Source: Rhizobium sp. J15
Lineage (GTDB): Bacteria; Pseudomonadota; Alphaproteobacteria; Rhizobiales; Rhizobiaceae
Length of the DNA: 64,000 nucleotides
Assembly (NCBI RefSeq): GCF_002531825.1
Contig: NZ_NWSX01000002.1
Span: forward strand, 62,001 to 126,000
Direction of reading: 5' to 3'
In this document: positions 1 to 64,000 of the stretch, one piece after another
Layout: each line of letters starts with the position of its first letter
Numbering within the stretch: the stretch's first letter is position 1
The notes under the pieces: generated by a model
What the model saw: only the letters and a program-made list of their open reading frames with translations
The model's database searches: none
Told to the model about the DNA's origin: nothing
Made by a program: the position numbers and the translations under genes

Positions 1-2
1 GC

Positions 3-80
3 CACCTTTTCCTCGCCTTCAAGCAAAAGATGATCGACAGGCTTTCGGCCAAACCGGCGAAGCAAATTCCGGCGGAATGA
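3..80 (+). CDS. C-terminal end of an upstream gene (partial)
   Basis: An open frame runs from the left edge to a TGA at 78-80. It encodes about 25 residues that end in KQIPAE and are rich in Lys and Arg. The frame is open from the first base and stops 62 bp before the phosphate permease, as expected for the tail of a preceding rightward gene. It is too short to assign a family, and chance openness cannot be excluded. Confidence 0.3.
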   Translation, partial: HLFLAFKQKMIDRLSAKPAKQIPAE

Positions 81-142
81 ATCCTGCCATCTTGCACTGC
101 TAAAAAAGCAGCGTAGAAGCAGATTTATCTCTGGAAAAACGA

Positions 143-1642
143 ATGCCGCCACGCCCAGCAGTTCTTACCAAACGCACGCTCGACAAAGATCTCGATAAGA
201 TCACCTATGTCGAGGACGCGGCAAAGCATGTGGCGCGACGGCTGGTGGCCCCCGGTCTTGGGCTGATTTTCCTTGGTCTCGCCATGCTGTTTGCCGGCGT
301 CTACGTCTTCGACCGGCCGGGAGCCGTGCTCGTCGTGGCGGCAGCCGCCCTTGCCGCCTACATGGCGCTGAATATCGGCGCCAACGACGTGACCAACAAT
401 GTGGGCGCGGCCGTCGGCGCACGCGCCATGACGATGGGCCAGGCGCTTGTCATCGCCGCGATCTTCGAGGTCCTGGGGGCCACGATCGCCGGCGGCGAGG
501 TCGTCAAGACGATTTCCTCCAACATCGTTGATGCCGCCCAGGTGCCGCCTGTGGTGCTCGGCTGGATCATGATGGCGGCGCTGACCGCGGCAGCCCTCTG
601 GATCAATCTCGCAACCTGGATGAACGCGCCGGTTTCCACCACGCATGCGATCGTCGGCGCGGTGATCGGCGCCGGCGTCGCCGCCGTCGGGCCGGAGCCG
701 GTAAACTGGCGGGTGATGCTGGAAATCACCTCGAGCTGGATCACTTCGCCGCTGATCGGCGGACTGATCGCCGCCGGCCTGCTCTATCTCGTCAAGACGC
801 TCATCATCTATCGCGACGACAAGATCGCGGCGGCGCGGCGCTGGGTGCCGGTCCTGGTCGCCGTGATGGCCGGCAGCTTCATGGCCTATATGGTGCTGCA
901 GCTGTCGCCCGCCGGTCGCTTTCCGTCTCTCACCGTCATTCTCATCGGGATCGGCATCGGCCTGGTGAGCTGGCTTTGCGCCCGCCCGCTCGTGCTCGCG
1001 CAAGCGCGGAATCTCGAAAACCGCAACAGCTCGCTGCGGGCGCTGTTCCGCCTGCCGCTGATCGGGTCGGCAGCGCTGCTTTCTTTCGCGCACGGGGCAA
1101 ACGACGTTTCGAACGCTGTCGGGCCGCTGTCGGCGATCGTCCGCTCCGCCAGCGTCGGTGGTGACGGAGGCGCGGGCCACCCGCCGCTCTGGGTGATGCT
1201 GATCGGCGCCTTCGGCATCTCCGTCGGCCTGCTGCTCTTCGGGCCGCGCCTCATCCGCCTGGTCGGCGAAGAGATCACCAAGCTCAACCCGATGCGCGCC
1301 TATTGCGTCGCGCTGTCGACCGCTTTCACCGTCATCGTCGCCTCCTGGCTCGGCCTGCCGGTCAGCACCACGCATATCGCCGTCGGCTCGGTGTTCGGCG
1401 TCGGTTTCTTCCGCGAATGGTATACCCGCAATTCGAAGCGCCGCATCGCCTATATCAGGCGCAAGACCGAGACCTGGGAGCTCGACGAGCCGGAGGAGCC
1501 GAACGTCCACGAGAGGCGGCGGCGTTATCTGGTGCGCCGCTCGCATTTCATGACGATCGTGGCTGCCTGGATCGTCACCGTGCCGGTTTCGGCCACGCTT
1601 GCGGCAATGATTTATTGGGCTATGTTCGCGCTCTTCGTCTGA
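143..1642 (+). CDS. PiT-family inorganic phosphate transporter
   Basis: Predicted inner-membrane phosphate permease of 499 residues with many hydrophobic segments. The two diagnostic PiT signature repeats are visible: [10 protein letters not shown] near residue 79 and [10 protein letters not shown] near residue 318. Each is followed in its half by a PVSTTHA/PVSTTHI motif, which reflects the internal duplication of the family. PiT proteins carry metal-phosphate by cation symport. Length fits the longer alphaproteobacterial members. A DUF47 partner gene, common beside pit genes, is not visible directly upstream. The 16-bp gap to rsmE suggests possible co-transcription. Confidence 0.93.
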
Positions 1643-1658
1643 ACTTCTGAGTTTTCAA

Positions 1659-2396
1659 ATGCGCGCCAATTTTCGCATGCAACGACTGTTCGTCGATGCG
1701 CCGCTTTCCCGCGGCGCCGTCCTGGAGGCAAATTCCGACCAGTTCAATTATCTCGCCAATGTGCTGAGGATGGAGGATGGCGCGGAGATCCTGCTCTTCA
1801 ACGGCCGTGACGGCGAGTGGAAGGCGAGCCTCTCCTTCCCCACACGCAAACGCATCCTGCTGACGGCAAAGGAAGAGACGCGGCCGCAGCCGGCGCCTTG
1901 CGACCTGCATTATCTCTTCGCGCCGCTGAAGGTCGGGCGCATGGATTATCTCGTGCAGAAAGCCGTGGAAATGGGAGCCGGTTTGCTGCAGCCTGTGGTG
2001 ACCCAGCACGTGCAGGGAAAGATCACCAATCTCGGCAAGCTCCGTGCCAACGTCGTCGAGGCAGCGGAGCAATGCGGCGTCCTCGGCATCCCTGAGGTGG
2101 CCGAGCCGGCGAGGCTTTCCGACCTGCTCGACCGCTGGCCCAGCGAGCGCCGCATCATCTATTGCGACGAGGGCGATGCCGGGCAGAACCCGCTGCCAGT
2201 CTTGTCCGCCATTAGGGAAAGGCACCTCGCCCTGCTGGTCGGGCCGGAAGGCGGCTTTTCGGAGGAAGAACGCGCCCGGCTTCGAAGCCTCGATTTCGTC
2301 ACCGCCATTCCGCTCGGACCGCGCATCCTGCGGGCCGACACGGCAGCCGTTGCGGCGCTCGCCGTGGTCCAGGCGGCGATCGGCGACTGGACGTGA
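1659..2396 (+). CDS. rsmE: 16S rRNA (uracil1498-N3)-methyltransferase RsmE
   Basis: A SPOUT-class methyltransferase of 245 residues, the usual RsmE length, that methylates U1498 of 16S rRNA. The N-terminal PUA-like segment opens [12 protein letters not shown]. The C-terminal knotted SAM-binding region shows [13 protein letters not shown] near residues 190-202 and [11 protein letters not shown] near 220-230, both family hallmarks. An internal ATG at 1677 (MQRLFV) is an alternative start. I prefer 1659 because I recall the MRAN-type opening as common in rhizobial copies. Confidence 0.93.
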
Positions 2397-2542
2397 CGCC
2401 GAAAACGGGTTGACGCGGAAATCACTGCTGTTTTTTTGATGCGTCATTGAAAGAATTTCACTTGCAACATACGTGGCTTGGGTCCTAATCACCTTCCAAT
2501 TGCCCGGCCCCCTGGGCGCCTTTTCGAATACAGGTACCCCGC

Positions 2543-3916
2543 ATGGCCCGCGATACTACCGACCAGACGCCGCTCTCTTCGGTCCAGGAACTGACCGATT
2601 ACCTCGCTGCGGGCAACAAGCCGCGGGAGCGCTTCCGGATAGGCACCGAACACGAGAAGTTCGCCTTCTTCCGCGCCGATAACAGCCCGGTTCCCTACTT
2701 CGGCGATGCCAGCATTTCCGCCCTGCTCACCGGCCTGCAGAAAAAGAGCGGCTGGGAGCCGATCATGGACGGCGCCAACATCATCGGCCTTGCCGAACAG
2801 AACGGCATGGGGGCGATCTCGATCGAGCCCGGCGGCCAGTTCGAATTGTCAGGCGCGCCGCTGGAGACGATCCACCAGACCTGCAAGGAATCGAACCAGC
2901 ATCTGGCGACGCTGCGCGAAATCGCCGAGCCGATGGGAATCCGCTTCCTCGGCATCGGCGGCAGTCCGAAATGGACCTATGCGGAAACCCCGCAGATGCC
3001 GAAATCGCGCTACGAGATCATGACCCGCTATATGCCGAAGGTCGGCACCCAAGGTCTCGACATGATGTACCGCACCTGCACGATCCAGGTGAATCTCGAC
3101 TTCTCCTCGGAAGCCGACATGCGCAAGAAGATGCGCGTCTCGATGAAGCTGCAGTCGCTGGCGACCGCGCTGTTTGCATCCTCGCCCTTCACCGAGGGCA
3201 AGCCGAACGGGCTGCTCTCCTGGCGCGGCGACATCTGGCGCGATACCGACAACCGCCGCGCCGGCCTGCTCGATTTCACCTTCCGCGACGATTTCGGCTT
3301 CAAGGACTATGCCGAATGGGCGCTCGACGTGCCGATGTATTTCATCGTCCGCGACGGCCGTTATCACGACTGTACGCGCGTCACCTTCCGCCAGTTCATG
3401 AACGGCGCATTGAAGGGCGAGGTCGCCGATCCGGCGCCGACGATGGGCGACTGGACCAACCATCTTTCGACGCTCTTCCCCGACGTCAGGCTGAAGCGCT
3501 TCCTCGAAATGCGCGGCGCCGATGGCGGCCCCTGGCGGCGCATCTGTGCCTTGCCGGCCTTCTGGGTCGGCCTGCTCTACGAAGACGCAGCCCTGGAGGC
3601 GGCCGACGAACTGACCAAGGATTGGGGCTTTGCCGAGATCAGCGCCCTGCGCGATGCCGTTCCGGCGCAAGGGCTGAAGGCTGCGTTTCGCGGGCATGCG
3701 CTCTTCGACGTGGCGCGAGAAGTGATCGGCATATCGCGGGCCGGCCTCAAGGCGCGCGGCAAGCTCAACGGGGAAGGCCAGGACGAGAGCATCTTCCTTG
3801 CGCCGCTCGACGAAGTGCTCGCCAAGAAGGCGACGCTCGCCGAGGATCTGCTTTCGCTCTACAACGGCCGCTGGCAGGGTTCCGTCGAGCCGGTCTTCGA
3901 AGACTATCAGTACTGA
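2543..3916 (+). CDS. gshA: Glutamate-cysteine ligase, plant/proteobacterial type
   Basis: Catalyses the ATP-dependent first step of glutathione synthesis, joining L-glutamate and L-cysteine in the cytoplasm. The 457 residues match the GCS2 plant/proteobacterial class. Visible signatures are GTEHEKFAF near residue 34, a Gly-rich GAISIEPGGQFELSG stretch near 92-106, MYRTCTIQVN near 174, and a C-terminal QYL-like ending. The gene stands 146 bp after rsmE, so it may have its own promoter. Glutathione supports stress tolerance and nodulation in rhizobia, and a LysR gene of LsrB-like appearance lies about 1.5 kb downstream. Confidence 0.92.
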   Translation: MARDTTDQTPLSSVQELTDYLAAGNKPRERFRIGTEHEKFAFFRADNSPVPYFGDASISALLTGLQKKSGWEPIMDGANIIGLAEQNGMGAISIEPGGQFELSGAPLETIHQTCKESNQHLATLREIAEPMGIRFLGIGGSPKWTYAETPQMPKSRYEIMTRYMPKVGTQGLDMMYRTCTIQVNLDFSSEADMRKKMRVSMKLQSLATALFASSPFTEGKPNGLLSWRGDIWRDTDNRRAGLLDFTFRDDFGFKDYAEWALDVPMYFIVRDGRYHDCTRVTFRQFMNGALKGEVADPAPTMGDWTNHLSTLFPDVRLKRFLEMRGADGGPWRRICALPAFWVGLLYEDAALEAADELTKDWGFAEISALRDAVPAQGLKAAFRGHALFDVAREVIGISRAGLKARGKLNGEGQDESIFLAPLDEVLAKKATLAEDLLSLYNGRWQGSVEPVFEDYQY

Positions 3917-4018
3917 GACCGTCTCTCTAAGTTCCTCTGGCAAAAAGCCGTTTGCGCATTACCATTTCCGGATATAGTGACGCTACAACGCGTCACGACT
4001 CGGGGAAAGGGACCTTCC

Positions 4019-4888
4019 ATGCTGCCACTCTTCGACATGATGATGCAGGCGCAGAACGGTGCGGCGATGGAGGCGGTCGCCCGGCAATTCAACCTGGCGC
4101 AGGAACAGGCGACCAAGGCGATGGCCGCACTGATGCCCGCTTTTTCCGCCGGCCTGAAGCGCAGCACCAGCAACCCGTATGATTTCGTCGGGCTGATGCA
4201 GGCCGTCGCCTCCGGCAATTACGCGCGCTATTTCGAGGATATGAGCCGGGCCTTCACACCGGAGGGCATTTCCGACGGCAACAACATCCTCGCCCAGCTT
4301 TTCGGCTCGAAGGAGGTCTCGCGCGCGATCGCCGCCCAGGCGGCGCAGATGACCGGCATCGGTCAGGACATCTACAAGCAGATGCTGCCGGTGCTGGCCG
4401 ACACGCTGATGGGCGGGCTCTTCAAGCAGACGACCGGCCAGATGGCCTCGCCGGTCAATCCCTTCGTCAACACGGCAATGGGCGAGAGCATCCAGAAATG
4501 GCTTGAGAGCACCGGCTTTGCGCCGAAGCCGAAGGCAGCCCCTGAGCCCAGCATCTTCGACAATCCGTTCACGCAGGCGATGCAGGTGATGTTTTCGACG
4601 CCGAAGCCGGAGCCCGCGTCTCAACCGAACCCCTTCCTCGACAATCCCTTTGCCAAGGCCTTCCAGGAAATGATGGCAGGTCTTAGCCAGCAGCCGGCGG
4701 CCAAATCCCCGGCAGCAAAGCCCCCCGAGCCTCCGAAAGAGGAAACGAAGGCCAAGGCGGAAACCTATGCCGAGATGCTGAACGCCATGTTCGACAGCGG
4801 GCTCGAAGTGCAGAAGAGCTACCAGAAGAGCCTGGAAGCGATCTTCGAAACCTACCGGCCGAAACCTTCTTCTGAAACCAAGGAATAA
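4019..4888 (+). CDS. DUF937-domain protein with DNPF repeats
   Basis: A 289-residue protein of unknown function. The N-terminal half resembles DUF937: a helical Ala/Met/Gln-rich start, EEATKAMAALMPA-like text, then an FGSKEVSRAIAAQAAQ segment. The C-terminal half holds three related short units, NPFVNTAMGESIQ, DNPFTQAMQVMF and DNPFAKAFQEMM, set in Pro/Lys-rich linkers. An acidic/helical tail follows. The ATG at 4019 is chosen because a GGGGAAAGGGA purine stretch precedes it; an in-frame ATG at 3977 would add 14 unconvincing residues. No membrane segment or signal peptide is evident. Confidence 0.75.
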   Translation: MLPLFDMMMQAQNGAAMEAVARQFNLAQEQATKAMAALMPAFSAGLKRSTSNPYDFVGLMQAVASGNYARYFEDMSRAFTPEGISDGNNILAQLFGSKEVSRAIAAQAAQMTGIGQDIYKQMLPVLADTLMGGLFKQTTGQMASPVNPFVNTAMGESIQKWLESTGFAPKPKAAPEPSIFDNPFTQAMQVMFSTPKPEPASQPNPFLDNPFAKAFQEMMAGLSQQPAAKSPAAKPPEPPKEETKAKAETYAEMLNAMFDSGLEVQKSYQKSLEAIFETYRPKPSSETKE

Positions 4889-4928
4889 AAAAACCCGGAG
4901 ATGGCTTGGGAAAAGCCGATCACCGGGT
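4887..4928 (-). terminator. Rho-independent terminator of the DUF1127 gene
   Basis: Read leftward, a hairpin with outer arms ACCCGG/CCGGGT (4923-4928 with 4893-4898) and inner arms GGCTT/AAGCC is followed by seven T residues (A-run at 4887-4893 on the + strand). It lies about 50 nt beyond the stop of the leftward DUF1127 gene. The T-run occurs only on that side, so it serves the minus-strand transcript. The hairpin abuts the stop codon of the DUF937 gene. Confidence 0.75.
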
Positions 4929-4976
4929 CAAGCGGCAGGGCTATTGGCTATCACCCTGCGGGGAAACTCGACGCCC

Positions 4977-5276
4977 CTACTCCTGGTAGGGGCGGAAGAG
5001 CGACAGGCTCCAGCGCTTTCGCGCCGAGCGCGTCAGATGTTCCGACGGGTCCTCGAAAAAGGTCGAGGCCAGGAACGCGGAGGTAAGGTCGGACCTGGTA
5101 AGGCCGATATCCCTCAGCTGACTGTCGTTCAGATCATGCAACGCGTTGATCTCCATGCGATTGCGGAACCCGCGAAAGAGGGCGACCAGCGGAGCGAGAC
5201 CTGCCACCAGACGCTGGAAAAGCGTCGGGGTCAGCTTGCTGCAGTCGAGTTCTATTGTTCGGTCTGTCGTGTGCAT
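4977..5276 (-). CDS. DUF1127 small protein
   Basis: A 99-residue protein with a C-terminal DUF1127-type motif: ALHDLNDSQLRDIGLTRSDL near residues 46-65, preceded by an Arg-rich FRGFRNRMEI helix. DUF1127 proteins are small, often Arg-rich factors of alphaproteobacteria; several have been linked to RNA or phosphate-stress physiology. The ATG at 5276 follows a strong AGGAG ribosome site (GAAAGGAGAGTTCG). A longer frame upstream to about 5312 would need a GTG and is not preferred. It is divergent from the LysR gene, has its own terminator, and is therefore probably monocistronic. Confidence 0.85.
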   Translation of the reverse strand: MHTTDRTIELDCSKLTPTLFQRLVAGLAPLVALFRGFRNRMEINALHDLNDSQLRDIGLTRSDLTSAFLASTFFEDPSEHLTRSARKRWSLSLFRPYQE

Positions 5277-5479
5277 CGAACTCTCCTTTCTTTCGGGCAC
5301 GCAACAACCCACCCCGCCCGCGAGGTCGTGCGGGAGGGATCAGGCTGAATTCTGCTTGGACAGGCAGGGTGTCTGTCCTTCACTTTGCTTGATTTGCATC
5401 CCGAAGATGCCAAAGACCTATTGATCAGTCCAACGAATGTTTCTAATGATTATCATCAGCTATCTTTATGGGTGATACC

Positions 5480-6433
5480 ATGTCCGCGCCTCTTGATCTC
5501 GACCAGTTGCAGACTTTCATCGCCATCGTCGATTCCGGCAGCTTCACCAAGGCGGCCGACAAGGTCTACAAGACCCAATCGGCCGTTTCCATGCAGATGC
5601 GCCGCCTCGAGGAGCGCATCGGCAAGCAGCTGTTCATCAAGGACGGCCGCGGCAACCGGCTGACGGTCGAGGGCGAGAAGCTGCTCAATTACGCCCGGCG
5701 CATCATCCGCCTCAACAATGAGGCGATCGCCGCCTTCGACGACAACAGGCTGGAGGGGACGCTGCGCATCGGCACGCCTGATGATTACGCCGACCGCTAT
5801 ATGCCCGAGATCATCGGCCGCTTCGCCAAGACGCATCCGAACGTCGAGCTCTACATCGTCTGCGAGCCTTCGGTGGACCTTGCCGAGCGCATGCACAAGG
5901 GCGAGCTCGATATCGCGCTCGTCACCCATAACCCGCGCGAGCGCATGTCCGATGTGGTGAGAACCGAGCCGCTCTGCTGGGTCGGATCGGCCAACCATCC
6001 GATCCGCGACGATGCGCCGGTGCCGCTTGCCGTCGGCCGGCGCGACTGCCAGTGGCGCCAGCTCGCCTGCTCGGCGCTCGATGCTGTGGGACGCGAACAC
6101 CAGATCCTGTTCACCAGCTGGTCCTGCACCGTGGTTGCCGCCGCCGTGCTTGCCGGCATGGCGGTTTCGGTGATGCCGGAGTCGGCTTTGCGGACGGGCA
6201 TGAAGGTGCTGAGCCAGGCCGATGGTTTTCCGGCGCTACCACCGGTGCAGATCGGCATCATGAAGCGGCCGGGCGTCTCGATCTCGCTGATGAACGCGAT
6301 CACCGCCCATATCACCGCCTGCCTCGACAACATCACGCCTGCCGTCATCGACGACAATCTCGAGGCGGACGTCAAATCCGCCCAGGCGCGTTACCCGCGG
6401 CTGAAGGCCGCCAACATGGTGCCGAGCTGGTAG
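5480..6433 (+). CDS. LysR-family transcriptional regulator (LsrB-like)
   Basis: A 317-residue LysR regulator. The N-terminal winged helix reads DLDQLQTFIAIVDSGSFTKA followed by KTQSAVSMQMRRLEERIGKQLF, and an effector-binding domain follows. The wording of helix and linker is close to my memory of rhizobial LsrB, a redox-linked regulator of glutathione and LPS genes. The effector domain has several cysteines (DCQWRQLAC, SWSCT). This could be a paralogue; the assignment is inference. Start 5480 (MSAPLDL) is preferred over ATG 5468. Convergent with the TetR gene, with a 6-bp gap. Confidence 0.85.
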   Translation: MSAPLDLDQLQTFIAIVDSGSFTKAADKVYKTQSAVSMQMRRLEERIGKQLFIKDGRGNRLTVEGEKLLNYARRIIRLNNEAIAAFDDNRLEGTLRIGTPDDYADRYMPEIIGRFAKTHPNVELYIVCEPSVDLAERMHKGELDIALVTHNPRERMSDVVRTEPLCWVGSANHPIRDDAPVPLAVGRRDCQWRQLACSALDAVGREHQILFTSWSCTVVAAAVLAGMAVSVMPESALRTGMKVLSQADGFPALPPVQIGIMKRPGVSISLMNAITAHITACLDNITPAVIDDNLEADVKSAQARYPRLKAANMVPSW

Positions 6434-6439
6434 AGGCGC

Positions 6440-7081
6440 TCAGGCGGCGCTTGGCGCCGCAGCGGCGAAAAGCGAGGCGCGGATGACGCGCTTCCACTCG
6501 TCGAGCATGCGCCGCGCCAGGGTTTCCTCGCTGACGGCCGCAAGCCGGATGACGGCGCCGATCAGGTGGCTGAAGAGGTAAGTGCGCGCATACATTTCCT
6601 CGTCGCAGAGATCGGGCGCCAGCTGGCGGACGGCGTCCTGGAAGATGCCTGCGACGCGGCCGCTATGCTCGATGTTCAGCTGCAAGAGATCCTGATCCGT
6701 CTCCGTGCCCATCCAGACGCCGAGATAGACGGGGTCGTTGCGGTAGGATTCATAGTACCAGTCGATGGTCGCGCAGACGAGATCGAGCGCCTGGTCCAGC
6801 GACTGTACATCGGCGAACATCGCTGCCGCCTTCGCCTGGATTGCCGAAGCGTGCTGGTCGAACAGCGCTTTGACGATCGCCGCCTTCTCCGGAAAATACT
6901 GATAGACAGAACCGATCGGCACCTTGGCGGCGACGGCGAGTTCCGTCATCCGCATGGCGCTGACACCTTTTTTTGCAATGATCTTCGAAGCGGCGGCGAG
7001 AATGAGGTCCAGCCTCTGGATACTGCGCTCCTGCTTCGGCTTCCTGCGGAGGCCGATCCGATCTACGCTTTCCGCGCCCAT
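6440..7081 (-). CDS. TetR-family transcriptional regulator
   Basis: A 213-residue TetR regulator. The DNA-binding domain lies near residues 15-65: helices with ILAAASKIIAKKGVSAMRMTE and a recognition region IGSVYQYFPEKAAIVKALF. A C-terminal ligand domain (TetR_C-like, with WYYESYRNDPVYLG) follows. ATG 7081 (MGAESVDR) is chosen; the frame extends to 7168 with further ATGs, but that extension has no domain text. No obvious target gene is adjacent; the nearest leftward gene upstream of it is the autotransporter, 296 bp away. Confidence 0.88.
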   Translation of the reverse strand: MGAESVDRIGLRRKPKQERSIQRLDLILAAASKIIAKKGVSAMRMTELAVAAKVPIGSVYQYFPEKAAIVKALFDQHASAIQAKAAAMFADVQSLDQALDLVCATIDWYYESYRNDPVYLGVWMGTETDQDLLQLNIEHSGRVAGIFQDAVRQLAPDLCDEEMYARTYLFSHLIGAVIRLAAVSEETLARRMLDEWKRVIRASLFAAAAPSAA

Positions 7082-7377
7082 GTCGTTCCCATTCTTATCG
7101 TTTTTCACGCAGGAAGAAGCTCTCGGCCAAACCGGCGCATCGGGCCGATATGACATGCAGGTCTTCATCCGCGGTAAATGGAAACGCTCACATTTTAACG
7201 ACCGGCAAAAGCCCGTGAAAATCGGCGCGCAGCAGCACCGATTGTCTCCTCACGCGCGTAAAGAACGCCGTAGCACTTTAAAATTGCTGGATAATTTCAT
7301 CCGTGGGCCGATTGAGGCCGCCGCGCCCGGCAACCTGCCGCTTCCCCTCCGTCGCCATGAATGCAGGTCAGCGGATG
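7082..7377. other. Intergenic region without recognisable gene
   Basis: These 296 bp between the autotransporter stop and the TetR start contain no convincing coding frame and no T-tailed hairpin. The right end is GC-rich and the left part (7180-7300) is AT-rich. It presumably holds the promoter of the TetR gene, but I see no clear operator palindrome. Confidence 0.4.
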
Positions 7378-10300
7378 TTAGAACTTCACCGACAGCGTCG
7401 CTTTGACGCCATGCTGCTGCGCGCCCTCGGCGATCTGGCCGGAATAGGCAATACCGAGGGCGGAGTTTGGGTTGAGGTCGAAGTCGAGCCCGGCAGCGAG
7501 GATGAAGGCGTTGCGCGCCACCGGGATGCCGGCGACCGTGAAGTCGTCGCCTCCCGCAAAAGCATGCGTCGCCAGCGGAACGGTATCGCCGGCCGCATGC
7601 CGCCAGCCCGACATGCCGCGCAGGGTGGCATTCGTCCCGCCCAGGCGAATATCCATCTCGGCATGCAGGCCAAGCGTGGCGACGGTGGTGTTGGTCGTGC
7701 GGCTCGAACTGTCGAGCGCGGCCGCCCCGCCCTCTTCGGTAAAGCCCGCCGTGCGAACCGCCACGTGAGCGAGATTGACGAAAGGCTCGAAGGAGGCCGC
7801 CGCCGTATCGAAGCGATAGCCGAGCTCGGCGAAGGCCTGCAGCGTGCCGGCGCTATAGCTCGCATCGAGCCTGTCCTCGAAGCTTCCGATCACGACGCGG
7901 CGGCTTGTCTCGATCTCGTGCCAGGTATGGGCAAGGCCGGAGCGGAAAGCGAGATTGCCCCACTGCGTGCCGGCATAGAGGCCGAGATGATAATCGTCGC
8001 TCGATCCCGACGAGGCGCGGTGGCGCGGGTCGAAGCCTGAGTTGCTGTAGCCCGCCATCAGGCCGAGCCTGACGTCATCGAAGCTGGTGTCTACGCCGGC
8101 CAGAAACCCGCCGGTCTGATGGCGCAGCGTGGCGGCGTTGCCATCCGTGGATGCCTCGCTCAGGCCGCCAAAGGCCGTGCTCCAGAACACCGGCCCTTCG
8201 GGCGTATCGGCGGCGATCAGTTCCGGACCGCCGGGCCAGAAGGCCTGTATCGGGACCGCAGCAGCACCGGGATCACCGAAAGCGGAGCGCAGGCGCTCAT
8301 TGGCGGCCTCGCGGACAAAGAGGCTCTGGGTGATCAGCCCCGTCTTGATCGAGGCATGGATTTCGCCGGAAAGCGCATCGAAGCTCGCCTGAATCTCCGA
8401 CTCGTCGTCCGGCAATGTGACGATCGCGTCGTAAATGTCGTTGCCGGTTCCGAGCTGCTCGGCAGCCCCCGCCGCGGCAATCTGGTTGCGCGTCGCCGCC
8501 ATGTCGGTGAAGCTCACGTCGTTGCGCGCGATCTCCAGATAGACGTTGTTCAGGTCATAGGAGAGGTCGGCTGCCAGGAAGGCATAGTTGGAAGTGACGG
8601 CGCCGAACGTGCCGCTGATCCCGCCGGCAGCGGTCAGGATGGTATAGGTGGAGAAGGGCTTGTAGTTGCCATTCATCCCGACATGGGTGACGGTGGCGCC
8701 GTTCAAAAGCGCGGTGCCGGCGACCGAGATGAAATCGCTGGCGGTGCCGCCGGGATCGACCTCGACCTCATAGGTGGAGCTTGGATCGAAAGTGAGGTTG
8801 CCGCCGACAGTCAATGTTCCGATGGAGTTGCCGGGCGCAACGGTGACGCCCGCGCCGATGTTCAGCGTCCCAATGGACCCCGAGCCGCCCAGTCTGCCGC
8901 CCGTCATCGTCAGGATGCCGCCAAGGCTGCCATTGACGATCAGACGGCCGTCCGACACGGTCGTGGTGCCGGCAAAGCCCGAACTGTTGCCGGTCAGGAG
9001 CAAGGTGCCGCTGCCGAGCTTGGTGAAATCGCCGCTGCCGGAGAATATGCCGCCATAGGTGCTGTCGCTTGCCTGATCGATCGTGAGATCGGCGCTGCCG
9101 ATCGCGACCTCGCCGCCGCTTCCGGAAAGCTCCGCCATCGTCAGATCGAAGCCGCCGAGATCGAGTATGCCGCCATTGACCGCATAGGCGCTATTCTGCA
9201 CGAAGGCGCCGGCGCTGCCCGCCAGCAGCCTGCCGGCATCCACCGTCGTCACGCCGGTATAGATGTTGGTGCCGGAAAGCGTCAGCGTACCCGTGCCCTG
9301 CTTGGTAAGGCCGCCCGTGCCTTGCAGATCGGCGGCGATACCGACGGCAAAACCGTTGGTATCGATAAAGGCGCCGCCGGCGTCGATCGTGACCTCTCCG
9401 GCGCCGAAGCTGCGCAGGAAATTCGCCTCGTTGCCCGTTGCGCGCAAAATACCGCCGTCGAAAACGAGGTTTGCGTCACCGGCCCCTCTCTCGACGTAAC
9501 CGGTTTCCAGGACGCCGCGCCCGCTTCCGGCACTTCCGTCAATCTCCACCGTTCCCGTGGCACCGGAATCGTCGGCGATAACCACCTCGGACGCAGACAC
9601 CAGGCCGCCATCGCCGATCGTGACGCCGCCTGTGCCGAATTCGCCGACAAAGAGTGCGCCTGAGCTGATCCAATTCGACCCCGTTCCGGTCACGCTCACC
9701 ACGCCGCTGCCGACAGAACTGTAGCCGACATAGCCTTCGCTGCCGGTGACGGAGCCGCCATTCGAAATGGTCAGCGTTCCTGTCCCCGCCTCGCCGACCG
9801 AGACATAGGTGGAATTGTTCCAGACCGAATTCGCGCCCGTGACGATCACCGCGCCGACGGCGCTGGAATCGTTGCTGATATAACCGGAGGCGCTGTTGAC
9901 CGTCCCGCCGTTCGAGATGGTCAGCGTGCCGGCGCCGCTATCGCCGATAGTGATGTCCTGGGAGCTGGTCCAGGTCGAACCTGCGCCGGTGACCGTGACC
10001 GTACCGCTCGCGCCGGAGAAATAGCCGACATAGCCGAAGGCATTTTCGACCACGCCGCCATCTTCGATGCTGAGCGTGCCGGTGCCCTCATGGCCGACAT
10101 AGAGGTCGTCGGAACTAGTCCATGTGGAGCCCGGCCCCGTCACCGTTACCGTGCCGGCCGCGCCCGGATCGACGCCGAGCACGCCGAAATCATTGCTGAC
10201 ATCGCCGCCATTGCGGATGATGAGGGCCGCGTCGTCGCCGCTTTGCTCGCCTACGAGGAGATCGTTATTGATCGTCCATGGACTTGGCTGCGTGCCCGGA

Positions 10301-10488
10301 CCGGTTCCGCTCGGATCGTTGCCGTCGACAATCTCCGTATCGTTGCCACCGATGACCTGCTGCGCCCATGCCGGCTCTGCCGCCAGCATCAGCGCCAGAG
10401 CCACGCTGCTGGCTGATCCCGCAAGTCTAAGCGTGGCCATCCGATGGATTGGCGCCCCGCCTGTCTTCTCGCCCGTCTTCGCTCGCAA
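7378..10488 (-). CDS. Autotransporter (type Va) with passenger repeats
   Basis: A 1,036-residue secreted/outer-membrane protein. A signal peptide covers about residues 1-42 with a predicted AWA^QQ cleavage. The passenger carries four repeats of exactly 50 residues (about 112-311) followed by PATR-type stretches (GGLTKQGTGTLTLSG near 392, FTKLGSGTLLLTG near 488) typical of beta-helix passengers. The last ~270 residues form the autotransporter beta-barrel and end in the expected terminal Phe (SVKF). The start is a TTG at 10488, six bases after a GAGGA ribosome site; an ATG at 10440 is the alternative. Adhesin-like role is inferred. No protease motif is visible. Confidence 0.9.
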   Translation of the reverse strand: MRAKTGEKTGGAPIHRMATLRLAGSASSVALALMLAAEPAWAQQVIGGNDTEIVDGNDPSGTGPGTQPSPWTINNDLLVGEQSGDDAALIIRNGGDVSNDFGVLGVDPGAAGTVTVTGPGSTWTSSDDLYVGHEGTGTLSIEDGGVVENAFGYVGYFSGASGTVTVTGAGSTWTSSQDITIGDSGAGTLTISNGGTVNSASGYISNDSSAVGAVIVTGANSVWNNSTYVSVGEAGTGTLTISNGGSVTGSEGYVGYSSVGSGVVSVTGTGSNWISSGALFVGEFGTGGVTIGDGGLVSASEVVIADDSGATGTVEIDGSAGSGRGVLETGYVERGAGDANLVFDGGILRATGNEANFLRSFGAGEVTIDAGGAFIDTNGFAVGIAADLQGTGGLTKQGTGTLTLSGTNIYTGVTTVDAGRLLAGSAGAFVQNSAYAVNGGILDLGGFDLTMAELSGSGGEVAIGSADLTIDQASDSTYGGIFSGSGDFTKLGSGTLLLTGNSSGFAGTTTVSDGRLIVNGSLGGILTMTGGRLGGSGSIGTLNIGAGVTVAPGNSIGTLTVGGNLTFDPSSTYEVEVDPGGTASDFISVAGTALLNGATVTHVGMNGNYKPFSTYTILTAAGGISGTFGAVTSNYAFLAADLSYDLNNVYLEIARNDVSFTDMAATRNQIAAAGAAEQLGTGNDIYDAIVTLPDDESEIQASFDALSGEIHASIKTGLITQSLFVREAANERLRSAFGDPGAAAVPIQAFWPGGPELIAADTPEGPVFWSTAFGGLSEASTDGNAATLRHQTGGFLAGVDTSFDDVRLGLMAGYSNSGFDPRHRASSGSSDDYHLGLYAGTQWGNLAFRSGLAHTWHEIETSRRVVIGSFEDRLDASYSAGTLQAFAELGYRFDTAAASFEPFVNLAHVAVRTAGFTEEGGAAALDSSSRTTNTTVATLGLHAEMDIRLGGTNATLRGMSGWRHAAGDTVPLATHAFAGGDDFTVAGIPVARNAFILAAGLDFDLNPNSALGIAYSGQIAEGAQQHGVKATLSVKF
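9556..10155 (-). repeat. Four 150-bp in-frame repeats in the autotransporter passenger
   Basis: Residues 112-311 fall into four units of exactly 50 residues without indels. Each begins G(T/A/V)V-x-VTG-x-x-S-x-W and contains VG-x-x-G-x-G-x-x-T/S-I-x-x-GG. The unit before (about 71-111) is a shorter, degenerate member, and residue 312 onward (TVEIDG) is a decayed fifth. The register is consistent with beta-helix rungs. Confidence 0.85.
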
Positions 10489-10690
10489 ATCGTCCTCACC
10501 ACACTTCGCTCGCGCAGAAATAGACGAATCAATTTAAATATTAGTAACCATGTTCCTGAAATTATTCTTCGACCACGACGCCGCGTGTCTTTGCGGAGGC
10601 AGAACCCACGCTGCAACATCTTGAATTCTTGTGTAATTTCCCTGCTAAATCGATTCCAATCCAAGGAACCGTTCAGGAGCTCGGCGAGCG

Positions 10691-11107
10691 TCAGCCCATC
10701 GCCATCCAAACAGCCAACCAGCCCCACATGGCGGCCAGCGCAACATAGCCGGCGGCGAAGAGCGGGCTGCGGTAGCGCAAGTCGTTGCTGGTGACATGCA
10801 CGCCGGCATGCGCGTAACGCAGGGCGACGAAGAGCCAGGCGAGGCAGACGCAAACAAGATTATCGGCCTCGGTGACATAGAGAAGAACACAGCAGGCGTA
10901 GAAGAGCACAGGCAATTCGAACTGGTTGGCCAGGCAGTTCTTGACGACCAGGCTTTCGGCGGGCTCGCCGCGATTTTCGCGGTAATCGGATTTCGCGATG
11001 CCGCCGGCGCGGACCATTTTTGCGCGACGAAGCCCAAGAAGCGCATAGAGACCGTAGACCAGGGCCACATGGGCGATGAGTGGCCAGAAGATTTCATAGC
11101 CGGTCAT
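10691..11107 (-). CDS. MAPEG-family membrane protein
   Basis: A 138-residue protein with four hydrophobic segments and the MAPEG pattern: ARxxx loop after helix 1 (LGLRRAKMVRAG), then VKNCLANQFELPVLFY, and the ALRYAHAGVHVTSN segment in the second half. MAPEG proteins include membrane glutathione-dependent enzymes; many bacterial members, like this one, have no assigned activity. ATG 11107 (MTGYEIFW) is chosen because a GGAAG ribosome site precedes it and the longer frame upstream is not protein-like. It is 106 bp downstream of the leftward SDR gene and may share its transcript. Confidence 0.8.
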   Translation of the reverse strand: MTGYEIFWPLIAHVALVYGLYALLGLRRAKMVRAGGIAKSDYRENRGEPAESLVVKNCLANQFELPVLFYACCVLLYVTEADNLVCVCLAWLFVALRYAHAGVHVTSNDLRYRSPLFAAGYVALAAMWGWLAVWMAMG

Positions 11108-11213
11108 GGTCGCTGCTTCCTTTCCGCTTCCGCATGTTGTCGGCAGCATTAGCGGAAAGGAAAAGCGGATGCCAGCGGCTCGCCGCTGTGTAACCGCAAA
11201 CCGGATATTGGTT

Positions 11214-11969
11214 TCACACCTGGGCGCTGCCGCCATCCACGAAGAGTTCGGCACCGGTAACGAAGCTGGAATCATCCGAGGCGAGGAAGAGTGCGGCAGC
11301 GGCAACCTCCTCGGCACGGCCGACCCTGCCCATTGGTACCTGCGCCGCCAGGGCAGCGAGCAAACCCTGCTGTTGGGCCGGGTCCTTACCCGCCAACTCG
11401 ACCAGTCCGGTCGTTTCCGTCGGGCCGGGACTGAGCGTGTTGATCCGAATGCCGCGATCCTTCAAGTCGAGGATCCAGTTGCGCGCAAAGCTGCGCAAGG
11501 CGGCTTTCGATGCCGCGTAAACGCTGAAGGCGGGTGTGCCGGTGGAGCCTGCAGTCGACCCCGTCAGGATGACCGATGATCCCTGCGAGAGCAGTGGCAA
11601 GGCCTTCTGCACCGTAAAGAGAACCCCCTTCACGTTCCGATCGAACGTGTCGTCATACTGCTCTTCCGTGATTTCGCCGAGGGGCAACATGGAGCCGCCA
11701 CCTGCGTTGACGAAGAGCACATCAACTCTCCCGGCCTCTGCCTTCACCTTCTCATAGACGCGATCAAGGTCGGCGAGGTTGGCTGAATCAGCCTGAATTC
11801 CCACAACTCCGCCGCCGATCTCAGCGATTGCTGCATCGAGAACATCCTTGCGACGGCCCGTGATAAAAACCCGTGCGCCCTCAGCCACGAAGCGCTTAGC
11901 CGCTGCAAGGCCAATGCCGGAAGTGGCACCGGTGATAACCGCAATCTTCGCATTCAATCGTTGTGTCAT
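11214..11969 (-). CDS. SDR-family oxidoreductase
   Basis: A classical short-chain dehydrogenase/reductase of 251 residues. It has the NAD(P) motif TGATSGIG near residue 13, NAG near 86, catalytic Ser (LTGSTAGS), Y-x-x-x-K (YAASK near 149-153), and the C-terminal LFVDGG signature. RR after TG favours NADP (ITGRRKD). ATG 11969 follows an excellent AAAGGAGACGAC ribosome site, so the much longer open frame upstream is rejected. It is divergent from a LysR gene across 93 bp with candidate operators, so regulation by that LysR is likely. Substrate is unknown. Confidence 0.9.
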   Translation of the reverse strand: MTQRLNAKIAVITGATSGIGLAAAKRFVAEGARVFITGRRKDVLDAAIAEIGGGVVGIQADSANLADLDRVYEKVKAEAGRVDVLFVNAGGGSMLPLGEITEEQYDDTFDRNVKGVLFTVQKALPLLSQGSSVILTGSTAGSTGTPAFSVYAASKAALRSFARNWILDLKDRGIRINTLSPGPTETTGLVELAGKDPAQQQGLLAALAAQVPMGRVGRAEEVAAAALFLASDDSSFVTGAELFVDGGSAQV

Positions 11970-12019
11970 TGTCGTCTCCTTTTGGTTCGACTGAAGCTGA
12001 GATATGGACGAGGCTATCG

Positions 12020-12063
12020 TTTCGGAATAGAAAGAATTGAAAGCCATTGTTTCAGGAATGAAA
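12020..12063. promoter_or_regulatory. Candidate LysR operator pair between SDR and LysR genes
   Basis: Two near-identical imperfect palindromes, TTTCGGAATAGAAA (12020-12033) and TTTCAGGAATGAAA (12050-12063), lie exactly 30 bp apart, about three helical turns. A further inverted pair TGAAA-N7-TTTCA spans 12038-12054. The second palindrome overlaps the LysR start codon, which would suit autorepression. Assignment as an operator is inference. Confidence 0.5.
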
Positions 12064-12980
12064 TGACCAAGTTTCCCGATTTCGAGGGACTGGCGATGTT
12101 CGCAAAGGTCGCCGAGGAGCGTTCTTTCGTGCGGGCCGCGCAGACGCTCGGCGTATCGGTTCCGACCGTTTCGCGAGCCATAAGCCGTCTTGAGCAGAGG
12201 CTGGGCGCAAGGCTCTTCAATCGCACCTCGCGGCAGCTCGCTTTGACCGATTTCGGCCTGCGACTGGTCGACAGCGCCGCACGGATCTATGCTGAGGCAG
12301 AGATGGCGGAGGACGCCGCCCGGGAGCTTGCGACCCGGCCGAAGGGGCTCATCAGGCTTGCCGCGCCGATGGACTTCGGGACACGCTGGCTGGCCCCGAT
12401 CCTGCCTGACTTTTTCGAGCTCTTTCCGGAGATTTCCATCGACCTGCACATGAGCGACGCCGTCGTCGATATCGTGGGAGACGGCTTCGATGCGGCACTT
12501 AGAATCGCGGTGCTGCCGGATTCGTCATTGGTCGCGCGCAGGCTGACGCCGGTGGATCGCTTCATTCTCGCTGCACCCGCATACCTCGATCGCTACGGCG
12601 TACCGGGACATCCCCGCGAACTGGCGGCTGACCATTGCCTCGGATACGCCTACAGGGCGCGACAGGACGTCTGGCGTCTGCGCAACAATGAAGGCAAAGA
12701 GGAGGTCATCGTGCCAAGCGGCCCTCTCAGGGCCACCAACTCGCAAGCATTGGTGCCAATGGCGTTACGGGGCCTCGGGATCATCGAACTGCCCGAATTT
12801 CTCGCGCACGACTATCTCATCGACGGCCAGCTGACGCCAATCCTTCCCGACTGGACGCTGCCGACCGGCGCACTGTATTTCGTCACACCTTCGGCTCGGA
12901 GCCGGCCAGCGAAGCTCGAGGTCCTTTCCGATTTCATGATGGCGAGACTGTCAAAGCCGGTTTGGCGGCAGAGGAGCTGA
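12063..12980 (+). CDS. LysR-family transcriptional regulator
   Basis: A 305-residue LysR regulator. The winged helix occupies about residues 5-62 (AMFAKVAEERSFVRAAQTLG, then VPTVSRAISRLEQRLGARLF), followed by a LysR substrate-binding domain of the AaeR/DhcR-like type (GLIRLAAPMDFG, then LPDFFELFPEI). The true start is ATG 12063 (MTKFPDF); an upstream in-frame ATG at 11961 would overlap the SDR start and lacks domain text. It is divergently transcribed from the SDR gene and probably controls it. Convergent with the next gene, 8-bp gap. Confidence 0.9.
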   Translation: MTKFPDFEGLAMFAKVAEERSFVRAAQTLGVSVPTVSRAISRLEQRLGARLFNRTSRQLALTDFGLRLVDSAARIYAEAEMAEDAARELATRPKGLIRLAAPMDFGTRWLAPILPDFFELFPEISIDLHMSDAVVDIVGDGFDAALRIAVLPDSSLVARRLTPVDRFILAAPAYLDRYGVPGHPRELAADHCLGYAYRARQDVWRLRNNEGKEEVIVPSGPLRATNSQALVPMALRGLGIIELPEFLAHDYLIDGQLTPILPDWTLPTGALYFVTPSARSRPAKLEVLSDFMMARLSKPVWRQRS

Positions 12981-12988
12981 TAGCTGCT

Positions 12989-13543
12989 TCAATCTCGGCC
13001 CGGCGACAGCCAACGGCCGATGGCAAGCCTGACAAGGACGATGAACGAGATGGCGAGGCACGCGAATTTCAGCCGTGTCATCCATGGCAGCAGCTGCGCG
13101 GCGAGGCCTGCGGAAGGACTGTCGCCGAAGGCGATCAGACTTGAGATATTCTCGCCGTAGTCGGCGATGCCGTAGACGAACGGCAGCAGATAGACCGCGC
13201 GACCGACGAGCGGGGGCAGCGATCGTCCAAACCAGGCATCGACAGGCCCGAGCCTCAGGAAGGCGAGGAACAGCAGCGCCGTCAGCAAGGCCGGAAAGAT
13301 CAGCTCCGGCCCGAAATACATGGCGCTCAGCAGTCTCGCCGCCGTCTCGTTCTCATCCAGCAGCTTCTGCATATGGAAGACGGCCGACTCGTCGTAACCG
13401 GCGAAATAGGTGTCCAGCACCGCCTGCCCGGTTTCGTGCTTGAAGGGCACGACGAAGCCGAAGGTCGTCCAGGCGAGCACGGCAAGGCAGAGAGCTGCGA
13501 GCAGCGCGACCACCCAGAGGGGAATCCCGCTGCCCGCCTTCAT
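12989..13543 (-). CDS. Four-helix membrane protein coupled to guaB
   Basis: A 184-residue inner-membrane protein of unknown function with hydrophobic segments near residues 8-28, 80-98, 110-126 and 155-175. Between the first two helices is a soluble loop of about 45 residues containing YDESAVFHMQKLLDE. I recognise no family. The ATG at 13543 lies one base past the guaB stop codon (TGA-n-ATG), so translation is probably coupled to guaB. Confidence 0.75.
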   Translation of the reverse strand: MKAGSGIPLWVVALLAALCLAVLAWTTFGFVVPFKHETGQAVLDTYFAGYDESAVFHMQKLLDENETAARLLSAMYFGPELIFPALLTALLFLAFLRLGPVDAWFGRSLPPLVGRAVYLLPFVYGIADYGENISSLIAFGDSPSAGLAAQLLPWMTRLKFACLAISFIVLVRLAIGRWLSPGRD

Positions 13544-13544
13544 G

Positions 13545-15041
<1,497 letters not shown>

Positions 15042-15157
15042 TCAGTTAAGAAAAATGCAACCCGTCCCGGAAACGAATCGTCCGCCCCGGCGGTGTGCAT
15101 GAGTTGCTTGGAAGTTGGCGAGGGCTGGTAACACGTCTATGACAGGAAGGAAATAGC

Positions 15158-15183
15158 AAAAAGCCCGGCATGTGCGCCGGGCT
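15158..15183 (-). terminator. Rho-independent terminator of the MBL-fold gene
   Basis: Read leftward, a perfect 8-bp stem AGCCCGGC/GCCGGGCT with a 6-nt loop (15162-15183) runs into five T residues. It lies about 95 bp past the stop of the leftward MBL-fold gene and upstream of guaB, so it insulates the two. Confidence 0.85.
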
Positions 15184-15275
15184 CGTCATGGGTGCCATGC
15201 ATCCAAAGCGCATCGCGTCAAACTTGGTCGATGCGACGCTCTACCGCCGCACACTTCCAGGCGACATGCGGTCGA

Positions 15276-16268
15276 TCAGATGTCGAACTGATAGGTCTTC
15301 GGCACGAAACGATAGCCGGTCTCCTGCTTCTCGGCGAAGCCGACCGCCGGGAACGGCATGTGGTAGCCGAGAAAGGCGATCTTATCGGTGGCAATCATGT
15401 CGAAAACCTTGCGGCGGGCGGTTGCGGCCTGCGCCTTGTCCATATCGAAGCGCACTTCCCAATCCGGGCGCAGCAGCGACAGGATATAGTGGTTGGCCGT
15501 ATCGCCGGTCAGCACCAGGCGCTTTCCTTCCGATTCGACATGGAACACCATATGCCCGGGGCTGTGACCGGCAGCCAGCATCGCCGTCATGCCGGACGCG
15601 ACGCTGTCGCCATCCTTGATGAAGGTGGCTTTTTCGACGAGCGGCGTCACATTGGCGAGCACGGCCTTGTGGCCGCCTTCGGCCGGCGTGCCTTCGCGCG
15701 CCTTGTTCGACCAGAAATCATATTCGGCCTGGCCGATGACATAGCGGGCATTCTTGAAGGCCGGTGCGCCGTTTTCCATCAGCCCGCCGATATGGTCGCC
15801 ATGCAGATGGGTGAGCGCGACGATGGTGACGTCGTCTGCCGAATATCCGGCGGCTTTCAGTCCCTCGGCAAGCTGGCCAGCCCCGCGCGCGCGGCCGCCG
15901 GCGCCGAAGCCGGTATCGACGAGAATGACATCCGAACCGGTGTCGATGAGAGCCGGCGAATAGCCGTTCACGAACTTGTCGGCCGGCAGGAAGTTGGTGG
16001 TCAGCAAAGTCTTGACGGTTTCGGGATCCTGATTGGTGCCGAAGGTCTCATAGGGCTTTTCGGAAATGTTGATGCCGTCGCGTACGACGGTGAGCTTATA
16101 GGAACCGAGCTTGAATTGATTGATTTCAGGCAAAGGCGCTGCATTCATATTGCTGCTTTCTCCAGTCGCGGCCGCTTCGGCCTTCTGTCTTAAAATCATC
16201 GGCGCCGCCAGCAAGCCGAGGCCTGCGGCAAAAAGCGTGCGTCGCTTCATTCGCGTTGAAATTGCCAT
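15276..16268 (-). CDS. Exported metallo-beta-lactamase-fold hydrolase
   Basis: A 330-residue MBL-fold protein. The zinc motif HLHGDH (residues near 180) is intact, with further ligands likely in AGHSPGHM and LTGDTANH. The N-terminus has a Tat-like signal, KRRTLFAAGLGLLAAP, followed by an Ala-rich cleavage zone, so it is probably folded before export to the periplasm. ATG 16268 follows an AGGGGAG ribosome site; the frame upstream is not credible. It belongs to the quorum-quenching/glyoxalase-II-like MBL set, and the exact substrate is unknown. Divergent from the MFS gene. Confidence 0.88.
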   Translation of the reverse strand: MAISTRMKRRTLFAAGLGLLAAPMILRQKAEAAATGESSNMNAAPLPEINQFKLGSYKLTVVRDGINISEKPYETFGTNQDPETVKTLLTTNFLPADKFVNGYSPALIDTGSDVILVDTGFGAGGRARGAGQLAEGLKAAGYSADDVTIVALTHLHGDHIGGLMENGAPAFKNARYVIGQAEYDFWSNKAREGTPAEGGHKAVLANVTPLVEKATFIKDGDSVASGMTAMLAAGHSPGHMVFHVESEGKRLVLTGDTANHYILSLLRPDWEVRFDMDKAQAATARRKVFDMIATDKIAFLGYHMPFPAVGFAEKQETGYRFVPKTYQFDI

Positions 16269-16354
16269 ATCCACTCCCCTATGATGCGCGGCGTCTCGCC
16301 ACACTGCCCCGACAATTCGCCAGCCGGGGGCCCTGCCCCGGCCAAGCAAACATA

Positions 16355-16368
16355 TGTCAATCTTGACA
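16355..16368. promoter_or_regulatory. Perfect palindrome TGTCAA-TC-TTGACA
   Basis: A 14-bp perfect inverted repeat in the 244-bp divergent region between the MBL-fold and MFS genes. Each arm equals a sigma-70 -35 hexamer on one strand, but neither side has a convincing -10 at 16-18 bp. An operator for a local repressor is an alternative reading. Confidence 0.4.
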
Positions 16369-16512
16369 GGCGAGAATGTCGGACAAGCCATCTCACGCAG
16401 ACGTGAACCAAACGTGTCATCCAGGCAGATTGAAGGATTGGCAGGCTTTGGAAGTGGGACTACACAGCAAGCACCTTTCCTGATCCAATCCGCGGCCTAT
16501 CAAGGCTCCCCT

Positions 16513-17937
16513 ATGAACCGCATCGTCCCGCTGATTCTCGCCGTCGCCCTCTTCATGGAGCAGATGGATTCCACCGTGATTTCGACGGCGCTGCCGGCGA
16601 TCGCTAGGGATCTCCATGTCGGACCGATCACGCTGAAGCTGGCGCTGACCTCCTACATGGTGGCGCTCGCCGTGTTCATTCCGGTCAGCGGCTGGATGGC
16701 CGACAGGTTCGGCGCCAAGAAGATCTTCCGCCTTGCCATCTCCGTCTTCGTCGTCGGCTCGATCTTTTGCGCCGTCTCGTCCAACCTTGTCGAATTCGTC
16801 TTCGCCCGCTTCCTGCAGGGCATGGGCGGGGCGATGATGACGCCGGTCGGCCGCCTCGTCCTCGTGCGCACCACGCAGCGCAGCGACCTCGTCTCGGCCA
16901 TGGCGCTGCTGACCATTCCGGCGCTCGTCGGCCCGCTCACCGGCCCGCCGCTCGGCGGCTTCATCACCACCTATTTCAGCTGGCACTGGATCTTTTTGAT
17001 CAACGTTCCGGTCGGCATCATCGGCATCTGGCTTGCGACGATCTTCCTGCCGGAGGTGGAAGCGACGGCGCCGCCGAAGCTCGATCTCACCGGCTTCGTG
17101 CTCACCTCGCTTGCGGCCGCAGGCGTCGTCTTCGGCCTGTCGGTGGTCAGCCTGCCGGCCCTACCCCCGATGATCGGCATCACCGCCACCTTGATCGGCC
17201 TTGCCAGCGGCTTCCTCTATGTCGGCCATGCCAGGCGTCACCCGGCGCCGATCCTCAACCTCAACCTGTTCAGGAATCCGACCTTCCGGGCCTCGACCAC
17301 GGGCGGCAATCTCTTTCGGATCTGCGTTGGGGCCATGCCGTTCCTCACGCCGCTGATGCTGCAGCTCGGCTTCGGACTGACGCCGTTCCAATCCGGCCTC
17401 ATCACCTTTGCCGGGGCGATCGGTGCGATCACGACGAAGTTCATGGCCAAGCGCGTCTTCGCCGCCACCGGCTTCCGCACGACGCTTATCTGCGCCGCCA
17501 TGGTGACGACCGGAGTGACCGTCATCACCGGCTTCTTCACGCCGGCAACCCCGCATCTCGTCATCATCGGCGTGCTGCTTCTTGGCGGCTTCTCCCGCTC
17601 CTTCATGTTCACCGGCGTCAATGCGCTTGCTTTCGCCGAGATCGACGATGCCGAAGCCAGCCAGGCGACATCGATGAGTTCGGTGATGCAGCAGATCAGC
17701 CTGGCGCTCGGCGTCGCGGTCGCAGCCGCGATCCTGGAAACCTCGATCTATTTCCGCGGCGAGGCGTTGCAGGTGGCCGATTTCCACCTCGCCTTCTACA
17801 TCATCGCCGGACTGACGGTCGTTGCGACCATTCCCTTCTTCAAGATGGACGGCAATGCCGGGGCGGTCGTTTCCGGCCACCGCTCGAGGCGCATGGCGGC
17901 ATCGGCTGGTGAAGCAGAGCAGCCGGCAGTAAAATAG
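16513..17937 (+). CDS. MFS exporter, DHA2 (EmrB/QacA) type
   Basis: A 474-residue drug/metabolite:H+ antiporter-like protein with 12-14 hydrophobic segments. It starts with the DHA2 signature LFMEQMDSTVISTALPAI. Motif A (GWMADRFGAKK near residue 60) and motif C (GPLTGPPLGG near 140) are present. ATG 16513 is chosen; the open frame reaches back to 16354 through non-hydrophobic text. The divergent MBL-fold gene could act on a related compound, but this is speculative. It converges with rlmE at 9 bp. Confidence 0.9.
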   Translation: MNRIVPLILAVALFMEQMDSTVISTALPAIARDLHVGPITLKLALTSYMVALAVFIPVSGWMADRFGAKKIFRLAISVFVVGSIFCAVSSNLVEFVFARFLQGMGGAMMTPVGRLVLVRTTQRSDLVSAMALLTIPALVGPLTGPPLGGFITTYFSWHWIFLINVPVGIIGIWLATIFLPEVEATAPPKLDLTGFVLTSLAAAGVVFGLSVVSLPALPPMIGITATLIGLASGFLYVGHARRHPAPILNLNLFRNPTFRASTTGGNLFRICVGAMPFLTPLMLQLGFGLTPFQSGLITFAGAIGAITTKFMAKRVFAATGFRTTLICAAMVTTGVTVITGFFTPATPHLVIIGVLLLGGFSRSFMFTGVNALAFAEIDDAEASQATSMSSVMQQISLALGVAVAAAILETSIYFRGEALQVADFHLAFYIIAGLTVVATIPFFKMDGNAGAVVSGHRSRRMAASAGEAEQPAVK

Positions 17938-17946
17938 GCCAGAAAA

Positions 17947-18666
17947 TCAGGCTTCCGGCTCTTCGCCTTCCGCCTTGCGGCCTTTGAAGCCCTTGGCGAG
18001 CAGGAACATCTCGACCGATTCGGCGCGAGACGAGTTCGGCTTGACATGGACGACCTGGCGGAAATTCTGCTTCAGCATGGCGAGCAGTTCGCGCTCGGTG
18101 CCGCCCTGGAAGGTCTTGGTGAGGAAATGTCCGCCCTCCCCCAGCACCTCGATGGCGAAATGGGCCGCCACCTCGCAGAGGTGCATTGTGCGCAGATGGT
18201 CGGTGCGGTGATGGCCGGTGGTGGGTGCCGCCATGTCCGATATGACGAGATCGGGCGTGCCGCCGACGGCCTCCATCAGCTTTTCCGGCGCCGTCGGGTC
18301 GAGGAAATCGAGCTGCAGGAACTTCACGCCCGGCAGCTGGGCCATTTCGAGAAAGTCGATCGCGGCCACGCGGATATCCTCATCCGTCGAGCCGGTGACC
18401 TTGGCGGCGATCTGCGACCAGCTGCCGGGAGCAGCCCCGAGATCGATGATGCGCTTGGCGCCGCGCAGGATATGGTATTTCTCGTCGATCTCCAGCAGCT
18501 TGAAGGCGGCGCGGGCGCGATAGCCCTCAAGCTGGGCGCGCTGCACATAGGGATCGTTGATGTGGCGCTGCAGCCACTGGCGGGAGGACGCCTTCATCTT
18601 CTTGTTCTTGACGCGCTGGCCGAGCTTGCGGCCGGTGCGGTTTCCCGCGATCGGTGCCTTGGTCAT
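17947..18666 (-). CDS. rlmE: 23S rRNA (uridine2552-2'-O)-methyltransferase RlmE/FtsJ
   Basis: A 239-residue FtsJ-type methyltransferase that modifies U2552 of 23S rRNA. The SAM motif is [11 protein letters not shown] near residue 75. The K-D-K-E tetrad is visible in [31 protein letters not shown] and [10 protein letters not shown]. An ATG at 18666 follows GGGGAAGGC. It starts 8 bp after the stop of the ppx/gppA gene, which suggests an operon. The Lys-rich N-terminus ([13 protein letters not shown]) is typical of alphaproteobacterial copies. Confidence 0.94.
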
Positions 18667-18674
18667 GCCTTCCC

Positions 18675-20234
18675 CTATCTAGCCCGCTGGCCGCGGCGAT
18701 TGCGATTGCGCCGCCACACACCGTCATCGGCCATCATGTCGGTCAGCAGGCCTTCCCTCAAGCCGCGATCGGCAACACGCATGCGCGGGCTCGGCCAGCG
18801 GCGGCGGATCGCCTCGAGGATGGCGCAGCCGGCAAGCACGAGGTCGGCGCGATCGGGCCCTATGCAGGGATTGGCGGCGCGGCTTGCGAAATCCCAGGAG
18901 AGCAGTTTTGCCTGCATGGCTGAGACCTCGCCATCGGACAGCCAGATGCCGTCGACCTTGCGCCGGTCATAACGCGGCAGGTCGAGATGGACGCCGGCGA
19001 GCGTCGTGACCGTGCCCGACGTGCCGATCAGGTGAAAATCGCCGCTCTGGGCGATCTCGATCTCCGGGCAGTCGAAACCACCGAGCATGCCTTCGACCTC
19101 ACGCACCATGCCTTCGAAGAGCTCCGGCGTCACGTCGCGTCCGCCGTGGCGCTCCGACAGCGTCACGACGCCGACCGGCAGCGAAGTCCAGTGGGTGATG
19201 TGATTGGCCAGCCGGCTGAAGCGATTGTCGCCGATACGGATGACGGCGATTTCCGACGAGCCGCCGCCGATATCGAAAAGCACGACGGAGCGTGTCTCCC
19301 GCCCGACGAGCGACGAGCAGCCGGAAACGGCAAGCCGCGCTTCCGTTTCGCGGTCGATGATTTCGAGCGCAAGACCGGTTTCGGCGACGACCCGGCGGAG
19401 AAACTCCTCGCCATTGATCGCCTGACGGCAGGCTTCGGTGGCGATCAGCCGCATGCGCCGGATTTCCCGATTCCTCAGCTTGGAGGCGCAGATCCTCAAG
19501 GCTTCGATCGCCCGGTCCATCGCGTCGTCCGACAGACGGCCGCTCGCCGCAAGGCCTTCGCCGAGACGGACGATACGCGAGAAAGCATCGACGACGCGGA
19601 ACTGCCCCGGGCGGGTCGGCTGAGCGATAAGGAGACGGCAATTGTTCGTGCCGAGATCGAGCGCGGCGTAGAGCTCCTCCGGCCACGCATGCTCGCCGGC
19701 CTGGCGATCGCCGTCGCGACCGGGACGAACGTCACCATCCTGACGGCCCTTGCGGATCACGCTCGCGCCATTCGGCGTTTCGCGCGGCTCGACACTGCGC
19801 GCCGTCTGCTCCATATGGCTTTCACGCTGCAGCGAAGGCTTTGCCGGCGCCAGCGGCCGGCCCTGCAGGCCGCGCTTGCCGCGATGCTTGCGGCGGTTGC
19901 GCCGGCTCGGCACCGAATCGCCATCGACCCGGCCGGAGTGACCTGCCGCGGCCGCCTGTTCCATCGCATGGGGCTGAAGTGAACCGTCCTGCGCAACGCC
20001 TTGTCCGCCACGGCGGCGGCGCTTTCGCTTGCGGGCCGGATTCCCGGCTGCATCCTCTATCGGGCGCGCAGACTGTCCGGCATTGCCGGAAAGCTCATGC
20101 GAAGCGGGATGAGCCGCGCTGCGGGTTTGCCCGCCACGCTTGCCCTTGCGGCGCCTGGACTTCTTGCCGTCCCTGCGCCCTACCGCCGACGCCCCGTCAA
20201 ATTGCGGCTTGGCGCCGCCTTCGGGGTCTTCCAC
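18675..20234 (-). CDS. ppx: Exopolyphosphatase/pppGpp phosphatase with basic extension
   Basis: A Ppx/GppA-family phosphatase of the ASKHA fold. The catalytic core begins near residue 190 with [14 protein letters not shown] and contains [11 protein letters not shown] and [12 protein letters not shown]; its length (~320) equals a short-type GppA. Ahead of it lies about 180 residues of low-complexity basic sequence with [18 protein letters not shown] and [12 protein letters not shown] blocks, and the C-terminus ends [12 protein letters not shown]. The start is uncertain: GTG 20234 (MEDPEGG) is chosen, but the frame is open to 20390. Forms an operon with rlmE. Confidence 0.85.
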
Positions 20235-20413
20235 GTTCGTTTTCCATCGCGCCGCGCAAGTCCCAAAGGTATGCAGCTGGCGCTCATTCGATTTTTGCGT
20301 TGCCGCAAAGATATCAGCGCCCGCCGAAATCGCCAAATTCTTTTTTGGACAAGGGATTTGCGGATAAGTTGCCCGGGTCCCTTGCAGCACCGGATTTTTT
20401 TCAAAACAGGTAT

Positions 20414-20441
20414 TTGCAATCCTCAGGCTTTTGTTTATAAG
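20414..20441 (+). promoter_or_regulatory. Sigma-70-type promoter of tRNA-Gln
   Basis: TTGCAA (20414-20419), a 16-bp spacer and TATAAG (20436-20441) stand about 40 bp upstream of the mature tRNA 5' end, a typical arrangement for a single tRNA gene. Confidence 0.55.
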
Positions 20442-20479
20442 CGCCGCACACCAGCCGAACCGCCCGCCGGTTTGCCTGC

Positions 20480-20553
20480 TGGGGAATAGTTCAATGGTAG
20501 AACAGCGGACTCTGACTCCGTCGATCTTGGTTCGAATCCAGGTTCCCCAGCCA
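20480..20553 (+). tRNA. tRNA-Gln (anticodon CUG)
   Basis: A 74-nt cloverleaf including an encoded CCA. Acceptor TGGGGAA (20480-20486) pairs with TTCCCCA (20543-20549), with discriminator G at 20550. The D-arm reads AGTTCAATGGTAGAAC. The anticodon stem GCGGA/TCCGT encloses the loop CTCTGAC, placing CTG at 20512-20514, which reads CAG (Gln). The T-arm contains GGTTCGAATCC. Its 3' end plus flank is duplicated at 30332-30358. Confidence 0.97.
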
Positions 20554-20560
20554 ATTCTCT
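20534..20560 (+). repeat. attL-like site: 3' end of tRNA-Gln plus flank
   Basis: This 27-bp stretch, from the T-arm through CCA and seven bases beyond, recurs at 30332-30358 with 25 of 27 identities. tRNA 3' ends are the standard targets of tyrosine-recombinase elements. The copy here completes the functional tRNA. Confidence 0.7.
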
Positions 20561-20698
20561 CTGAATCCCCTTAATTCCTTGATTTTCAATCGTATCGGAT
20601 CGCGTTCAGGCATCCGCGGTTTTGACGTCGGGCTCGCCAAAGCAGCGATCGGTAGGGTCAGGGCAAAGCTGCGGCCGCAGCGCGTTTCCTATGCGTGA

Positions 20699-20998
20699 TC
20701 AGCCATAGAAAGCGGTGCATTCCGAATGGGTGACGCTCGGCGGGCCGTCGAAGTACGGACCGACAAGTTTGCGCCATTCCTGGAAATCGTCGGAATTGCG
20801 GAAGTCGACAACGTGGTCGTCGACCGTCTCCCATTTCACCACGAGGCGATAGATTGATGGCGTCTGGACGACCCGATGGAGGGATAGGCCGTGGCATCCC
20901 TTGGCGCGCAGGAATAGCGGCGCGGCCTTGCCGACACCCTCCTCGAACAACCGCTCGCTGCCAGTCTTCACGGTGATCTCGGCAACTTCAAGAATCAT
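20699..20998 (-). CDS. ABM-domain protein (antibiotic biosynthesis monooxygenase-like)
   Basis: A 99-residue single-domain ferredoxin-fold protein of the ABM group: LEVAEITVKTGSE at the start, ARSE-like FLRAKGCHGLSLHR, then YRLVVKWETVDDHVVDF. Such proteins include small cofactor-independent oxygenases and many of unknown role. Its ATG overlaps the cupin stop by four bases (ATGA), so it is the last gene of the catabolic operon. Activity is unassigned. Confidence 0.82.
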   Translation of the reverse strand: MILEVAEITVKTGSERLFEEGVGKAAPLFLRAKGCHGLSLHRVVQTPSIYRLVVKWETVDDHVVDFRNSDDFQEWRKLVGPYFDGPPSVTHSECTAFYG

Positions 20999-21420
20999 TG
21001 GCCCGTTCCTGCCTGATGACCGTGTTCGGCATCGATGGCGCGTTCCTCACCCGTCGCGATCATGGTTCGCGTTGCGTCGATCGATGCATAGATCCAGAAG
21101 ATCCGCATCGGCTTATCCGTGGCGTTGATGAAACGATGCGGGACGTTGGCAGGAATCCACGTCGTATCGTTGGTATCGAGGTGATGCCTGATACCATCGA
21201 TCTCCGCGATCGCCTGCCCCTCGATGACCATGACGCTCTCTTCGCAATTGTGCTTGTGCAAGCCGATGGCGGCCCCCGGATCAAAGGCGGTGATACCGTT
21301 GATCATGCTGGTCGAGCCGCATTTGCGCGTGACGAGCGGAGTCGTGCGCGCGCCACCGCCGCGGTCGTTCGTCTTCAGGTCGCGGGGGCGCAGAATTGCA
21401 GGCTGGGCCGATGAGGTCAT
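20995..21420 (-). CDS. Cupin-domain protein
   Basis: A small single-domain cupin (141 residues from ATG 21420). Motif 1 is GLHKHNCEESVMVIEG with His, His and Glu ligands; motif 2 contains IPANVPHRFIN with the fourth His, so a metal centre is probably intact. ATG 21420 is preferred over 21429 because AAGGA lies nine bases before it, whereas it directly abuts 21429. It lies between ALDH (12 bp) and the ABM gene (4-bp overlap). An isomerase, dioxygenase or sensing role cannot be decided. Confidence 0.82.
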   Translation of the reverse strand: MTSSAQPAILRPRDLKTNDRGGGARTTPLVTRKCGSTSMINGITAFDPGAAIGLHKHNCEESVMVIEGQAIAEIDGIRHHLDTNDTTWIPANVPHRFINATDKPMRIFWIYASIDATRTMIATGEERAIDAEHGHQAGTGQ

Positions 21421-21432
21421 AATTGTCATTCC

Positions 21433-22812
21433 TTATTTTGCGGCGCTGGCCGGACCGATCCAGATGGTCTTGATGTTCACGAATTCCCGGATCCCGTAGA
21501 CGCCGAGTTCACGGCCGTATCCGGACCGCTTGATCCCGCCGAAGGGATAGCGGGGATCGGACGCCACCATACCGTTGATGAAGACGGCACCCGCATCGAG
21601 ATCGCGGGCGAGCTCACGGGCACGCTTGACGTCGCGGCTCCAGATCGCCGAGCCAAGCCCGAATTCCGTCTGGTTTGCGAGGCGGATCGCTTCTGCGGCA
21701 GTCTTCACCCGAACGATGGCGGCAACCGGCCCGAAGGTTTCTTCCCGGAACGCGGTCATCTCGGGCGTTACGCGATCGAGAACGGTCGGCGGATAGTAGA
21801 AACCCTCGCCTTCCAGCGGCTTTCCGCCCATGGTCAGCGTGGCGCCGGCAGCAACTGTTTTCTCGACCTGGGCATGGAGGCCCGTCATAAGGTTGGCGCG
21901 CGCCATCGGACCGATGTTGGTATCGCGTTCCATCGGATCGCCGATCTTCAGCTTGGCAACGCCGGCACAGAACAGCTCGACGAACCGATCGGCGACACTC
22001 TCCTCCACGATGAAGCGCTTGGCGTTGACGCAGGACTGGCCGACATTGATGTAGCGTGCCTTGACCGCGACCGCTGCCGCTTCTTCGAGATCGGCATCAG
22101 CAAGGACGATGAACGGATCGGAGCCGCCGAGTTCAAGCACTTGCTTCTTCAGCGCTTTGCCTGCCTGCGCAGCAACGATCGCGCCGACTTCCGTCGAGCC
22201 GGTCAGGGTGACGGCGGCAATGCGGTCGTCCTCGATCAGGCCTGCAACCTTCCCCGGCTCGATCAGAAGCGTGCGGAACAAGCCGCTTGGGCAGCCGGCC
22301 TCCGCCATCACCTCCTCGATCGCAAGCGCGCATTGCGGCACATTGTTGGCATGCTTCAGGATCGCCCCGTTGCCGGCGGCAAAGGCCGGCGCGGCAAACC
22401 GGAAGAACTGCCAGAAAGGGTAGTTCCACGGCATGATGGCGAGAACGACGCCAAGAGGATCGAAAGCGACGGCACTCTCGGAAGCATTGGATTTGAGGGG
22501 CTCGTCGGCGAGATATTGCGGAGCATGCGCCGCGTAGAAATCGCAGTTGTAGGCGCACTTCTCGATTTCGGCTTCCGCCTCGACAATCGGCTTGCCCATT
22601 TCGAGGGTGATCATTTCCGCATAACGAGACTTGTTGGCCCGGAGAACCTTCGCCATCCCGCTCAAGAGGCCAACCCGTTCGCTGACGGGAACCTTCCGCC
22701 AGGTTTTCTGAGCCTCGGCGGCGGCAGAGAGCGCAGCCTCGACATAGCCGTCGTCATGGAGCTCATAGCGCGCCAGTTCGCTTCCGTTCGTGGGATTGAT
22801 CGCCGTTATCAT
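21433..22812 (-). CDS. NAD(P)-dependent aldehyde dehydrogenase (succinate-semialdehyde type)
   Basis: A 459-residue ALDH. MPWNYPFWQ lies near 128, the general base Glu in LELGG at 227, and the nucleophile Cys at 261 in GQSCVNAKRF. The C-terminal FGGIKRSGYGRE motif is present. Sequence style resembles the short GabD/Sad succinate-semialdehyde dehydrogenases. In this operon it probably oxidises a semialdehyde produced from the imported acid. Its ATG overlaps the isomerase stop by four bases (ATGA). Confidence 0.92.
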   Translation of the reverse strand: MITAINPTNGSELARYELHDDGYVEAALSAAAEAQKTWRKVPVSERVGLLSGMAKVLRANKSRYAEMITLEMGKPIVEAEAEIEKCAYNCDFYAAHAPQYLADEPLKSNASESAVAFDPLGVVLAIMPWNYPFWQFFRFAAPAFAAGNGAILKHANNVPQCALAIEEVMAEAGCPSGLFRTLLIEPGKVAGLIEDDRIAAVTLTGSTEVGAIVAAQAGKALKKQVLELGGSDPFIVLADADLEEAAAVAVKARYINVGQSCVNAKRFIVEESVADRFVELFCAGVAKLKIGDPMERDTNIGPMARANLMTGLHAQVEKTVAAGATLTMGGKPLEGEGFYYPPTVLDRVTPEMTAFREETFGPVAAIVRVKTAAEAIRLANQTEFGLGSAIWSRDVKRARELARDLDAGAVFINGMVASDPRYPFGGIKRSGYGRELGVYGIREFVNIKTIWIGPASAAK

Positions 22813-23639
22813 TCGGGCCTCCTGTATTTGCGTTCTTGCTTGGCATTTGCTGCCATGAATTGCTTCCAGCGCGGCAGGAAGGCAGCGCTATCGACCGTGG
22901 TTTTCGACGGGACGTATTCGAAGCCGATCGCCCCTTCGAAAGCCTGGGATTGCAGGAGCTTGAGCAGCGCTTCAAAATCAACGGTTCCGGTTTCCGGCTC
23001 ATGCCTGCCGGGGTGGTCGGCGATGTGGATATGGCCGATCCGGTAGTGGTTCGCAGCGATCCAGGCTTCAAGCCCAACGCCATTCGCACAGGCATGATAG
23101 GTATCGACGAGGAGCGAGATGTTGCCCGGTCCGAACATGTCCTGAACCTTGGCGGCATGCTCAAGCGTCGACATGGCATAGCCTGGCACGGCAGCGTCGC
23201 TGATCGCCTCGATCAGCACCTTGACCGATGTGCCTGCCGTACGCTCGACCGCATAGGCCAGGTTGCCCTGATAGGTTTTGGCGATGGAAGCGCCGTCGCT
23301 CGCCGACGGAACCCCTGCCATCGGGTGCACAAAAGGACAATCGACGGCGATCGCATAGTCGAGGGCGCGATCGAATTGCTCACGAAAGCCCGCCTCCCGT
23401 CCGGGGATGGCTGCGAGCCCCTTCTCACCCCGGCTGGCGTCGCCGACGGCAGCCGCCATCTGCGAGAGGACAAGTCCGCAGCGTGCCAGTTCCGCCCGCA
23501 TATCCGCCGGGGGAATCGCAAAGGGTTGCGGATGCTCGATCGCCGTGAAACCGGCATCTGCCGCAGCCGCAATCCGTTCAAAGAGCGGCAGCTCGGTAAA
23601 GAGATAGCCGATATGGGCTGACCATCGGTTTTGCGGCAT
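22809..23639 (-). CDS. Hydroxypyruvate-isomerase-like TIM-barrel protein
   Basis: A 276-residue sugar-phosphate isomerase/AP-endonuclease-2 fold protein of the Hyi/OtnI type. It begins SAHIGYLFTELPLFER. Metal-ligand regions are visible as LIEAIS (Glu near 143), LVDTYHACANG, HIHIADHPGRHEP and GFEYVPS. Such enzymes interconvert hydroxypyruvate with tartronate semialdehyde or isomerise 2-oxo-tetronates. The ATG shares one base with the upstream stop (TGATG) and the 3' end overlaps the ALDH start. Substrate is inferred only from family. Confidence 0.88.
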   Translation of the reverse strand: MPQNRWSAHIGYLFTELPLFERIAAAADAGFTAIEHPQPFAIPPADMRAELARCGLVLSQMAAAVGDASRGEKGLAAIPGREAGFREQFDRALDYAIAVDCPFVHPMAGVPSASDGASIAKTYQGNLAYAVERTAGTSVKVLIEAISDAAVPGYAMSTLEHAAKVQDMFGPGNISLLVDTYHACANGVGLEAWIAANHYRIGHIHIADHPGRHEPETGTVDFEALLKLLQSQAFEGAIGFEYVPSKTTVDSAAFLPRWKQFMAANAKQERKYRRPE

Positions 23640-24715
23640 CAGGCAGCCTCGCCCTCAGACCGTCCACGGGGAAAAGCGGCCCCGATACGCTCGCCTTCCC
23701 TCGTCAGGTCGGCGATGACATTTGCGGTGATCGGAACACCGGTTTTCGAGCGCTCCTCTTCCCGCCGCTGTTCCGGTTCGCCAGGCATCATGATCTCGTC
23801 GACGCCGGCCGCCCTGGGCAGTTTCTTGATGCGCTCGTAGAATTCGTCCATGCGGGCTTCGAAATTCTCCAGCGACATGAACAGGTCGGGTTTGATGGCA
23901 AAGAACAGATGCCCGACGTTCTGCGGTTCGCTGTGATCGAAATAGAGGCTCCTCACGTCGCCGCCAAAATTCGCGCCCGTGAGCACTCCGGACATCAAGT
24001 CCATCAGCGTCGCGAGCACAGAGCCTTTCACGCCGCCGAACGGAAGGCAGACGCCCTCGAAAGCTTTTGCGGCGTCGGTCGTGGGGTTGCCGTCGACATC
24101 AAGCGCGAGGCCTTCGGCAATCGCCTCGCCTTTCATGGCCGCAAGGCGAATCTTGCCGCGGGCGATTACCGTCATCGCCATGTCCATGACATAGGGTGCA
24201 TACTTGCCGCCAGGTATTCCGGCGGCGATGGGGCTTGCACCGAGGAACGTCGTTCGGCCGCCCCACATGGGGATCGCAGGCGACGAATTGGTGAAGATCA
24301 TCGAGATATAACCGGCTTCGATTGCCTGCAGAGCATAGAGCGCGCCCATGCCGAAATGCGTGCTGCGATGGACGCCGACGAGACCGATGCCGTTCCGGCC
24401 CGCGAGCGAAACGGCCTCGTCCATCGCCTTGTGAGAGGCGATGAAGCCCATGCCGTTGTTGCCATCGACGATGGACACGGCGCCCGCCACCTTTTCCACC
24501 GTGACATCAGGGCGCGGATTGACAAGCCCGCGCTGCAGCCGCTCGACATACATTGGAATGCGCGAGACGCCGTGGGAGTCGATGCCGCGAAGGTTCGCCT
24601 TCACCAGATCCCGAGCGATGACGGCTGCGTCCGCATCGGACATGCCGGTGCCAACGAAGACCTTCCTCGCAAAGGCAATCAGTTCGTCCGCTTGGAAATA
24701 TTTGACTGTAGACAT
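23639..24715 (-). CDS. LDH2/malate dehydrogenase family oxidoreductase
   Basis: A 358-residue NAD(P)-dependent 2-hydroxyacid dehydrogenase of the LDH2 (YlbC/ComC/DlgD) family. Signatures are NLRGIDSHGVSRIP near 41 and VHRSTHFGMGAL near 115 with the likely catalytic His, and PFGGVKGSVLA near 222. Members act on malate, L-lactate, ureidoglycolate, 2,3-diketogulonate or sulfolactate. The acid used here is not readable from sequence. It lies 33 bp after tctA in the same operon. Confidence 0.9.
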   Translation of the reverse strand: MSTVKYFQADELIAFARKVFVGTGMSDADAAVIARDLVKANLRGIDSHGVSRIPMYVERLQRGLVNPRPDVTVEKVAGAVSIVDGNNGMGFIASHKAMDEAVSLAGRNGIGLVGVHRSTHFGMGALYALQAIEAGYISMIFTNSSPAIPMWGGRTTFLGASPIAAGIPGGKYAPYVMDMAMTVIARGKIRLAAMKGEAIAEGLALDVDGNPTTDAAKAFEGVCLPFGGVKGSVLATLMDLMSGVLTGANFGGDVRSLYFDHSEPQNVGHLFFAIKPDLFMSLENFEARMDEFYERIKKLPRAAGVDEIMMPGEPEQRREEERSKTGVPITANVIADLTREGERIGAAFPRGRSEGEAA

Positions 24716-24748
24716 AGCAAGCTCCCTGAATTGGCTGGCGGCGTTCGC

Positions 24749-26260
24749 TCAGACGTTTGGAGACGTTTCCCGTTCATGGCGCGCGGCACGCCAGCGATAG
24801 ATGGTCGGGAGAATGACAAGCGTTACGGCAACGATCAGCAGCGCCAGCGAAATCGGGTGGGTGAAGAAGACACTTACATCGCCCTGGCTGATCGTCAGTG
24901 CGCGGCGGAATTGCTGCTCGGCGAGCGGTCCAAGGATCAGGCCGACGATGCACGGAGCGACGGGTACGTTCAGAACCCGCATGCCGAAGCCGACGAGGCC
25001 AATGATCCAGAGGATCGCAACATCGACAATGTTGTTGTTGAGCGTGTAGGCACCCATCGTCGCAAAGAGCAGAATGCCGGAATAGAGCCAGGGCCGCGGA
25101 ATGTTCAGAAGCTTCACCCACACACCCGCGAGCGGCAGGTTAAGAAGCAGCAGCATGACGTTTCCGATATAGAGGCTCGCGATCAGGCCCCAGACCAGTT
25201 CGGGATTGTTATCGAACAGAAGCGGTCCGGGCTGGATGCCGTATTGCTGGAAGGCGGCCAGCATGATCGCCGCGGTCGCCGACGTCGGCAGCCCGAGAGC
25301 AAGCAGCGGAGCAAGAACGCCGGCGGCCGACGCATTGTTTGCCGCTTCCGGTCCCGCCACCGCCTCAATCGCTCCGTGGCCGAACTCTTCCGGGTTCTTC
25401 GATAGGCGTTTCTCCGTGAGATAGGACAGGAAGGTCGGGATCTCGCTTCCGCCGGCGGGCAAGGCGCCAATCGGGAAACCGAGCGCGGTACCACGCAGCC
25501 ATGGCTTCCAGGACCGGCGCCAGTCTTCGCGGCTCAGCCATTTGGATCCCTTGAGCTGGTAGATTTCCTCCGTCTCGAAACAATGGCGCGCGACGGTGAA
25601 GAGTGTTTCGCCGACGGCGAAGAGGCCGACGGCAACCACCACGACGTCTATTCCATCGAGGAGTTCCGATATGCCGAGCGTGAAACGCGCCTGGCCTGTT
25701 TGCAGGTCGATGCCCACCAACCCGAGCGCCAAGCCGAACAGAAGGCTGGCCAGTCCCCGCGAAAGCGAATCTCCCAGAACCGCAGTCACGGTCGTCAGCG
25801 CGAGAAGCATCAAGGCAAAATACTCGGTCGGACCGAACAGCAGCGCCAGTTTGACCATCAGCGGCGCAACGAATGTCAGCGCGATCGTGGCGATCGTCCC
25901 GGCAACGAACGATCCGATGGCGGCCGTCGCCAGGGCCTGTGCGCCACGCCCCTTTCGCGCCATTGCATGGCCGTCCAGGGCAGTCACGATCGATGCGGAT
26001 TCACCCGGTGTATTCAGGAGGATCGAGGTGGTGGAACCGCCATACATGGCGCCGTAGTAGATGCCGGCGAACATGATGAAGGCGCTGGTCGGGTCGAGCC
26101 CGTAGGTGACGGGAAGAAGCAGGGCCACGGTAAGCGCCGGGCCAATTCCTGGCAGAACCCCAATTGCCGTTCCGAGCGTCACTCCGACGAGAGACCAGAA
26201 CAGATTGTAAGGCGTTACCGCGACGGCGAAGCCGTGAAAGAGTGCTGCTAATGTATCCAT
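24749..26260 (-). CDS. tctA: Tripartite tricarboxylate transporter, large membrane subunit TctA
   Basis: A 503-residue protein with about 12 membrane segments, the full TctA length. The characteristic [17 protein letters not shown] motif lies near residue 34, with [15 protein letters not shown] near 73 and the second-half [15 protein letters not shown] near 345. With TctB and TctC it forms an inner-membrane, ion-gradient-driven importer of a carboxylate. It lies 59 bp after tctB. Confidence 0.95.
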
Positions 26261-26319
26261 GATCAGTCCGCCCTTTGGGCATGAGAAATATGCGTGAACT
26301 CAGGGTTTCGATTCCCGCG

Positions 26320-26817
26320 TCACACCGACCCGCCAAACGCGATGATGAGGTCTTCGATGGTGCTGCCCATCGGCAGATCGAGGTCGAGGCCGTAGTCGAA
26401 TACGAGGTAGGTCACCGAACTCAGGGCGATGCCGATCACGATGTTACGAATGTGGGACCGACTGCCGAAAGCCATCGCGGACGTGGCGAAGAGGAAGGTT
26501 CCGGAGAGGATCCAGCCGAGCCGCTCCAAGATCATGAGTTGCGACGCAAAGGCCGCAGCGACGATGATGACCGCCTTCCAGTCGAGTTCGAGGAACTCCT
26601 CCGCTTCGAAACGGCGGAGGATGGCCTCATAGAGCAACTGGGCACCGACGAGAATGAGTCCACCCGCGATCAAGGCTGGAAACAAGCCCGGTCCGATCAC
26701 CGCCTGAGCGGCGATGGGAGGTGTCATCCACGTGTCGATCGCAATGAAGAGCCCGAGGCTTAAGGTCGCGAGCCCAAGGACCGTTTCACCGATCCGGAAG
26801 TTGGCCGATTTCAACAT
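26320..26817 (-). CDS. tctB: Tripartite tricarboxylate transporter, small membrane subunit TctB
   Basis: A 165-residue TctB-type protein with four hydrophobic segments, including FPALIAGGLILVGAQLLYEA near residue 45 and two in the C-terminal half. Fast-evolving small partner of TctA; identity rests mainly on topology and on its place between tctC (30 bp) and tctA. Confidence 0.9.
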   Translation of the reverse strand: MLKSANFRIGETVLGLATLSLGLFIAIDTWMTPPIAAQAVIGPGLFPALIAGGLILVGAQLLYEAILRRFEAEEFLELDWKAVIIVAAAFASQLMILERLGWILSGTFLFATSAMAFGSRSHIRNIVIGIALSSVTYLVFDYGLDLDLPMGSTIEDLIIAFGGSV

Positions 26818-26847
26818 GATGATACCTCCCGATGCCGTGGGCTCCCG

Positions 26848-27831
26848 TCAGAGGAGCCCGACCTCCTTCAGAGCGCTCTCGACGCGCTTCTGCTCCCCGG
26901 CAAGAAACTCGCCGAACTCCTTGGCCGGCAGGTAGGTGTCGATCCAGCCACGCTTCTCCAGGGCGGCCTTCCAGTGATCCGTCTTCACCATGGAAGCGAT
27001 CGCCTTTTCGAGATCCTCGCGGTCCTTATCCGACAGCTTCGGATGCGCCATGATCCCCCGCCAGTTCATGACCGCGAGATCGACGCCCGCTTCCTTCAGG
27101 GTAGGAACATCGACGCCAGGGATGCGCGTGTCGCCCGTGACGGCAAGGGCGCGGAGCGCTCCGGCCTCGACCTGGGCGCGGAACTCCTCATAGCCGCTGA
27201 TGCCGACGGTTGCGTGCCCGCCGAGCGTCGAAGCAAGAACTTCACCACCGCCGGCATGGACGACGTAGTTGATCTTCTTCGGATCGACCCCGACGGTCTT
27301 GGCGATAAGACCGGCCGCAACGTGGTCAATGCCGCCGATGGAGCCGCCGGCCCAGGCAACCTTGCTGGGATCGGCCTTCAGACGGGCAACGAGATCGCCC
27401 ATCGTCTTGATGTCCGAGTTCGCGGGTACGACGATGGCGTCCGCCTCGCCCATCAGCCGTGCAACCGGGACAGTCTGGTCGAGGGTAACCGGCGACTTGG
27501 TGGTCAGGACGCCGCCGACCAGTGCGAAACCGATCACCATCGCGCTCGGGTGCCGGGGCTTGGAGGTCACGAACTGGGACAGCCCGACAGTGCCACCGCC
27601 GCCGGCAACGTTCTGCACCTCGACCGGCCCCGTCAGCTTCTGGTCCTGAAGGATCGTCTGGACCGTACGGGCGAGTTGGTCGTAGCCGCTGCCGGGACTG
27701 CTCGGAGCCATGATGTGAAGAGATTGCAGTTGCTCGGCTGCAAGGGCGGTCGCCGCCGTTTGATGAACGAGCACCGCTGTCGCCGCTGCCGCAAGCAGCG
27801 TCGTGAAAGCGCGTCTGGTTACAGTTTTCAT
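26848..27831 (-). CDS. tctC: Tripartite tricarboxylate transporter substrate-binding protein TctC
   Basis: A 327-residue periplasmic receptor (Bug family). A signal peptide covers about residues 1-31 (MKTVTRRAF, hydrophobic core, ALAAE). The family loop is present as MAPSSPGSGYDQLAR and VQNVAGGGGTVGL, and domain 2 shows WAGGSIGGIDHVAAG. These Bug loops grip a carboxylate through two waters; substrate identity is not readable. ATG 27831 follows a strong GGAGGATC site. A 119-bp gap separates it from the dehydrogenase gene upstream. Confidence 0.94.
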   Translation of the reverse strand: MKTVTRRAFTTLLAAAATAVLVHQTAATALAAEQLQSLHIMAPSSPGSGYDQLARTVQTILQDQKLTGPVEVQNVAGGGGTVGLSQFVTSKPRHPSAMVIGFALVGGVLTTKSPVTLDQTVPVARLMGEADAIVVPANSDIKTMGDLVARLKADPSKVAWAGGSIGGIDHVAAGLIAKTVGVDPKKINYVVHAGGGEVLASTLGGHATVGISGYEEFRAQVEAGALRALAVTGDTRIPGVDVPTLKEAGVDLAVMNWRGIMAHPKLSDKDREDLEKAIASMVKTDHWKAALEKRGWIDTYLPAKEFGEFLAGEQKRVESALKEVGLL

Positions 27832-27950
27832 GGAAGATCCTCCAATCCATGGTTTGTGCAATTCGATCCCAGGGACTGCCGATCAGCCCCTCCTCCAGGA
27901 TCACCGGCACACAATCCGGCCAGCCCCTTTCGGGAATTCTTTTGCGACTG

Positions 27951-29042
27951 CTAGGCCGCTGTGCTCGGGGCGGCTTCCGCCCTGATCGCCTCCGCGACCT
28001 TCGTCGTGAACGCGTCGGTGTCGAGGGTTCCGCCAAGGTCGCGGGTGCGCAGGACGGGGCGGCTCAAGACCGCCTCCACCGCATTCTCGATCATCTGAGA
28101 TGCGCGCAGAAGATTGGCGTCATTCCGCCGCTGCCCGAGCCAATGGAACATCATGGCGGCAGAAAGAATGAGCGACGTCGGGTTGGCGACGTTCTTGCCC
28201 GCAATGTCGGGAGCCGAACCGTGCTGGGCCTGGGCCACGCAGATGTCTTCCCCGGCATTGATCGAGCCCCCCAGCCCCAGGCTGCCCGACAGTTCCGACG
28301 CTTCGTCGGACAGGATGTCACCAAACATGTTGGTCGTGACGATCACGTCGAACCTGTCGGGGGAGCGGATCAGATGAGCGGCAGCGGCATCGACAATAAG
28401 CTCCTCGAGCTGGACGTCCGGATAGGACTCGGCAACCTTCCGGACCTCCCGAAGGAACAATCCGTCCGAGAGCTTGACGACATTGGCCTTATGAACGGCC
28501 GTCACCTTCTTGCGGCGGCCCCGCGCGATTTCGAATGCGGCCTTGGCAACGCGAGAAGACGCCTTCGCGGTCACCTTGCGGATTGAAAAAGCCAAGTCGG
28601 GATCGGGCATGAACTCCCCCGTTCCGGCGAACATGTTGCGGTCGGAGTAGAAGCCTTCGGTGTTTTCGCGGACGATGACGAGATCCATGGGTTTGCGCAG
28701 GATCGTGAGGCCATCACGGGAGCGGCACGGACGGACATTGGCAAACAGCTCGAACTTCGTCCTCAGTTCGCCCGAAGGATTGATGCCTCCCTTGTCCCGG
28801 GCAGGATATTCGTAGTGAGACACCGGGCCGAGAATGACTCCATCTGCCCTGGGGACCTCGGTCAGAACGGCTTCAGGCAGTGTCGTGCCCTGCTCTGCCA
28901 GGGATTTCAGGCCGATGTCGAGCTTCTGGAATTCCAGTTGCAGTCCGATGGCAGCGTCGGCGGCCTTCAACACATTCAAGGTCGCGGCCGTAATTTCCGG
29001 TCCGATCCCATCGCCTGGCAGCACGAGAAGCTTGAGTGTCAT
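27951..29042 (-). CDS. Isocitrate/isopropylmalate-type dehydrogenase (tartrate/malate-like)
   Basis: A 363-residue beta-decarboxylating dehydrogenase with the NAD-binding opening LPGDGIGPEI, VIVRENTEGFYSD near 120, HKANVVKLSDGLF near 188 and TNMFGDILSDEAS near 238. The fold acts on 3-hydroxy acids (isocitrate, isopropylmalate, D-malate, tartrate). Its position as first gene of a TctABC operon, away from leu or TCA genes, favours a tartrate/D-malate-like substrate (inference). ATG 29042 follows GAGGAAAGAA; the longer frame runs into the operator region. Confidence 0.88.
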   Translation of the reverse strand: MTLKLLVLPGDGIGPEITAATLNVLKAADAAIGLQLEFQKLDIGLKSLAEQGTTLPEAVLTEVPRADGVILGPVSHYEYPARDKGGINPSGELRTKFELFANVRPCRSRDGLTILRKPMDLVIVRENTEGFYSDRNMFAGTGEFMPDPDLAFSIRKVTAKASSRVAKAAFEIARGRRKKVTAVHKANVVKLSDGLFLREVRKVAESYPDVQLEELIVDAAAAHLIRSPDRFDVIVTTNMFGDILSDEASELSGSLGLGGSINAGEDICVAQAQHGSAPDIAGKNVANPTSLILSAAMMFHWLGQRRNDANLLRASQMIENAVEAVLSRPVLRTRDLGGTLDTDAFTTKVAEAIRAEAAPSTAA

Positions 29043-29172
29043 TTCTTTCCTCACATGGTTCCGAGAGATGGAGGAGGGCGCGCAAGATCGTTCGCCCACC
29101 GTGTAGCGGGCGTGCTGAAAGCTGCGATCAAGTTGGAGTCCTCCAGACCGACTTTGGTCTTTTTCTCCTCTT

Positions 29173-29220
29173 AAATACCAAGTATCCAAGATAGTGGTAT
29201 TTTGCAAGCGATAAATACCA
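29173..29220. promoter_or_regulatory. Triple half-site operator between dehydrogenase and GntR genes
   Basis: Three copies of one octamer alternate in orientation: AAATACCA (29173-29180), TGGTATTT (29195-29202) and AAATACCA (29213-29220). They form two overlapping perfect inverted pairs with spacers of 14 and 10 bp. The TGGTAT/ATACCA core resembles FadR/FCD-type GntR half-sites. The cluster lies in the divergent promoter region of the catabolic operon and the GntR gene. Confidence 0.65.
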
Positions 29221-29255
29221 AATTCTCTTGGCGAGGTTTCGACGCTGTGGCATAG

Positions 29256-30170
29256 ATGAATGAAATCGGGAGTTTAACCGTGCAGACCACGCCATTGATC
29301 GCCAGCCTGGCGGACCAGATCGTCGCCCATATCCGCACCGATAAATTGGCAGAAGGGGATCGGCTTGTTGAACGCAAACTCGCCGAGCAGTTCCGGGTGT
29401 CAAGGTCGCCCGTCAGAAACGCCATGAAATTGCTGCACGACATCGGCGTGCTGAAGCAGAGCGATGGCGGGGGGTACATGATTGCCGACGTCGAAGCCGC
29501 CCAGAAGCTGTCGCTCGAATCTTCCTCCGCGGAAGAAGATGAGAAGATCTATCTCACGATTGCAGACGATCGGCTGCATGGCCGGCTGCCGGAGAGAATC
29601 ACCGAAAGCGAGTTCCTGCGACGCTACGACCTGACCAAGGGACGTCTCTCGAAGATCCTGCTTCGCATGGCCAATGAAGGCTGGATCGAACGCCTTCCCG
29701 GCAACGGCTGGGCCTTCCTGCCAGTGCTGACATCGCTGCAAGCCTATGAGGACAGCTATCGCTTTCGTCTCCTGATCGAACCCGCGGCTCTGCTGGAACC
29801 GACCTTCAAACTGAACCGCCCGACCCTGCTTCGCTGCCGCGAGGAACAGCAATGGCTGGTGGACGGCGGCATCTGGACTGTGTCGGATGCGAAACTGTTC
29901 GAACTCAACAGCGGCATGCATGAGGCAATCATCGAGTGCTGCCAGAACAGCTTCTTCATCGAGTCGCTGAAACGTCTCGACCGCCTGCGCAGGCTTATCG
30001 ACTATCGCCAGATGCTGGATCGGCAAAGTGCTCGCGAGCGAAGCCGCGAGCATTTGCAGCTGCTGGATCTCATCCTTGCCGGAAAGAACCAGGAGGCGTC
30101 CCGCTTCATGGCGCAGCACCTTGAGGATCTCAGCCGATTGAAAACGGTTGCACGGGAGGTGCGGGGGTAG
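29256..30170 (+). CDS. GntR-family regulator with apparent tandem winged helices and FCD domain
   Basis: A 304-residue regulator, longer than usual FCD-GntR proteins (~230). Residues about 15-78 form a classical GntR wHTH (GDRLVERKLAEQFRVSRSPV). Residues about 95-150 look like a second wHTH (GRLPERITESEFLRRYDLTK, then LLRMANEGWIERLPGNGW). An FCD-like helical domain follows. It is divergent from the catabolic operon and faces a triple half-site operator, so it very likely controls the operon in response to its substrate. ATG 29256 has only a weak ribosome site. Confidence 0.88.
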   Translation: MNEIGSLTVQTTPLIASLADQIVAHIRTDKLAEGDRLVERKLAEQFRVSRSPVRNAMKLLHDIGVLKQSDGGGYMIADVEAAQKLSLESSSAEEDEKIYLTIADDRLHGRLPERITESEFLRRYDLTKGRLSKILLRMANEGWIERLPGNGWAFLPVLTSLQAYEDSYRFRLLIEPAALLEPTFKLNRPTLLRCREEQQWLVDGGIWTVSDAKLFELNSGMHEAIIECCQNSFFIESLKRLDRLRRLIDYRQMLDRQSARERSREHLQLLDLILAGKNQEASRFMAQHLEDLSRLKTVAREVRG

Positions 30171-30497
30171 GTGTGCAGTTGGCTTGGACCTCCAGTGCGG
30201 AAATAATTTCCGCCAGTCCCTGCTGTTGACTGAGGCCTAAAGCCAAGGCCCGAAGCCGGCTCCACGGTCGTTCGCGATGCGAAAACAGAGGGAATTTCAA
30301 GGCGTTCCGATAAGCCCTTGAAACTGTATAAGAATCCAGATTCCTCAGCCAATTCTCTTTACCAAAGAAATCAAATGTTTATAGAGAGCAGAAGAGTGCC
30401 AGCAAGAGCGGTTCCTGGCGGAACTTCTGTCTTGTCGCGACGACTGGAAACTGGCAATTCGAATGCTGATATTTCGATTATCGATTGGAGAGAATAC
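30171..30497. other. Junction region between catabolic block and polysaccharide cluster
   Basis: No convincing gene in these 327 bp. A perfect 17-bp palindrome GCGGAAATAATTTCCGC (30197-30213) lies just past the GntR stop but lacks a T-run. The displaced tRNA-Gln 3' fragment is at 30332-30358. From about 30360 onward base composition becomes AT-richer. Confidence 0.5.
30332..30358 (+). repeat. attR-like site: displaced tRNA-Gln 3' fragment
   Basis: A direct repeat of 20534-20560, matching 25 of 27 bases. The two differences (A at 30340 for G at 20542, T at 30345 for C at 20547) fall inside the tRNA-derived part, where this orphan copy is free of selection. The CCAATTCTCT part is identical. 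No tRNA body precedes it. Confidence 0.7.
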
Positions 30498-30791
30498 ATG
30501 CTGCGTGTGTCATGCTGGTTAATTATCCCGGCAGCGATAGCGGCAATTTTCGACCGAGCTCTTGCTATGTCGCTCAATGACGGGTCCGGCGATCCTTTCT
30601 ATATCGCGCACAATATCGGCGCCGGATTGGGGGACCTGACATTCCACTTCCTTTGCGGTTTCATCTTCGCCTTGGCCGCTCGATATCTGTTTACCAGCAA
30701 GGTGGCTCGTGGCCCTTATACAGGTCTATTAACTGGCATCTTCGCAATTGTGATTTTTGCCGTTCTGGCAGCGATTGGCGCCATCTATTGA
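30498..30791 (+). CDS. Small membrane protein of unknown function
   Basis: A 97-residue protein with three hydrophobic segments (about 4-24, 48-66 and 74-96) separated by polar loops (NDGSGDPFYIAHN). ATG 30498 follows GGAGAGAATAC, a good ribosome site; the longer frame from 30318 overlaps the att-like repeat and is not credible. It is the first gene right of the att-like site. No recognised family. Confidence 0.6.
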   Translation: MLRVSCWLIIPAAIAAIFDRALAMSLNDGSGDPFYIAHNIGAGLGDLTFHFLCGFIFALAARYLFTSKVARGPYTGLLTGIFAIVIFAVLAAIGAIY

Positions 30792-30877
30792 TCTGTCGAC
30801 TGAAAAGGCGGCAGGTATGGACAGGCAGACTTCACCTTCGGCCCAGTGCTAAATGACTATCGGAAGCTTTCAAAAGA

Positions 30878-32053
30878 ATGGCCATGCGCGTTTTCATTAT
30901 CAATACCGATTATCCTGTGTTTCTGCGCAGGTTCTATGCTGACCACCCTCATCTGGATTCGGCTTCCTATGCCGAACAGATGGCAGCGCGCAACGAAAGT
31001 CTTTTTGGCGTCTTCGACGCTTATTCGCTCGGATTTCGTCACTGCGGCCATGAGGCGATCGAAGTTCATGCCAACAATGGCACGATGCAGACTGCTTGGA
31101 TGAAGGAAAATGGTTATGCTCCTCCTCGCCTAGCCACCCGTTCGAAACCTTCTCTATGGGCGCGAGCAGCAAGACGCTTGCTACCCACAGCGACGACCCG
31201 ACAGCTTATAGACTCAAGCTTCACGCTTCGTCCGGCGACCCCAGTCGAGGGGTGGTCTCTGGCCGAAATGTTACTTGAGCAGGTCAAGCTATTCCGCCCT
31301 GATATTGTGCTCAATCAGTCAGTAAGCGAGGTGGGTTCGGATCTCCTCATGAAGATGAAGCCTCACGCGGGTAAGTTCGTCGGCCAGATAGCTTCGCCGT
31401 TGCCTGATAATGAAGGCTATGCGGCTTACGATATGATGATTTCATCGCTGCCGAACTTCGTCGACTTCTACCGACGGAAAGGCATTCCCGCGCACCTCAA
31501 CAGGCTCGGATTCGATCCGCGTGTTCTCCATACGATCGGGCGCGTGGAGCGCAATATCGACGTATCATTTGTGGGCAGTGTTTCGGAAGCGCATGCGGAT
31601 CGAACGACGTTGCTCGAATATTTGACCAGAAACACCGACATCGCTATATGGGGCGGCGGCAGGGACCAGTTGAGCAATGCATCGCCTATTCTACCGCGAC
31701 ACAAAGGCGAAGCGTGGGGTGCGGAAATGTTCCATATTCTCGGCTCATCAAAAATAACGGTGAACAACCATATCGGCATTGCTGAAAATTTTGCGAATAA
31801 CATGCGCCTTTACGAGGCAACAGGCATGGGTGCGCTCCTCGTGACCGATCGCAAATCGAATATTGCGGAAATCTTCGAGCCTGGAAGAGAAGTCGTATGT
31901 TACGACAGCGCTGAGGAATGCGCCGAACTGATACGGTTTTATCAGAAAAACGATCACGAGCGGGAGCGGATCGCGCAAGCGGGCCAGAGACGAACTCTCC
32001 AAGATCACAACTACAATATCCGAACGCAAGAACTATCGAAGCTGTTTGCCTAA
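30878..32053 (+). CDS. CgeB-like glycosyltransferase (copy 1)
   Basis: A 391-residue GT-B-type protein resembling the CgeB/DUF3880-Glyco_trans_1_2 group. The N-terminal half contains VGQIASPLP near 167; the C-terminal donor domain contains FVGSVSEAH, NNMRLYEATG and LLVTDRKSN. It shares these blocks with the gene at 55880-57025, so the two are paralogues. Probably a cytoplasmic O-antigen sugar transferase. Start ATG 30878; an ATG two codons later is equally possible. Confidence 0.82.
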   Translation: MAMRVFIINTDYPVFLRRFYADHPHLDSASYAEQMAARNESLFGVFDAYSLGFRHCGHEAIEVHANNGTMQTAWMKENGYAPPRLATRSKPSLWARAARRLLPTATTRQLIDSSFTLRPATPVEGWSLAEMLLEQVKLFRPDIVLNQSVSEVGSDLLMKMKPHAGKFVGQIASPLPDNEGYAAYDMMISSLPNFVDFYRRKGIPAHLNRLGFDPRVLHTIGRVERNIDVSFVGSVSEAHADRTTLLEYLTRNTDIAIWGGGRDQLSNASPILPRHKGEAWGAEMFHILGSSKITVNNHIGIAENFANNMRLYEATGMGALLVTDRKSNIAEIFEPGREVVCYDSAEECAELIRFYQKNDHERERIAQAGQRRTLQDHNYNIRTQELSKLFA

Positions 32054-32080
32054 CAGCATATTGAAGGACGGCTTTGGCGC

Positions 32081-32920
32081 ATGGAACATATGAATGAGCA
32101 TGTGGTGAAAATTCATCCGAGAAAAGGTTTCTCGTCAGTGAATTTTGCCGAGCTGTTTGAATATCGATACCTGCTTTACCTTTTTGTGTGGCGAGATGTG
32201 AAGACCCGCTATAAGCAGTCTTATATCGGCCTCATCTGGATTTTGCTGCAGCCGCTTGCAACCATGGTGATCTATTCTGTCTTCTTTGGTTATCTCGCGA
32301 GGTTTCCGTCAGAAGGCGTACCGTACCCCGTCTATATTCTTGCAGGCATCACCTGCTGGCAATTTTTCAGTCGCTCGTTGACAAGTGTCAGCACGAGCTT
32401 GGCGGACCAGCAAGCTCTCCTAAGCAAGATCTACTTTCCTCGGCTGCTCGCTCCGATCGCGGCCCTGCTCAGTTCGCTTTCCGACCTCGCCGTACTTTTC
32501 CTGCTGCTTCTTTGCGTGATGGTGATTTTCGGCGTTCCGCCATCCTTCAACATGGTTGTCGCTTTCGGCTACCTGATCCTGCTGGGTCTTTTAGCGCTTG
32601 CGATCGGTCTGATCCTCACTGGGCTCGACGCATTGATCCGCGACGTGCGCCACGGATTGGCGCTCGTTACACAGCTGTGGTATTTTGCATCTCCGATCAT
32701 CTATCCGATCGAACTCGTTCCAGAGCAATTTAGGTTTTACTATCTTCTCAATCCGACGACGCCATTGGTGCAGGGATTCCGTTGGGCGCTGCTCGGCGGA
32801 GGTGTTGCGGCGCCACCGGCGTGGGCAGTCATCACCTCCATCTGTGTCACCATCGTATTAATGCTGATTGGCTTGATGCTGTTCCAACGTCTGGAACGCA
32901 CGATCGTCGACCACATCTAG
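32081..32920 (+). CDS. wzm: O-antigen ABC transporter permease Wzm
   Basis: A 279-residue ABC-2-type permease with six predicted membrane segments. An amphipathic N-terminus (LFVWRDVKTRYKQSYIGLIW) precedes the first segment, as in TagG/Wzm/KpsM proteins, and the C-terminal half has the YLLNPTTPLVQGFRW motif. With Wzt it flips completed O-antigen on undecaprenyl diphosphate across the inner membrane. It lies 10 bp before wzt. Confidence 0.94.
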   Translation: MEHMNEHVVKIHPRKGFSSVNFAELFEYRYLLYLFVWRDVKTRYKQSYIGLIWILLQPLATMVIYSVFFGYLARFPSEGVPYPVYILAGITCWQFFSRSLTSVSTSLADQQALLSKIYFPRLLAPIAALLSSLSDLAVLFLLLLCVMVIFGVPPSFNMVVAFGYLILLGLLALAIGLILTGLDALIRDVRHGLALVTQLWYFASPIIYPIELVPEQFRFYYLLNPTTPLVQGFRWALLGGGVAAPPAWAVITSICVTIVLMLIGLMLFQRLERTIVDHI

Positions 32921-32930
32921 GGCCTCCGAA

Positions 32931-34160
32931 ATGTCGCATCCAGTTATCACGGTCGATAACCTGTCTAAATACTATCGGCTGGGCGAAACCGCCTCAAGTG
33001 GAGGTGCGCTGTCGTCGCTGACATCGCTTTTCAAGCCTCGTTCGACTGCACAAACAACGAGAGATCTTTGGGCGCTTAAGGACGTCTCTTTCGAAGTCCC
33101 TCGAGGACAGGTCACAGGGATTATTGGTCGCAACGGAGCGGGTAAAAGCACTCTGCTGAAAATTCTATCGCGCATAACGGACCCGACCAGTGGCTCGGCC
33201 ACCATTCATGGCCGCGTCGGCTCGCTACTTGAAGTGGGAACTGGCTTCCACCCTGAACTGACCGGTCGTGAAAATGTCTTCCTCAACGGCTCCATTCTCG
33301 GCATGGCACGAAGCGAGATCGAGAGGAAGTTCAATGAAATTGTCGAATTTTCTGAAATCGGCATTTTCATAGACACGCCGGTAAAGCGTTACTCCAGCGG
33401 CATGTACACGCGGTTGGCATTTTCGGTTGCGGCTAATCTGGATCCGGAAATCCTGATCATCGACGAGGTCTTATCCGTCGGCGATGCCGCTTTCCAAAAG
33501 AAGTGTCTGGTGAAGATCAATCATCTGATGAGGAGTGGCCGGACAGTCCTCTTCGTCAGCCACAATATCGGATCGATCAACGAGCTATGCAACTCGGCTG
33601 TCCTTCTTCACAAAGGAAGGATGGTAAAGTCGGGAGGCGTCAGCGAGACGATCGAGGAATACACCAAGCTGATTGCTGAGAGTTCCACGACCCAGAATGA
33701 AACCGGCTACCACGGTGACGGCGTCAGCTTGAATCGCATCGCTGTGACGAAATCGGATGGCACGCCGGAAACCGTTTTCGATCTCAACGATGAGATTGTC
33801 CTAAACTTCGAATATCAGGTGCATAAACCGCTTGAGACCTTGCAACTATGTATCGTCCTCTCGCGCAATATGATCGAACTGTTCTCCAGTTTCGATACCG
33901 ACGGCTTGGAAATGCCGTTGATTCGCCGCGACCCCGGCAGATATCGCGCATCTTTTCATATTTCACCGGGTTCGCTGAAGGCAGGCGGCTATTCGGTTGC
34001 GACTTATCTCGGCACGATGACAGACCTCTTATTGGAGGTGCCCGCCTCTACACAGTTCACCATCGAGGAGCTATCCGAAAATACTGCTTACCGAGGTTAC
34101 AGAAGGGAGCGGCTAGGCCATATCGTCGCCCCCGGCCTTTGGGATACAGTTGAGCTCTGA
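32931..34160 (+). CDS. wzt: O-antigen ABC transporter ATPase Wzt with C-terminal carbohydrate-binding domain
   Basis: A 409-residue ATPase. Walker A GRNGAGKST is at 66-74, the signature YSSGM at 154-158 and Walker B ILIIDE at 174-179. After the NBD a ~145-residue beta-rich domain (about 260-409, with FDLNDEIVLNFEY) matches Wzt_C, which recognises the modified non-reducing end of the polymer. This implies that chain length is set by a terminal modification, possibly methylation by one of the nearby enzymes. Confidence 0.95.
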   Translation: MSHPVITVDNLSKYYRLGETASSGGALSSLTSLFKPRSTAQTTRDLWALKDVSFEVPRGQVTGIIGRNGAGKSTLLKILSRITDPTSGSATIHGRVGSLLEVGTGFHPELTGRENVFLNGSILGMARSEIERKFNEIVEFSEIGIFIDTPVKRYSSGMYTRLAFSVAANLDPEILIIDEVLSVGDAAFQKKCLVKINHLMRSGRTVLFVSHNIGSINELCNSAVLLHKGRMVKSGGVSETIEEYTKLIAESSTTQNETGYHGDGVSLNRIAVTKSDGTPETVFDLNDEIVLNFEYQVHKPLETLQLCIVLSRNMIELFSSFDTDGLEMPLIRRDPGRYRASFHISPGSLKAGGYSVATYLGTMTDLLLEVPASTQFTIEELSENTAYRGYRRERLGHIVAPGLWDTVEL

Positions 34161-34182
34161 TATTGACAGACTAGGTTCCGAC

Positions 34183-34869
34183 GTGAAAATACTTGCAATC
34201 ATACCGGCACGGGCCGGCTCCAAGGGCATCCCTCGCAAAAACCTTCTGCCTCTGGGCAATAAGCCATTGGTTGCATGGAGCATTCAGCAAGCCCTGGAAG
34301 CAACCTCCATCGATCGAGTCGTTGTGTCGACAGATGGCGCCGAGATAGCCGACGTCGCGCGTCGCTATAAAGCGGACGTGCCTTTCCTGCGACCCGAGCA
34401 CCTTTCCACGGATACATCTTCAACAGAAGATGCGATGATCCACACGGTCGAAACGTTGGCAAAAACGGGCTATAATCCAGATTTTGTCATTCTTCTTCAG
34501 CCCACCTGCCCTATCCGCAAGCCAGGGTCTGTCGAACGCTCCATCCGGACTCTCTTCAACACCGGCGGCGACAGTGTCGTATCGGCGCGCGAGATCCATC
34601 CCTTCCTTTGGCAAAACCCCACAGACGCCCACGCGCACTACGATTTTCGCAATCGACCACGTCGTCAAGACGTTGCGGAGGAAGACGGGCTCTATGAGGA
34701 GAATGGTTCCATATATATAACTCGGACGGAAATCCTCACGCGCGACAAATGTCGCCTGGGTGGAAAGATTGGAATTTATCAGATGTCTGCGATTGAGAGC
34801 ATCGACATCGATACGATTGACGACCTTACGCTGGCGGAAGCCGCGCTTCGCTCGACAGGTATGCTATGA
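34183..34869 (+). CDS. CMP-nonulosonate (acylneuraminate-type) cytidylyltransferase
   Basis: A 228-residue NeuA/KdsB-like enzyme that activates a 2-keto-3-deoxy sugar acid with CTP. Visible are IPARAGSKGIPRKN near residues 7-20, VVVSTDGAEIADVA near 50 and FVILLQPTCPIR near 100. GTG 34183 is preferred: the frame opens with the standard VKILAIIPARAG and AGG stands seven bases upstream; a TTG at 34150 would overlap wzt. Its stop overlaps the NeuB-fusion start (ATGA), so both act together. Confidence 0.9.
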   Translation: MKILAIIPARAGSKGIPRKNLLPLGNKPLVAWSIQQALEATSIDRVVVSTDGAEIADVARRYKADVPFLRPEHLSTDTSSTEDAMIHTVETLAKTGYNPDFVILLQPTCPIRKPGSVERSIRTLFNTGGDSVVSAREIHPFLWQNPTDAHAHYDFRNRPRRQDVAEEDGLYEENGSIYITRTEILTRDKCRLGGKIGIYQMSAIESIDIDTIDDLTLAEAALRSTGML

Positions 34870-37115
34870 TCATCGACAGGAACATCTCCAAATACGCCGT
34901 ACTTTCCGACGCCTCGATTACAGAGGCGCTTACCCAGATCTCGAAGAATAAAAGGGGCTTTGTTCTTTGCCTTAGCCCCACAGGTCATCTGGATGGTATA
35001 CTCACGGACGGAGATTTCCGGCGATGGATATCGGCAACTCCGCGCATCGAGCTCGATCAACCCGTGTTGTCGATCTGCAACCGGTCGGCAGTCAGCGCTC
35101 GCGATGACAGCCCGACGGAACTACTTATCGGGCTGTTTAACGGCCAGGTTAAGTTCGTGCCGTTGATCGATGCGCATGCAAAGGTGACGGCGATTGCGTT
35201 GGCCCAGACCGACGATGGCTTCGAGATTGCGGGGCGGAAAATTGGTCCTGACCAGCCCAGCTTCATTATTGCTGAGATCGGGGTAAACCATAATGGCAGC
35301 GTTGCCGTCGCCAAACAGCTCGTTGACTGCGCAGTAGAGGCTGGCGCCGATTGCGCCAAGTTTCAGCTTCGCGACCTGCAGTCACTCTACCGGAACAATG
35401 GAAAATCCGACGATGCAAGCGCCGACCTTGGCGCGCAGTATACGCTCGAAGTGCTCGCCCGATCCAATCTTACGAATGAACAAATGGGCGAGATTCTCGA
35501 TTACGCCCGCTCGCGCGGCATCGTCCCCCTCTGCACGCCGTGGGATCTGCGTAGCGTTGCCTATCTAGCCGCCTGGGGCGTAGAGGCCTTCAAGATCGCA
35601 TCGGCCGATCTCACCAACCATCAGTTACTCCGCGCCGTAGCGGCCACTGGTAAGCCGATGATCCTGTCAACAGGCATGTCACGCGAAGCCGAAATCTTGG
35701 AAAGCGTTGGTGAATTGCGTCGAGCAGGCGCGCAATTTGCGCTGCTCCATTGCAATTCGACTTATCCGGCGCCTTTCAAAGACGTGCATCTCAGATACAT
35801 GGATCGGTTGGCAAAGCTTTCGGGCGCCATCGTGGGCTACTCAGGACATGAGCGAGGTTATTCGGTCCCGATCGCCGCGATCGCTCGCGGTGCCTCTATC
35901 ATTGAAAAGCATATTACATTGGACCGGAACATGGTCGGAAACGACCATAAAGTGAGCCTCGAACCCGGCGAATTCAAGGATATGGTGACGGCAATTCGCG
36001 AGATAGAAGCTGCTCTCGGAACATCCGCTGTTCGGGAACCTTCTGTCGGCGAAATGATGAACCGCGAAGTGCTCGCCAAGAGCCTTGTTGCCTCCTGTGA
36101 CATAGCCGAAGGAACAAAGATCGATGCTTCGATGGTGTCGATTACAAGCCCTGGGAAAGGGCTGCAGCCCAATCGCATAAACGAGCTTGTCGGCCGTGTT
36201 TCGAACCGCAAGATCGATGCGGGTGACTTCTTCTATCCGACGGATTTGCAGGATGCGATTGTCAGACCGAGGGCTTTCTCGTTCAAGCGCCCTTGGGGTA
36301 TCCCTGTTCGTTACCATGACTGGCGGCAACTTCATCAGGGACTGCCGATGGATTTCATCGAATTCCATCTTTCGTACAAGGATATCGAAGCCGATCTCGA
36401 TCGTTTTTTTGACACCGAAGTCCAGACCGGACTCGTGGTCCATAGCCCGGACCTCTTTGCGAATGATCACATTCTGAATCTGGCGGCCGATGACGAGGAA
36501 TATCGAGAAATCTCGATCGGCCACCTGCAATCAGCCATCGATGCTGCGCGAAGCCTGAGACGCTGGTTCCCCAATGCAGGAAAGATACCGCTTGTGGTGA
36601 GCCTCGGCGGCATGTCCCGCGATGAAGCTGTTCCCAAGGATCGTATTCCGGAGCTCTATCAACGGGTCGCGGACTCCCTTCTACGCGTCGACAGCACAGG
36701 CGTGGAGATCATGCCGCAAACATTGCCACCATTTCCGTGGTATCTCGGTGGACAGTTGCATTGCAATCTGTTCGTCGATCCCGAAGATACGCTGGAATTC
36801 GCGAAAAGCACCGGGCTCAGAATTTGCTTCGATGTTTCGCATTCCAAACTCGCCGCCAACCACCGGGGACGCTCTTTTGACGAATATATCGAGCTGTTGG
36901 CGCCTGTAACCGGCCATTTGCACATCGTCGACGCCGCCGGCGTAGATAGTGAAGGCCTGCAGATCGGCGAAGGGGAGATTGACTTTGTCCGGCTAGGCGC
37001 GCGCTTGGCCGAACTTAGCCCCGGTATTTCCTTTATTCCGGAGATCTGGCAAGGGCACAAGAATGCCGGTGAGGGATTCTGGATTGCGCTCGATCGGCTG
37101 GAAGGAATTCTGTGA
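34866..37115 (+). CDS. CBS - NeuB synthase - SAF - TIM-barrel isomerase fusion
   Basis: A 749-residue multidomain protein. Residues 1-115 look like a CBS pair (HLDGILTDGDFRRW). Residues 130-385 are a sialic-acid-synthase (NeuB) barrel: IIAEIGVNHNGS, PLCTPWD, LLHCNSTYP and EKHITLDRNMVGNDHKVSLEP. About 400-460 is an SAF/antifreeze-like domain (LVASCDIAEGTKID). About 470-749 is a second TIM barrel of the xylose-isomerase/AP-endonuclease-2 type with possible metal ligands in VEIMPQ, CFDVSHS, HLHIVDAAG and PEIWQGH. It condenses PEP with an aldose (family knowledge); the extra barrel may make that aldose (inference). Confidence 0.88.
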   Translation: MIIDRNISKYAVLSDASITEALTQISKNKRGFVLCLSPTGHLDGILTDGDFRRWISATPRIELDQPVLSICNRSAVSARDDSPTELLIGLFNGQVKFVPLIDAHAKVTAIALAQTDDGFEIAGRKIGPDQPSFIIAEIGVNHNGSVAVAKQLVDCAVEAGADCAKFQLRDLQSLYRNNGKSDDASADLGAQYTLEVLARSNLTNEQMGEILDYARSRGIVPLCTPWDLRSVAYLAAWGVEAFKIASADLTNHQLLRAVAATGKPMILSTGMSREAEILESVGELRRAGAQFALLHCNSTYPAPFKDVHLRYMDRLAKLSGAIVGYSGHERGYSVPIAAIARGASIIEKHITLDRNMVGNDHKVSLEPGEFKDMVTAIREIEAALGTSAVREPSVGEMMNREVLAKSLVASCDIAEGTKIDASMVSITSPGKGLQPNRINELVGRVSNRKIDAGDFFYPTDLQDAIVRPRAFSFKRPWGIPVRYHDWRQLHQGLPMDFIEFHLSYKDIEADLDRFFDTEVQTGLVVHSPDLFANDHILNLAADDEEYREISIGHLQSAIDAARSLRRWFPNAGKIPLVVSLGGMSRDEAVPKDRIPELYQRVADSLLRVDSTGVEIMPQTLPPFPWYLGGQLHCNLFVDPEDTLEFAKSTGLRICFDVSHSKLAANHRGRSFDEYIELLAPVTGHLHIVDAAGVDSEGLQIGEGEIDFVRLGARLAELSPGISFIPEIWQGHKNAGEGFWIALDRLEGIL

Positions 37116-37131
37116 TCGGAGAACACTGACC

Positions 37132-38112
37132 ATGGCGATCCGTGCACTTGTAACGGGCGTGACCGGTCAGGACGGTTCCTATCTTGCTGAACTGCTTCTG
37201 CAGAAGGGATATGAAGTGCACGGTATTGTCAGGCCCGAGCGCCTGGCACATCAAACGCTGATGCCTGAATATCTTCAATTGCTTCTTTCGAAGATCGTCG
37301 TTCACGGTGCTGACCTGCGCGACATTACAGGGATTGCCGGTATTTGCCGATCAGTTGCACCAGATGAAACTTATCATCTTGGCGGTCCCAGTCGCGTCGA
37401 TAGTAACGTCACAGGCAGCTCTGATGTCTATCATGCGATCTTCGGCAGCACCAAAGCCCTCCTCGACGCAGTGAGCGATCGTCCCGGCAACCGCTTCTTT
37501 CTTGCCAGCACGTCCGAGATCTTCGGCAATCCCGTGCAGACGCCACAAACTGAACTGAGCGCTCGCAATCCACGCTCTCTCTACGGATTTGCGAAACTCG
37601 CAGCAACCGATCTTGTCGCGCGGTACCGTACGACAACTGGCGGCTTCGCCTGCACAGGAATCTTGTTCAATCACGAATCAACCCGCCGGGAACCGTTTTT
37701 TCTCTCGCGCAAGGTTACCCGCGGCTTGGCAAGAGTGGCGCTAGGTCGGCAACAACACGTAAGTCTGGGAAATCTCGACGCCCTGCGAGACTGGGGGTAT
37801 GCTCCAGACTATGTCGAGGCAATGTGGGGCGTTTTGCAGCATAGCACGGCGGCAGATTATGTTGTCGCCACGGGCAAAATCAGAAGCGTCCGGCAGTTGG
37901 TCGAGACCGCCTGCTCCGTTCTCAATCTTGATCCCGCAGACTGTATCGAACAGGATCCGCGATTTTTCCGGCCGCTGGAGCCTATACCACTCTGCGGGGA
38001 CCCACACTTTATCGAGCGCGAAATCGGATGGCGCGCCCGAAAATCCTTTGAAGAACTGATCCGTGAAATGGTCTTGCACGATCTTGACGCAGAGAAAAAA
38101 CGTGGGGAATAA
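37132..38112 (+). CDS. GDP-mannose 4,6-dehydratase-like SDR (divergent copy)
   Basis: A 326-residue extended SDR. The NAD motif TGVTGQDG is at 8-15, then catalytic STSE (ASTSEIFG), YGFAK and the Gmd-type LFNHESTRREPFFLSRKVTRG, where the true Gmd has [13 protein letters not shown]. It is shorter and clearly diverged from the standard Gmd at 58804-59907. It may be a Gmd, a GDP-4-keto-6-deoxymannose reductase (RMD-like), or act on another nucleotide sugar. ATG 37132 is chosen after a GGAG site. Confidence 0.8.
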   Translation: MAIRALVTGVTGQDGSYLAELLLQKGYEVHGIVRPERLAHQTLMPEYLQLLLSKIVVHGADLRDITGIAGICRSVAPDETYHLGGPSRVDSNVTGSSDVYHAIFGSTKALLDAVSDRPGNRFFLASTSEIFGNPVQTPQTELSARNPRSLYGFAKLAATDLVARYRTTTGGFACTGILFNHESTRREPFFLSRKVTRGLARVALGRQQHVSLGNLDALRDWGYAPDYVEAMWGVLQHSTAADYVVATGKIRSVRQLVETACSVLNLDPADCIEQDPRFFRPLEPIPLCGDPHFIEREIGWRARKSFEELIREMVLHDLDAEKKRGE

Positions 38113-39598
38113 ACCTGCGCGTAACGGAGTTGTCGATCCTAAGGCCTACCGCTTTCAATCTGCTCTAATTGAAGCGATCGAAGCACATGTTTCGGCTCTC
38201 AGGCATACTGGATTTCGCGCCCTACGCTATCGAGGGGCCGATTTCGGCCGTGTCATTGCGATCGAACTCTATTTCCGGCTGATCAACGACGCCGATCTAC
38301 GGAACGCTTTTGATCGGCACGTCGCCGGCGAGACATTGCCCGATCACCCAGACGCCATTCCTATTTCGACCGTTGCGAATTGGGTGTTCCAGCACATGTC
38401 CGGTCGCTATCGAAACCCGTTGACAACGCTGGATGGCTGGAAAGCTTTTGTTCGGGAGCGCCTTCAAGACCTGCGCGCTTGTAGGCGGGCGCGGAACAGG
38501 CAACCAAACGGACGCGTTCGACGCGAAAAGAAAAGTCCCGTTGTGGCACTTGCCCTGTCGCGACGATTCTACTTGTATCTTTTACCCATCATGCAGCGGA
38601 CCGGCAGTGATCCCATATGGCTAGTTCCGGACAACCAGCCATGGGTAGATGATCTCGTTGCACAAGGCAGCCGCGTCGAGCGCTTCCCCACCGGCCCTGG
38701 CGTGGAAGCGCAGTCACCGATCATTGGCCCGTTGGCGAACTGGGATGCGAGCCTTCGAAGATACGATCACTTCGTCGAGGCTCTTCGCGAGCTGTCGCCG
38801 GCGACGGTTGTTGTCGCTGAGGGTAACAATCCCGACGACGAAATTTTGGCGCGTGCGGCGCAATCCGTTGGCGTGCCCAGTATCGGCATTCAGCAGGGTT
38901 GGTCACCCGTCATTCATAATGGTTTTCGTCGCATGCAATTCGACATGTTTTGCGTTTGGGGCGAGGAATTTGCCCGCATGCTGCGCCCCCTCAATCGGAG
39001 GCAACCATTTGCGGTCACCGGAAGCCATATGATCGCACCTCTGGAAAGAAAGACGGACCCAACCGCGCGCGGGATTTCCATTTTCCTTCAAAAGGATTCC
39101 CTGCTAATCACGAAGTCTGCCTGGATCGGAATGCTCGACTTCGTCCGCTGGTGTGCAGCCACTTGGCCCGATCGTGAAATTCTCGTCCGAGAACATCCCG
39201 CCGGCCCGCTCAACGCCGAGGAATTGGCAGCGATCGGCAGCTTTGAGAACATCGTGTTCTGCCCCGCCCGCGATATGCCGCTGCAGGAAGTGCTTGATCG
39301 GTCCGAGCTCGCGGTCGCATTCTTCTCAACAACGTTGATCGAAGCCTTAGGACGCCATGTGGTACCACTTATCGTCAATATCACGGGCGCACCCCGCTAC
39401 TCCCCCGATCTGGAGGCCATGGGTGTCGCAGTAGAAGTTCATGATTTTGATCAAGCGAAGGTCGCCGTCAAAAATCTTCTTGATGGGGATATTTCTCGCA
39501 TGCAACACCGCATTCCAGCGATTATAAACCGCTTTTTTGCTGCCAAGAGAGACGCGGCACTGGACAATATCGCTCGGCTGATTAAGAAGTCCGGCTAG
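38102..39598 (+). CDS. Putative GT-B glycosyltransferase / capsule-type transferase
   Basis: A ~498-residue protein. The first ~150 residues are helical and unrecognised. The rest looks like a two-domain GT-B or CDP-glycerophosphotransferase-like fold: VGVPSIGIQQGWSP near residue 265, VREHPAGP near 370, and FFSTTLIEALGRHVVPLIVN near 420, a typical nucleotide-sugar-binding half. The start is uncertain: GTG 38102 overlaps the previous gene by 11 bases; an ATG at 38063 would overlap by 50. Probably an O-antigen transferase. Confidence 0.65.
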   Translation: MGNKPARNGVVDPKAYRFQSALIEAIEAHVSALRHTGFRALRYRGADFGRVIAIELYFRLINDADLRNAFDRHVAGETLPDHPDAIPISTVANWVFQHMSGRYRNPLTTLDGWKAFVRERLQDLRACRRARNRQPNGRVRREKKSPVVALALSRRFYLYLLPIMQRTGSDPIWLVPDNQPWVDDLVAQGSRVERFPTGPGVEAQSPIIGPLANWDASLRRYDHFVEALRELSPATVVVAEGNNPDDEILARAAQSVGVPSIGIQQGWSPVIHNGFRRMQFDMFCVWGEEFARMLRPLNRRQPFAVTGSHMIAPLERKTDPTARGISIFLQKDSLLITKSAWIGMLDFVRWCAATWPDREILVREHPAGPLNAEELAAIGSFENIVFCPARDMPLQEVLDRSELAVAFFSTTLIEALGRHVVPLIVNITGAPRYSPDLEAMGVAVEVHDFDQAKVAVKNLLDGDISRMQHRIPAIINRFFAAKRDAALDNIARLIKKSG

Positions 39599-39648
39599 TC
39601 GGTGGTAAATCTGCGGTGGTATTGCGTGTAAGTTGGAGGGCCTAACCA

Positions 39649-39897
39649 GTGCCAGAACCGGAAAAGAACGATGTTACCGTTTCGAGAATGGTGCCGGTCA
39701 CGTCGTTTATAGCCCTGCCCTACCGGCATCACAATTGGGAAACGCCTGTCGAGCGTATTGAATCCCGTTCGACTGCACCGGCCCAGACGACAGGAGCACT
39801 GGAACTACCTCAGTGGGTATTTCGTGTCGCCCGTCTCATTCTAGGCCCCCGTCTATATAACATGCTCAGGCGTCTCGCCAGGCGCCAAGAGAGGTAA
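39649..39897 (+). CDS. Small basic protein of unknown function
   Basis: An 82-residue frame starting at GTG 39649, preceded at eight bases by TTGGAGGGCC, one of the best ribosome sites in the cluster. It ends three bases before the following methyltransferase. The C-terminal third is amphipathic and basic (VFRVARLILGPRLYNMLRRL), which suggests membrane association. No known family is recognised. The ribosome site and operon spacing favour a real gene. Confidence 0.55.
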   Translation: MPEPEKNDVTVSRMVPVTSFIALPYRHHNWETPVERIESRSTAPAQTTGALELPQWVFRVARLILGPRLYNMLRRLARRQER

Positions 39898-39900
39898 TTA

Positions 39901-40536
39901 ATGTCTGTCGTCAAGGAAAGCTGGTCTTCATTCGATTCCAACATTGCAAAGATATACCTCGACGGATTCGGCCATCCTTCGGAACGCTCCAAACACCTCA
40001 TGGCCAGCGTGCTAATCGAGATCTTTGGCGGTTCTGAATTCCATCTCGCCGATTTCGGGTGCGGCAACGGTCATCTTTATCGCTTCTTTCGAGAGCGCGG
40101 ACTACAGTTGCGTTACACGGGCTATGATTTTTCGACATCGCTGCTTCAGGCTGCGCGCGAACGCTATGCTGATGACGATAAAGCTGTGTTTCTCGAACGC
40201 GACATTCAGAATCCGGCAGCGGAACTTGGCAGTGCTGATATCGTCCTGTATTCACACGTCCTCGAAACCTTGGAGGCGCCAGGCGCCTCCCTCGAAGCTG
40301 CTAAACGAATGGCACCCCGGATCATGATCCGCTTTTTCCAGCCTCCGGCCGAACGCTTTGATCTCGTCGAACTACGGATGCTGGATGTCGGAAATGGTGA
40401 ACCACAAGTGCCTTATCTGCGTCGCTCGTTTTCCCTCGACCACTACAACCTTCTCCTGAACAAGGTTGGATGCACATCGGTGGATGTGCATCAGGTGGAA
40501 GGTGACGTCGATCAGGTTCACGTCCTGAATTTCTGA
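39901..40536 (+). CDS. Class I SAM-dependent methyltransferase
   Basis: A 211-residue Rossmann methyltransferase with motif I ADFGCGNGHLYRF near residue 50, acidic motif II YTGYDFS near 72 and motif IV ADIVLYSHVLETLE near 110. It likely methylates a sugar or lipid-linked intermediate of the O-antigen. Acceptor is unknown. The first of eight methyltransferases in the cluster. Confidence 0.85.
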   Translation: MSVVKESWSSFDSNIAKIYLDGFGHPSERSKHLMASVLIEIFGGSEFHLADFGCGNGHLYRFFRERGLQLRYTGYDFSTSLLQAARERYADDDKAVFLERDIQNPAAELGSADIVLYSHVLETLEAPGASLEAAKRMAPRIMIRFFQPPAERFDLVELRMLDVGNGEPQVPYLRRSFSLDHYNLLLNKVGCTSVDVHQVEGDVDQVHVLNF

Positions 40537-40552
40537 GGTCTTCTTAATTTAT

Positions 40553-41851
40553 ATGGCTTGTTTTCTAAAGGCACCTGAAGGGGATAAAAAGGGTTGCGTC
40601 GTATTTACAACGCCAGAACGCGACAATGTCATCCGCAATTCTCCGGGTGTGCGCGCCGCTCTGGAACGTCTGAAGAAGCGCTATCTCATAGGCTTGCATC
40701 ATAACTGGCACGACTATTCATTCCGTTATGACTCCCTCTTTGATTTCAGCATGGCTGGCGATGGCGATCTGATAGAGGTCGACAATGCGCCATTCGAACG
40801 TATTCCGCTTGATGCGTGCAACTTTTCACCGAATTTTTTTCTGCAGCCACGCGCAGCTGAATCGTTTTGGGATATTTTATACGTTGCACGCGCTGTTGCC
40901 TTTAAAGGTATCCCTGAACTACTTTCTACGGTCCGCGCGCTTTACGATACAGGACACATGTATCGTGTTCTTTTTATATGCCCCACGCAGAAGAAAACCG
41001 AGCTACCGGGAATAGCCGACCTTCGCGAACATTTCGAAGCAATGTTCACACCGAAGGAGCGTCAGTTTTTCACGTTATTGACCTTAGATTGGGATTATCC
41101 ATTCCCGCTGGATCTCGAGACTCTATCGTTCTTCTACAGAAATAGCCGTATTTTTCTTCATCCGGCTCCGGAAGAGCGCCGTTGCAGGACTGCAGCCTAT
41201 GCGTGGGCCGGCGGCATGCCCGTTGTGGCGAACGAGCACGTCGCCAGCATTCTGCCCGCCAGCTTCCATAAGCCACCCTATTTATTCAAGTATGAAAATC
41301 CGTCAGACATACCAGCGGCTGTGATTAACGCTCTGCAATATACCGAAACAAATGAGACCGATTGGTCTGTGGTATCAGATCAATTTTCTAGTATAAAATC
41401 CGCTGCGAGGATCGATGCGATGTTGGGCGAGATTGCCACAGCCTCGGACCGAGGGCTCATGTCGCCGCACCCGATCATGCCAATAGGCCTCGATATTCGA
41501 CTCGGGCGTCACCACCGGTTAGCGGTGGGCGGCAATCGCATAGGATACTCAATTGAGGAATTTTGTGATGTTTTGATGAAGTGCGGCGACGACGATCTCC
41601 TTAGATGTCTGAATGAAGCTGATCCTGAGATCGCCCTCGGCCGATATGTCCAAGACCCACCCGGGGTAACGGAGGACGTTATATCGGGGGGCAAGAGAGG
41701 TCACACTTCACCGTTGCCAGAGACTGTTTCATCAACGCGGCGGACGGCTTCTCCCGAAGATGGAGCGGCCGCAGCGGCGCAGCAGCATCGAGTGGGGTGG
41801 GCACTCTGGGCAGCATCTCGACGATGGCTAGGAGCCAGAAGGAAACGCTGA
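40553..41851 (+). CDS. Putative glycosyltransferase (family 1-like)
   Basis: A 432-residue protein. The donor-domain text DILYVARAVAFKGIPELLSTVRAL (120s), LFICPTQKKTELPG (150s) and IFLHPAPEERRCRTAAYAW followed by AGGMPVVANEHVA (210-240) fits a GT4-like transferase, though the N-terminal domain is short. The last ~60 residues (from SGGKRGHTSPL) are Ala/Arg-rich and unlike the rest; a G6 run at about 41690 could mark a frameshift. The stop shares one base with the next start (TGATG). Confidence 0.7.
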   Translation: MACFLKAPEGDKKGCVVFTTPERDNVIRNSPGVRAALERLKKRYLIGLHHNWHDYSFRYDSLFDFSMAGDGDLIEVDNAPFERIPLDACNFSPNFFLQPRAAESFWDILYVARAVAFKGIPELLSTVRALYDTGHMYRVLFICPTQKKTELPGIADLREHFEAMFTPKERQFFTLLTLDWDYPFPLDLETLSFFYRNSRIFLHPAPEERRCRTAAYAWAGGMPVVANEHVASILPASFHKPPYLFKYENPSDIPAAVINALQYTETNETDWSVVSDQFSSIKSAARIDAMLGEIATASDRGLMSPHPIMPIGLDIRLGRHHRLAVGGNRIGYSIEEFCDVLMKCGDDDLLRCLNEADPEIALGRYVQDPPGVTEDVISGGKRGHTSPLPETVSSTRRTASPEDGAAAAAQQHRVGWALWAASRRWLGARRKR

Positions 41852-42699
41852 TGGGTATGCTGATTTACGATGCACTGGTCTTGGGCAGGATTGCACAAGA
41901 GATCGCAGAAAGGAAAAGCTGCCTTACACTCGGGGTTCCAACGCTAAATTTTAAGGATGAGCATTTTCTTCATCATTGGACCACGCATCCAAATTTGGCA
42001 AATGCGAACATCGGCCGGCAGCCGTTTGATACCTCAGCCGGCTTTTTCCAGAATCTGGGTTTTGAGAATACATCAGCCCTGGACATTTCCGATTACGAAG
42101 GGGCCGATATCGTTGCGGATTTGAACGATCCTGATTTGCCTCAGAAGATCGGCAGACAATTCGATGTAATCTATGACAGCGGTACGTTGGAACATATATT
42201 CGACGCACCAGCAGCAATGAGGTCAATTGCACAGCTTGTGAGGGTCGGAGGTGTTGTTGTCCATGCGACCCCGAGCAACGGTTTTCTTGACCATGGATTC
42301 TGGCAAATCAGCCCTGACCTCTATCGGACTTTTTATAAAAAAGCTGGGTTCGAGGTTCTGACTTCATCGCTGTTCGTATTTGCGGATACCCCATACGCAA
42401 TGCCCGCAGAGCAAAATCTTTATCGAACCCATGGTCGAAAATACATAACAAGAATGGCGCCAGAGGCGATTCTCGTTTTTGCAGCCCGCAAAACCCATGA
42501 TGGCGATCTCGGACCGATATCGCTGCAGGAATACTACTCGCATATCCACGCAGATGCGTCGGCGGAGACAACAGCGCGCTTCTTTCTGAAATTCGGCGAA
42601 ATTCCCGATCCGGATCAGATCCCCGCGCAGTCCGCCGGGCTTAGTGCGCGTGGTGTCCTTTCAGCACTTCTTTCCCGTCTTGGAGTACGAGACCGATGA
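41851..42699 (+). CDS. Class I SAM-dependent methyltransferase
   Basis: A 282-residue protein. The Rossmann core shows ALDISDYEGADIVADLND near residue 75, FDVIYDSGTLEHIFD near 103 and a post-motif VRVGGVVVHATPS near 130; motif I is degenerate. ATG 41851 is favoured over upstream ATGs (41797, 41824) because AAGGAA stands seven bases before it and it is coupled to the preceding stop. Possibly a FkbM/SAM-type sugar methyltransferase. Acceptor unknown. Confidence 0.78.
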   Translation: MGMLIYDALVLGRIAQEIAERKSCLTLGVPTLNFKDEHFLHHWTTHPNLANANIGRQPFDTSAGFFQNLGFENTSALDISDYEGADIVADLNDPDLPQKIGRQFDVIYDSGTLEHIFDAPAAMRSIAQLVRVGGVVVHATPSNGFLDHGFWQISPDLYRTFYKKAGFEVLTSSLFVFADTPYAMPAEQNLYRTHGRKYITRMAPEAILVFAARKTHDGDLGPISLQEYYSHIHADASAETTARFFLKFGEIPDPDQIPAQSAGLSARGVLSALLSRLGVRDR

Positions 42700-43499
42700 C
42701 TCTTATCGACCTCCTGCGGGCGGTTCGTTTGCTTCGGCAGCGGAAATCCGATTCAGAAGCAGCAATGGCGATCGAGCTAGCTGGCGGCAGGCTCATTTAC
42801 GACAGGCATGTAAAGCTGGGCTCTTTCGAAAAACGGGAAGTTGCCGTCAATACCGGAATTAATAAAGAGATCGACGCACGCCGGATTATTTTCGACACGC
42901 AGACTCCGAGTGGCCTCTTCTTCGAGATCGGAAGTGGCAGCGGCGATCTGACTTATTTGCTTGGCATACAAGGCAACTTCAAGTTCGATGAACGGGAGCG
43001 CGAAAAAAACCGGGCACGGTTCGAACAGAAATTTCAATATCGAGGGAATGATCTTGAGGGCGATGTGGAGCGTAATATCCTCGGGGGTGATATCTGCTCG
43101 CCGAGCTTCCTTCAGAGTTCAGGTTGCAAGCCCGAATCTGCGTCCGTAGTGTATTCCAACAATGTCTTCGAGCATCTGCGCCAACCTTGGATTGCTGCGG
43201 AAAATGCTTATCGCATTCTCAAACCTGGTGGCGTTTGCATCACGGTTGTCCCATTCTCCCAACGCTATCATGAGTCGCCAGGTGATTATTTTCGATATAC
43301 GCATACCGGCTTGGCGTCTCTGTTTGAGAACGTAGGTCCGGTCGAAGAGATATTGAGTGGCTATGACATTCTCGGCCGTCGAAATAATTGGCAAGGCGGC
43401 GGCAAGGCCAACGACTTGGTGCCGGTGGATGCGTTTGGCGCTTGGCGCGAAACGTGGTTTACGTTTTACGCTTTCAGAAAACCTCTAGTACAGCCGTAG
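42696..43499 (+). CDS. Class I SAM-dependent methyltransferase
   Basis: A 267-residue methyltransferase with motif I GLFFEIGSGSGDLTYLLG near 72, a methyltransf_11-like SVVYSNNVFEHLRQPW near 150 and RILKPGGVCITVVPF near 175. The ATG overlaps the preceding stop (ATGA). The central FKFDEREREKNRARFEQKF helix is charged. Likely acts on an O-antigen sugar; acceptor unknown. Confidence 0.83.
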   Translation: MTLIDLLRAVRLLRQRKSDSEAAMAIELAGGRLIYDRHVKLGSFEKREVAVNTGINKEIDARRIIFDTQTPSGLFFEIGSGSGDLTYLLGIQGNFKFDEREREKNRARFEQKFQYRGNDLEGDVERNILGGDICSPSFLQSSGCKPESASVVYSNNVFEHLRQPWIAAENAYRILKPGGVCITVVPFSQRYHESPGDYFRYTHTGLASLFENVGPVEEILSGYDILGRRNNWQGGGKANDLVPVDAFGAWRETWFTFYAFRKPLVQP

Positions 43500-43505
43500 G
43501 GTGCA

Positions 43506-44375
43506 ATGATGTTGAGCATTAAGAACGGGATTGACGCCAGGAACTATTGGAGATCGATCTTAAGGTCGCAGCAAGAGCACGCCCTGCCCGTTAAAGCAGA
43601 GGAACTCTCGGCGTATCTGATGTCCGTGCGTTCGGATTCTGCGGACATCGTGAAGCGTATCGCTTCCGACGGAGTTGCAGTTATCGAGAACTATTGGTCA
43701 GCTGAGCAATGCGGCAAGGCGCTTACCGAAATGGACAGCGCGATCGACACTTATCCCGATTGCGTGAGGAAGTTTTCCGGTGGCGCAGACATGCGGATGT
43801 TCGGCGTCGAAATGGTCAGCGAAACAGCGCGGCTTTTTCACGAGGATAAATACCTTCGATCAATGGGGGAACTTATTGGCGGCTGTGGCCTCTATAATTT
43901 TGCGACGCTCGGTGCGCGAATTGATGCGACCGACACCAACCGTGGCTCGGGCGACGGCTGGCATCGCGACGCCTTCGGCTTCCAGTTCAAGGCGATTATC
44001 TATCTCTGCGACGTAACACCAGAAAACGGGCCGTTTGAATATATTCCTCGCAGCCACAAGGAATGGCGGGTTGCGATCGATTCGGCGCTCGGCCGCCTGC
44101 CAGTTCCACCGGAAAGCCGGATCGAGGATGCCCGAGTCCAAAAGATGATTGCCTCCGGCGCGGCTTCGTCCAAGACATTTATCGGCAAGGCAGGAACACT
44201 TGTGCTAGCGAATACGACCGGTGTTCACCGAGGCACTCCGTTGCTCCACGGCCGCCGCTATGCCTTGACCAACTATTACTATCACCATTTCCAGATCGGC
44301 GAGACGATGCTGCAGAAATTTGCACCGATGATGCCTGGTACGGCCGAGCGCATCGCCGACATGATCGCGAGTTAA
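43506..44375 (+). CDS. Phytanoyl-CoA dioxygenase-like Fe(II)/2-oxoglutarate enzyme
   Basis: A 289-residue PhyH-family protein. The iron facial triad is visible as H153-x-D155 in GWHRDAFG and the distal His241 in TGVHRGTPLLHG; R/Y residues for 2-oxoglutarate lie just beyond (GRRYALTNYYYH). The double-stranded beta-helix core includes AIIYLCDVTPENGPFEYIP followed by RSHKEW. In a polysaccharide cluster it may hydroxylate or oxidatively remodel a sugar or an alkyl group. The acceptor is unknown. Confidence 0.85.
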   Translation: MMLSIKNGIDARNYWRSILRSQQEHALPVKAEELSAYLMSVRSDSADIVKRIASDGVAVIENYWSAEQCGKALTEMDSAIDTYPDCVRKFSGGADMRMFGVEMVSETARLFHEDKYLRSMGELIGGCGLYNFATLGARIDATDTNRGSGDGWHRDAFGFQFKAIIYLCDVTPENGPFEYIPRSHKEWRVAIDSALGRLPVPPESRIEDARVQKMIASGAASSKTFIGKAGTLVLANTTGVHRGTPLLHGRRYALTNYYYHHFQIGETMLQKFAPMMPGTAERIADMIAS

Positions 44376-44416
44376 AAGTGGGAACCTTGCTCTTCAGGGG
44401 GCGAGGCTGAGTTCTT

Positions 44417-45877
44417 ATGAGACAGGCGCCGCATATGACTTCGATCCAGAAGCTGAAGAGTAATTTTTCGTTGGTCCAAGATCTGATCGACACCGAGGCA
44501 AAGAAATCGGCTGCAACCGTTTGGGGGCGAACATCTGAATTCTGGGAAGGCATCTTCAGTGAGCGATCCAATTTTCCTTCAATGGTTGATTTCCTCGCAT
44601 TTCGACGAGGAGATTTTGGCTATGGCATGGCCGACGAACGGCAAGGCGAACTTGCCCGGGAAGAGGAGCATGCGCGTCGAACCAGCGAAATATTTCGCCA
44701 GACGGTCGATCCTCGCCGGATTGGTGAATTGGACGAATCCTCGCTGGGTGCTCCCTTCGTCTTCGAGAATTTCGGCGCTTTGCGCAGCGCGGCTTTCTGG
44801 ACGAACGCAACAACAGCCATACGCATAAGGGACCTCGTACAGCGTCATCATGCCAGCCCGGCAAACACCCTGAGCGTGCTGGAAATTGGTGCGGGTTGGG
44901 GTTGTGTGTCCGATCTGTTGCATCAACTGCTGGAGATCGGCAGCTACACGATCATCGACCTTCCAGAAAATTTGTTTCTGTCAACCAATTACGTAGCAGC
45001 GACACGAGACGTTCGCCTTGTCCCCCTCAGAATTACTGGACCAAAGATCCAAAGCATAGCGCCGGGTTCTCTTGCTTTTGGACTTCCGGGTTGCTTGCCT
45101 GTTATTGACCATAAATATGATGTCATCATCAATAGCTTCAGCCTGCAGGAGATGGATCTTGCAACTGTAAAAGGTTATTTTTCCTGGATAGCCGACATAT
45201 TGGCGCCAGGTGGCATATTCTTATCATTTAACTCTCATGGCAAGGCAGGCGTATTGAAGCCGTCAGACTATCCTCTGTCCGGTTTTCGCATCCGCGAGTT
45301 GGGCATGTTTCGGGTCTATCCCTCCGGACTATTGAATACGATCCCCTATGAAATGGTTCTCTCAGCGGCTCCTGACGATGCCGGGTGTGACGAAAACACA
45401 CTGGATGTTCTTGGGTGCCTCATGCAATTCGGGCTCGGAGATGATCTGAAGGATATTTGCGCAAGCTTCGTTGCAGGCGACATCGACAAAGATACGCAAT
45501 CGGCGTTGAACGACCTTGGCGGATTTTTCTCATCCTCCCGCTCCGATCGAGCAAAGGCTCTTACTAAGCGGGCGGAGCAGATGCTCCCAGCCATCACATC
45601 CTATCTGCGTGCCATGGATGCTTTTGCCGCGGGTGAAATGGCGGCAGCAAAGATCGCATTCTCCGAAGCTCTCCGGCTTCGGCTAAGCGGGTTTGCAAAA
45701 TTGCGGGCATGCGCGCACATGGCGATCATCGATCGTCGCAAGGAACTCGCCCTGTGGGACGAGGATTTCCATGCGCTCTTCGCTTATCCGGAGCTGAAAC
45801 GCATTCTTGAAGCCTCTGACGGCGGCCCATTCAAGCTGCAGTTTGAAAAAATCGTGTCGGTGAATCTTAGATCATGA
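44417..45877 (+). CDS. Putative sugar O-methyltransferase
   Basis: A 486-residue protein of the putative sugar O-methyltransferase type. A large N-terminal region precedes the SAM core: TLSVLEIGAGWGCVSDLLHQL near 158, YTIIDLPENLFLSTNY near 184 and YDVIINSFSLQEMD near 236. A ~150-residue helical C-terminal part (with AMDAFAAGEMAAAKIAFSEA, TPR-like) follows. ATG 44417 is used; ATG 44435 (MTSIQKL) is equally possible. The 3' end overlaps the next gene (ATGA). Confidence 0.78.
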   Translation: MRQAPHMTSIQKLKSNFSLVQDLIDTEAKKSAATVWGRTSEFWEGIFSERSNFPSMVDFLAFRRGDFGYGMADERQGELAREEEHARRTSEIFRQTVDPRRIGELDESSLGAPFVFENFGALRSAAFWTNATTAIRIRDLVQRHHASPANTLSVLEIGAGWGCVSDLLHQLLEIGSYTIIDLPENLFLSTNYVAATRDVRLVPLRITGPKIQSIAPGSLAFGLPGCLPVIDHKYDVIINSFSLQEMDLATVKGYFSWIADILAPGGIFLSFNSHGKAGVLKPSDYPLSGFRIRELGMFRVYPSGLLNTIPYEMVLSAAPDDAGCDENTLDVLGCLMQFGLGDDLKDICASFVAGDIDKDTQSALNDLGGFFSSSRSDRAKALTKRAEQMLPAITSYLRAMDAFAAGEMAAAKIAFSEALRLRLSGFAKLRACAHMAIIDRRKELALWDEDFHALFAYPELKRILEASDGGPFKLQFEKIVSVNLRS

Positions 45878-47073
45878 ACGCGCTGAACAAATCACCGTTG
45901 CGGGGAGCTGCTGCGGCATTGTTAAGAGATATCGCCACGCGGTTGCGCAAAGGAGTCACCGTTCCGCTGACCGGCGTCAATATTTCCGTAAATGTGGCAC
46001 GCCTTCAGAGCGGTGGCATTGTTTCCCAAGCCGCAATAACGACCGAAGCCTGCGATAAACAGAAAACGCTCGACGATGTGGCTTTAAGGATATTGCGAGG
46101 GCATATACGCGCTGTGCTGGAAAAATGCCCCGAGCTGAAGCGCTTCTATCATCCTCTGCTTGAAAGTAATCTCGAAAAGACAAATGCGTTTCTGGATTTT
46201 TTGAACGATACGCTTGTTGTATTCGAGAATAATGCCCGTGGCGTCCACGTTCGCCGGCAATTGGCGAAACTGCGCGAAAAGATCGGGGAGGACGATGTAG
46301 CGCAGATCGTCAATCAGCAGATTGCCATCAGCGATCTCGACGATGGTGTTATCGAACGTGCTTTGATCCTCATTGACGACCGACAATACGGCGAAAAAGT
46401 CGCAAGTGATGTCCAGGCGTTCGATGATAGCTACGAGGCGTCTCCACCGTTCTTGGCATTTACCAGAAGCAATCTAAACTTCCAGGGAGACGTCCGAGGC
46501 AATAGCCTCGTTTGGTTTTTAAGACAAAATCCAGGCATTATTGCTGGAAAGCGGATACTGCACATCGCACCCGAGGATGTAGTTTCACATTATATTCTGG
46601 AGCATCAACAAGAGCTGAATTGCACCTATGAGACGCTCGACGGCTTCAGTAGCACTGTAGATTATGCGCAGGATATTACGAACCTCCAGTTTTCGACCGG
46701 TATGTTCGATTTGATTATCTGTCATCGGGTTCTGGAACACGTAGTTGACGATCTGAGCGCCATGGCGTCGATGTTCAGAATATTGTCGCCAGGTGGAGTG
46801 CTCGATATATCCGTCCCACAAAGTATGAATCTCGCTACGACGAATGAATGGATCGCGCAGGATTCTACGCATCACGATCACGTTCGCCAATATGGGCGCG
46901 ATTTTGCTTTCCGATTGTGTTCGGTCGGATTCGAAGTTTCGGTTGAGCGAGGTCTATTGGAACGGGATCTAACGGATCACCGCTCGGATGGCACCTATCC
47001 GATGCGCCACTATATTTGCAGGAAGCCGATAGATAGCGTGGATACCGCGAAAGGCGGAGCGTTCGCTTTGTGA
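45874..47073 (+). CDS. SAM-dependent methyltransferase with N-terminal helical domain
   Basis: A 399-residue protein. Residues 1-185 are largely helical and unrecognised. The methyltransferase core follows: AGKRILHIAPEDVVSHYIL near 225, VDYAQDITNLQF near 263, and FDLIICHRVLEHVVDDLSAM then ILSPGGVLDISVP. The H-x-H-x-H run near 325 (STHHDHVRQYG) resembles SAM-MT proteins that lack classical motif I. Both ends overlap neighbours (ATGA; GTGA), so translation is coupled. Confidence 0.78.
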   Translation: MNALNKSPLRGAAAALLRDIATRLRKGVTVPLTGVNISVNVARLQSGGIVSQAAITTEACDKQKTLDDVALRILRGHIRAVLEKCPELKRFYHPLLESNLEKTNAFLDFLNDTLVVFENNARGVHVRRQLAKLREKIGEDDVAQIVNQQIAISDLDDGVIERALILIDDRQYGEKVASDVQAFDDSYEASPPFLAFTRSNLNFQGDVRGNSLVWFLRQNPGIIAGKRILHIAPEDVVSHYILEHQQELNCTYETLDGFSSTVDYAQDITNLQFSTGMFDLIICHRVLEHVVDDLSAMASMFRILSPGGVLDISVPQSMNLATTNEWIAQDSTHHDHVRQYGRDFAFRLCSVGFEVSVERGLLERDLTDHRSDGTYPMRHYICRKPIDSVDTAKGGAFAL

Positions 47074-48395
47074 CAGCCTTCCCTATCTATCTCGTCAATC
47101 CTATTTCCGGTCACGGCCATTTGGATGCCTATGCTCGTCTTTATGCACGGGCTCTCGCCGAACTTGGCCATCAGGTTATTCTGCTTGCTCCTTCGGACGG
47201 TGGAACAACCGCCTATCTCAAGCGCAACACTCCCACCGCGCTCAAAAATTTTCGGTTCTTTTCATTCGATGCACTTGATGATGAGTTGCGCTCACGTAGC
47301 AACAATCCACGCGCCAACCTTTCCACAATTGCACGTGCGCGCCTGGTGTTGGCAGAGGAAGGTTTGTCAGGCATTCATGGCAGGCTTCGCCTGTATTTAT
47401 CACGCATTATCATGCGACTATCCCCCGCTGTGGGGACATTTCTTGGTTTGAACCGGAGCAACCCCCGTATCTCTTTTGCGCCGTTTCCCGGCAGGATCGA
47501 TCTTGCTCGTGAGTGGAGCAATCTTCCCGAGGGGCTGATCTTTTTTCTCTATTTGGACATGATGGCGGAAGATCAGCAAAGCCTTGAAACATTGCATGGC
47601 GATATTTCGCCTTGGGGTGGAATCCTGTTCCATCCAAGAAATAGCGAGAGCCTGCGAAGCAAGGGGCCCGAACAATATCTCCTGACGCCGATGGCACGCG
47701 GAGCGCTTTTTCTCGTCCCCGAAGCGGCGGAGGACTATCGCTCTGCTTGCGATAACCTATCTGTCACGGTCGTTCCTGATGTCGCTGATCTCGAGCCCGC
47801 CGAACAACCGGCCGCCATCGCCCGTAGCATCCGCGCGAGGGCAGCTGGCAGAACGGTCGTTCTGCAGGTCGGAACGCTCACACCGCACAAGGGCATTCTC
47901 GATCTCCTGGAAGTCGTTCCCAGAGCCGATTCTGAACGCTTCTTCTTCGCTTTCGTCGGCAAGGTCTACGAGGAGGCATTCGGCGACGACGCCGGCCGGG
48001 TCAGGGATTTCTTTTCCAATCCTCCTGAAAACGTTCTCGTGTACAATGGCTTCATCGATGATGAACGCGACTACAATTCGATCGTCGCCTCAGCCGACGT
48101 CGCCTTTGCCGTGTATCGGAATTTTCCAAGCTCCAGCAATATCCTGACAAAGGCCGCCGAATTCAATATCCCCCTTCTCGTCAGTGATCGTTACATGATG
48201 GGGCAACTGATCCGTGAATACGACATTGGCATCGCTGTGCCCGAGGGCAACTCGGACCGCATTCTGACCGGTCTAACAACGGCTGCGGAACGCGAATGGC
48301 CCAGTGAGAATTTTCAAGCCTATGTTCGCGAGCGATCGATCGAACGGTTGAAAATGGTGCTCGGAGAGGCAATAAGAACTTGGCACATGCGGTAA
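47070..48395 (+). CDS. GT4-type glycosyltransferase
   Basis: A 441-residue GT-B transferase starting at a GTG that overlaps the previous stop. The N-terminal domain opens YLVNPISGHGHLDAYARLYA and ALAELGHQVILLAPSD, typical of acceptor-side GT4 folds. The donor half has VVLQVGTLTPHKGILDLLE near 268, VYNGFIDDERDYNSIVASAD near 325 and the terminal FPSSSNILTKAAEFNIPLLV. Probably adds an O-antigen residue at the cytoplasmic membrane. Sugar and linkage unknown. Confidence 0.85.
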   Translation: MTAFPIYLVNPISGHGHLDAYARLYARALAELGHQVILLAPSDGGTTAYLKRNTPTALKNFRFFSFDALDDELRSRSNNPRANLSTIARARLVLAEEGLSGIHGRLRLYLSRIIMRLSPAVGTFLGLNRSNPRISFAPFPGRIDLAREWSNLPEGLIFFLYLDMMAEDQQSLETLHGDISPWGGILFHPRNSESLRSKGPEQYLLTPMARGALFLVPEAAEDYRSACDNLSVTVVPDVADLEPAEQPAAIARSIRARAAGRTVVLQVGTLTPHKGILDLLEVVPRADSERFFFAFVGKVYEEAFGDDAGRVRDFFSNPPENVLVYNGFIDDERDYNSIVASADVAFAVYRNFPSSSNILTKAAEFNIPLLVSDRYMMGQLIREYDIGIAVPEGNSDRILTGLTTAAEREWPSENFQAYVRERSIERLKMVLGEAIRTWHMR

Positions 48396-48440
48396 ATGCC
48401 ATTAGGTAGCGCCGACTTGGATATCGGAAAGCAGAGCAGA

Positions 48441-49490
48441 ATGAAGACTGTAATTGTTACTGGCGGCTGTGGATTTATCGGTTCCCACTTCATCGAGGTT
48501 CTTCTTGAGAAGGGATATCGCGTCGTCAATGTCGACGCTTTGACCTATGCCGGTGACCCCATCAATACGCGGAGCTTCGCCGACAAGGACAACTATGCCT
48601 TTCTGCACGCCGACATTGGCGACAGCGCTCTGATTGCGGATGCTCTATATAAGTTTCGTCCGCATATGGTTTTCAATCTGGCGGCGGAAAGCCACGTGGA
48701 CCGCTCGATCGACAACGCGACACCTTTCCTTACAACAAACGTCATTGCAGTCCACAGCCTCCTCGATACCTGCCTTGTTTACTGGCGCAAGCTAAGCGAG
48801 ATCGAAAAGGCCGAGTTTCTCTTCGTCCAGATGTCGACCGACGAAGTCTATGGCTCCATCAGCGAAGGCGTCTTCACCGAAGAAAGCAATTATGCTCCCA
48901 ATTCGCCCTATGCAGCATCGAAGGCCGCCGGCGATCACCTTACACGGAGCTACCGGGTAACCTATGGCTTGCCTACGGCGATCGTGCATGCCTCCAATAC
49001 CTATGGTCCGCGTCAGTTTCCAGAAAAGCTCATACCGCATATGATTGCTTCGGCATTGGCCGGTAAACAGCTTCCGGTTTACGGAGCCGGCGACCAGGTT
49101 CGCGACTGGATGTATGTAGGCGACGTTGCGCGAGGGCTCGAGTATGTGGTCGCGGAAGGCAAAACTGGAGGCGTATACAATTTCGCCGGCGGACAGGAAC
49201 GTCGCAACATCGATACCGTCAAATCAATCTGTGCGATCCTCGATACGCTTGTTCCAAAGCAAGAATCCTACGCCGGATCCATCAGCCACGTTACGGACCG
49301 GCCGGGCCACGACGCGCGTTACGCCATGAGCAGTGAGAATGTCGGGCGTCTATTTGGGTGGAAGCCCGAGACCGCCTTCGAAGATGGTCTTGCAAAGACA
49401 GTCAGTTGGTATCTCGAAAATGGCAGCTGGATGGATTATATCCGCAACCGAGGATATTCCATACAGCGCATCGGGGGCGCCGATACATGA
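48441..49490 (+). CDS. rmlB: dTDP-glucose 4,6-dehydratase
   Basis: Converts dTDP-glucose to dTDP-4-keto-6-deoxyglucose. The 349-residue extended SDR has the NAD motif with Gly8, Gly11 and Gly14, the catalytic T133-D134-E135 and Y157-x-x-x-K161, and the family text [10 protein letters not shown] and [15 protein letters not shown] 48441 (MKTVIVTG) is chosen over ATG 48396. The stop overlaps rmlA (ATGA), as in many rml loci. Here it feeds a 3-amino sugar, because no rmlC/rmlD is visible. Confidence 0.95.
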
Positions 49491-50359
49491 GACGCGGCAT
49501 TGTTTTGGCAGGCGGCAGCGGAACCCGACTTGCACCTTTGACGACGGCGGTGAGCAAACAATTGCTGCCGATCTACGACAAACCGATGATATATTATTCG
49601 CTTTCGGCGCTGCTGTTGAGCGATATCCGAGAGATTTTAATAATCTCGACCCCGCGCGACCTTCCGCTGTTCCAGCATCTTCTTGGAGACGGCGCACGCT
49701 TTGGAATCAGTTTGCACTATGCGGTCCAGGAAAATCCAAACGGCCTAGCGGAAGCCTTCATCATCGGAGAGAAGTTTCTGGATGGCTTGCCCAGCGCACT
49801 GGTTCTCGGCGATAATGTTTTCTACGGCGAAGGGTTTTCGGATCATCTGATGACCGCGAGCAGCCGGACGCGAGGGGCGACGGTCTTCAGCTATCCTGTT
49901 CAGAACCCGAGAGATTTTGGCGTCGTTTCCTTCGGCGCCGATGGGCGGGCTTTGGCAATCGAGGAAAAGCCGGAAAAGCCGAAGTCTAACGCCGCCGTAG
50001 TCGGCCTTTACTTTTATGATGAACGTGTCGTGCAGTTTGCGCATGAACTTACGCCTTCGGCACGTGGAGAGCTTGAGATAACCGACATCAACAAGCGCTA
50101 TCTCGAAATTGGCGACCTTTATGTCGAGCAGCTTGGCCGCGGATTCGCCTGGCTCGATACCGGTACCTTCACATCGATGCTTGACGCGACCAACTTTGTC
50201 GCGACACTGCAGCGCCGCCAGGGTTTGCGCATCGCCTGTCTTGAAGAAATCGCATTCCGAAAGGGCTGGATTTCTGAAACCGACCTGCTCTCTCATGCCG
50301 AACGCTACAAGAACAGCGAGTACGGCAAATATGTACTGGAACTTCCTAATTTCGTTTGA
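49487..50359 (+). CDS. rmlA: Glucose-1-phosphate thymidylyltransferase
   Basis: Makes dTDP-glucose from dTTP and glucose-1-phosphate. The 290 residues match the RmlA short class. The [11 protein letters not shown] loop (9-19), [17 protein letters not shown] near 23, LGDNVFYG near 109, EEKPEKPKS near 163 and [10 protein letters not shown] near 225 are all intact. Start ATG 49487 overlaps the rmlB stop by four bases; a longer in-frame start at 49358 lies inside rmlB and is rejected. Confidence 0.96.
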
Positions 50360-50380
50360 GAGAGACTGAGTGTCCGAGCA

Positions 50381-51340
50381 ATGACCGTTCATTTCTGCAC
50401 GCTGTTCGACATGCGCTACGCGACACGCGGGCTGGCCATGCTTGAAAGCCTTCATGCCAGCTTCAAGGGCCACATGACGGTCACCATTCTCGCGATGGAC
50501 GATCGAGTGCCGGCGTTGATCCAAACAATGGGCCGTGCAGAATGGAAGGTCCTAACTGTTGATATGATGGGCGATGCTGAGCTGATCACAACTCGCAATA
50601 CCCGTCCGCATCGGGAGTTCTGCTGGACGTGCGCTCCAGCATTTTCAGCGCATATAGTCAATCAAAGCAAAGACGGTGACCTCGTCGTCTATGTCGATGC
50701 CGATTTGTTCTTTTTCGGGTCTCCACAGGTCCTTCTGGATGAACTTGCCGATGACGGCACAATTCTCATTCACGAGCATCGCTATTCAGCTGACCGTTTG
50801 CACTACGAACCTTCTTCCGGTCGTTTCAACGTCGGCTTCGTCGCGTTCCGTGTCGGTGATGAAGCGCGAAGCTGCGTGAGCCGCTGGCGCCAGCAGGTTC
50901 TCGACAAGTGTGTTCTCGATCCGGAAAACGGCTACTGCGGTGACCAGGGATATCTGAACGAATGGCCATCGCTCTATCCGGGATTACGCATTCTCAAGAA
51001 TCTCGGCGGGGGAGTTGCGCCGTGGAATCTCGTAACCTACACGGTTGGCGGGGATGCAGCGCAGCCGGTAGTCGATGACGCTCCCGTCGTGTTTTTCCAC
51101 TATCATGCGTTTCGGACGGTATCCGTAGCAGGGCTCGCACATATCGCAGCCATTCCCGCATGGGGATATGATTTTTCAAAATCAGCGAAGCGTCTTCTCT
51201 TTGCCAATTATGCAAGCCGGATTCGGAAGATCAGTTACCAAGCCAGAAAGGCCGGGTTCATGACTGCGGCGGATACAAGTCATCCGCTAAGGGATGCCAT
51301 CCGCTCCTGGCTAGGTGGTAATCTTATTTTAGCGATCTAG
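50381..51340 (+). CDS. GT-A-type glycosyltransferase (copy 1 of a paralogous pair)
   Basis: A 319-residue protein with a GT-A look. It opens FCTLFDMRYATRGLAMLESL, has a D106-x-D108 metal motif in VVYVDADLFFF, and ends its core with CGDQGYLNEWPSLYPG and GGGVAPWNL. These blocks recur in the gene at 60949-61920. The layout resembles GT8-like or nucleotide-diphospho-sugar transferase families. Sugar unknown; it follows rmlA, so a dTDP-sugar donor is a possibility only. Confidence 0.8.
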   Translation: MTVHFCTLFDMRYATRGLAMLESLHASFKGHMTVTILAMDDRVPALIQTMGRAEWKVLTVDMMGDAELITTRNTRPHREFCWTCAPAFSAHIVNQSKDGDLVVYVDADLFFFGSPQVLLDELADDGTILIHEHRYSADRLHYEPSSGRFNVGFVAFRVGDEARSCVSRWRQQVLDKCVLDPENGYCGDQGYLNEWPSLYPGLRILKNLGGGVAPWNLVTYTVGGDAAQPVVDDAPVVFFHYHAFRTVSVAGLAHIAAIPAWGYDFSKSAKRLLFANYASRIRKISYQARKAGFMTAADTSHPLRDAIRSWLGGNLILAI

Positions 51341-51400
51341 ACGCAGTCGACCCGAACCGGGGTTCCCGGGGTGGCCTGACGCGAAAATATGAGGGGTGAG

Positions 51401-52297
51401 ATGGCAAACGCAAGACAGGTGATCGTTCGATTACTACCGCCAATTCTCGCCGATCTTCTGCGCGCCGCAAAGCATCGTGTCGGACATGCCAACTCTTTCA
51501 AAGAAGCTTTGGGAAATGCCGTCTCCGGGGAAAGGCCTGAATGGGAAGCCGTCCCCGCCGATCGGTGGACCGCAAGCAATGGTTGGCTTCATCCTTCGAT
51601 TGTGGCAACGCAGATCGAGAAGTGGCGAGAGTTCTCGCGATCTATCCAAAGTCCGGAACCCTTCGGCAAGTCTCACGAGGCCAATCCCGAAGCCGCTATC
51701 AATATCAGTGCCCATAACATTACCATGACGTTCGGCTATGCTGTCGGTAGGGTCGTCGTTGAAAAACAAAGCGGCGATGCAACGCGACTTCTCGACTGGG
51801 GCGGCGGGATCGGCCACTATGCCTCACTTGCACGCGAGCTGTTTCCCGGTGTTCATTTTGACTATGTAATCCGAGAACTCGAGACTTTGGCAGAGGCAGG
51901 TCGGCCACTTTTGCCGCAGGTTCGCTTTCTTTGCGATGATGACCAGGCGCTGTCGCAATCTTATGATTTGATCTTTGCCAGCAGCTCGCTGCAGTACAGC
52001 CGAGATATTTATGGCCTTCTGTCGAAGATGGCAGAAAGCGGCAGCCGGTGGATAATGGTCTGTCGTATGCCGTTCATCGATCATGCGGACGATTTCGTCG
52101 TGCTGCAGCGTCCGCATCGCTATGGCTATAATACCGAATACACAGGCTGGTTTCTCAATCGCTTCAAATTTATCGACTTTATGAAAGCGAAAGGCTATCG
52201 GCTTGATCGGGAATTTCTGAACGACGAACGCCCCTTTGTGCCAAATGCAGTAGAACAGTGCACTTACAGGGGCTATCTGTTTGAAAAGATACGCTGA
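51401..52297 (+). CDS. TIGR04325-type methyltransferase
   Basis: A 298-residue protein resembling the TIGR04325 putative methyltransferases. SAM-motif text is RLLDWGGGIGHYASLARELF near 128, VIRELETLAEAG (motif II) and LIFASSSLQYSRD near 195. ATG 51401 is preferred: GAGGGGTGAG directly precedes it. An ATG at 51389 has no ribosome site. It sits between the rml genes and the aminotransferase, so it may methylate the 3-amino sugar (inference). Confidence 0.8.
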   Translation: MANARQVIVRLLPPILADLLRAAKHRVGHANSFKEALGNAVSGERPEWEAVPADRWTASNGWLHPSIVATQIEKWREFSRSIQSPEPFGKSHEANPEAAINISAHNITMTFGYAVGRVVVEKQSGDATRLLDWGGGIGHYASLARELFPGVHFDYVIRELETLAEAGRPLLPQVRFLCDDDQALSQSYDLIFASSSLQYSRDIYGLLSKMAESGSRWIMVCRMPFIDHADDFVVLQRPHRYGYNTEYTGWFLNRFKFIDFMKAKGYRLDREFLNDERPFVPNAVEQCTYRGYLFEKIR

Positions 52298-52375
52298 CGT
52301 CAGCGTTGGTCTTACGAGGATGGCCAGCCAGTTTGTCGGCAGGAACTGAACGTTTTTGAAGGGAGATTTCTTCTC

Positions 52376-53506
52376 GTGGACGCAGTGACGGAAAGCACAG
52401 TCGGCCTTGCCGATCCGAGACGCGATCTTGCTCGATTTGAAGACCAGTTGGTTGAGGCCGCAAGACGTGTCATTGCCAGCGGCTTCTACATCAATGGAAC
52501 CGAGGTACGCTTTTTCGAAGAAACGATGGGACGGGCTCTCGGTCTCGAATCGCCGGTCGTCGGTGTCGGCAGCGGAACGGATGCGCTGATCATGGCGTTG
52601 CTTGCAGCCGGCATTGGTTCTGGCGACGAAGTCATCGTCCCCTCGCATACGGCAGGTCCCAGCGTCGCCGCCATTCGTGCAGTTCTTGCCACTCCAGTGT
52701 TCGTCGACGTCGAGGCAGATACTGCCTGTGTCGATCCCGATTGCGTAGCGCAGGCTGTATCGCCGAGGACCAAAGCTATTCTGGCCGTTCACCTTTACGG
52801 CCATCCCGCGGATATGGATCGGCTAAAGCCAATAGCGAAACGTCACGACCTCGTCCTTATCGAAGATTGTGCGCAGGCGCAGGGTGCGCTACTCCATGAT
52901 CGACCCGTGGGCTCGATTGGGGACCTCGGCTGCTTCTCTTTTTACCCGACGAAGAATCTCGGCGCCATTGGCGATGGCGGCGCGGTCAGCGGCAGCAAAG
53001 AACGGCTGAAAATCGTTCGCAAGCTCAGAACCTATGGCTGGAGCGAGCCTCAATATTCTGATCTCGCGCTCGGGCGCTGTTCCCGCCTTGACGAAATTCA
53101 GGCCGCCTTCCTCAACGTGAAGTTTTCGACGTTGGACACAGACGTCAAGAGCAGGCGGCGCATCGCTGAAATATATAAGAATCGGCTTTCTGATCTGCCG
53201 ATCGAGCTACCTGTAGAACGGCCTGGGGCCTATCACGCCTACCATCTCTTCGTCGTCAAGACGGCTTCCCGTGATCCGCTTCGTGAATATCTTTCTAGGG
53301 CTGGCATCATGACAGGGCTTCACTATCCATTCCCTGTGCATGTCCAGCCGGGCCTTTCCCAAGGTGCACGCACTGCGGGCTCGCTCGTCGTAACGCTTGA
53401 TCTTCAAGCAAAAATCCTGAGCCTGCCGCTCTTCGTCACCATGACAGATGCAGAGATCGAAAGGGTTGTCACAAGCGTGCAAGATTTCTTCCGTGGCAGG
53501 CATTGA
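52376..53506 (+). CDS. DegT/DnrJ/EryC1 sugar aminotransferase (FdtB/QdtB-like)
   Basis: A 376-residue PLP enzyme. The Schiff-base lysine is K193 in SFYPTKNLGAIGDGG; the PLP-ring and phosphate regions are visible as GSGTDALIMAL (66) and IEDCAQAQGA (162). With the ketoisomerase next door it probably transaminates dTDP-3-keto-6-deoxyhexose to the 3-amino sugar. GTG 52376 lies 10 bases after GGGAG. A single base separates its stop from the next ATG. Confidence 0.9.
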   Translation: MDAVTESTVGLADPRRDLARFEDQLVEAARRVIASGFYINGTEVRFFEETMGRALGLESPVVGVGSGTDALIMALLAAGIGSGDEVIVPSHTAGPSVAAIRAVLATPVFVDVEADTACVDPDCVAQAVSPRTKAILAVHLYGHPADMDRLKPIAKRHDLVLIEDCAQAQGALLHDRPVGSIGDLGCFSFYPTKNLGAIGDGGAVSGSKERLKIVRKLRTYGWSEPQYSDLALGRCSRLDEIQAAFLNVKFSTLDTDVKSRRRIAEIYKNRLSDLPIELPVERPGAYHAYHLFVVKTASRDPLREYLSRAGIMTGLHYPFPVHVQPGLSQGARTAGSLVVTLDLQAKILSLPLFVTMTDAEIERVVTSVQDFFRGRH

Positions 53507-53507
53507 G

Positions 53508-53936
53508 ATGGCCGGCACAGCTCTCGATAAGATTACACGTGGAAAGGTCAGCCTATTCAAAGATGCCCGCGGAGCACTTGGGGTGGTCGATTTTTCCAAA
53601 GAGATTCCTTTTACGCCGGTACGAATGTTCTGGATTCATGATGTGCCGACAGGCGGACAACGTGGCGCCCACGCACACAAAGCCTGCACCCAGTTCATCA
53701 TATGTGGCCAAGGGCAAATAGAAATCGACGCGTTTGACGGCACGCGGAGAGAGGAAATCAAGCTATCCGCAGGCGAATATGTCAACCTCGTTCCCGGTAT
53801 CTTCGCGACGCTGACCTTTCCCCAGGAACATTCAACAGTGACGGTACTTTGCGACCGTCCGTACGAAGCAGATGATTATATCTACGACGCAGAGATGCTT
53901 GCGAGAGGTTCTATCGTTGCGGATGGGCGCAAGTGA
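53508..53936 (+). CDS. dTDP-4-oxo-6-deoxyglucose 3,4-ketoisomerase (FdtA/QdtA-like)
   Basis: A 142-residue cupin of the FdtA/WxcM-C group. The active-site pair H55-x-H57 lies in RGAHAHKACTQF, and VPTGGQRG, AGEYVNLVPGIFATLTF and the final DDYI are typical. It isomerises the 4-keto product of RmlB to the 3-keto sugar. FdtA and QdtA differ only in C4 stereochemistry and I cannot tell which applies. ATG 53508 is used; a longer frame (53448) lies inside the aminotransferase gene. Confidence 0.9.
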   Translation: MAGTALDKITRGKVSLFKDARGALGVVDFSKEIPFTPVRMFWIHDVPTGGQRGAHAHKACTQFIICGQGQIEIDAFDGTRREEIKLSAGEYVNLVPGIFATLTFPQEHSTVTVLCDRPYEADDYIYDAEMLARGSIVADGRK

Positions 53937-54781
53937 ACTTCAGTGTTTTCGTGCTTGTTCCCGTCTTCAACAGGCTGCACCATACCCAAACGATGGTGGA
54001 GTGCCTACGCGCTCAGGAAACCGAGGCAAAGCTCGTCATTGTCATCATAAATGACGGATCAACCGACGGGACAGCCGAATATCTCGCCGAGCAACCCGAC
54101 CTGGTCGAACTGAAGGGTGACGGCACTCTATTTTGGGGCGGGGCTATGGAGCGTGGCCTGCAATACGCGCTGCCACGCTGCTCGGAAGACGACTACATTC
54201 TGTTCCTGAACAATGATACGTATTTTGCTCCCGGATATGTCGACGCTCTCGTTCGAGCGAGTCGGGAGAATGGCGATGCCGCAGTTGGCAGCATGATTCA
54301 TGATGCGAATGTCCAGCCGCCGCTTGTTAGCATCGGGGCTCGCGTCAATGTGGCTCGGATACGGGTTACGGATATCATCGACGAACTTTCGGCTGCCGAG
54401 CGGACTGATCCAGCGGAATTCTATTTTCCTGATGCTCTTTCCGGGCGGGGCACATTATTTCCAGCTGTCATCTTCAGACAGTATGGAACTTTGGTACCGA
54501 AGCTCTTGCCACATTATTTTGCGGACTACGAATTGTCGATGCGCTTCCGACGCAAAGGAGTGCGGCTGGTAGTATCTCGTGATGGTTTCGTCATCTCCCC
54601 TCCGATCTACGGGAACTCAACGGAAGGAATGACCTTAACGGAGCGACTTTTCAGCATTCGCTCTTCGAGAAACCTGCGCCATACCCTGACGTTCTTTTGC
54701 TTGGTGGGAACACCAATGCAACGTCTGACTGCACCTTTACGGCTGCTTGCTAAAGCTATATGGCAGGGCGTCAGACGATAG
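53933..54781 (+). CDS. GT2-type glycosyltransferase
   Basis: A 282-residue GT-A transferase starting at a GTG that overlaps the ketoisomerase stop. It opens VFVLVPVFNRLHHTQTMVE, has IINDGSTDGTAEYL near 40, LFWGGAMERGL near 66 and the metal motif in ILFLNNDTYFAPGY near 90. Distal text ALPHYFADYELSMRFRRKG is typical of rhamnosyl/fucosyl GT2 proteins. Coupling to the aminosugar genes suggests that it may transfer that sugar (inference). Confidence 0.87.
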   Translation: MNFSVFVLVPVFNRLHHTQTMVECLRAQETEAKLVIVIINDGSTDGTAEYLAEQPDLVELKGDGTLFWGGAMERGLQYALPRCSEDDYILFLNNDTYFAPGYVDALVRASRENGDAAVGSMIHDANVQPPLVSIGARVNVARIRVTDIIDELSAAERTDPAEFYFPDALSGRGTLFPAVIFRQYGTLVPKLLPHYFADYELSMRFRRKGVRLVVSRDGFVISPPIYGNSTEGMTLTERLFSIRSSRNLRHTLTFFCLVGTPMQRLTAPLRLLAKAIWQGVRR

Positions 54782-54807
54782 GTATTTGAGAGCGAGACGG
54801 AATTTTC

Positions 54808-55809
54808 ATGGCGGCAGGGAACATCGGGGCATGTATCGCGTGTGGCGGTAAGAACGAGCCTTTCATCGATCGCATCTGGGATGATCGTTATGGCAGCCCG
54901 GGGATATTCTCTGTCTTGAAATGCGAGAATTGCGGCCAGATGGTCACCGCCCCCCCTTTGTCGGAAGCTGATCTTCCCGATCTCTACAGTCGCTACTACC
55001 CACGTGGCAACGTCGATTTTGGCGCGATCGAGCGTGAAGCAGCGGCGGTGACGATGCCTGGAGCATCTGAGAAAAGGCATCGTGAAGGCACGGACAATCA
55101 AGGACACTATGCCGTGCTACCTGGACAAACTGTCCTCGACATTGGCTGCGGCTCGTGTGTTTCACTGCTTGAGGTTCGCAATCTCGGCGGTACGGCGTTT
55201 GGCGTCGAGGCGGATCCGAACGTGCGGGCGATCGCCGAGCATTTCGGCCTGAATGTTCATATCGGCAATATTCACGATAATCCCTTTCCCGGTCAAACAT
55301 TCGATTTGATCGTACTCAACCAGGTCATTGAACATGTTCCCGAGCCCTTGGCGCTGTTACGTCTTGTGCGCGAGCGGCTAGCTCCGGGTGGCAAGGTTAT
55401 TCTTGCATTTCCGAATACCGGATCGCTAAACCGGAAGTTTTCCCGTGGGAAGTGGATCAATTGGCATATTCCGTACCATTTGCACCATTACAATAAGAAG
55501 TCTTTCGGGCTCATCGCTGCCAAGACCGGCTATCGCGTCGCCAGCATGAAGACGATTACACCGAATGTGTGGACGATCCTGCAGTTGCGGGCATTTGGTG
55601 ACGTTGCTGCCGAGGGTCAAGCATCCTCCGCATGGACGGGTCGAGGTCCTTCCGTTCCCTCGACGAGTTCGTTCGCTATGCGGTGGAAAAACCGCTTCGC
55701 ATCGCGTGTTTCCGGTACGGCGGGCAGAACAATGACGTACGTCAACAGACTAGTGGACCGCCTGGGCTTCGGCGACAGCCTTCTCGTCGTTCTGCAAAAG
55801 CAAGACTGA
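54808..55809 (+). CDS. SAM methyltransferase with N-terminal zinc-ribbon
   Basis: A 333-residue protein. An N-terminal CxxC...CxxC ribbon (CIACGG near 9, CENCGQ near 39) precedes a methyltransferase core with VLDIGCGSCVSLLEV near 112, LIVLNQVIEHVPEP near 170 and RLAPGGKVILAFPNTGS near 192. This architecture matches sugar methyltransferases such as the methyltransf_13-C-methyl or methyltransf_23 groups. A C-methylation role is possible but unproven. Confidence 0.85.
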   Translation: MAAGNIGACIACGGKNEPFIDRIWDDRYGSPGIFSVLKCENCGQMVTAPPLSEADLPDLYSRYYPRGNVDFGAIEREAAAVTMPGASEKRHREGTDNQGHYAVLPGQTVLDIGCGSCVSLLEVRNLGGTAFGVEADPNVRAIAEHFGLNVHIGNIHDNPFPGQTFDLIVLNQVIEHVPEPLALLRLVRERLAPGGKVILAFPNTGSLNRKFSRGKWINWHIPYHLHHYNKKSFGLIAAKTGYRVASMKTITPNVWTILQLRAFGDVAAEGQASSAWTGRGPSVPSTSSFAMRWKNRFASRVSGTAGRTMTYVNRLVDRLGFGDSLLVVLQKQD

Positions 55810-55879
55810 GAGCCAGGCTTCAATAGCTCGTGCAGCTGTCGATCGGCTAAGTGAACGGCAGCAAAGGAAGCAGATTCGG

Positions 55880-57025
55880 ATGCGGATCGTCATTTTCGAT
55901 ACCTACTATCGGCAATTTCTCTCGCGGCATTATGCCGCCAATCCCGCGCTTGCTCTTGAAAGCTTCGACGATCAACGGTGCAGCCTGCTCTCGCAATTCT
56001 TCGGCACGTCGGATTTTTACTCCCACCATCTTAATGATCTCGGCTGGGAGGCGCATGACCTGATCGGCAATTGCGTGCCCCTACAAATGGCATGGGCTCG
56101 CGAGAACGACTTTCCCATCCGCGAATTTTCACTCAAAATACCACATCGCTTTTTTCGAGTGCCGTTGGTCGGACCATTGCTTTCCTCCATGCCGGGCCTT
56201 CTCGACGTTGCCATCGCTCAGATCCGCAAACTGAAGCCCGACGTTCTCTATTGCCAGGATCTAAGCTTTTTCCCCAGCCGCGTCCTGAAAGAGCTGAAAC
56301 GCGATACCCGCTTGATCGTCGGCCAGATCGCCTCCCCACTACCCCCAACGGATTTTCTTTCCGGTTACGATCTTATTCTCACCTCCTTTCCCCATTTTGT
56401 GGATCGCATTCGGGGGCTGGGTATCAAATCGGAATATTTTCGTATCGCTTTCGAGCGCCGAGTTCTCAATGCGCTAGGCGCCGTCGAGAAGGATATCGAT
56501 ATCTCCTTTGTTGGCGGCATCAGTCCCCATCATAAAAATGCAATCCCGATCCTCGAACATCTCGCGCGCACCACGAAAATCGCGTTCTTCGGTTATGGAG
56601 CAAAGAACCTGCCGCAGGATTCGCCGATTCTTGCCGCTCACCGGGGGGAGGTCTGGGGCCTCGACATGTATCGTGCGCTCGCGCGAAGCCGCATCACGAT
56701 CAATCGACATATCGCGGTCGCAGAAAACTATGCCAACAATATGCGACTCTACGAGGCAACAGGCGTCGGTTCTCTTCTTCTAACCGACAGCAAGAGCAAT
56801 CTCGGCGATCTTTTCGTCGAAGGGCAGGAAGTCGTACCCTATTCGGATGCGCGCGACGCTGTGGAAAAAATCAATAAATTGCTGCAAGAACCCAATGAGA
56901 TTAGTCGAATTGCGGCGGCTGGCCAGCGGCGGACGTTGGCTGAGCATACCTATGAGCACCGCATGCATGAACTCATCGGTATTCTCGAACATCACATCGA
57001 CGGCCGCCGAGGGAGGCTTGCATGA
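55880..57025 (+). CDS. CgeB-like glycosyltransferase (copy 2)
   Basis: A 381-residue paralogue of the product at 30878-32053. Shared blocks include IVGQIASPLPPTDF near 146, DISFVGGISPHHKNA near 212, NNMRLYEATGVGSLLLTDSK near 295 and AAGQRRTL-HTYEHRMHEL near the end. ATG 55880 follows AGGAAGC. The stop overlaps the next methyltransferase (ATGA). Likely an O-antigen sugar transferase with a donor similar to that of copy 1. Confidence 0.83.
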   Translation: MRIVIFDTYYRQFLSRHYAANPALALESFDDQRCSLLSQFFGTSDFYSHHLNDLGWEAHDLIGNCVPLQMAWARENDFPIREFSLKIPHRFFRVPLVGPLLSSMPGLLDVAIAQIRKLKPDVLYCQDLSFFPSRVLKELKRDTRLIVGQIASPLPPTDFLSGYDLILTSFPHFVDRIRGLGIKSEYFRIAFERRVLNALGAVEKDIDISFVGGISPHHKNAIPILEHLARTTKIAFFGYGAKNLPQDSPILAAHRGEVWGLDMYRALARSRITINRHIAVAENYANNMRLYEATGVGSLLLTDSKSNLGDLFVEGQEVVPYSDARDAVEKINKLLQEPNEISRIAAAGQRRTLAEHTYEHRMHELIGILEHHIDGRRGRLA

Positions 57026-57834
57026 AAGCCTTTACACGTCGCCTGTTGAAGAGATACCCCCGGCTACAAGATGCCGCGAAGTTGCTGATGGGTATTGTCG
57101 ATCCACGCTTCGGCGTATCGTCACGATATGCCCTCGTAGCGGGAGACGAGGTTTCGACGGAAGCGGAACGGTTGGCCAAATCGTGGACGGCGGCCTCCAT
57201 TCCTGCCCGCCAGCGGCAGCTGGTCGACCGGCAATTGCAGGATTTCGCCTCCGGAAAATCCATCCAAGCCTTCGATGTTTTCGTCGATCTGCTGAAACCG
57301 CACGCTCAAGAAGGGCATACGCGAAGCCTGCTCGAGATCGGCTGTTCCAGCGGCTACTATTCTGATGTCCTGAGACTTCGCGGCCTTCCTTTCGCTTACA
57401 GCGGATGCGACTATTCACCTGCCTTCATAGCAATGGCGCAAAGCCATTATCCCGAAATTGATTTCCGCGTAGAGGATGCGACGCGGCTGACCTATCCCGA
57501 CGCGTCTTTCGACGCCGTTGTCTCAGGTTGCTGCCTGCTGCATATTCCCGACTACGAAGCAGCGATAGCCGAAACAGCGCGTGTTGCGCGCGATCTCGTC
57601 CTGTTTCACCGTACACCATTGGTGATCGGCAGACCGACCGAAGTTTTCACAAAAGCCGCCTATGGAGTCGAGACGATCGAAATTCATCTTTCCGATGCAT
57701 TGTTCTATCAGCTGCTGGCCAATCACGGGCTGAAAGTTGTTCAAACTGCAACCCTCTCGACCGACCAGACACCACGCGGCCCCTCGGAAGTCATCAGCAT
57801 CCTCTGCCGCAAAACGGAGCCGTCGCATGCATAA
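57022..57834 (+). CDS. Class I SAM-dependent methyltransferase
   Basis: A 270-residue protein with motif I SLLEIGCSSGYYSDVL near 103, YSGCDYSPAFIAMAQ near 123, and FDAVVSGCCLLHIPDYE near 160. The layout is methyltransf_25-like. It is translationally coupled to the CgeB-like gene before it. The next GT2 start is 40 bp downstream. Acceptor unknown. Confidence 0.85.
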   Translation: MKAFTRRLLKRYPRLQDAAKLLMGIVDPRFGVSSRYALVAGDEVSTEAERLAKSWTAASIPARQRQLVDRQLQDFASGKSIQAFDVFVDLLKPHAQEGHTRSLLEIGCSSGYYSDVLRLRGLPFAYSGCDYSPAFIAMAQSHYPEIDFRVEDATRLTYPDASFDAVVSGCCLLHIPDYEAAIAETARVARDLVLFHRTPLVIGRPTEVFTKAAYGVETIEIHLSDALFYQLLANHGLKVVQTATLSTDQTPRGPSEVISILCRKTEPSHA

Positions 57835-57873
57835 CCATTGCGTTGCTATTTCAATAATGGCTGCGATGTTTCC

Positions 57874-58671
57874 ATGACGACAACTGCCTCCACTTGTGCT
57901 GCGCGACCCCACATCACCTTGATTACCGTTTGCTGGAATGTGGAAAAAACCATTGCAAGCACCTTGGCCTCCGTCGACGCTCAGACGTTCCGGAACTTCG
58001 AACATCTGATCATCGACGGTGGCTCGACGGACGCGACCCTGTCAATCATCGCTGCCGCCGGCAATCGTGTGGTTTTCTCAGGCCCCGACAAAGGCATCTA
58101 TGACGCGATGAATAAGGGAATCGCCCGGGCATCGGGAGATATCATCGGCTTCCTTAATGCGGACGACATGTTCGCGAGCAATCTGGCTCTTGAAACGATT
58201 GCCAGTGCACTTGAAGATGAAAACTTCGATTGCTGTTATGGCGATCTGATCTATGTCTCGCAACAGGATACCAGCAGGCAGGTTCGATACTGGAAGTCTT
58301 CCCCATTTACGGCCGGGGCCTTCCGCAGAGGATGGTGCCCTCCGCATCCAACATTTTATGTCCGTCGTGCAGTCTATGAAAAATATGGCGTCTTCGACCT
58401 ACGCTATTCTCTTGCAGCCGATATCGAATTGATGATGCGATTCCTCGAAAGAGCTCGCATTACCTCTCTCTATATTCCGGAGATATTGGTAAAAATGCGT
58501 CTTGGGGGAGCGACGAACAAGAGCTTCAGCAACATCCGGCGACAGAACGCTGAGATTCTTCATGCACTGGCAATGCATGACCTCAAAGTTTCGCGACTTG
58601 CGTTCTGGGCGCCCAAGCTTGTAAACCGCCTGCGGCAATTTCTTAGGAAGAGACAGGAAACAAGGGATTGA
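57874..58671 (+). CDS. GT2-type glycosyltransferase
   Basis: A 265-residue GT-A transferase: ITLITVCWNVEKTIASTLAS, then HLIIDGGSTDATL near 46, KGIYDAMNKGIARASGDIIG near 73 and the metal motif FLNADD near 94. The HPTFYVRRAVYEKYG segment is typical of colanic-acid WcaE-like enzymes. ATG 57874 is chosen; a TTG at 57838 would add 12 residues. Probably adds an O-antigen sugar. Confidence 0.88.
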   Translation: MTTTASTCAARPHITLITVCWNVEKTIASTLASVDAQTFRNFEHLIIDGGSTDATLSIIAAAGNRVVFSGPDKGIYDAMNKGIARASGDIIGFLNADDMFASNLALETIASALEDENFDCCYGDLIYVSQQDTSRQVRYWKSSPFTAGAFRRGWCPPHPTFYVRRAVYEKYGVFDLRYSLAADIELMMRFLERARITSLYIPEILVKMRLGGATNKSFSNIRRQNAEILHALAMHDLKVSRLAFWAPKLVNRLRQFLRKRQETRD

Positions 58672-58803
58672 ACATATAGCAGATGCGTTATCGTAGCATT
58701 CCGGGGGTGCCAATGATTGCATTTTGCGCTATGCCGCCACAACAAGCTGATGAGGCACTCAGCACTTGAGACCGCAAATCTATTATATCGGGAAATGAGA
58801 CTT

Positions 58804-59907
58804 ATGAAACAGACGGGGCGTGGCGATCAGAAGGTAGCATTGATAACGGGCGTAACCGGCCAGGACGGCGCATATCTCTCCGAACTTCTGCTGGAGAAAA
58901 ATTATATCGTCCACGGGGTCAAGCGTCGGTCCTCTTCATTCAATACATCTCGAATCGAGCATCTTTACGAAGATCCGCACGTAGAGGATCCGCGCTTTAT
59001 TCTGCATTTCGGCGACCTGACGGATTCGACCAACCTTATCCGCATCATTCAGGAAACCCAGCCGGACGAGATCTATAACCTTGCAGCACAAAGCCATGTG
59101 CAGGTCAGCTTTGAAACGCCGGAATATACCGCAAACGCTGACGGCATCGGCACGCTGCGTGCCCTTGAAGCAATTCGTCTTCTGGGACTGACAAAGAAAA
59201 CACGTTTCTACCAGGCATCCACATCAGAGCTTTATGGAAAGGTACAGGAAGTACCGCAAAGCGAAACGACACCTTTCTATCCGCGCAGTCCCTATGCGGT
59301 TGCAAAACTTTATGCCTATTGGATTGTCGTTAACTATCGTGAAGCCTATGGAATTCATGCCTCCAACGGCATCCTCTTCAACCACGAAAGCCCAATTCGC
59401 GGTGAAACCTTCGTGACGCGAAAGATCACGCGTGCGGCGGCGGCAATTCATCTCGGCCTCCAGAATAAGCTTTATCTTGGCAATCTGGATGCTCAGCGCG
59501 ATTGGGGGCACGCCCGCGAATATGTGCGCGGCATGTGGCTCATGCTGCAGCAAGATCAGCCGGACGATTATGTGCTGGCAACCGGCGAGACCCATACGGT
59601 TCGCAGTTTCGTTGAAAGATCCTTTGCTGAAGTCGGAATTACCATCGAGTGGAAGGGTGAAGGCGTCGATGAAAAAGGATACGACACGGCAACCGGTCGT
59701 GCCGTGGTCGAAGTCGATCCGCGCTACTTCCGGCCCACAGAGGTCGAACTACTGATCGGCGATCCGCGCAAAGCGCAGGAAAAGCTGGGATGGAAACATG
59801 AAATCGGCCTCGACCAGTTGGTCAAGGAAATGGTGCGCGAAGATCTGAAGATTATGGCGCGCACGCCACTTGACAATGGCGGCAACAAGGGATTGGTCAA
59901 TGTCTGA
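58804..59907 (+). CDS. gmd: GDP-mannose 4,6-dehydratase
   Basis: Converts GDP-mannose to GDP-4-keto-6-deoxymannose. The 367-residue SDR has TGVTGQDG (15-22), [26 protein letters not shown], catalytic STSE (ASTSELYG), YAVAK and the full [17 protein letters not shown] block. ATG 58804 follows a GGGAAATGAG purine stretch; upstream ATGs at 58717 and 58795 are not preferred. The 3' end overlaps fcl by eight bases, so the pair makes GDP-L-fucose. Confidence 0.96.
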
Positions 59908-60862
59908 CATCCTCTACAGCCTCGCGGGTAAACGAGTCTGGATTGCCGGTCACAAAGGCATGGTGGGTTCGGCCATCGCCCGCCGGCTGGAGAGCGAAAA
60001 TTGCGAAATATTGACGACGGATCGCAAGGATGTCGATCTTCGCAATCAGGCGCAAGTCGATGCTTGGATGACCGCGTTCCGCCCACAGGCGGTCTTTCTT
60101 GCCGCCGCCAAGGTTGGCGGTATTCTTGCCAACGATCAGTTTCCTGCCGATTTCCTATATGACAATCTAATGATGGAAGCGAATATCATCCATGCCGCTT
60201 ATAAGGCGGGGGTGGAAAAGCTCCTATTTTTGGGATCGAGTTGCATCTATCCAAAATTCGCCAGCCAACCAATCGTCGAGGAAGCGTTGCTGACCGGCAC
60301 GTTAGAACCAACTAACGAATGGTATGCCATTGCGAAAATCGCGGGCATCAAACTATGCCAGGCATATCGTCGCCAGCACGGTGTGGATTTCATATCCGCT
60401 ATGCCTACAAATCTTTACGGGCCAGGCGATAATTTCGATCTCAACTCCAGCCACGTTGTGCCCGCACTGATTCGAAAGGCACATGAGGCCAAGATATCAG
60501 GCAAGCTGGCGATCACGATCTGGGGAACGGGAAATCCCCGACGTGAATTCCTCCATGTTGACGATTGTGCGGACGCATGTGTGCATCTGATGAAGGTCTA
60601 TTCAGGCGACAGCCATATCAATGTTGGCTCGGGCGACGATGTCACCATTCTGGAGCTGACAAAGCTTGTTTGCGATGTCGTCGGTTTTTCCGGAGAGATT
60701 GATCATGATCTCTCGAAGCCAGATGGAACTCCGCGGAAACTTATGAGCGCAACAAAACTGCGATCCTTTAACTGGGCGCCTCGCATCAGCCTTGAAGAGG
60801 GAATCGCTGATGCATATCGTGCCTTTCTAGGAGGCGAATATGCGATGCGGGCCTATGGTTAA
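59900..60862 (+). CDS. fcl: GDP-L-fucose synthase
   Basis: A 320-residue epimerase-reductase that turns the Gmd product into GDP-L-fucose. NADP motif Gly17-x-x-Gly20-x-x-Gly23 ([10 protein letters not shown]), [10 protein letters not shown], the catalytic Ser/Cys in GSSCIYP, Tyr and Lys in [11 protein letters not shown], and [11 protein letters not shown] are all present. ATG 59900 (MSDILYS) is chosen; an ATG at 59870 lies further inside gmd. Fucose is a known component of Rhizobium O-antigens. Confidence 0.95.
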
Positions 60863-60948
60863 GTCGTCCGGGTCGTAGCCTGACTCTCGCAAGCAAGTCA
60901 TTTGAAGGCGTTTCCGACGCCCGAACAGCCTTACGAGACAACTCGAAT

Positions 60949-61920
60949 ATGACAAAATATTTCTGCACGCTTTTCGATAGTGGATATCTTATCAAAGGGA
61001 TAACCATGATCGACAGCCTCATGCGTCAGAGTTCAGATTCTCACGTTTTCGTACTCTGCCTGGACCAGCAAACCAGTGACATCATCACGCTTCTGGCGAT
61101 CCCAGGCGTCACGGGTATATCGCTTGCCGAAGTGGAGACGGAAGAACTCCTTCAAGCAAAAAAAACACGGGGCGTGGCTGAATATTGTTGGACGCTTTCG
61201 CCCTGCCTCCCTTGGTATCTATTCGAGAATTACCCGGAAATTGATTTACTTACCTATCTCGATTCCGATTTGCTTTTTTATTCCCCGCTTCAGCCGATCT
61301 TCGATGAGATCGGAGACAGCTCCGTCGCAATTATCGAACACCGCTTTGCGCCGCGGCTCCACGACCGCGAGGTGAATGGAAGATTCTGTGTTGAATGGGT
61401 TACGTTCCGACGCGACGACGAAGGAATGGCCTGTCTCTCCAGATGGCGCGATCAATGCATCGAATGGTGCTATTATCGTCTAGAGGACGGGAAAATGGGG
61501 GACCAGAAGTATCTCGACGAGTGGCCCGACCGTTATAAGCACTGTCATATCATAGAGCATCCCGGCGCCGGTGTTGCACCGTGGAATTATGAAAAGCATA
61601 CGTTCGGCGTGAGTGCAATGGGCGCCATCATTGTTGATGCATCACCGCTAATATTCTACCATTTTCACCAATTTCAACTGCTTGAAAATGGTGGTTTCGA
61701 TCGGCTTTCAACCTTTTACACGTCTGTTTGCCCGGAGCCTGATGGGATCTACCTCGCTTATGAATCCGCATTGACGCGAACATTGGAGCGGGTGCGAACG
61801 ATTGTGCCGGGATTTTCAGGTGGATTGCGCTCATCGCGTCAGGTAGCGCGCAGGCGCTGGGCGCAGCGATATCTACCTTTTACCCTAAAAGAGGCGATTC
61901 GTCGTTTTCTGCGATATTAG
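60949..61920 (+). CDS. GT-A-type glycosyltransferase (copy 2 of a paralogous pair)
   Basis: A 323-residue paralogue of the product at 50381-51340. Shared blocks are FCTLFDSGYLIKGITMIDSL at the start, the metal motif D105-x-D107 in LTYLDSDLLFY, MGDQKYLDEWPDRY near 185 and HPGAGVAPWNY near 205. The C-terminus is basic and amphipathic (RQVARRRWAQRYL), as for membrane-associated transferases. It is the last gene of the cluster and converges with the anti-sigma gene across 41 bp. Confidence 0.8.
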   Translation: MTKYFCTLFDSGYLIKGITMIDSLMRQSSDSHVFVLCLDQQTSDIITLLAIPGVTGISLAEVETEELLQAKKTRGVAEYCWTLSPCLPWYLFENYPEIDLLTYLDSDLLFYSPLQPIFDEIGDSSVAIIEHRFAPRLHDREVNGRFCVEWVTFRRDDEGMACLSRWRDQCIEWCYYRLEDGKMGDQKYLDEWPDRYKHCHIIEHPGAGVAPWNYEKHTFGVSAMGAIIVDASPLIFYHFHQFQLLENGGFDRLSTFYTSVCPEPDGIYLAYESALTRTLERVRTIVPGFSGGLRSSRQVARRRWAQRYLPFTLKEAIRRFLRY

Positions 61921-61961
61921 AAACACCATACTACCCCGGAAGTCGAAATTTAGGCGAAGTC

Positions 61962-62765
61962 TCACGCCGCCACCCTCCCCCGCACCTCATCCGCCATCGC
62001 CGCCATCCTGTCCGCCGCCGCATGGCCGATCAGCATGAAGGCGTGTGTCGCGTTCGACCAGTAGACGACGTTCATGCCTTTGCGGCTCTCGAGGTCCGGG
62101 GCCTTCGGCCCTGCGTCCGACCTGACGATGCAGAGCGCCATCGGGCCGGTTTCGGGGTCGAGATAGGCGATCTGGGCGAGCGGTTTGGCGTCATATTGCA
62201 GCAGCAGAGCGCGCTTGAAATCGATACCCGGAAGCGCGACGGCTTCGGGGGAGAGCGACAGGTCGAGTTTCTCGTCAAGCGGGCCGAGCTGGGCGGCCTG
62301 TTCCTCTCTCGCGGGCACGGGACCGGCCAACGTTTCCGGCGTGTAGAGCGAGATATATTCGGCAACCACAGCGCGCCATTCGCTGTTTTCGTCCTTTGCC
62401 GAAAAGCTCCGGCCGATGCCGATGACGGCGCGGTCGATGGCGATGCCGGCAACGAGTGAGGCGGCAAGGGCGCCGAGGAAGCGGCGGCGGGTAAGGATCG
62501 AGGGCGCGGAAGCAGGTTTTAGGCTGTCGCGCGGCGGAATGGCGGCGAGCATCACCTCCAGTCTTTGGCGTGGCGCTTCGGCGAGCAGCGGGGCGAAGGC
62601 CTGTTCGAAGGGCAGGCTGGCGCGCGACAGGAATTCCAGCCTTTCGGCGACGCTCTTGTCTTCGTTCACCATGGTTTCGATGCGCGCGGCCTCTTCGGCC
62701 GTCAATTCGCCGTCGATGAAGGCGGTCAGATCCTCGTCGGAGGGAATGGTGTGTTTCTCGTTCAT
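61962..62765 (-). CDS. Membrane anti-sigma factor
   Basis: A 267-residue protein. The N-terminal DEDLTAFIDGELTAEEAARIE segment is typical of anti-sigma domains that clamp ECF factors. A single membrane segment lies near 92-113 after an Arg cluster (TRRRFLGALAASLVAG), and the C-terminal ~150 residues are probably periplasmic. No HxxxCxxC zinc motif is visible, so it is not a ZAS type. Its start overlaps the sigma-gene stop (ATGA). It presumably sequesters that sigma factor until an envelope signal arrives. Confidence 0.85.
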   Translation of the reverse strand: MNEKHTIPSDEDLTAFIDGELTAEEAARIETMVNEDKSVAERLEFLSRASLPFEQAFAPLLAEAPRQRLEVMLAAIPPRDSLKPASAPSILTRRRFLGALAASLVAGIAIDRAVIGIGRSFSAKDENSEWRAVVAEYISLYTPETLAGPVPAREEQAAQLGPLDEKLDLSLSPEAVALPGIDFKRALLLQYDAKPLAQIAYLDPETGPMALCIVRSDAGPKAPDLESRKGMNVVYWSNATHAFMLIGHAAADRMAAMADEVRGRVAA

Positions 62766-63367
62766 TGCCGTCCCCCTTCCGCTCCGGCGCCGGAGAGCTT
62801 GGCGCGGGCAGCCGCCAGCCGGCTCATCACGGTTCCGATCGGAATATCCAGTATGTCTGCGACCTCGCGATAGGAAAGTCCTTCCACATAGGCGAGGAAA
62901 ACCACCGTCCTTTGCGCCTCGGGCAGCGCGTTGACCTGCTTCAGCACCTGCCCCGCCATCACATGCGTTTCGGTATCGTGGGCGCCGTCGAAAGTCAGTG
63001 TCTCGCCGGCATCGACGAACCCCTGGCCCTGGCGCACCCGGCGCGATCGGATCTCGTTCAGCCAGATCGAATGCAGGATCGAAAACAGCCAGCGGTCGAG
63101 CCGGGTGCCGGGAACGAACTGGCCGGCACGCTCCAGCGCGCGGAGGCAGGTTGCCTGCACCAGATCGTCGGCGACGTCGCGCTGATGCGAGAGAACGAGG
63201 CCATAGCGCCAGAGCCGCGCCAGATTTTCCGTCAGGCCGCTCCTGATATCCGCTTCGCTCGCGATGGCCGCCTCCGTCAGTCCTGTGTCCGTGGGAATCG
63301 CCGGGTGAACCGGCGATTCCGCACTTGCACGACTATAGGCAGGAAATGGAGTGCGCGCGACCGACAT
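62762..63367 (-). CDS. ECF-type RNA polymerase sigma factor
   Basis: A 201-residue ECF sigma. Region 2 reads DDLVQATCLRALERAGQF then LDRWLFSILHSIWLNEIRSR (about 68-110). Region 4 contains LPEAQRTVVFLAYVEGLSY and IPIGTVMSRLAAARAKL (about 148-192). A variable linker separates them. It is followed by its anti-sigma partner in the same operon; the secreted TPR gene is 43 bp upstream. The stress it senses is unknown. Confidence 0.92.
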   Translation of the reverse strand: MSVARTPFPAYSRASAESPVHPAIPTDTGLTEAAIASEADIRSGLTENLARLWRYGLVLSHQRDVADDLVQATCLRALERAGQFVPGTRLDRWLFSILHSIWLNEIRSRRVRQGQGFVDAGETLTFDGAHDTETHVMAGQVLKQVNALPEAQRTVVFLAYVEGLSYREVADILDIPIGTVMSRLAAARAKLSGAGAEGGRQ

Positions 63368-63410
63368 TCGGGTATCCCTTCCCGTTCCCTGTCCTGCCCT
63401 TGCCGGCCGA

Positions 63411-63947
63411 TCAGATCTTCGACGGATCGAGGATTGCGGCGTTCAGATCCTGATATTCCTCGCAAGCGGTGCCGCAGATCGCCTTGATGGTGCTCAATTG
63501 CTCCCTGGCAAGATCGAGCCGGCCTTTGACGACATAGGCTTCGCCGAGATATTCGCGGACCTTGGCATATTGCGGATCGAGCTTCACCGATTGGAGGTAA
63601 TAGGAGATGCCTTCGTCGGTCCGGCCGAGCTTGCGGGTGGCATAACCGCGATAATTCAGCACCTCGGCCGTGTTCTGGTCCTTGACCGTGTCGAGCATGG
63701 CAAGCGCCTCTTCGTAGCGACCGGCCTTGGCGAGCGAATAGGCATAGTCGGTGCGGTTCTCGTCCGACACATTGGCGCTCTGCTGCTTGACGCATTTCTT
63801 GGTCTTCTGGTCGTAGATCTCGCCCTTCTTGCAGGTCGGCATAGTGCTGCTGTCGTCACCGATCGCAAAGACGGGGCCGGCGAAGAGGGAAGCGGCGAGG
63901 CAGCCGCCGAGAAGGATGGAAGCGGCGCGAATTGTCATGTTCGTCAT
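63411..63947 (-). CDS. Secreted TPR-repeat protein
   Basis: A 178-residue protein with a signal peptide (MTNMTIRAASILLGG, then AGPVFA^IG). A short Cys-containing segment (CKKGEIYDQKTKKC) precedes about three TPR-like repeats, including YAYSLAKAGRYEEALAML, YRGYATRKLGRTDEGISYYL and YLGEAYVVKGRLDLAREQL. A second Cys pair lies near the end (CGTACEEY). ATG 63947 follows GAGGAGTTTTCCC. It probably acts in the periplasm, possibly in the signalling of the ECF system (inference from position). Confidence 0.82.
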   Translation of the reverse strand: MTNMTIRAASILLGGCLAASLFAGPVFAIGDDSSTMPTCKKGEIYDQKTKKCVKQQSANVSDENRTDYAYSLAKAGRYEEALAMLDTVKDQNTAEVLNYRGYATRKLGRTDEGISYYLQSVKLDPQYAKVREYLGEAYVVKGRLDLAREQLSTIKAICGTACEEYQDLNAAILDPSKI

Positions 63948-64000
63948 GGGAAAACTCCTCGAGAGTGACGTTGCGAGGAGAGAACACCGCTGCATCAGGC

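Follow-up and report, generated by a model that had tools for sequence, protein, structure and literature searches.

A widespread CBS-NeuB-SAF-TIM-barrel fusion protein, encoded in Rhizobium sp. J15, is a candidate Kdn synthase

A gene of Rhizobium sp. J15 encodes one four-part enzyme, in which a CBS pair, a NeuB synthase barrel, a SAF domain and a second TIM barrel follow one another in a single chain. Its most likely product is Kdn, a sialic-acid-like sugar that is nitrogen-free, and with the activating enzyme encoded next to it this Kdn is most likely destined for a bacterial surface polysaccharide. The fuller reading, a Kdn synthase whose last barrel supplies a mannose-type aldose and whose CBS pair senses a nucleotide, has about an even chance of being right. 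It draws on a link between Kdn and a similar protein of Serratia, on an arginine missing from the SAF domain and on the rarity of NeuC near fused genes. The gene lies in the window, by which we mean the whole 64,000-nucleotide stretch analysed (contig NZ_NWSX01000002.1); coordinates are those of the window:

34866–37115, forward strand: fused CBS-NeuB-SAF-TIM-barrel synthase, 749 aa, ATG to TGA
34866–35207, forward strand: CBS pair, residues 1–114, with the motif TDGDFRR at 47–53
35319–36026, forward strand: NeuB barrel, residues 152–387 (Pfam, E 4.4e-81)
36078–36248, forward strand: SAF domain, residues 405–461 (Pfam, E 3.9e-9)
36270–37112, forward strand: C-terminal xylose-isomerase-like TIM barrel, residues 469–749

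The reading frame has zero internal stops, and the gene has a single match across the whole assembly, also open without stops. The AP_endonuc_2 match in Pfam covers residues 495–737 (E 1.8e-21), and AlphaFold2 models the full-length protein with a mean pLDDT of 91.2 and a pTM of 0.74. Since the same architecture is found in Rhizobium vallis (L023; barrel 96% identical), Ensifer canadensis pT173e (48.7% over the full length) and an alphaproteobacterial MAG (L021; 70%), the fusion is not a join artefact. We rejected a sequencing or assembly artefact or a frameshift as its origin and give that idea hardly any weight: zero points support it, and the intact frame and the many independent homologues with the same layout speak against it. 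Long frames, L040 and L074 among them, raised the idea of a further fusion to the CMP synthetase; we rejected it too, as no synthetase match lies within the frame, and these long frames look like GC-rich read-through.

The fused layout is widespread. Scanning genomes at species level, we located 555 loci that encode relatives of the last barrel; in the best 80 of these, which span many phyla, NeuB is in the same frame in 79 and the CBS part also in 73. Counted over barrel ORFs, NeuB is in frame in 108 of 109, the remaining one being truncated at a contig end. In other genomes, three shorter ORFs match the barrel weakly and in part (E 1.5e-5 to 3.3e-4), so the inseparability of NeuB and barrel is limited to close relatives. 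A plasmid search with the barrel returned Ensifer canadensis as its sole match. Viral contigs yielded zero relatives when scanned with the barrel alone and six when scanned with an alignment. An earlier note on this DNA, made from the sequence alone, is partly supported: the four-part chain it proposed is borne out by the Pfam domains and the CBS matches of relatives, and a search for the architecture found many homologues with the same layout. The rarity it implied is wrong, given these counts and a NeuB fused to an isomerase-type domain in print since 2022 (PMC9000132).

That published protein provides the link to Kdn. The passages of PMC9000132 on Serratia marcescens capsule types KL1/KL2 describe a NeuB plus COG1082 domain in a 2241-bp ORF and a capsule that holds mainly Kdn, which points to Kdn as the unusual sugar acid that the earlier note had expected. 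In neuB mutants sialic acid is 4-fold lower and the capsule is gone. Kdn itself was measured in a deletion of the whole variable capsule region, where the wild-type Kdn is lost, rather than in the neuB mutant; about 5% Neu5Ac accompanies Kdn (PMC9000132), which counts against the Kdn reading. More broadly, Kdn is given in about 50 prokaryotic polysaccharide structures, chiefly of environmental bacteria, in the account of PMC7845648.

The synthase part belongs to the NeuB superfamily (PF03102 plus SAF) by both domains and by the conserved catalytic positions, which fused and stand-alone proteins retain alike. His328 and His349 align with the two metal-binding histidines of Neisseria NeuB. The fused proteins depart from stand-alone ones at the SAF position of Neisseria NeuB Arg314, occupied here by a serine:

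36147–36149, forward strand: codon of Ser428, in the place of Neisseria NeuB Arg314

Arginine occurs at this position in 0 of 105 fused ORFs, a set that includes genes counted more than once, versus 28 of 30 stand-alone controls (24 best-scoring of one order and 6 from barrel-retrieved loci); the fused ORFs have 96 Ser, 4 Gly, 4 Ala and 1 Cys. Dropping rows more than 95% identical leaves 0 of 88 versus 28 of 30. P values for this contrast treat related proteins as independent, and we do not rely on them. The titles of PDB entries 4ipi and 4ipj name R314A and R314K NeuAc synthase. Arg330 shows the opposite pattern (98/105 fused, 0/30 stand-alone). In a quick tree, built with the signature columns included and with long-branch warnings, the fused proteins form one clade, so the missing arginine may be one event unrelated to substrate. 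After re-rooting, the label of the node reads 31 instead of 99, which we take as a label shifted by re-rooting.

The gene neighbourhood bears on which sugar acid is made. Directly upstream are:

32081–32920, forward strand: putative membrane part of a polysaccharide ABC exporter, placed by its position directly before the ATPase gene
32931–34160, forward strand: ATPase part of the exporter (ABC_tran; Wzt_C weak)
34150–34869, forward strand: CMP-sugar-acid synthetase (CTP_transf_3; under the PseF and KdsB cut-offs), overlapping the synthase start by 4 bases (ATGA)

N-acetylmannosamine usually comes from NeuC, and a NeuC gene is found within 8 kb in 2 of 93 fused cases versus 13 of 28 stand-alone rows. 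The latter figure becomes 13/27 without L081, the first part of a fused gene with a broken frame, which sits among these rows, and 8/22 when the five seed loci are left out as well, all five seeds of our home-made NeuC profile being stand-alone loci. DegT is nearby in 9/93 fused and 15/28 stand-alone cases (home-made profile from two seeds, one from the window). A CMP synthetase, sought with a profile of the window's own gene only, is near 69 of the 93 fused genes and 15 of the 28 stand-alone rows. In 49/93 it immediately precedes the fused gene in the same orientation; none was found in the examined stretch of 23/93, where some loci are short or cut. Among the 93 rows as a whole are cut loci and viral ones that are nearly identical (L102–L104). 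This synthetase is the only common pathway partner seen, in keeping with the earlier note's picture of a sugar-acid route that is self-contained, or nearly so.

These data also weigh on a different product, a nonulosonate of Neu5Ac, legionaminic or pseudaminic type, in which case the barrel would stand in for NeuC or some other early step. The best NCBIfam model is that for Neu5Ac synthase (TIGR03569, 329 bits), the same island also has dehydratase-like, NTP transferase, DegT and FdtA genes, and the Serratia Kdn strains contain some Neu5Ac (PMC9000132). However, 329 bits is under the equivalog cut-off of 399.65, as the pseudaminic acid synthase score (TIGR03586, 239.1 bits) is under its cut-off of 340.25; the fused clade never has the arginine, and NeuC is nearly absent from its loci. 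The RmlA/RmlB-like, DegT and FdtA genes, 11–17 kb downstream, seem to form a dTDP-3-amino-sugar route of their own. We consider such a product quite improbable.

AlphaFold2 predicts the C-terminal barrel alone with a mean pLDDT of 95.0 and a pTM of 0.93. In fold comparison MJ1311 (Z 24.8, 24% identity) and ketose 3-epimerases come top, with endonuclease IV chains also among the matches; by sequence, the only PDB matches are MJ1311 and, weakly (E 0.0041), one endonuclease IV. The earlier note's possible metal ligands are backed by putative site residues that homologues conserve:

36717–36719, forward strand: codon of Gln618, at a Glu of MJ1311; Gln in 49/49 aligned barrels
36831–36842, forward strand: Asp656 and His659, invariant putative metal-site residues
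36915–36923, forward strand: His684 and His686, invariant putative metal-site residues
37041–37043, forward strand: Glu726, invariant, immediately beyond the last barrel strand

The other members of the invariant polar set include Glu499, His501, His526 and Asp689, with His501 and His526 on barrel strands 2 and 3. The metal site of a DTE-type ketose 3-epimerase is Glu-Asp-His-Glu. The barrel has the DTE-type fold but carries Gln-Asp-His-Glu, a change from Glu to Gln that could weaken or alter catalysis. A short alignment with the window's other AP_endonuc_2 protein (67 columns, probability 76) also places Asp656, His659 and the two histidines in register. We found no paper on the function of this barrel in the open-access literature.

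The constant Gln would suit a barrel that is catalytically changed and acts in docking or regulation, with general metabolism supplying NeuB with mannose or its phosphate; mannose 6-phosphate is an ordinary metabolite. The nine other invariant polar residues look like a working site, however, and the close relatives examined always pair the barrel with NeuB, although 11 of 92 lack the CBS pair; we regard a purely docking or regulatory barrel as unlikely. Alternatively, NeuB could join mannose 6-phosphate and phosphoenolpyruvate to Kdn 9-phosphate, which the barrel would dephosphorylate with an endonuclease-IV-like metal cluster. Kdn is made by phosphorylation and dephosphorylation in Bacteroides, humans and Prymnesium, according to passages of PMC6200933 and PMC13214540. 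The endonuclease IV matches by sequence and fold and the invariant His501 and His526 beside Asp656, His659, His684/686 and Glu726 fit this route, and the clade's Arg330 could bind phosphate. Against it, fold comparison ranks sugar epimerases first rather than phosphatases, and we know of no monoester phosphatase with this fold. We regard such a phosphate route as unlikely here. For bacteria without it, we found no paper in the open-access literature on the source of the mannose-type substrate. From fold and pathway logic, the barrel itself probably supplies it.

The CBS pair falls below the Pfam threshold in the window protein alone (PF00571, 22.1 bits; gathering cut-off 24), but each of the 40 aligned relatives has a PF00571 match with an E value of 0.1 or less. 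A profile of the relatives' CBS part finds CBS pairs of solved structure, with 4o9k ahead (E 1.8e-11), and its positions 12–111 align along the 4o9k chain as two CBS repeats. The motif [TS]DGD.RR is present in 71 of 80 fused ORFs longer than 700 aa. The pair probably senses a nucleotide, perhaps CMP-Kdn.

As a Kdn synthase the protein might work as follows. Starting from a common hexose, with fructose or fructose 6-phosphate the likeliest, the metal-dependent C-terminal barrel would produce a mannose-type aldose through isomerisation or 2-epimerisation. In the NeuB barrel this aldose would condense with phosphoenolpyruvate, and the SAF domain would cap the active site without the arginine of N-acyl-sugar synthases. 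CMP-Kdn, made by the adjacent synthetase, would serve a polysaccharide carried out by the ABC exporter, and the CBS pair would sense a nucleotide, plausibly CMP-Kdn as feedback. The domains, conserved residues, absent arginine, partners and single clade are what the sequence itself offers to this scheme. We advance only tentatively the stronger idea of a widespread one-protein Kdn module, in which the Gln-Asp-His-Glu barrel is a new hexose isomerase or 2-epimerase passing mannose to NeuB, and a CBS pair akin to the Kdo-pathway one switches the enzyme off on binding CMP-Kdn. If this stronger idea held, it would define a class of CBS pairs that respond to CMP-activated sugar acids in Kdo, legionaminate-type and Kdn pathways alike.

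If the Kdn reading is true, a C-terminal barrel on NeuB together with no SAF arginine is a signature parting probable Kdn makers from makers of Neu5Ac, legionaminate and pseudaminate, and many such genes may bear a wrong sialic-acid name. Two steps also become directly testable, namely which reaction the barrel carries out and which ligand the CBS pair binds.

Neisseria meningitidis NeuB/SiaC (PDB 1xuu, E 9.9e-49) shares the NeuB barrel, the SAF domain and the conserved catalytic residues, but has Arg314 where the fused clade has Ser, Gly, Ala or Cys; Campylobacter jejuni PseI (PDB 8h2c) shares NeuB and SAF and likewise has the arginine. Both are 349-residue chains without a CBS pair or second barrel. 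MJ1311 (PDB 3wqo, D-tagatose-3-epimerase-like) is closest to the last barrel in fold, with Asp, His and His in register, but has Glu in place of Gln618, and its PDB chain lacks a NeuB fusion. The best sequence match to the CBS pair is that of the arabinose-5-phosphate isomerase 4o9k (KpsF/GutQ family), presumably solved with CMP-Kdo. That enzyme provides the aldose from which the sister sugar acid Kdo is made, and its CBS pair is joined to a SIS isomerase domain, not to a synthase. The Bacteroides/Prymnesium Kdn-9-phosphate synthase also makes Kdn from a mannose-type sugar and phosphoenolpyruvate, but from a phosphorylated substrate, and the passages on it make no mention of a four-part protein (PMC6200933). 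Serratia NeuB, likened to the window protein by domain description and ORF length only, also has an AP_endonuc_2/COG1082 barrel; its 2241-bp ORF, against 749 aa here, has the length of the CBS-bearing form, though its description names no CBS pair (PMC9000132). Its gene is found with neuA, as the window synthase has an adjacent CMP synthetase gene, and Kdn, seen in the Serratia capsule, is what we infer for the window protein.

The synthase gene occupies window 34866–37115 (+) as a single 749-codon open frame from ATG to TGA. In the 6.67-Mb assembly this ORF occurs once and internal stops are absent. The protein has four parts:

N-terminal 114 residues: CBS pair (PF00571 matches of relatives; profile match to solved CBS pairs)
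Residues 152–387: NeuB (Pfam)
Residues 405–461: SAF (Pfam)
Residues 495–737: AP_endonuc_2 (Pfam)

The four-part fusion proposed in the earlier note is thus confirmed. The window protein alone matches PF00571 weakly (22.1 bits; gathering score 24), and all 40 of 40 aligned relatives match it at E ≤ 0.1. AlphaFold2 models are confident for the full-length protein (pLDDT 91.2, pTM 0.74) and for the C-terminal barrel modeled separately (pLDDT 95.0, pTM 0.93).

Scanning 84,980 species genomes gave at least 591 stretches matching the pattern, at least 555 of which encode barrel relatives. Among the best 80 of these barrel-relative loci, examined in detail, NeuB lies in the barrel's frame in 79 (the exception, L086, ends at a contig edge) and 73 match the window's CBS part. 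The architecture is therefore common, against the rarity that the earlier note implied. Record titles include Alpha-, Beta- and Gammaproteobacteria, Actinomycetota, Cyanobacteria, Chloroflexi, Lentisphaerae and others; Ensifer canadensis pT173e carries a full-length relative (48.7%). Counting one barrel ORF per locus, with some genes fetched more than once, 108 of 109 have same-frame NeuB. Three shorter ORFs in other genomes give weak, partial barrel matches. The distribution is patchy: with its own genome counted each time, the gene occurs in 2/148 genomes of the genus, 8/385 of a class sample and 5/398 of a phylum sample.

We compared CBS coverage in 92 fused proteins after removing near-copies. 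The CBS part aligned in 76. By coordinates, the other 16 comprise 11 CBS-less proteins (~605–655 aa), four cut by contig ends and one with a disturbed frame (L081). The barrel thus persists even where the CBS pair has been lost. NeuB-SAF-barrel genes without CBS also occur on four IMG/VR contigs classed as viral (L101–L104). A divergent branch without CBS (L013/L019, L105, L106) has the same barrel layout at ~28–31% identity to the window protein, and its product may be a different sugar acid. L105 has an additional NeuB-like ORF of 279 aa, whose cluster is present in six loci.

The window NeuB half retains the nearly invariant positions common to fused and stand-alone NeuB. His328 and His349, conserved in both groups, align with the metal-binding histidines of Neisseria NeuB. 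The NeuB half departs from stand-alone NeuB at the expected place of the sugar. Arg314 in the Neisseria SAF domain contacts the N-acetyl group of ManNAc. This arginine is the residue replaced in 4ipi (R314A) and 4ipj (R314K), according to their PDB titles. At its position, Ser428 in the window protein, none of 105 fused ORFs has Arg (Ser 96, Gly 4, Ala 4, Cys 1), whereas the 30 stand-alone controls, mostly from one order, have Arg in 28, Lys in one and a gap in one. Removing rows >95% identical leaves Arg in 0/88 fused versus 28/30 stand-alone. Arg169 and Tyr175 are each found in 105/105 fused versus 1/30 stand-alone, Gly395 in 105/105 versus none and Arg330 in 98/105 versus 0/30. All fused NeuB domains fall on one side of a branch in a quick tree (88 versus 30 rows; SH-aLRT 99), so the fused-specific residues may be single inherited changes.

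Gene partners agree with the residue evidence on the type of sugar acid. Using profiles built in this analysis, we found a NeuC-type epimerase within 8 kb of 2/93 fused genes, both at loci that additionally carry a stand-alone NeuB. The figure for stand-alone rows is 13/28, or 13/27 without L081 (a fragment of a frame-broken fused gene) and 8/22 without five seed loci too. A DegT aminotransferase is nearby in 9/93 fused versus 15/28 stand-alone cases. CMP synthetase is near 69/93 fused genes, on the same strand directly upstream in 49/93 and directly downstream in 12/93; for 23/93 there is none within the retrieved stretch. A synthase with a CMP synthetase and no visible amino-sugar route fits ordinary metabolism as the substrate source. 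In L068 and again in L079, one locus holds the fused synthase together with a stand-alone NeuB accompanied by NeuC and DegT, which suggests two nonulosonates in each organism.

In the window, the stop of an upstream cytidylyltransferase gene overlaps the synthase start by 4 bases. Also upstream is an ABC exporter ATPase gene with a probable membrane partner, and genes for sugar-nucleotide, glycosyltransferase and methyltransferase functions lie downstream. The block of such genes at 30878–61920 has third-codon-position G+C of 0.51–0.65; flanking ORFs mostly have 0.67–0.86, most exceeding the block's values, as in a transferred surface-polysaccharide island. At 48396–53936 lie genes for an RmlB-like dehydratase, an NTP transferase, DegT and an FdtA-like protein (names partly inferred); they probably make up a dTDP-3-amino-sugar pathway distinct from that of the synthase. 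A second, stand-alone AP_endonuc_2 protein at 22809–23639 (−), encoded near dehydrogenases of the Ldh_2 and isocitrate/isopropylmalate types, is probably a catabolic isomerase unrelated to the synthase.

The closest folds to the barrel are MJ1311 (3wqo; Z 24.8, rmsd 2.6, 241 aligned) and ketose 3-epimerases. Asp656, His659, His684 and His686 align in register with MJ1311, but where MJ1311 has a glutamate ending strand 5, the window barrel has Gln618 (strands from the AlphaFold2 model). Across all 49 aligned barrels, these five residues and Glu726 never vary, and neither do Glu499 and His501 (strand 2) or His526 (strand 3). DTE-type enzymes follow a Glu-Asp-His-Glu rule. The barrel's Gln-Asp-His-Glu fails it, so the barrel should not be classified among the 3-epimerases. 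The invariant histidines on strands 2 and 3 are reminiscent of endonuclease IV, the sole PDB sequence match besides MJ1311 (E 0.0041), and the known eukaryotic and Bacteroides Kdn routes run through phosphorylation and dephosphorylation steps in the part of PMC6200933 available. For these reasons the chief rival reading is a phosphatase with Kdn 9-phosphate as its substrate. Most likely, the barrel isomerizes or epimerizes a hexose to mannose or mannose phosphate. The earlier note's idea of a self-contained route to a sugar acid is plausible, and the evidence partly bears it out.

A CBS profile of aligned relatives finds solved CBS pairs, with arabinose-5-phosphate isomerase (4o9k) at the top. 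This enzyme supplies the aldose for Kdo, and the 4o9k structure was reportedly solved with CMP-Kdo. The motif [TS]DGD.RR occurs in 71/80 fused ORFs >700 aa and TDGD.RR in 46/80. The window synthase has TDGDFRR, whereas TDGDIRR stands in the CBS-like start of ORFs beside stand-alone NeuB in L137 (17695–18765), L141 (3755–4843) and L146 (1748–2890), and of an ORF beside both NeuB forms in L068 (6030–7097). The L068 ORF clusters with the window's NTP_transferase gene. From the isomerase match and the motif beside stand-alone NeuB genes, we guess that the CBS pair may sense a CMP-sugar acid.

Published Serratia work makes Kdn the candidate sugar acid, and a NeuB-barrel relative is already tied to Kdn in print (Anderson et al., 2022; PMC9000132). 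As described in the available part of that paper, UMH9 neuB and neuAB mutants lack capsule and have 4-fold lower sialic acid by thiobarbituric acid assay, restored by complementation. The capsule contains Kdn plus about one-twentieth Neu5Ac, and both are undetectable when the entire variable capsule region is deleted (PMC9000132). The excerpted 2025 follow-up, which employs a capsule-null KL2 neuB mutant, likewise gives Kdn as the predominant sialic acid (PMC12077157). Other reported sources of Kdn are Sinorhizobium fredii, Streptomyces and Klebsiella K4 (PMC7845648, in part). New here is the view across the family: a single clade that lacks the SAF arginine and keeps the barrel joined to NeuB, with a CBS pair and an unusual putative metal site. 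The Serratia neuB ORF, 2241 bp in the portion of PMC9000132 available, corresponds in length to the CBS-bearing fused form seen here, and from this published description we infer that its product belongs to the same clade as the window protein.
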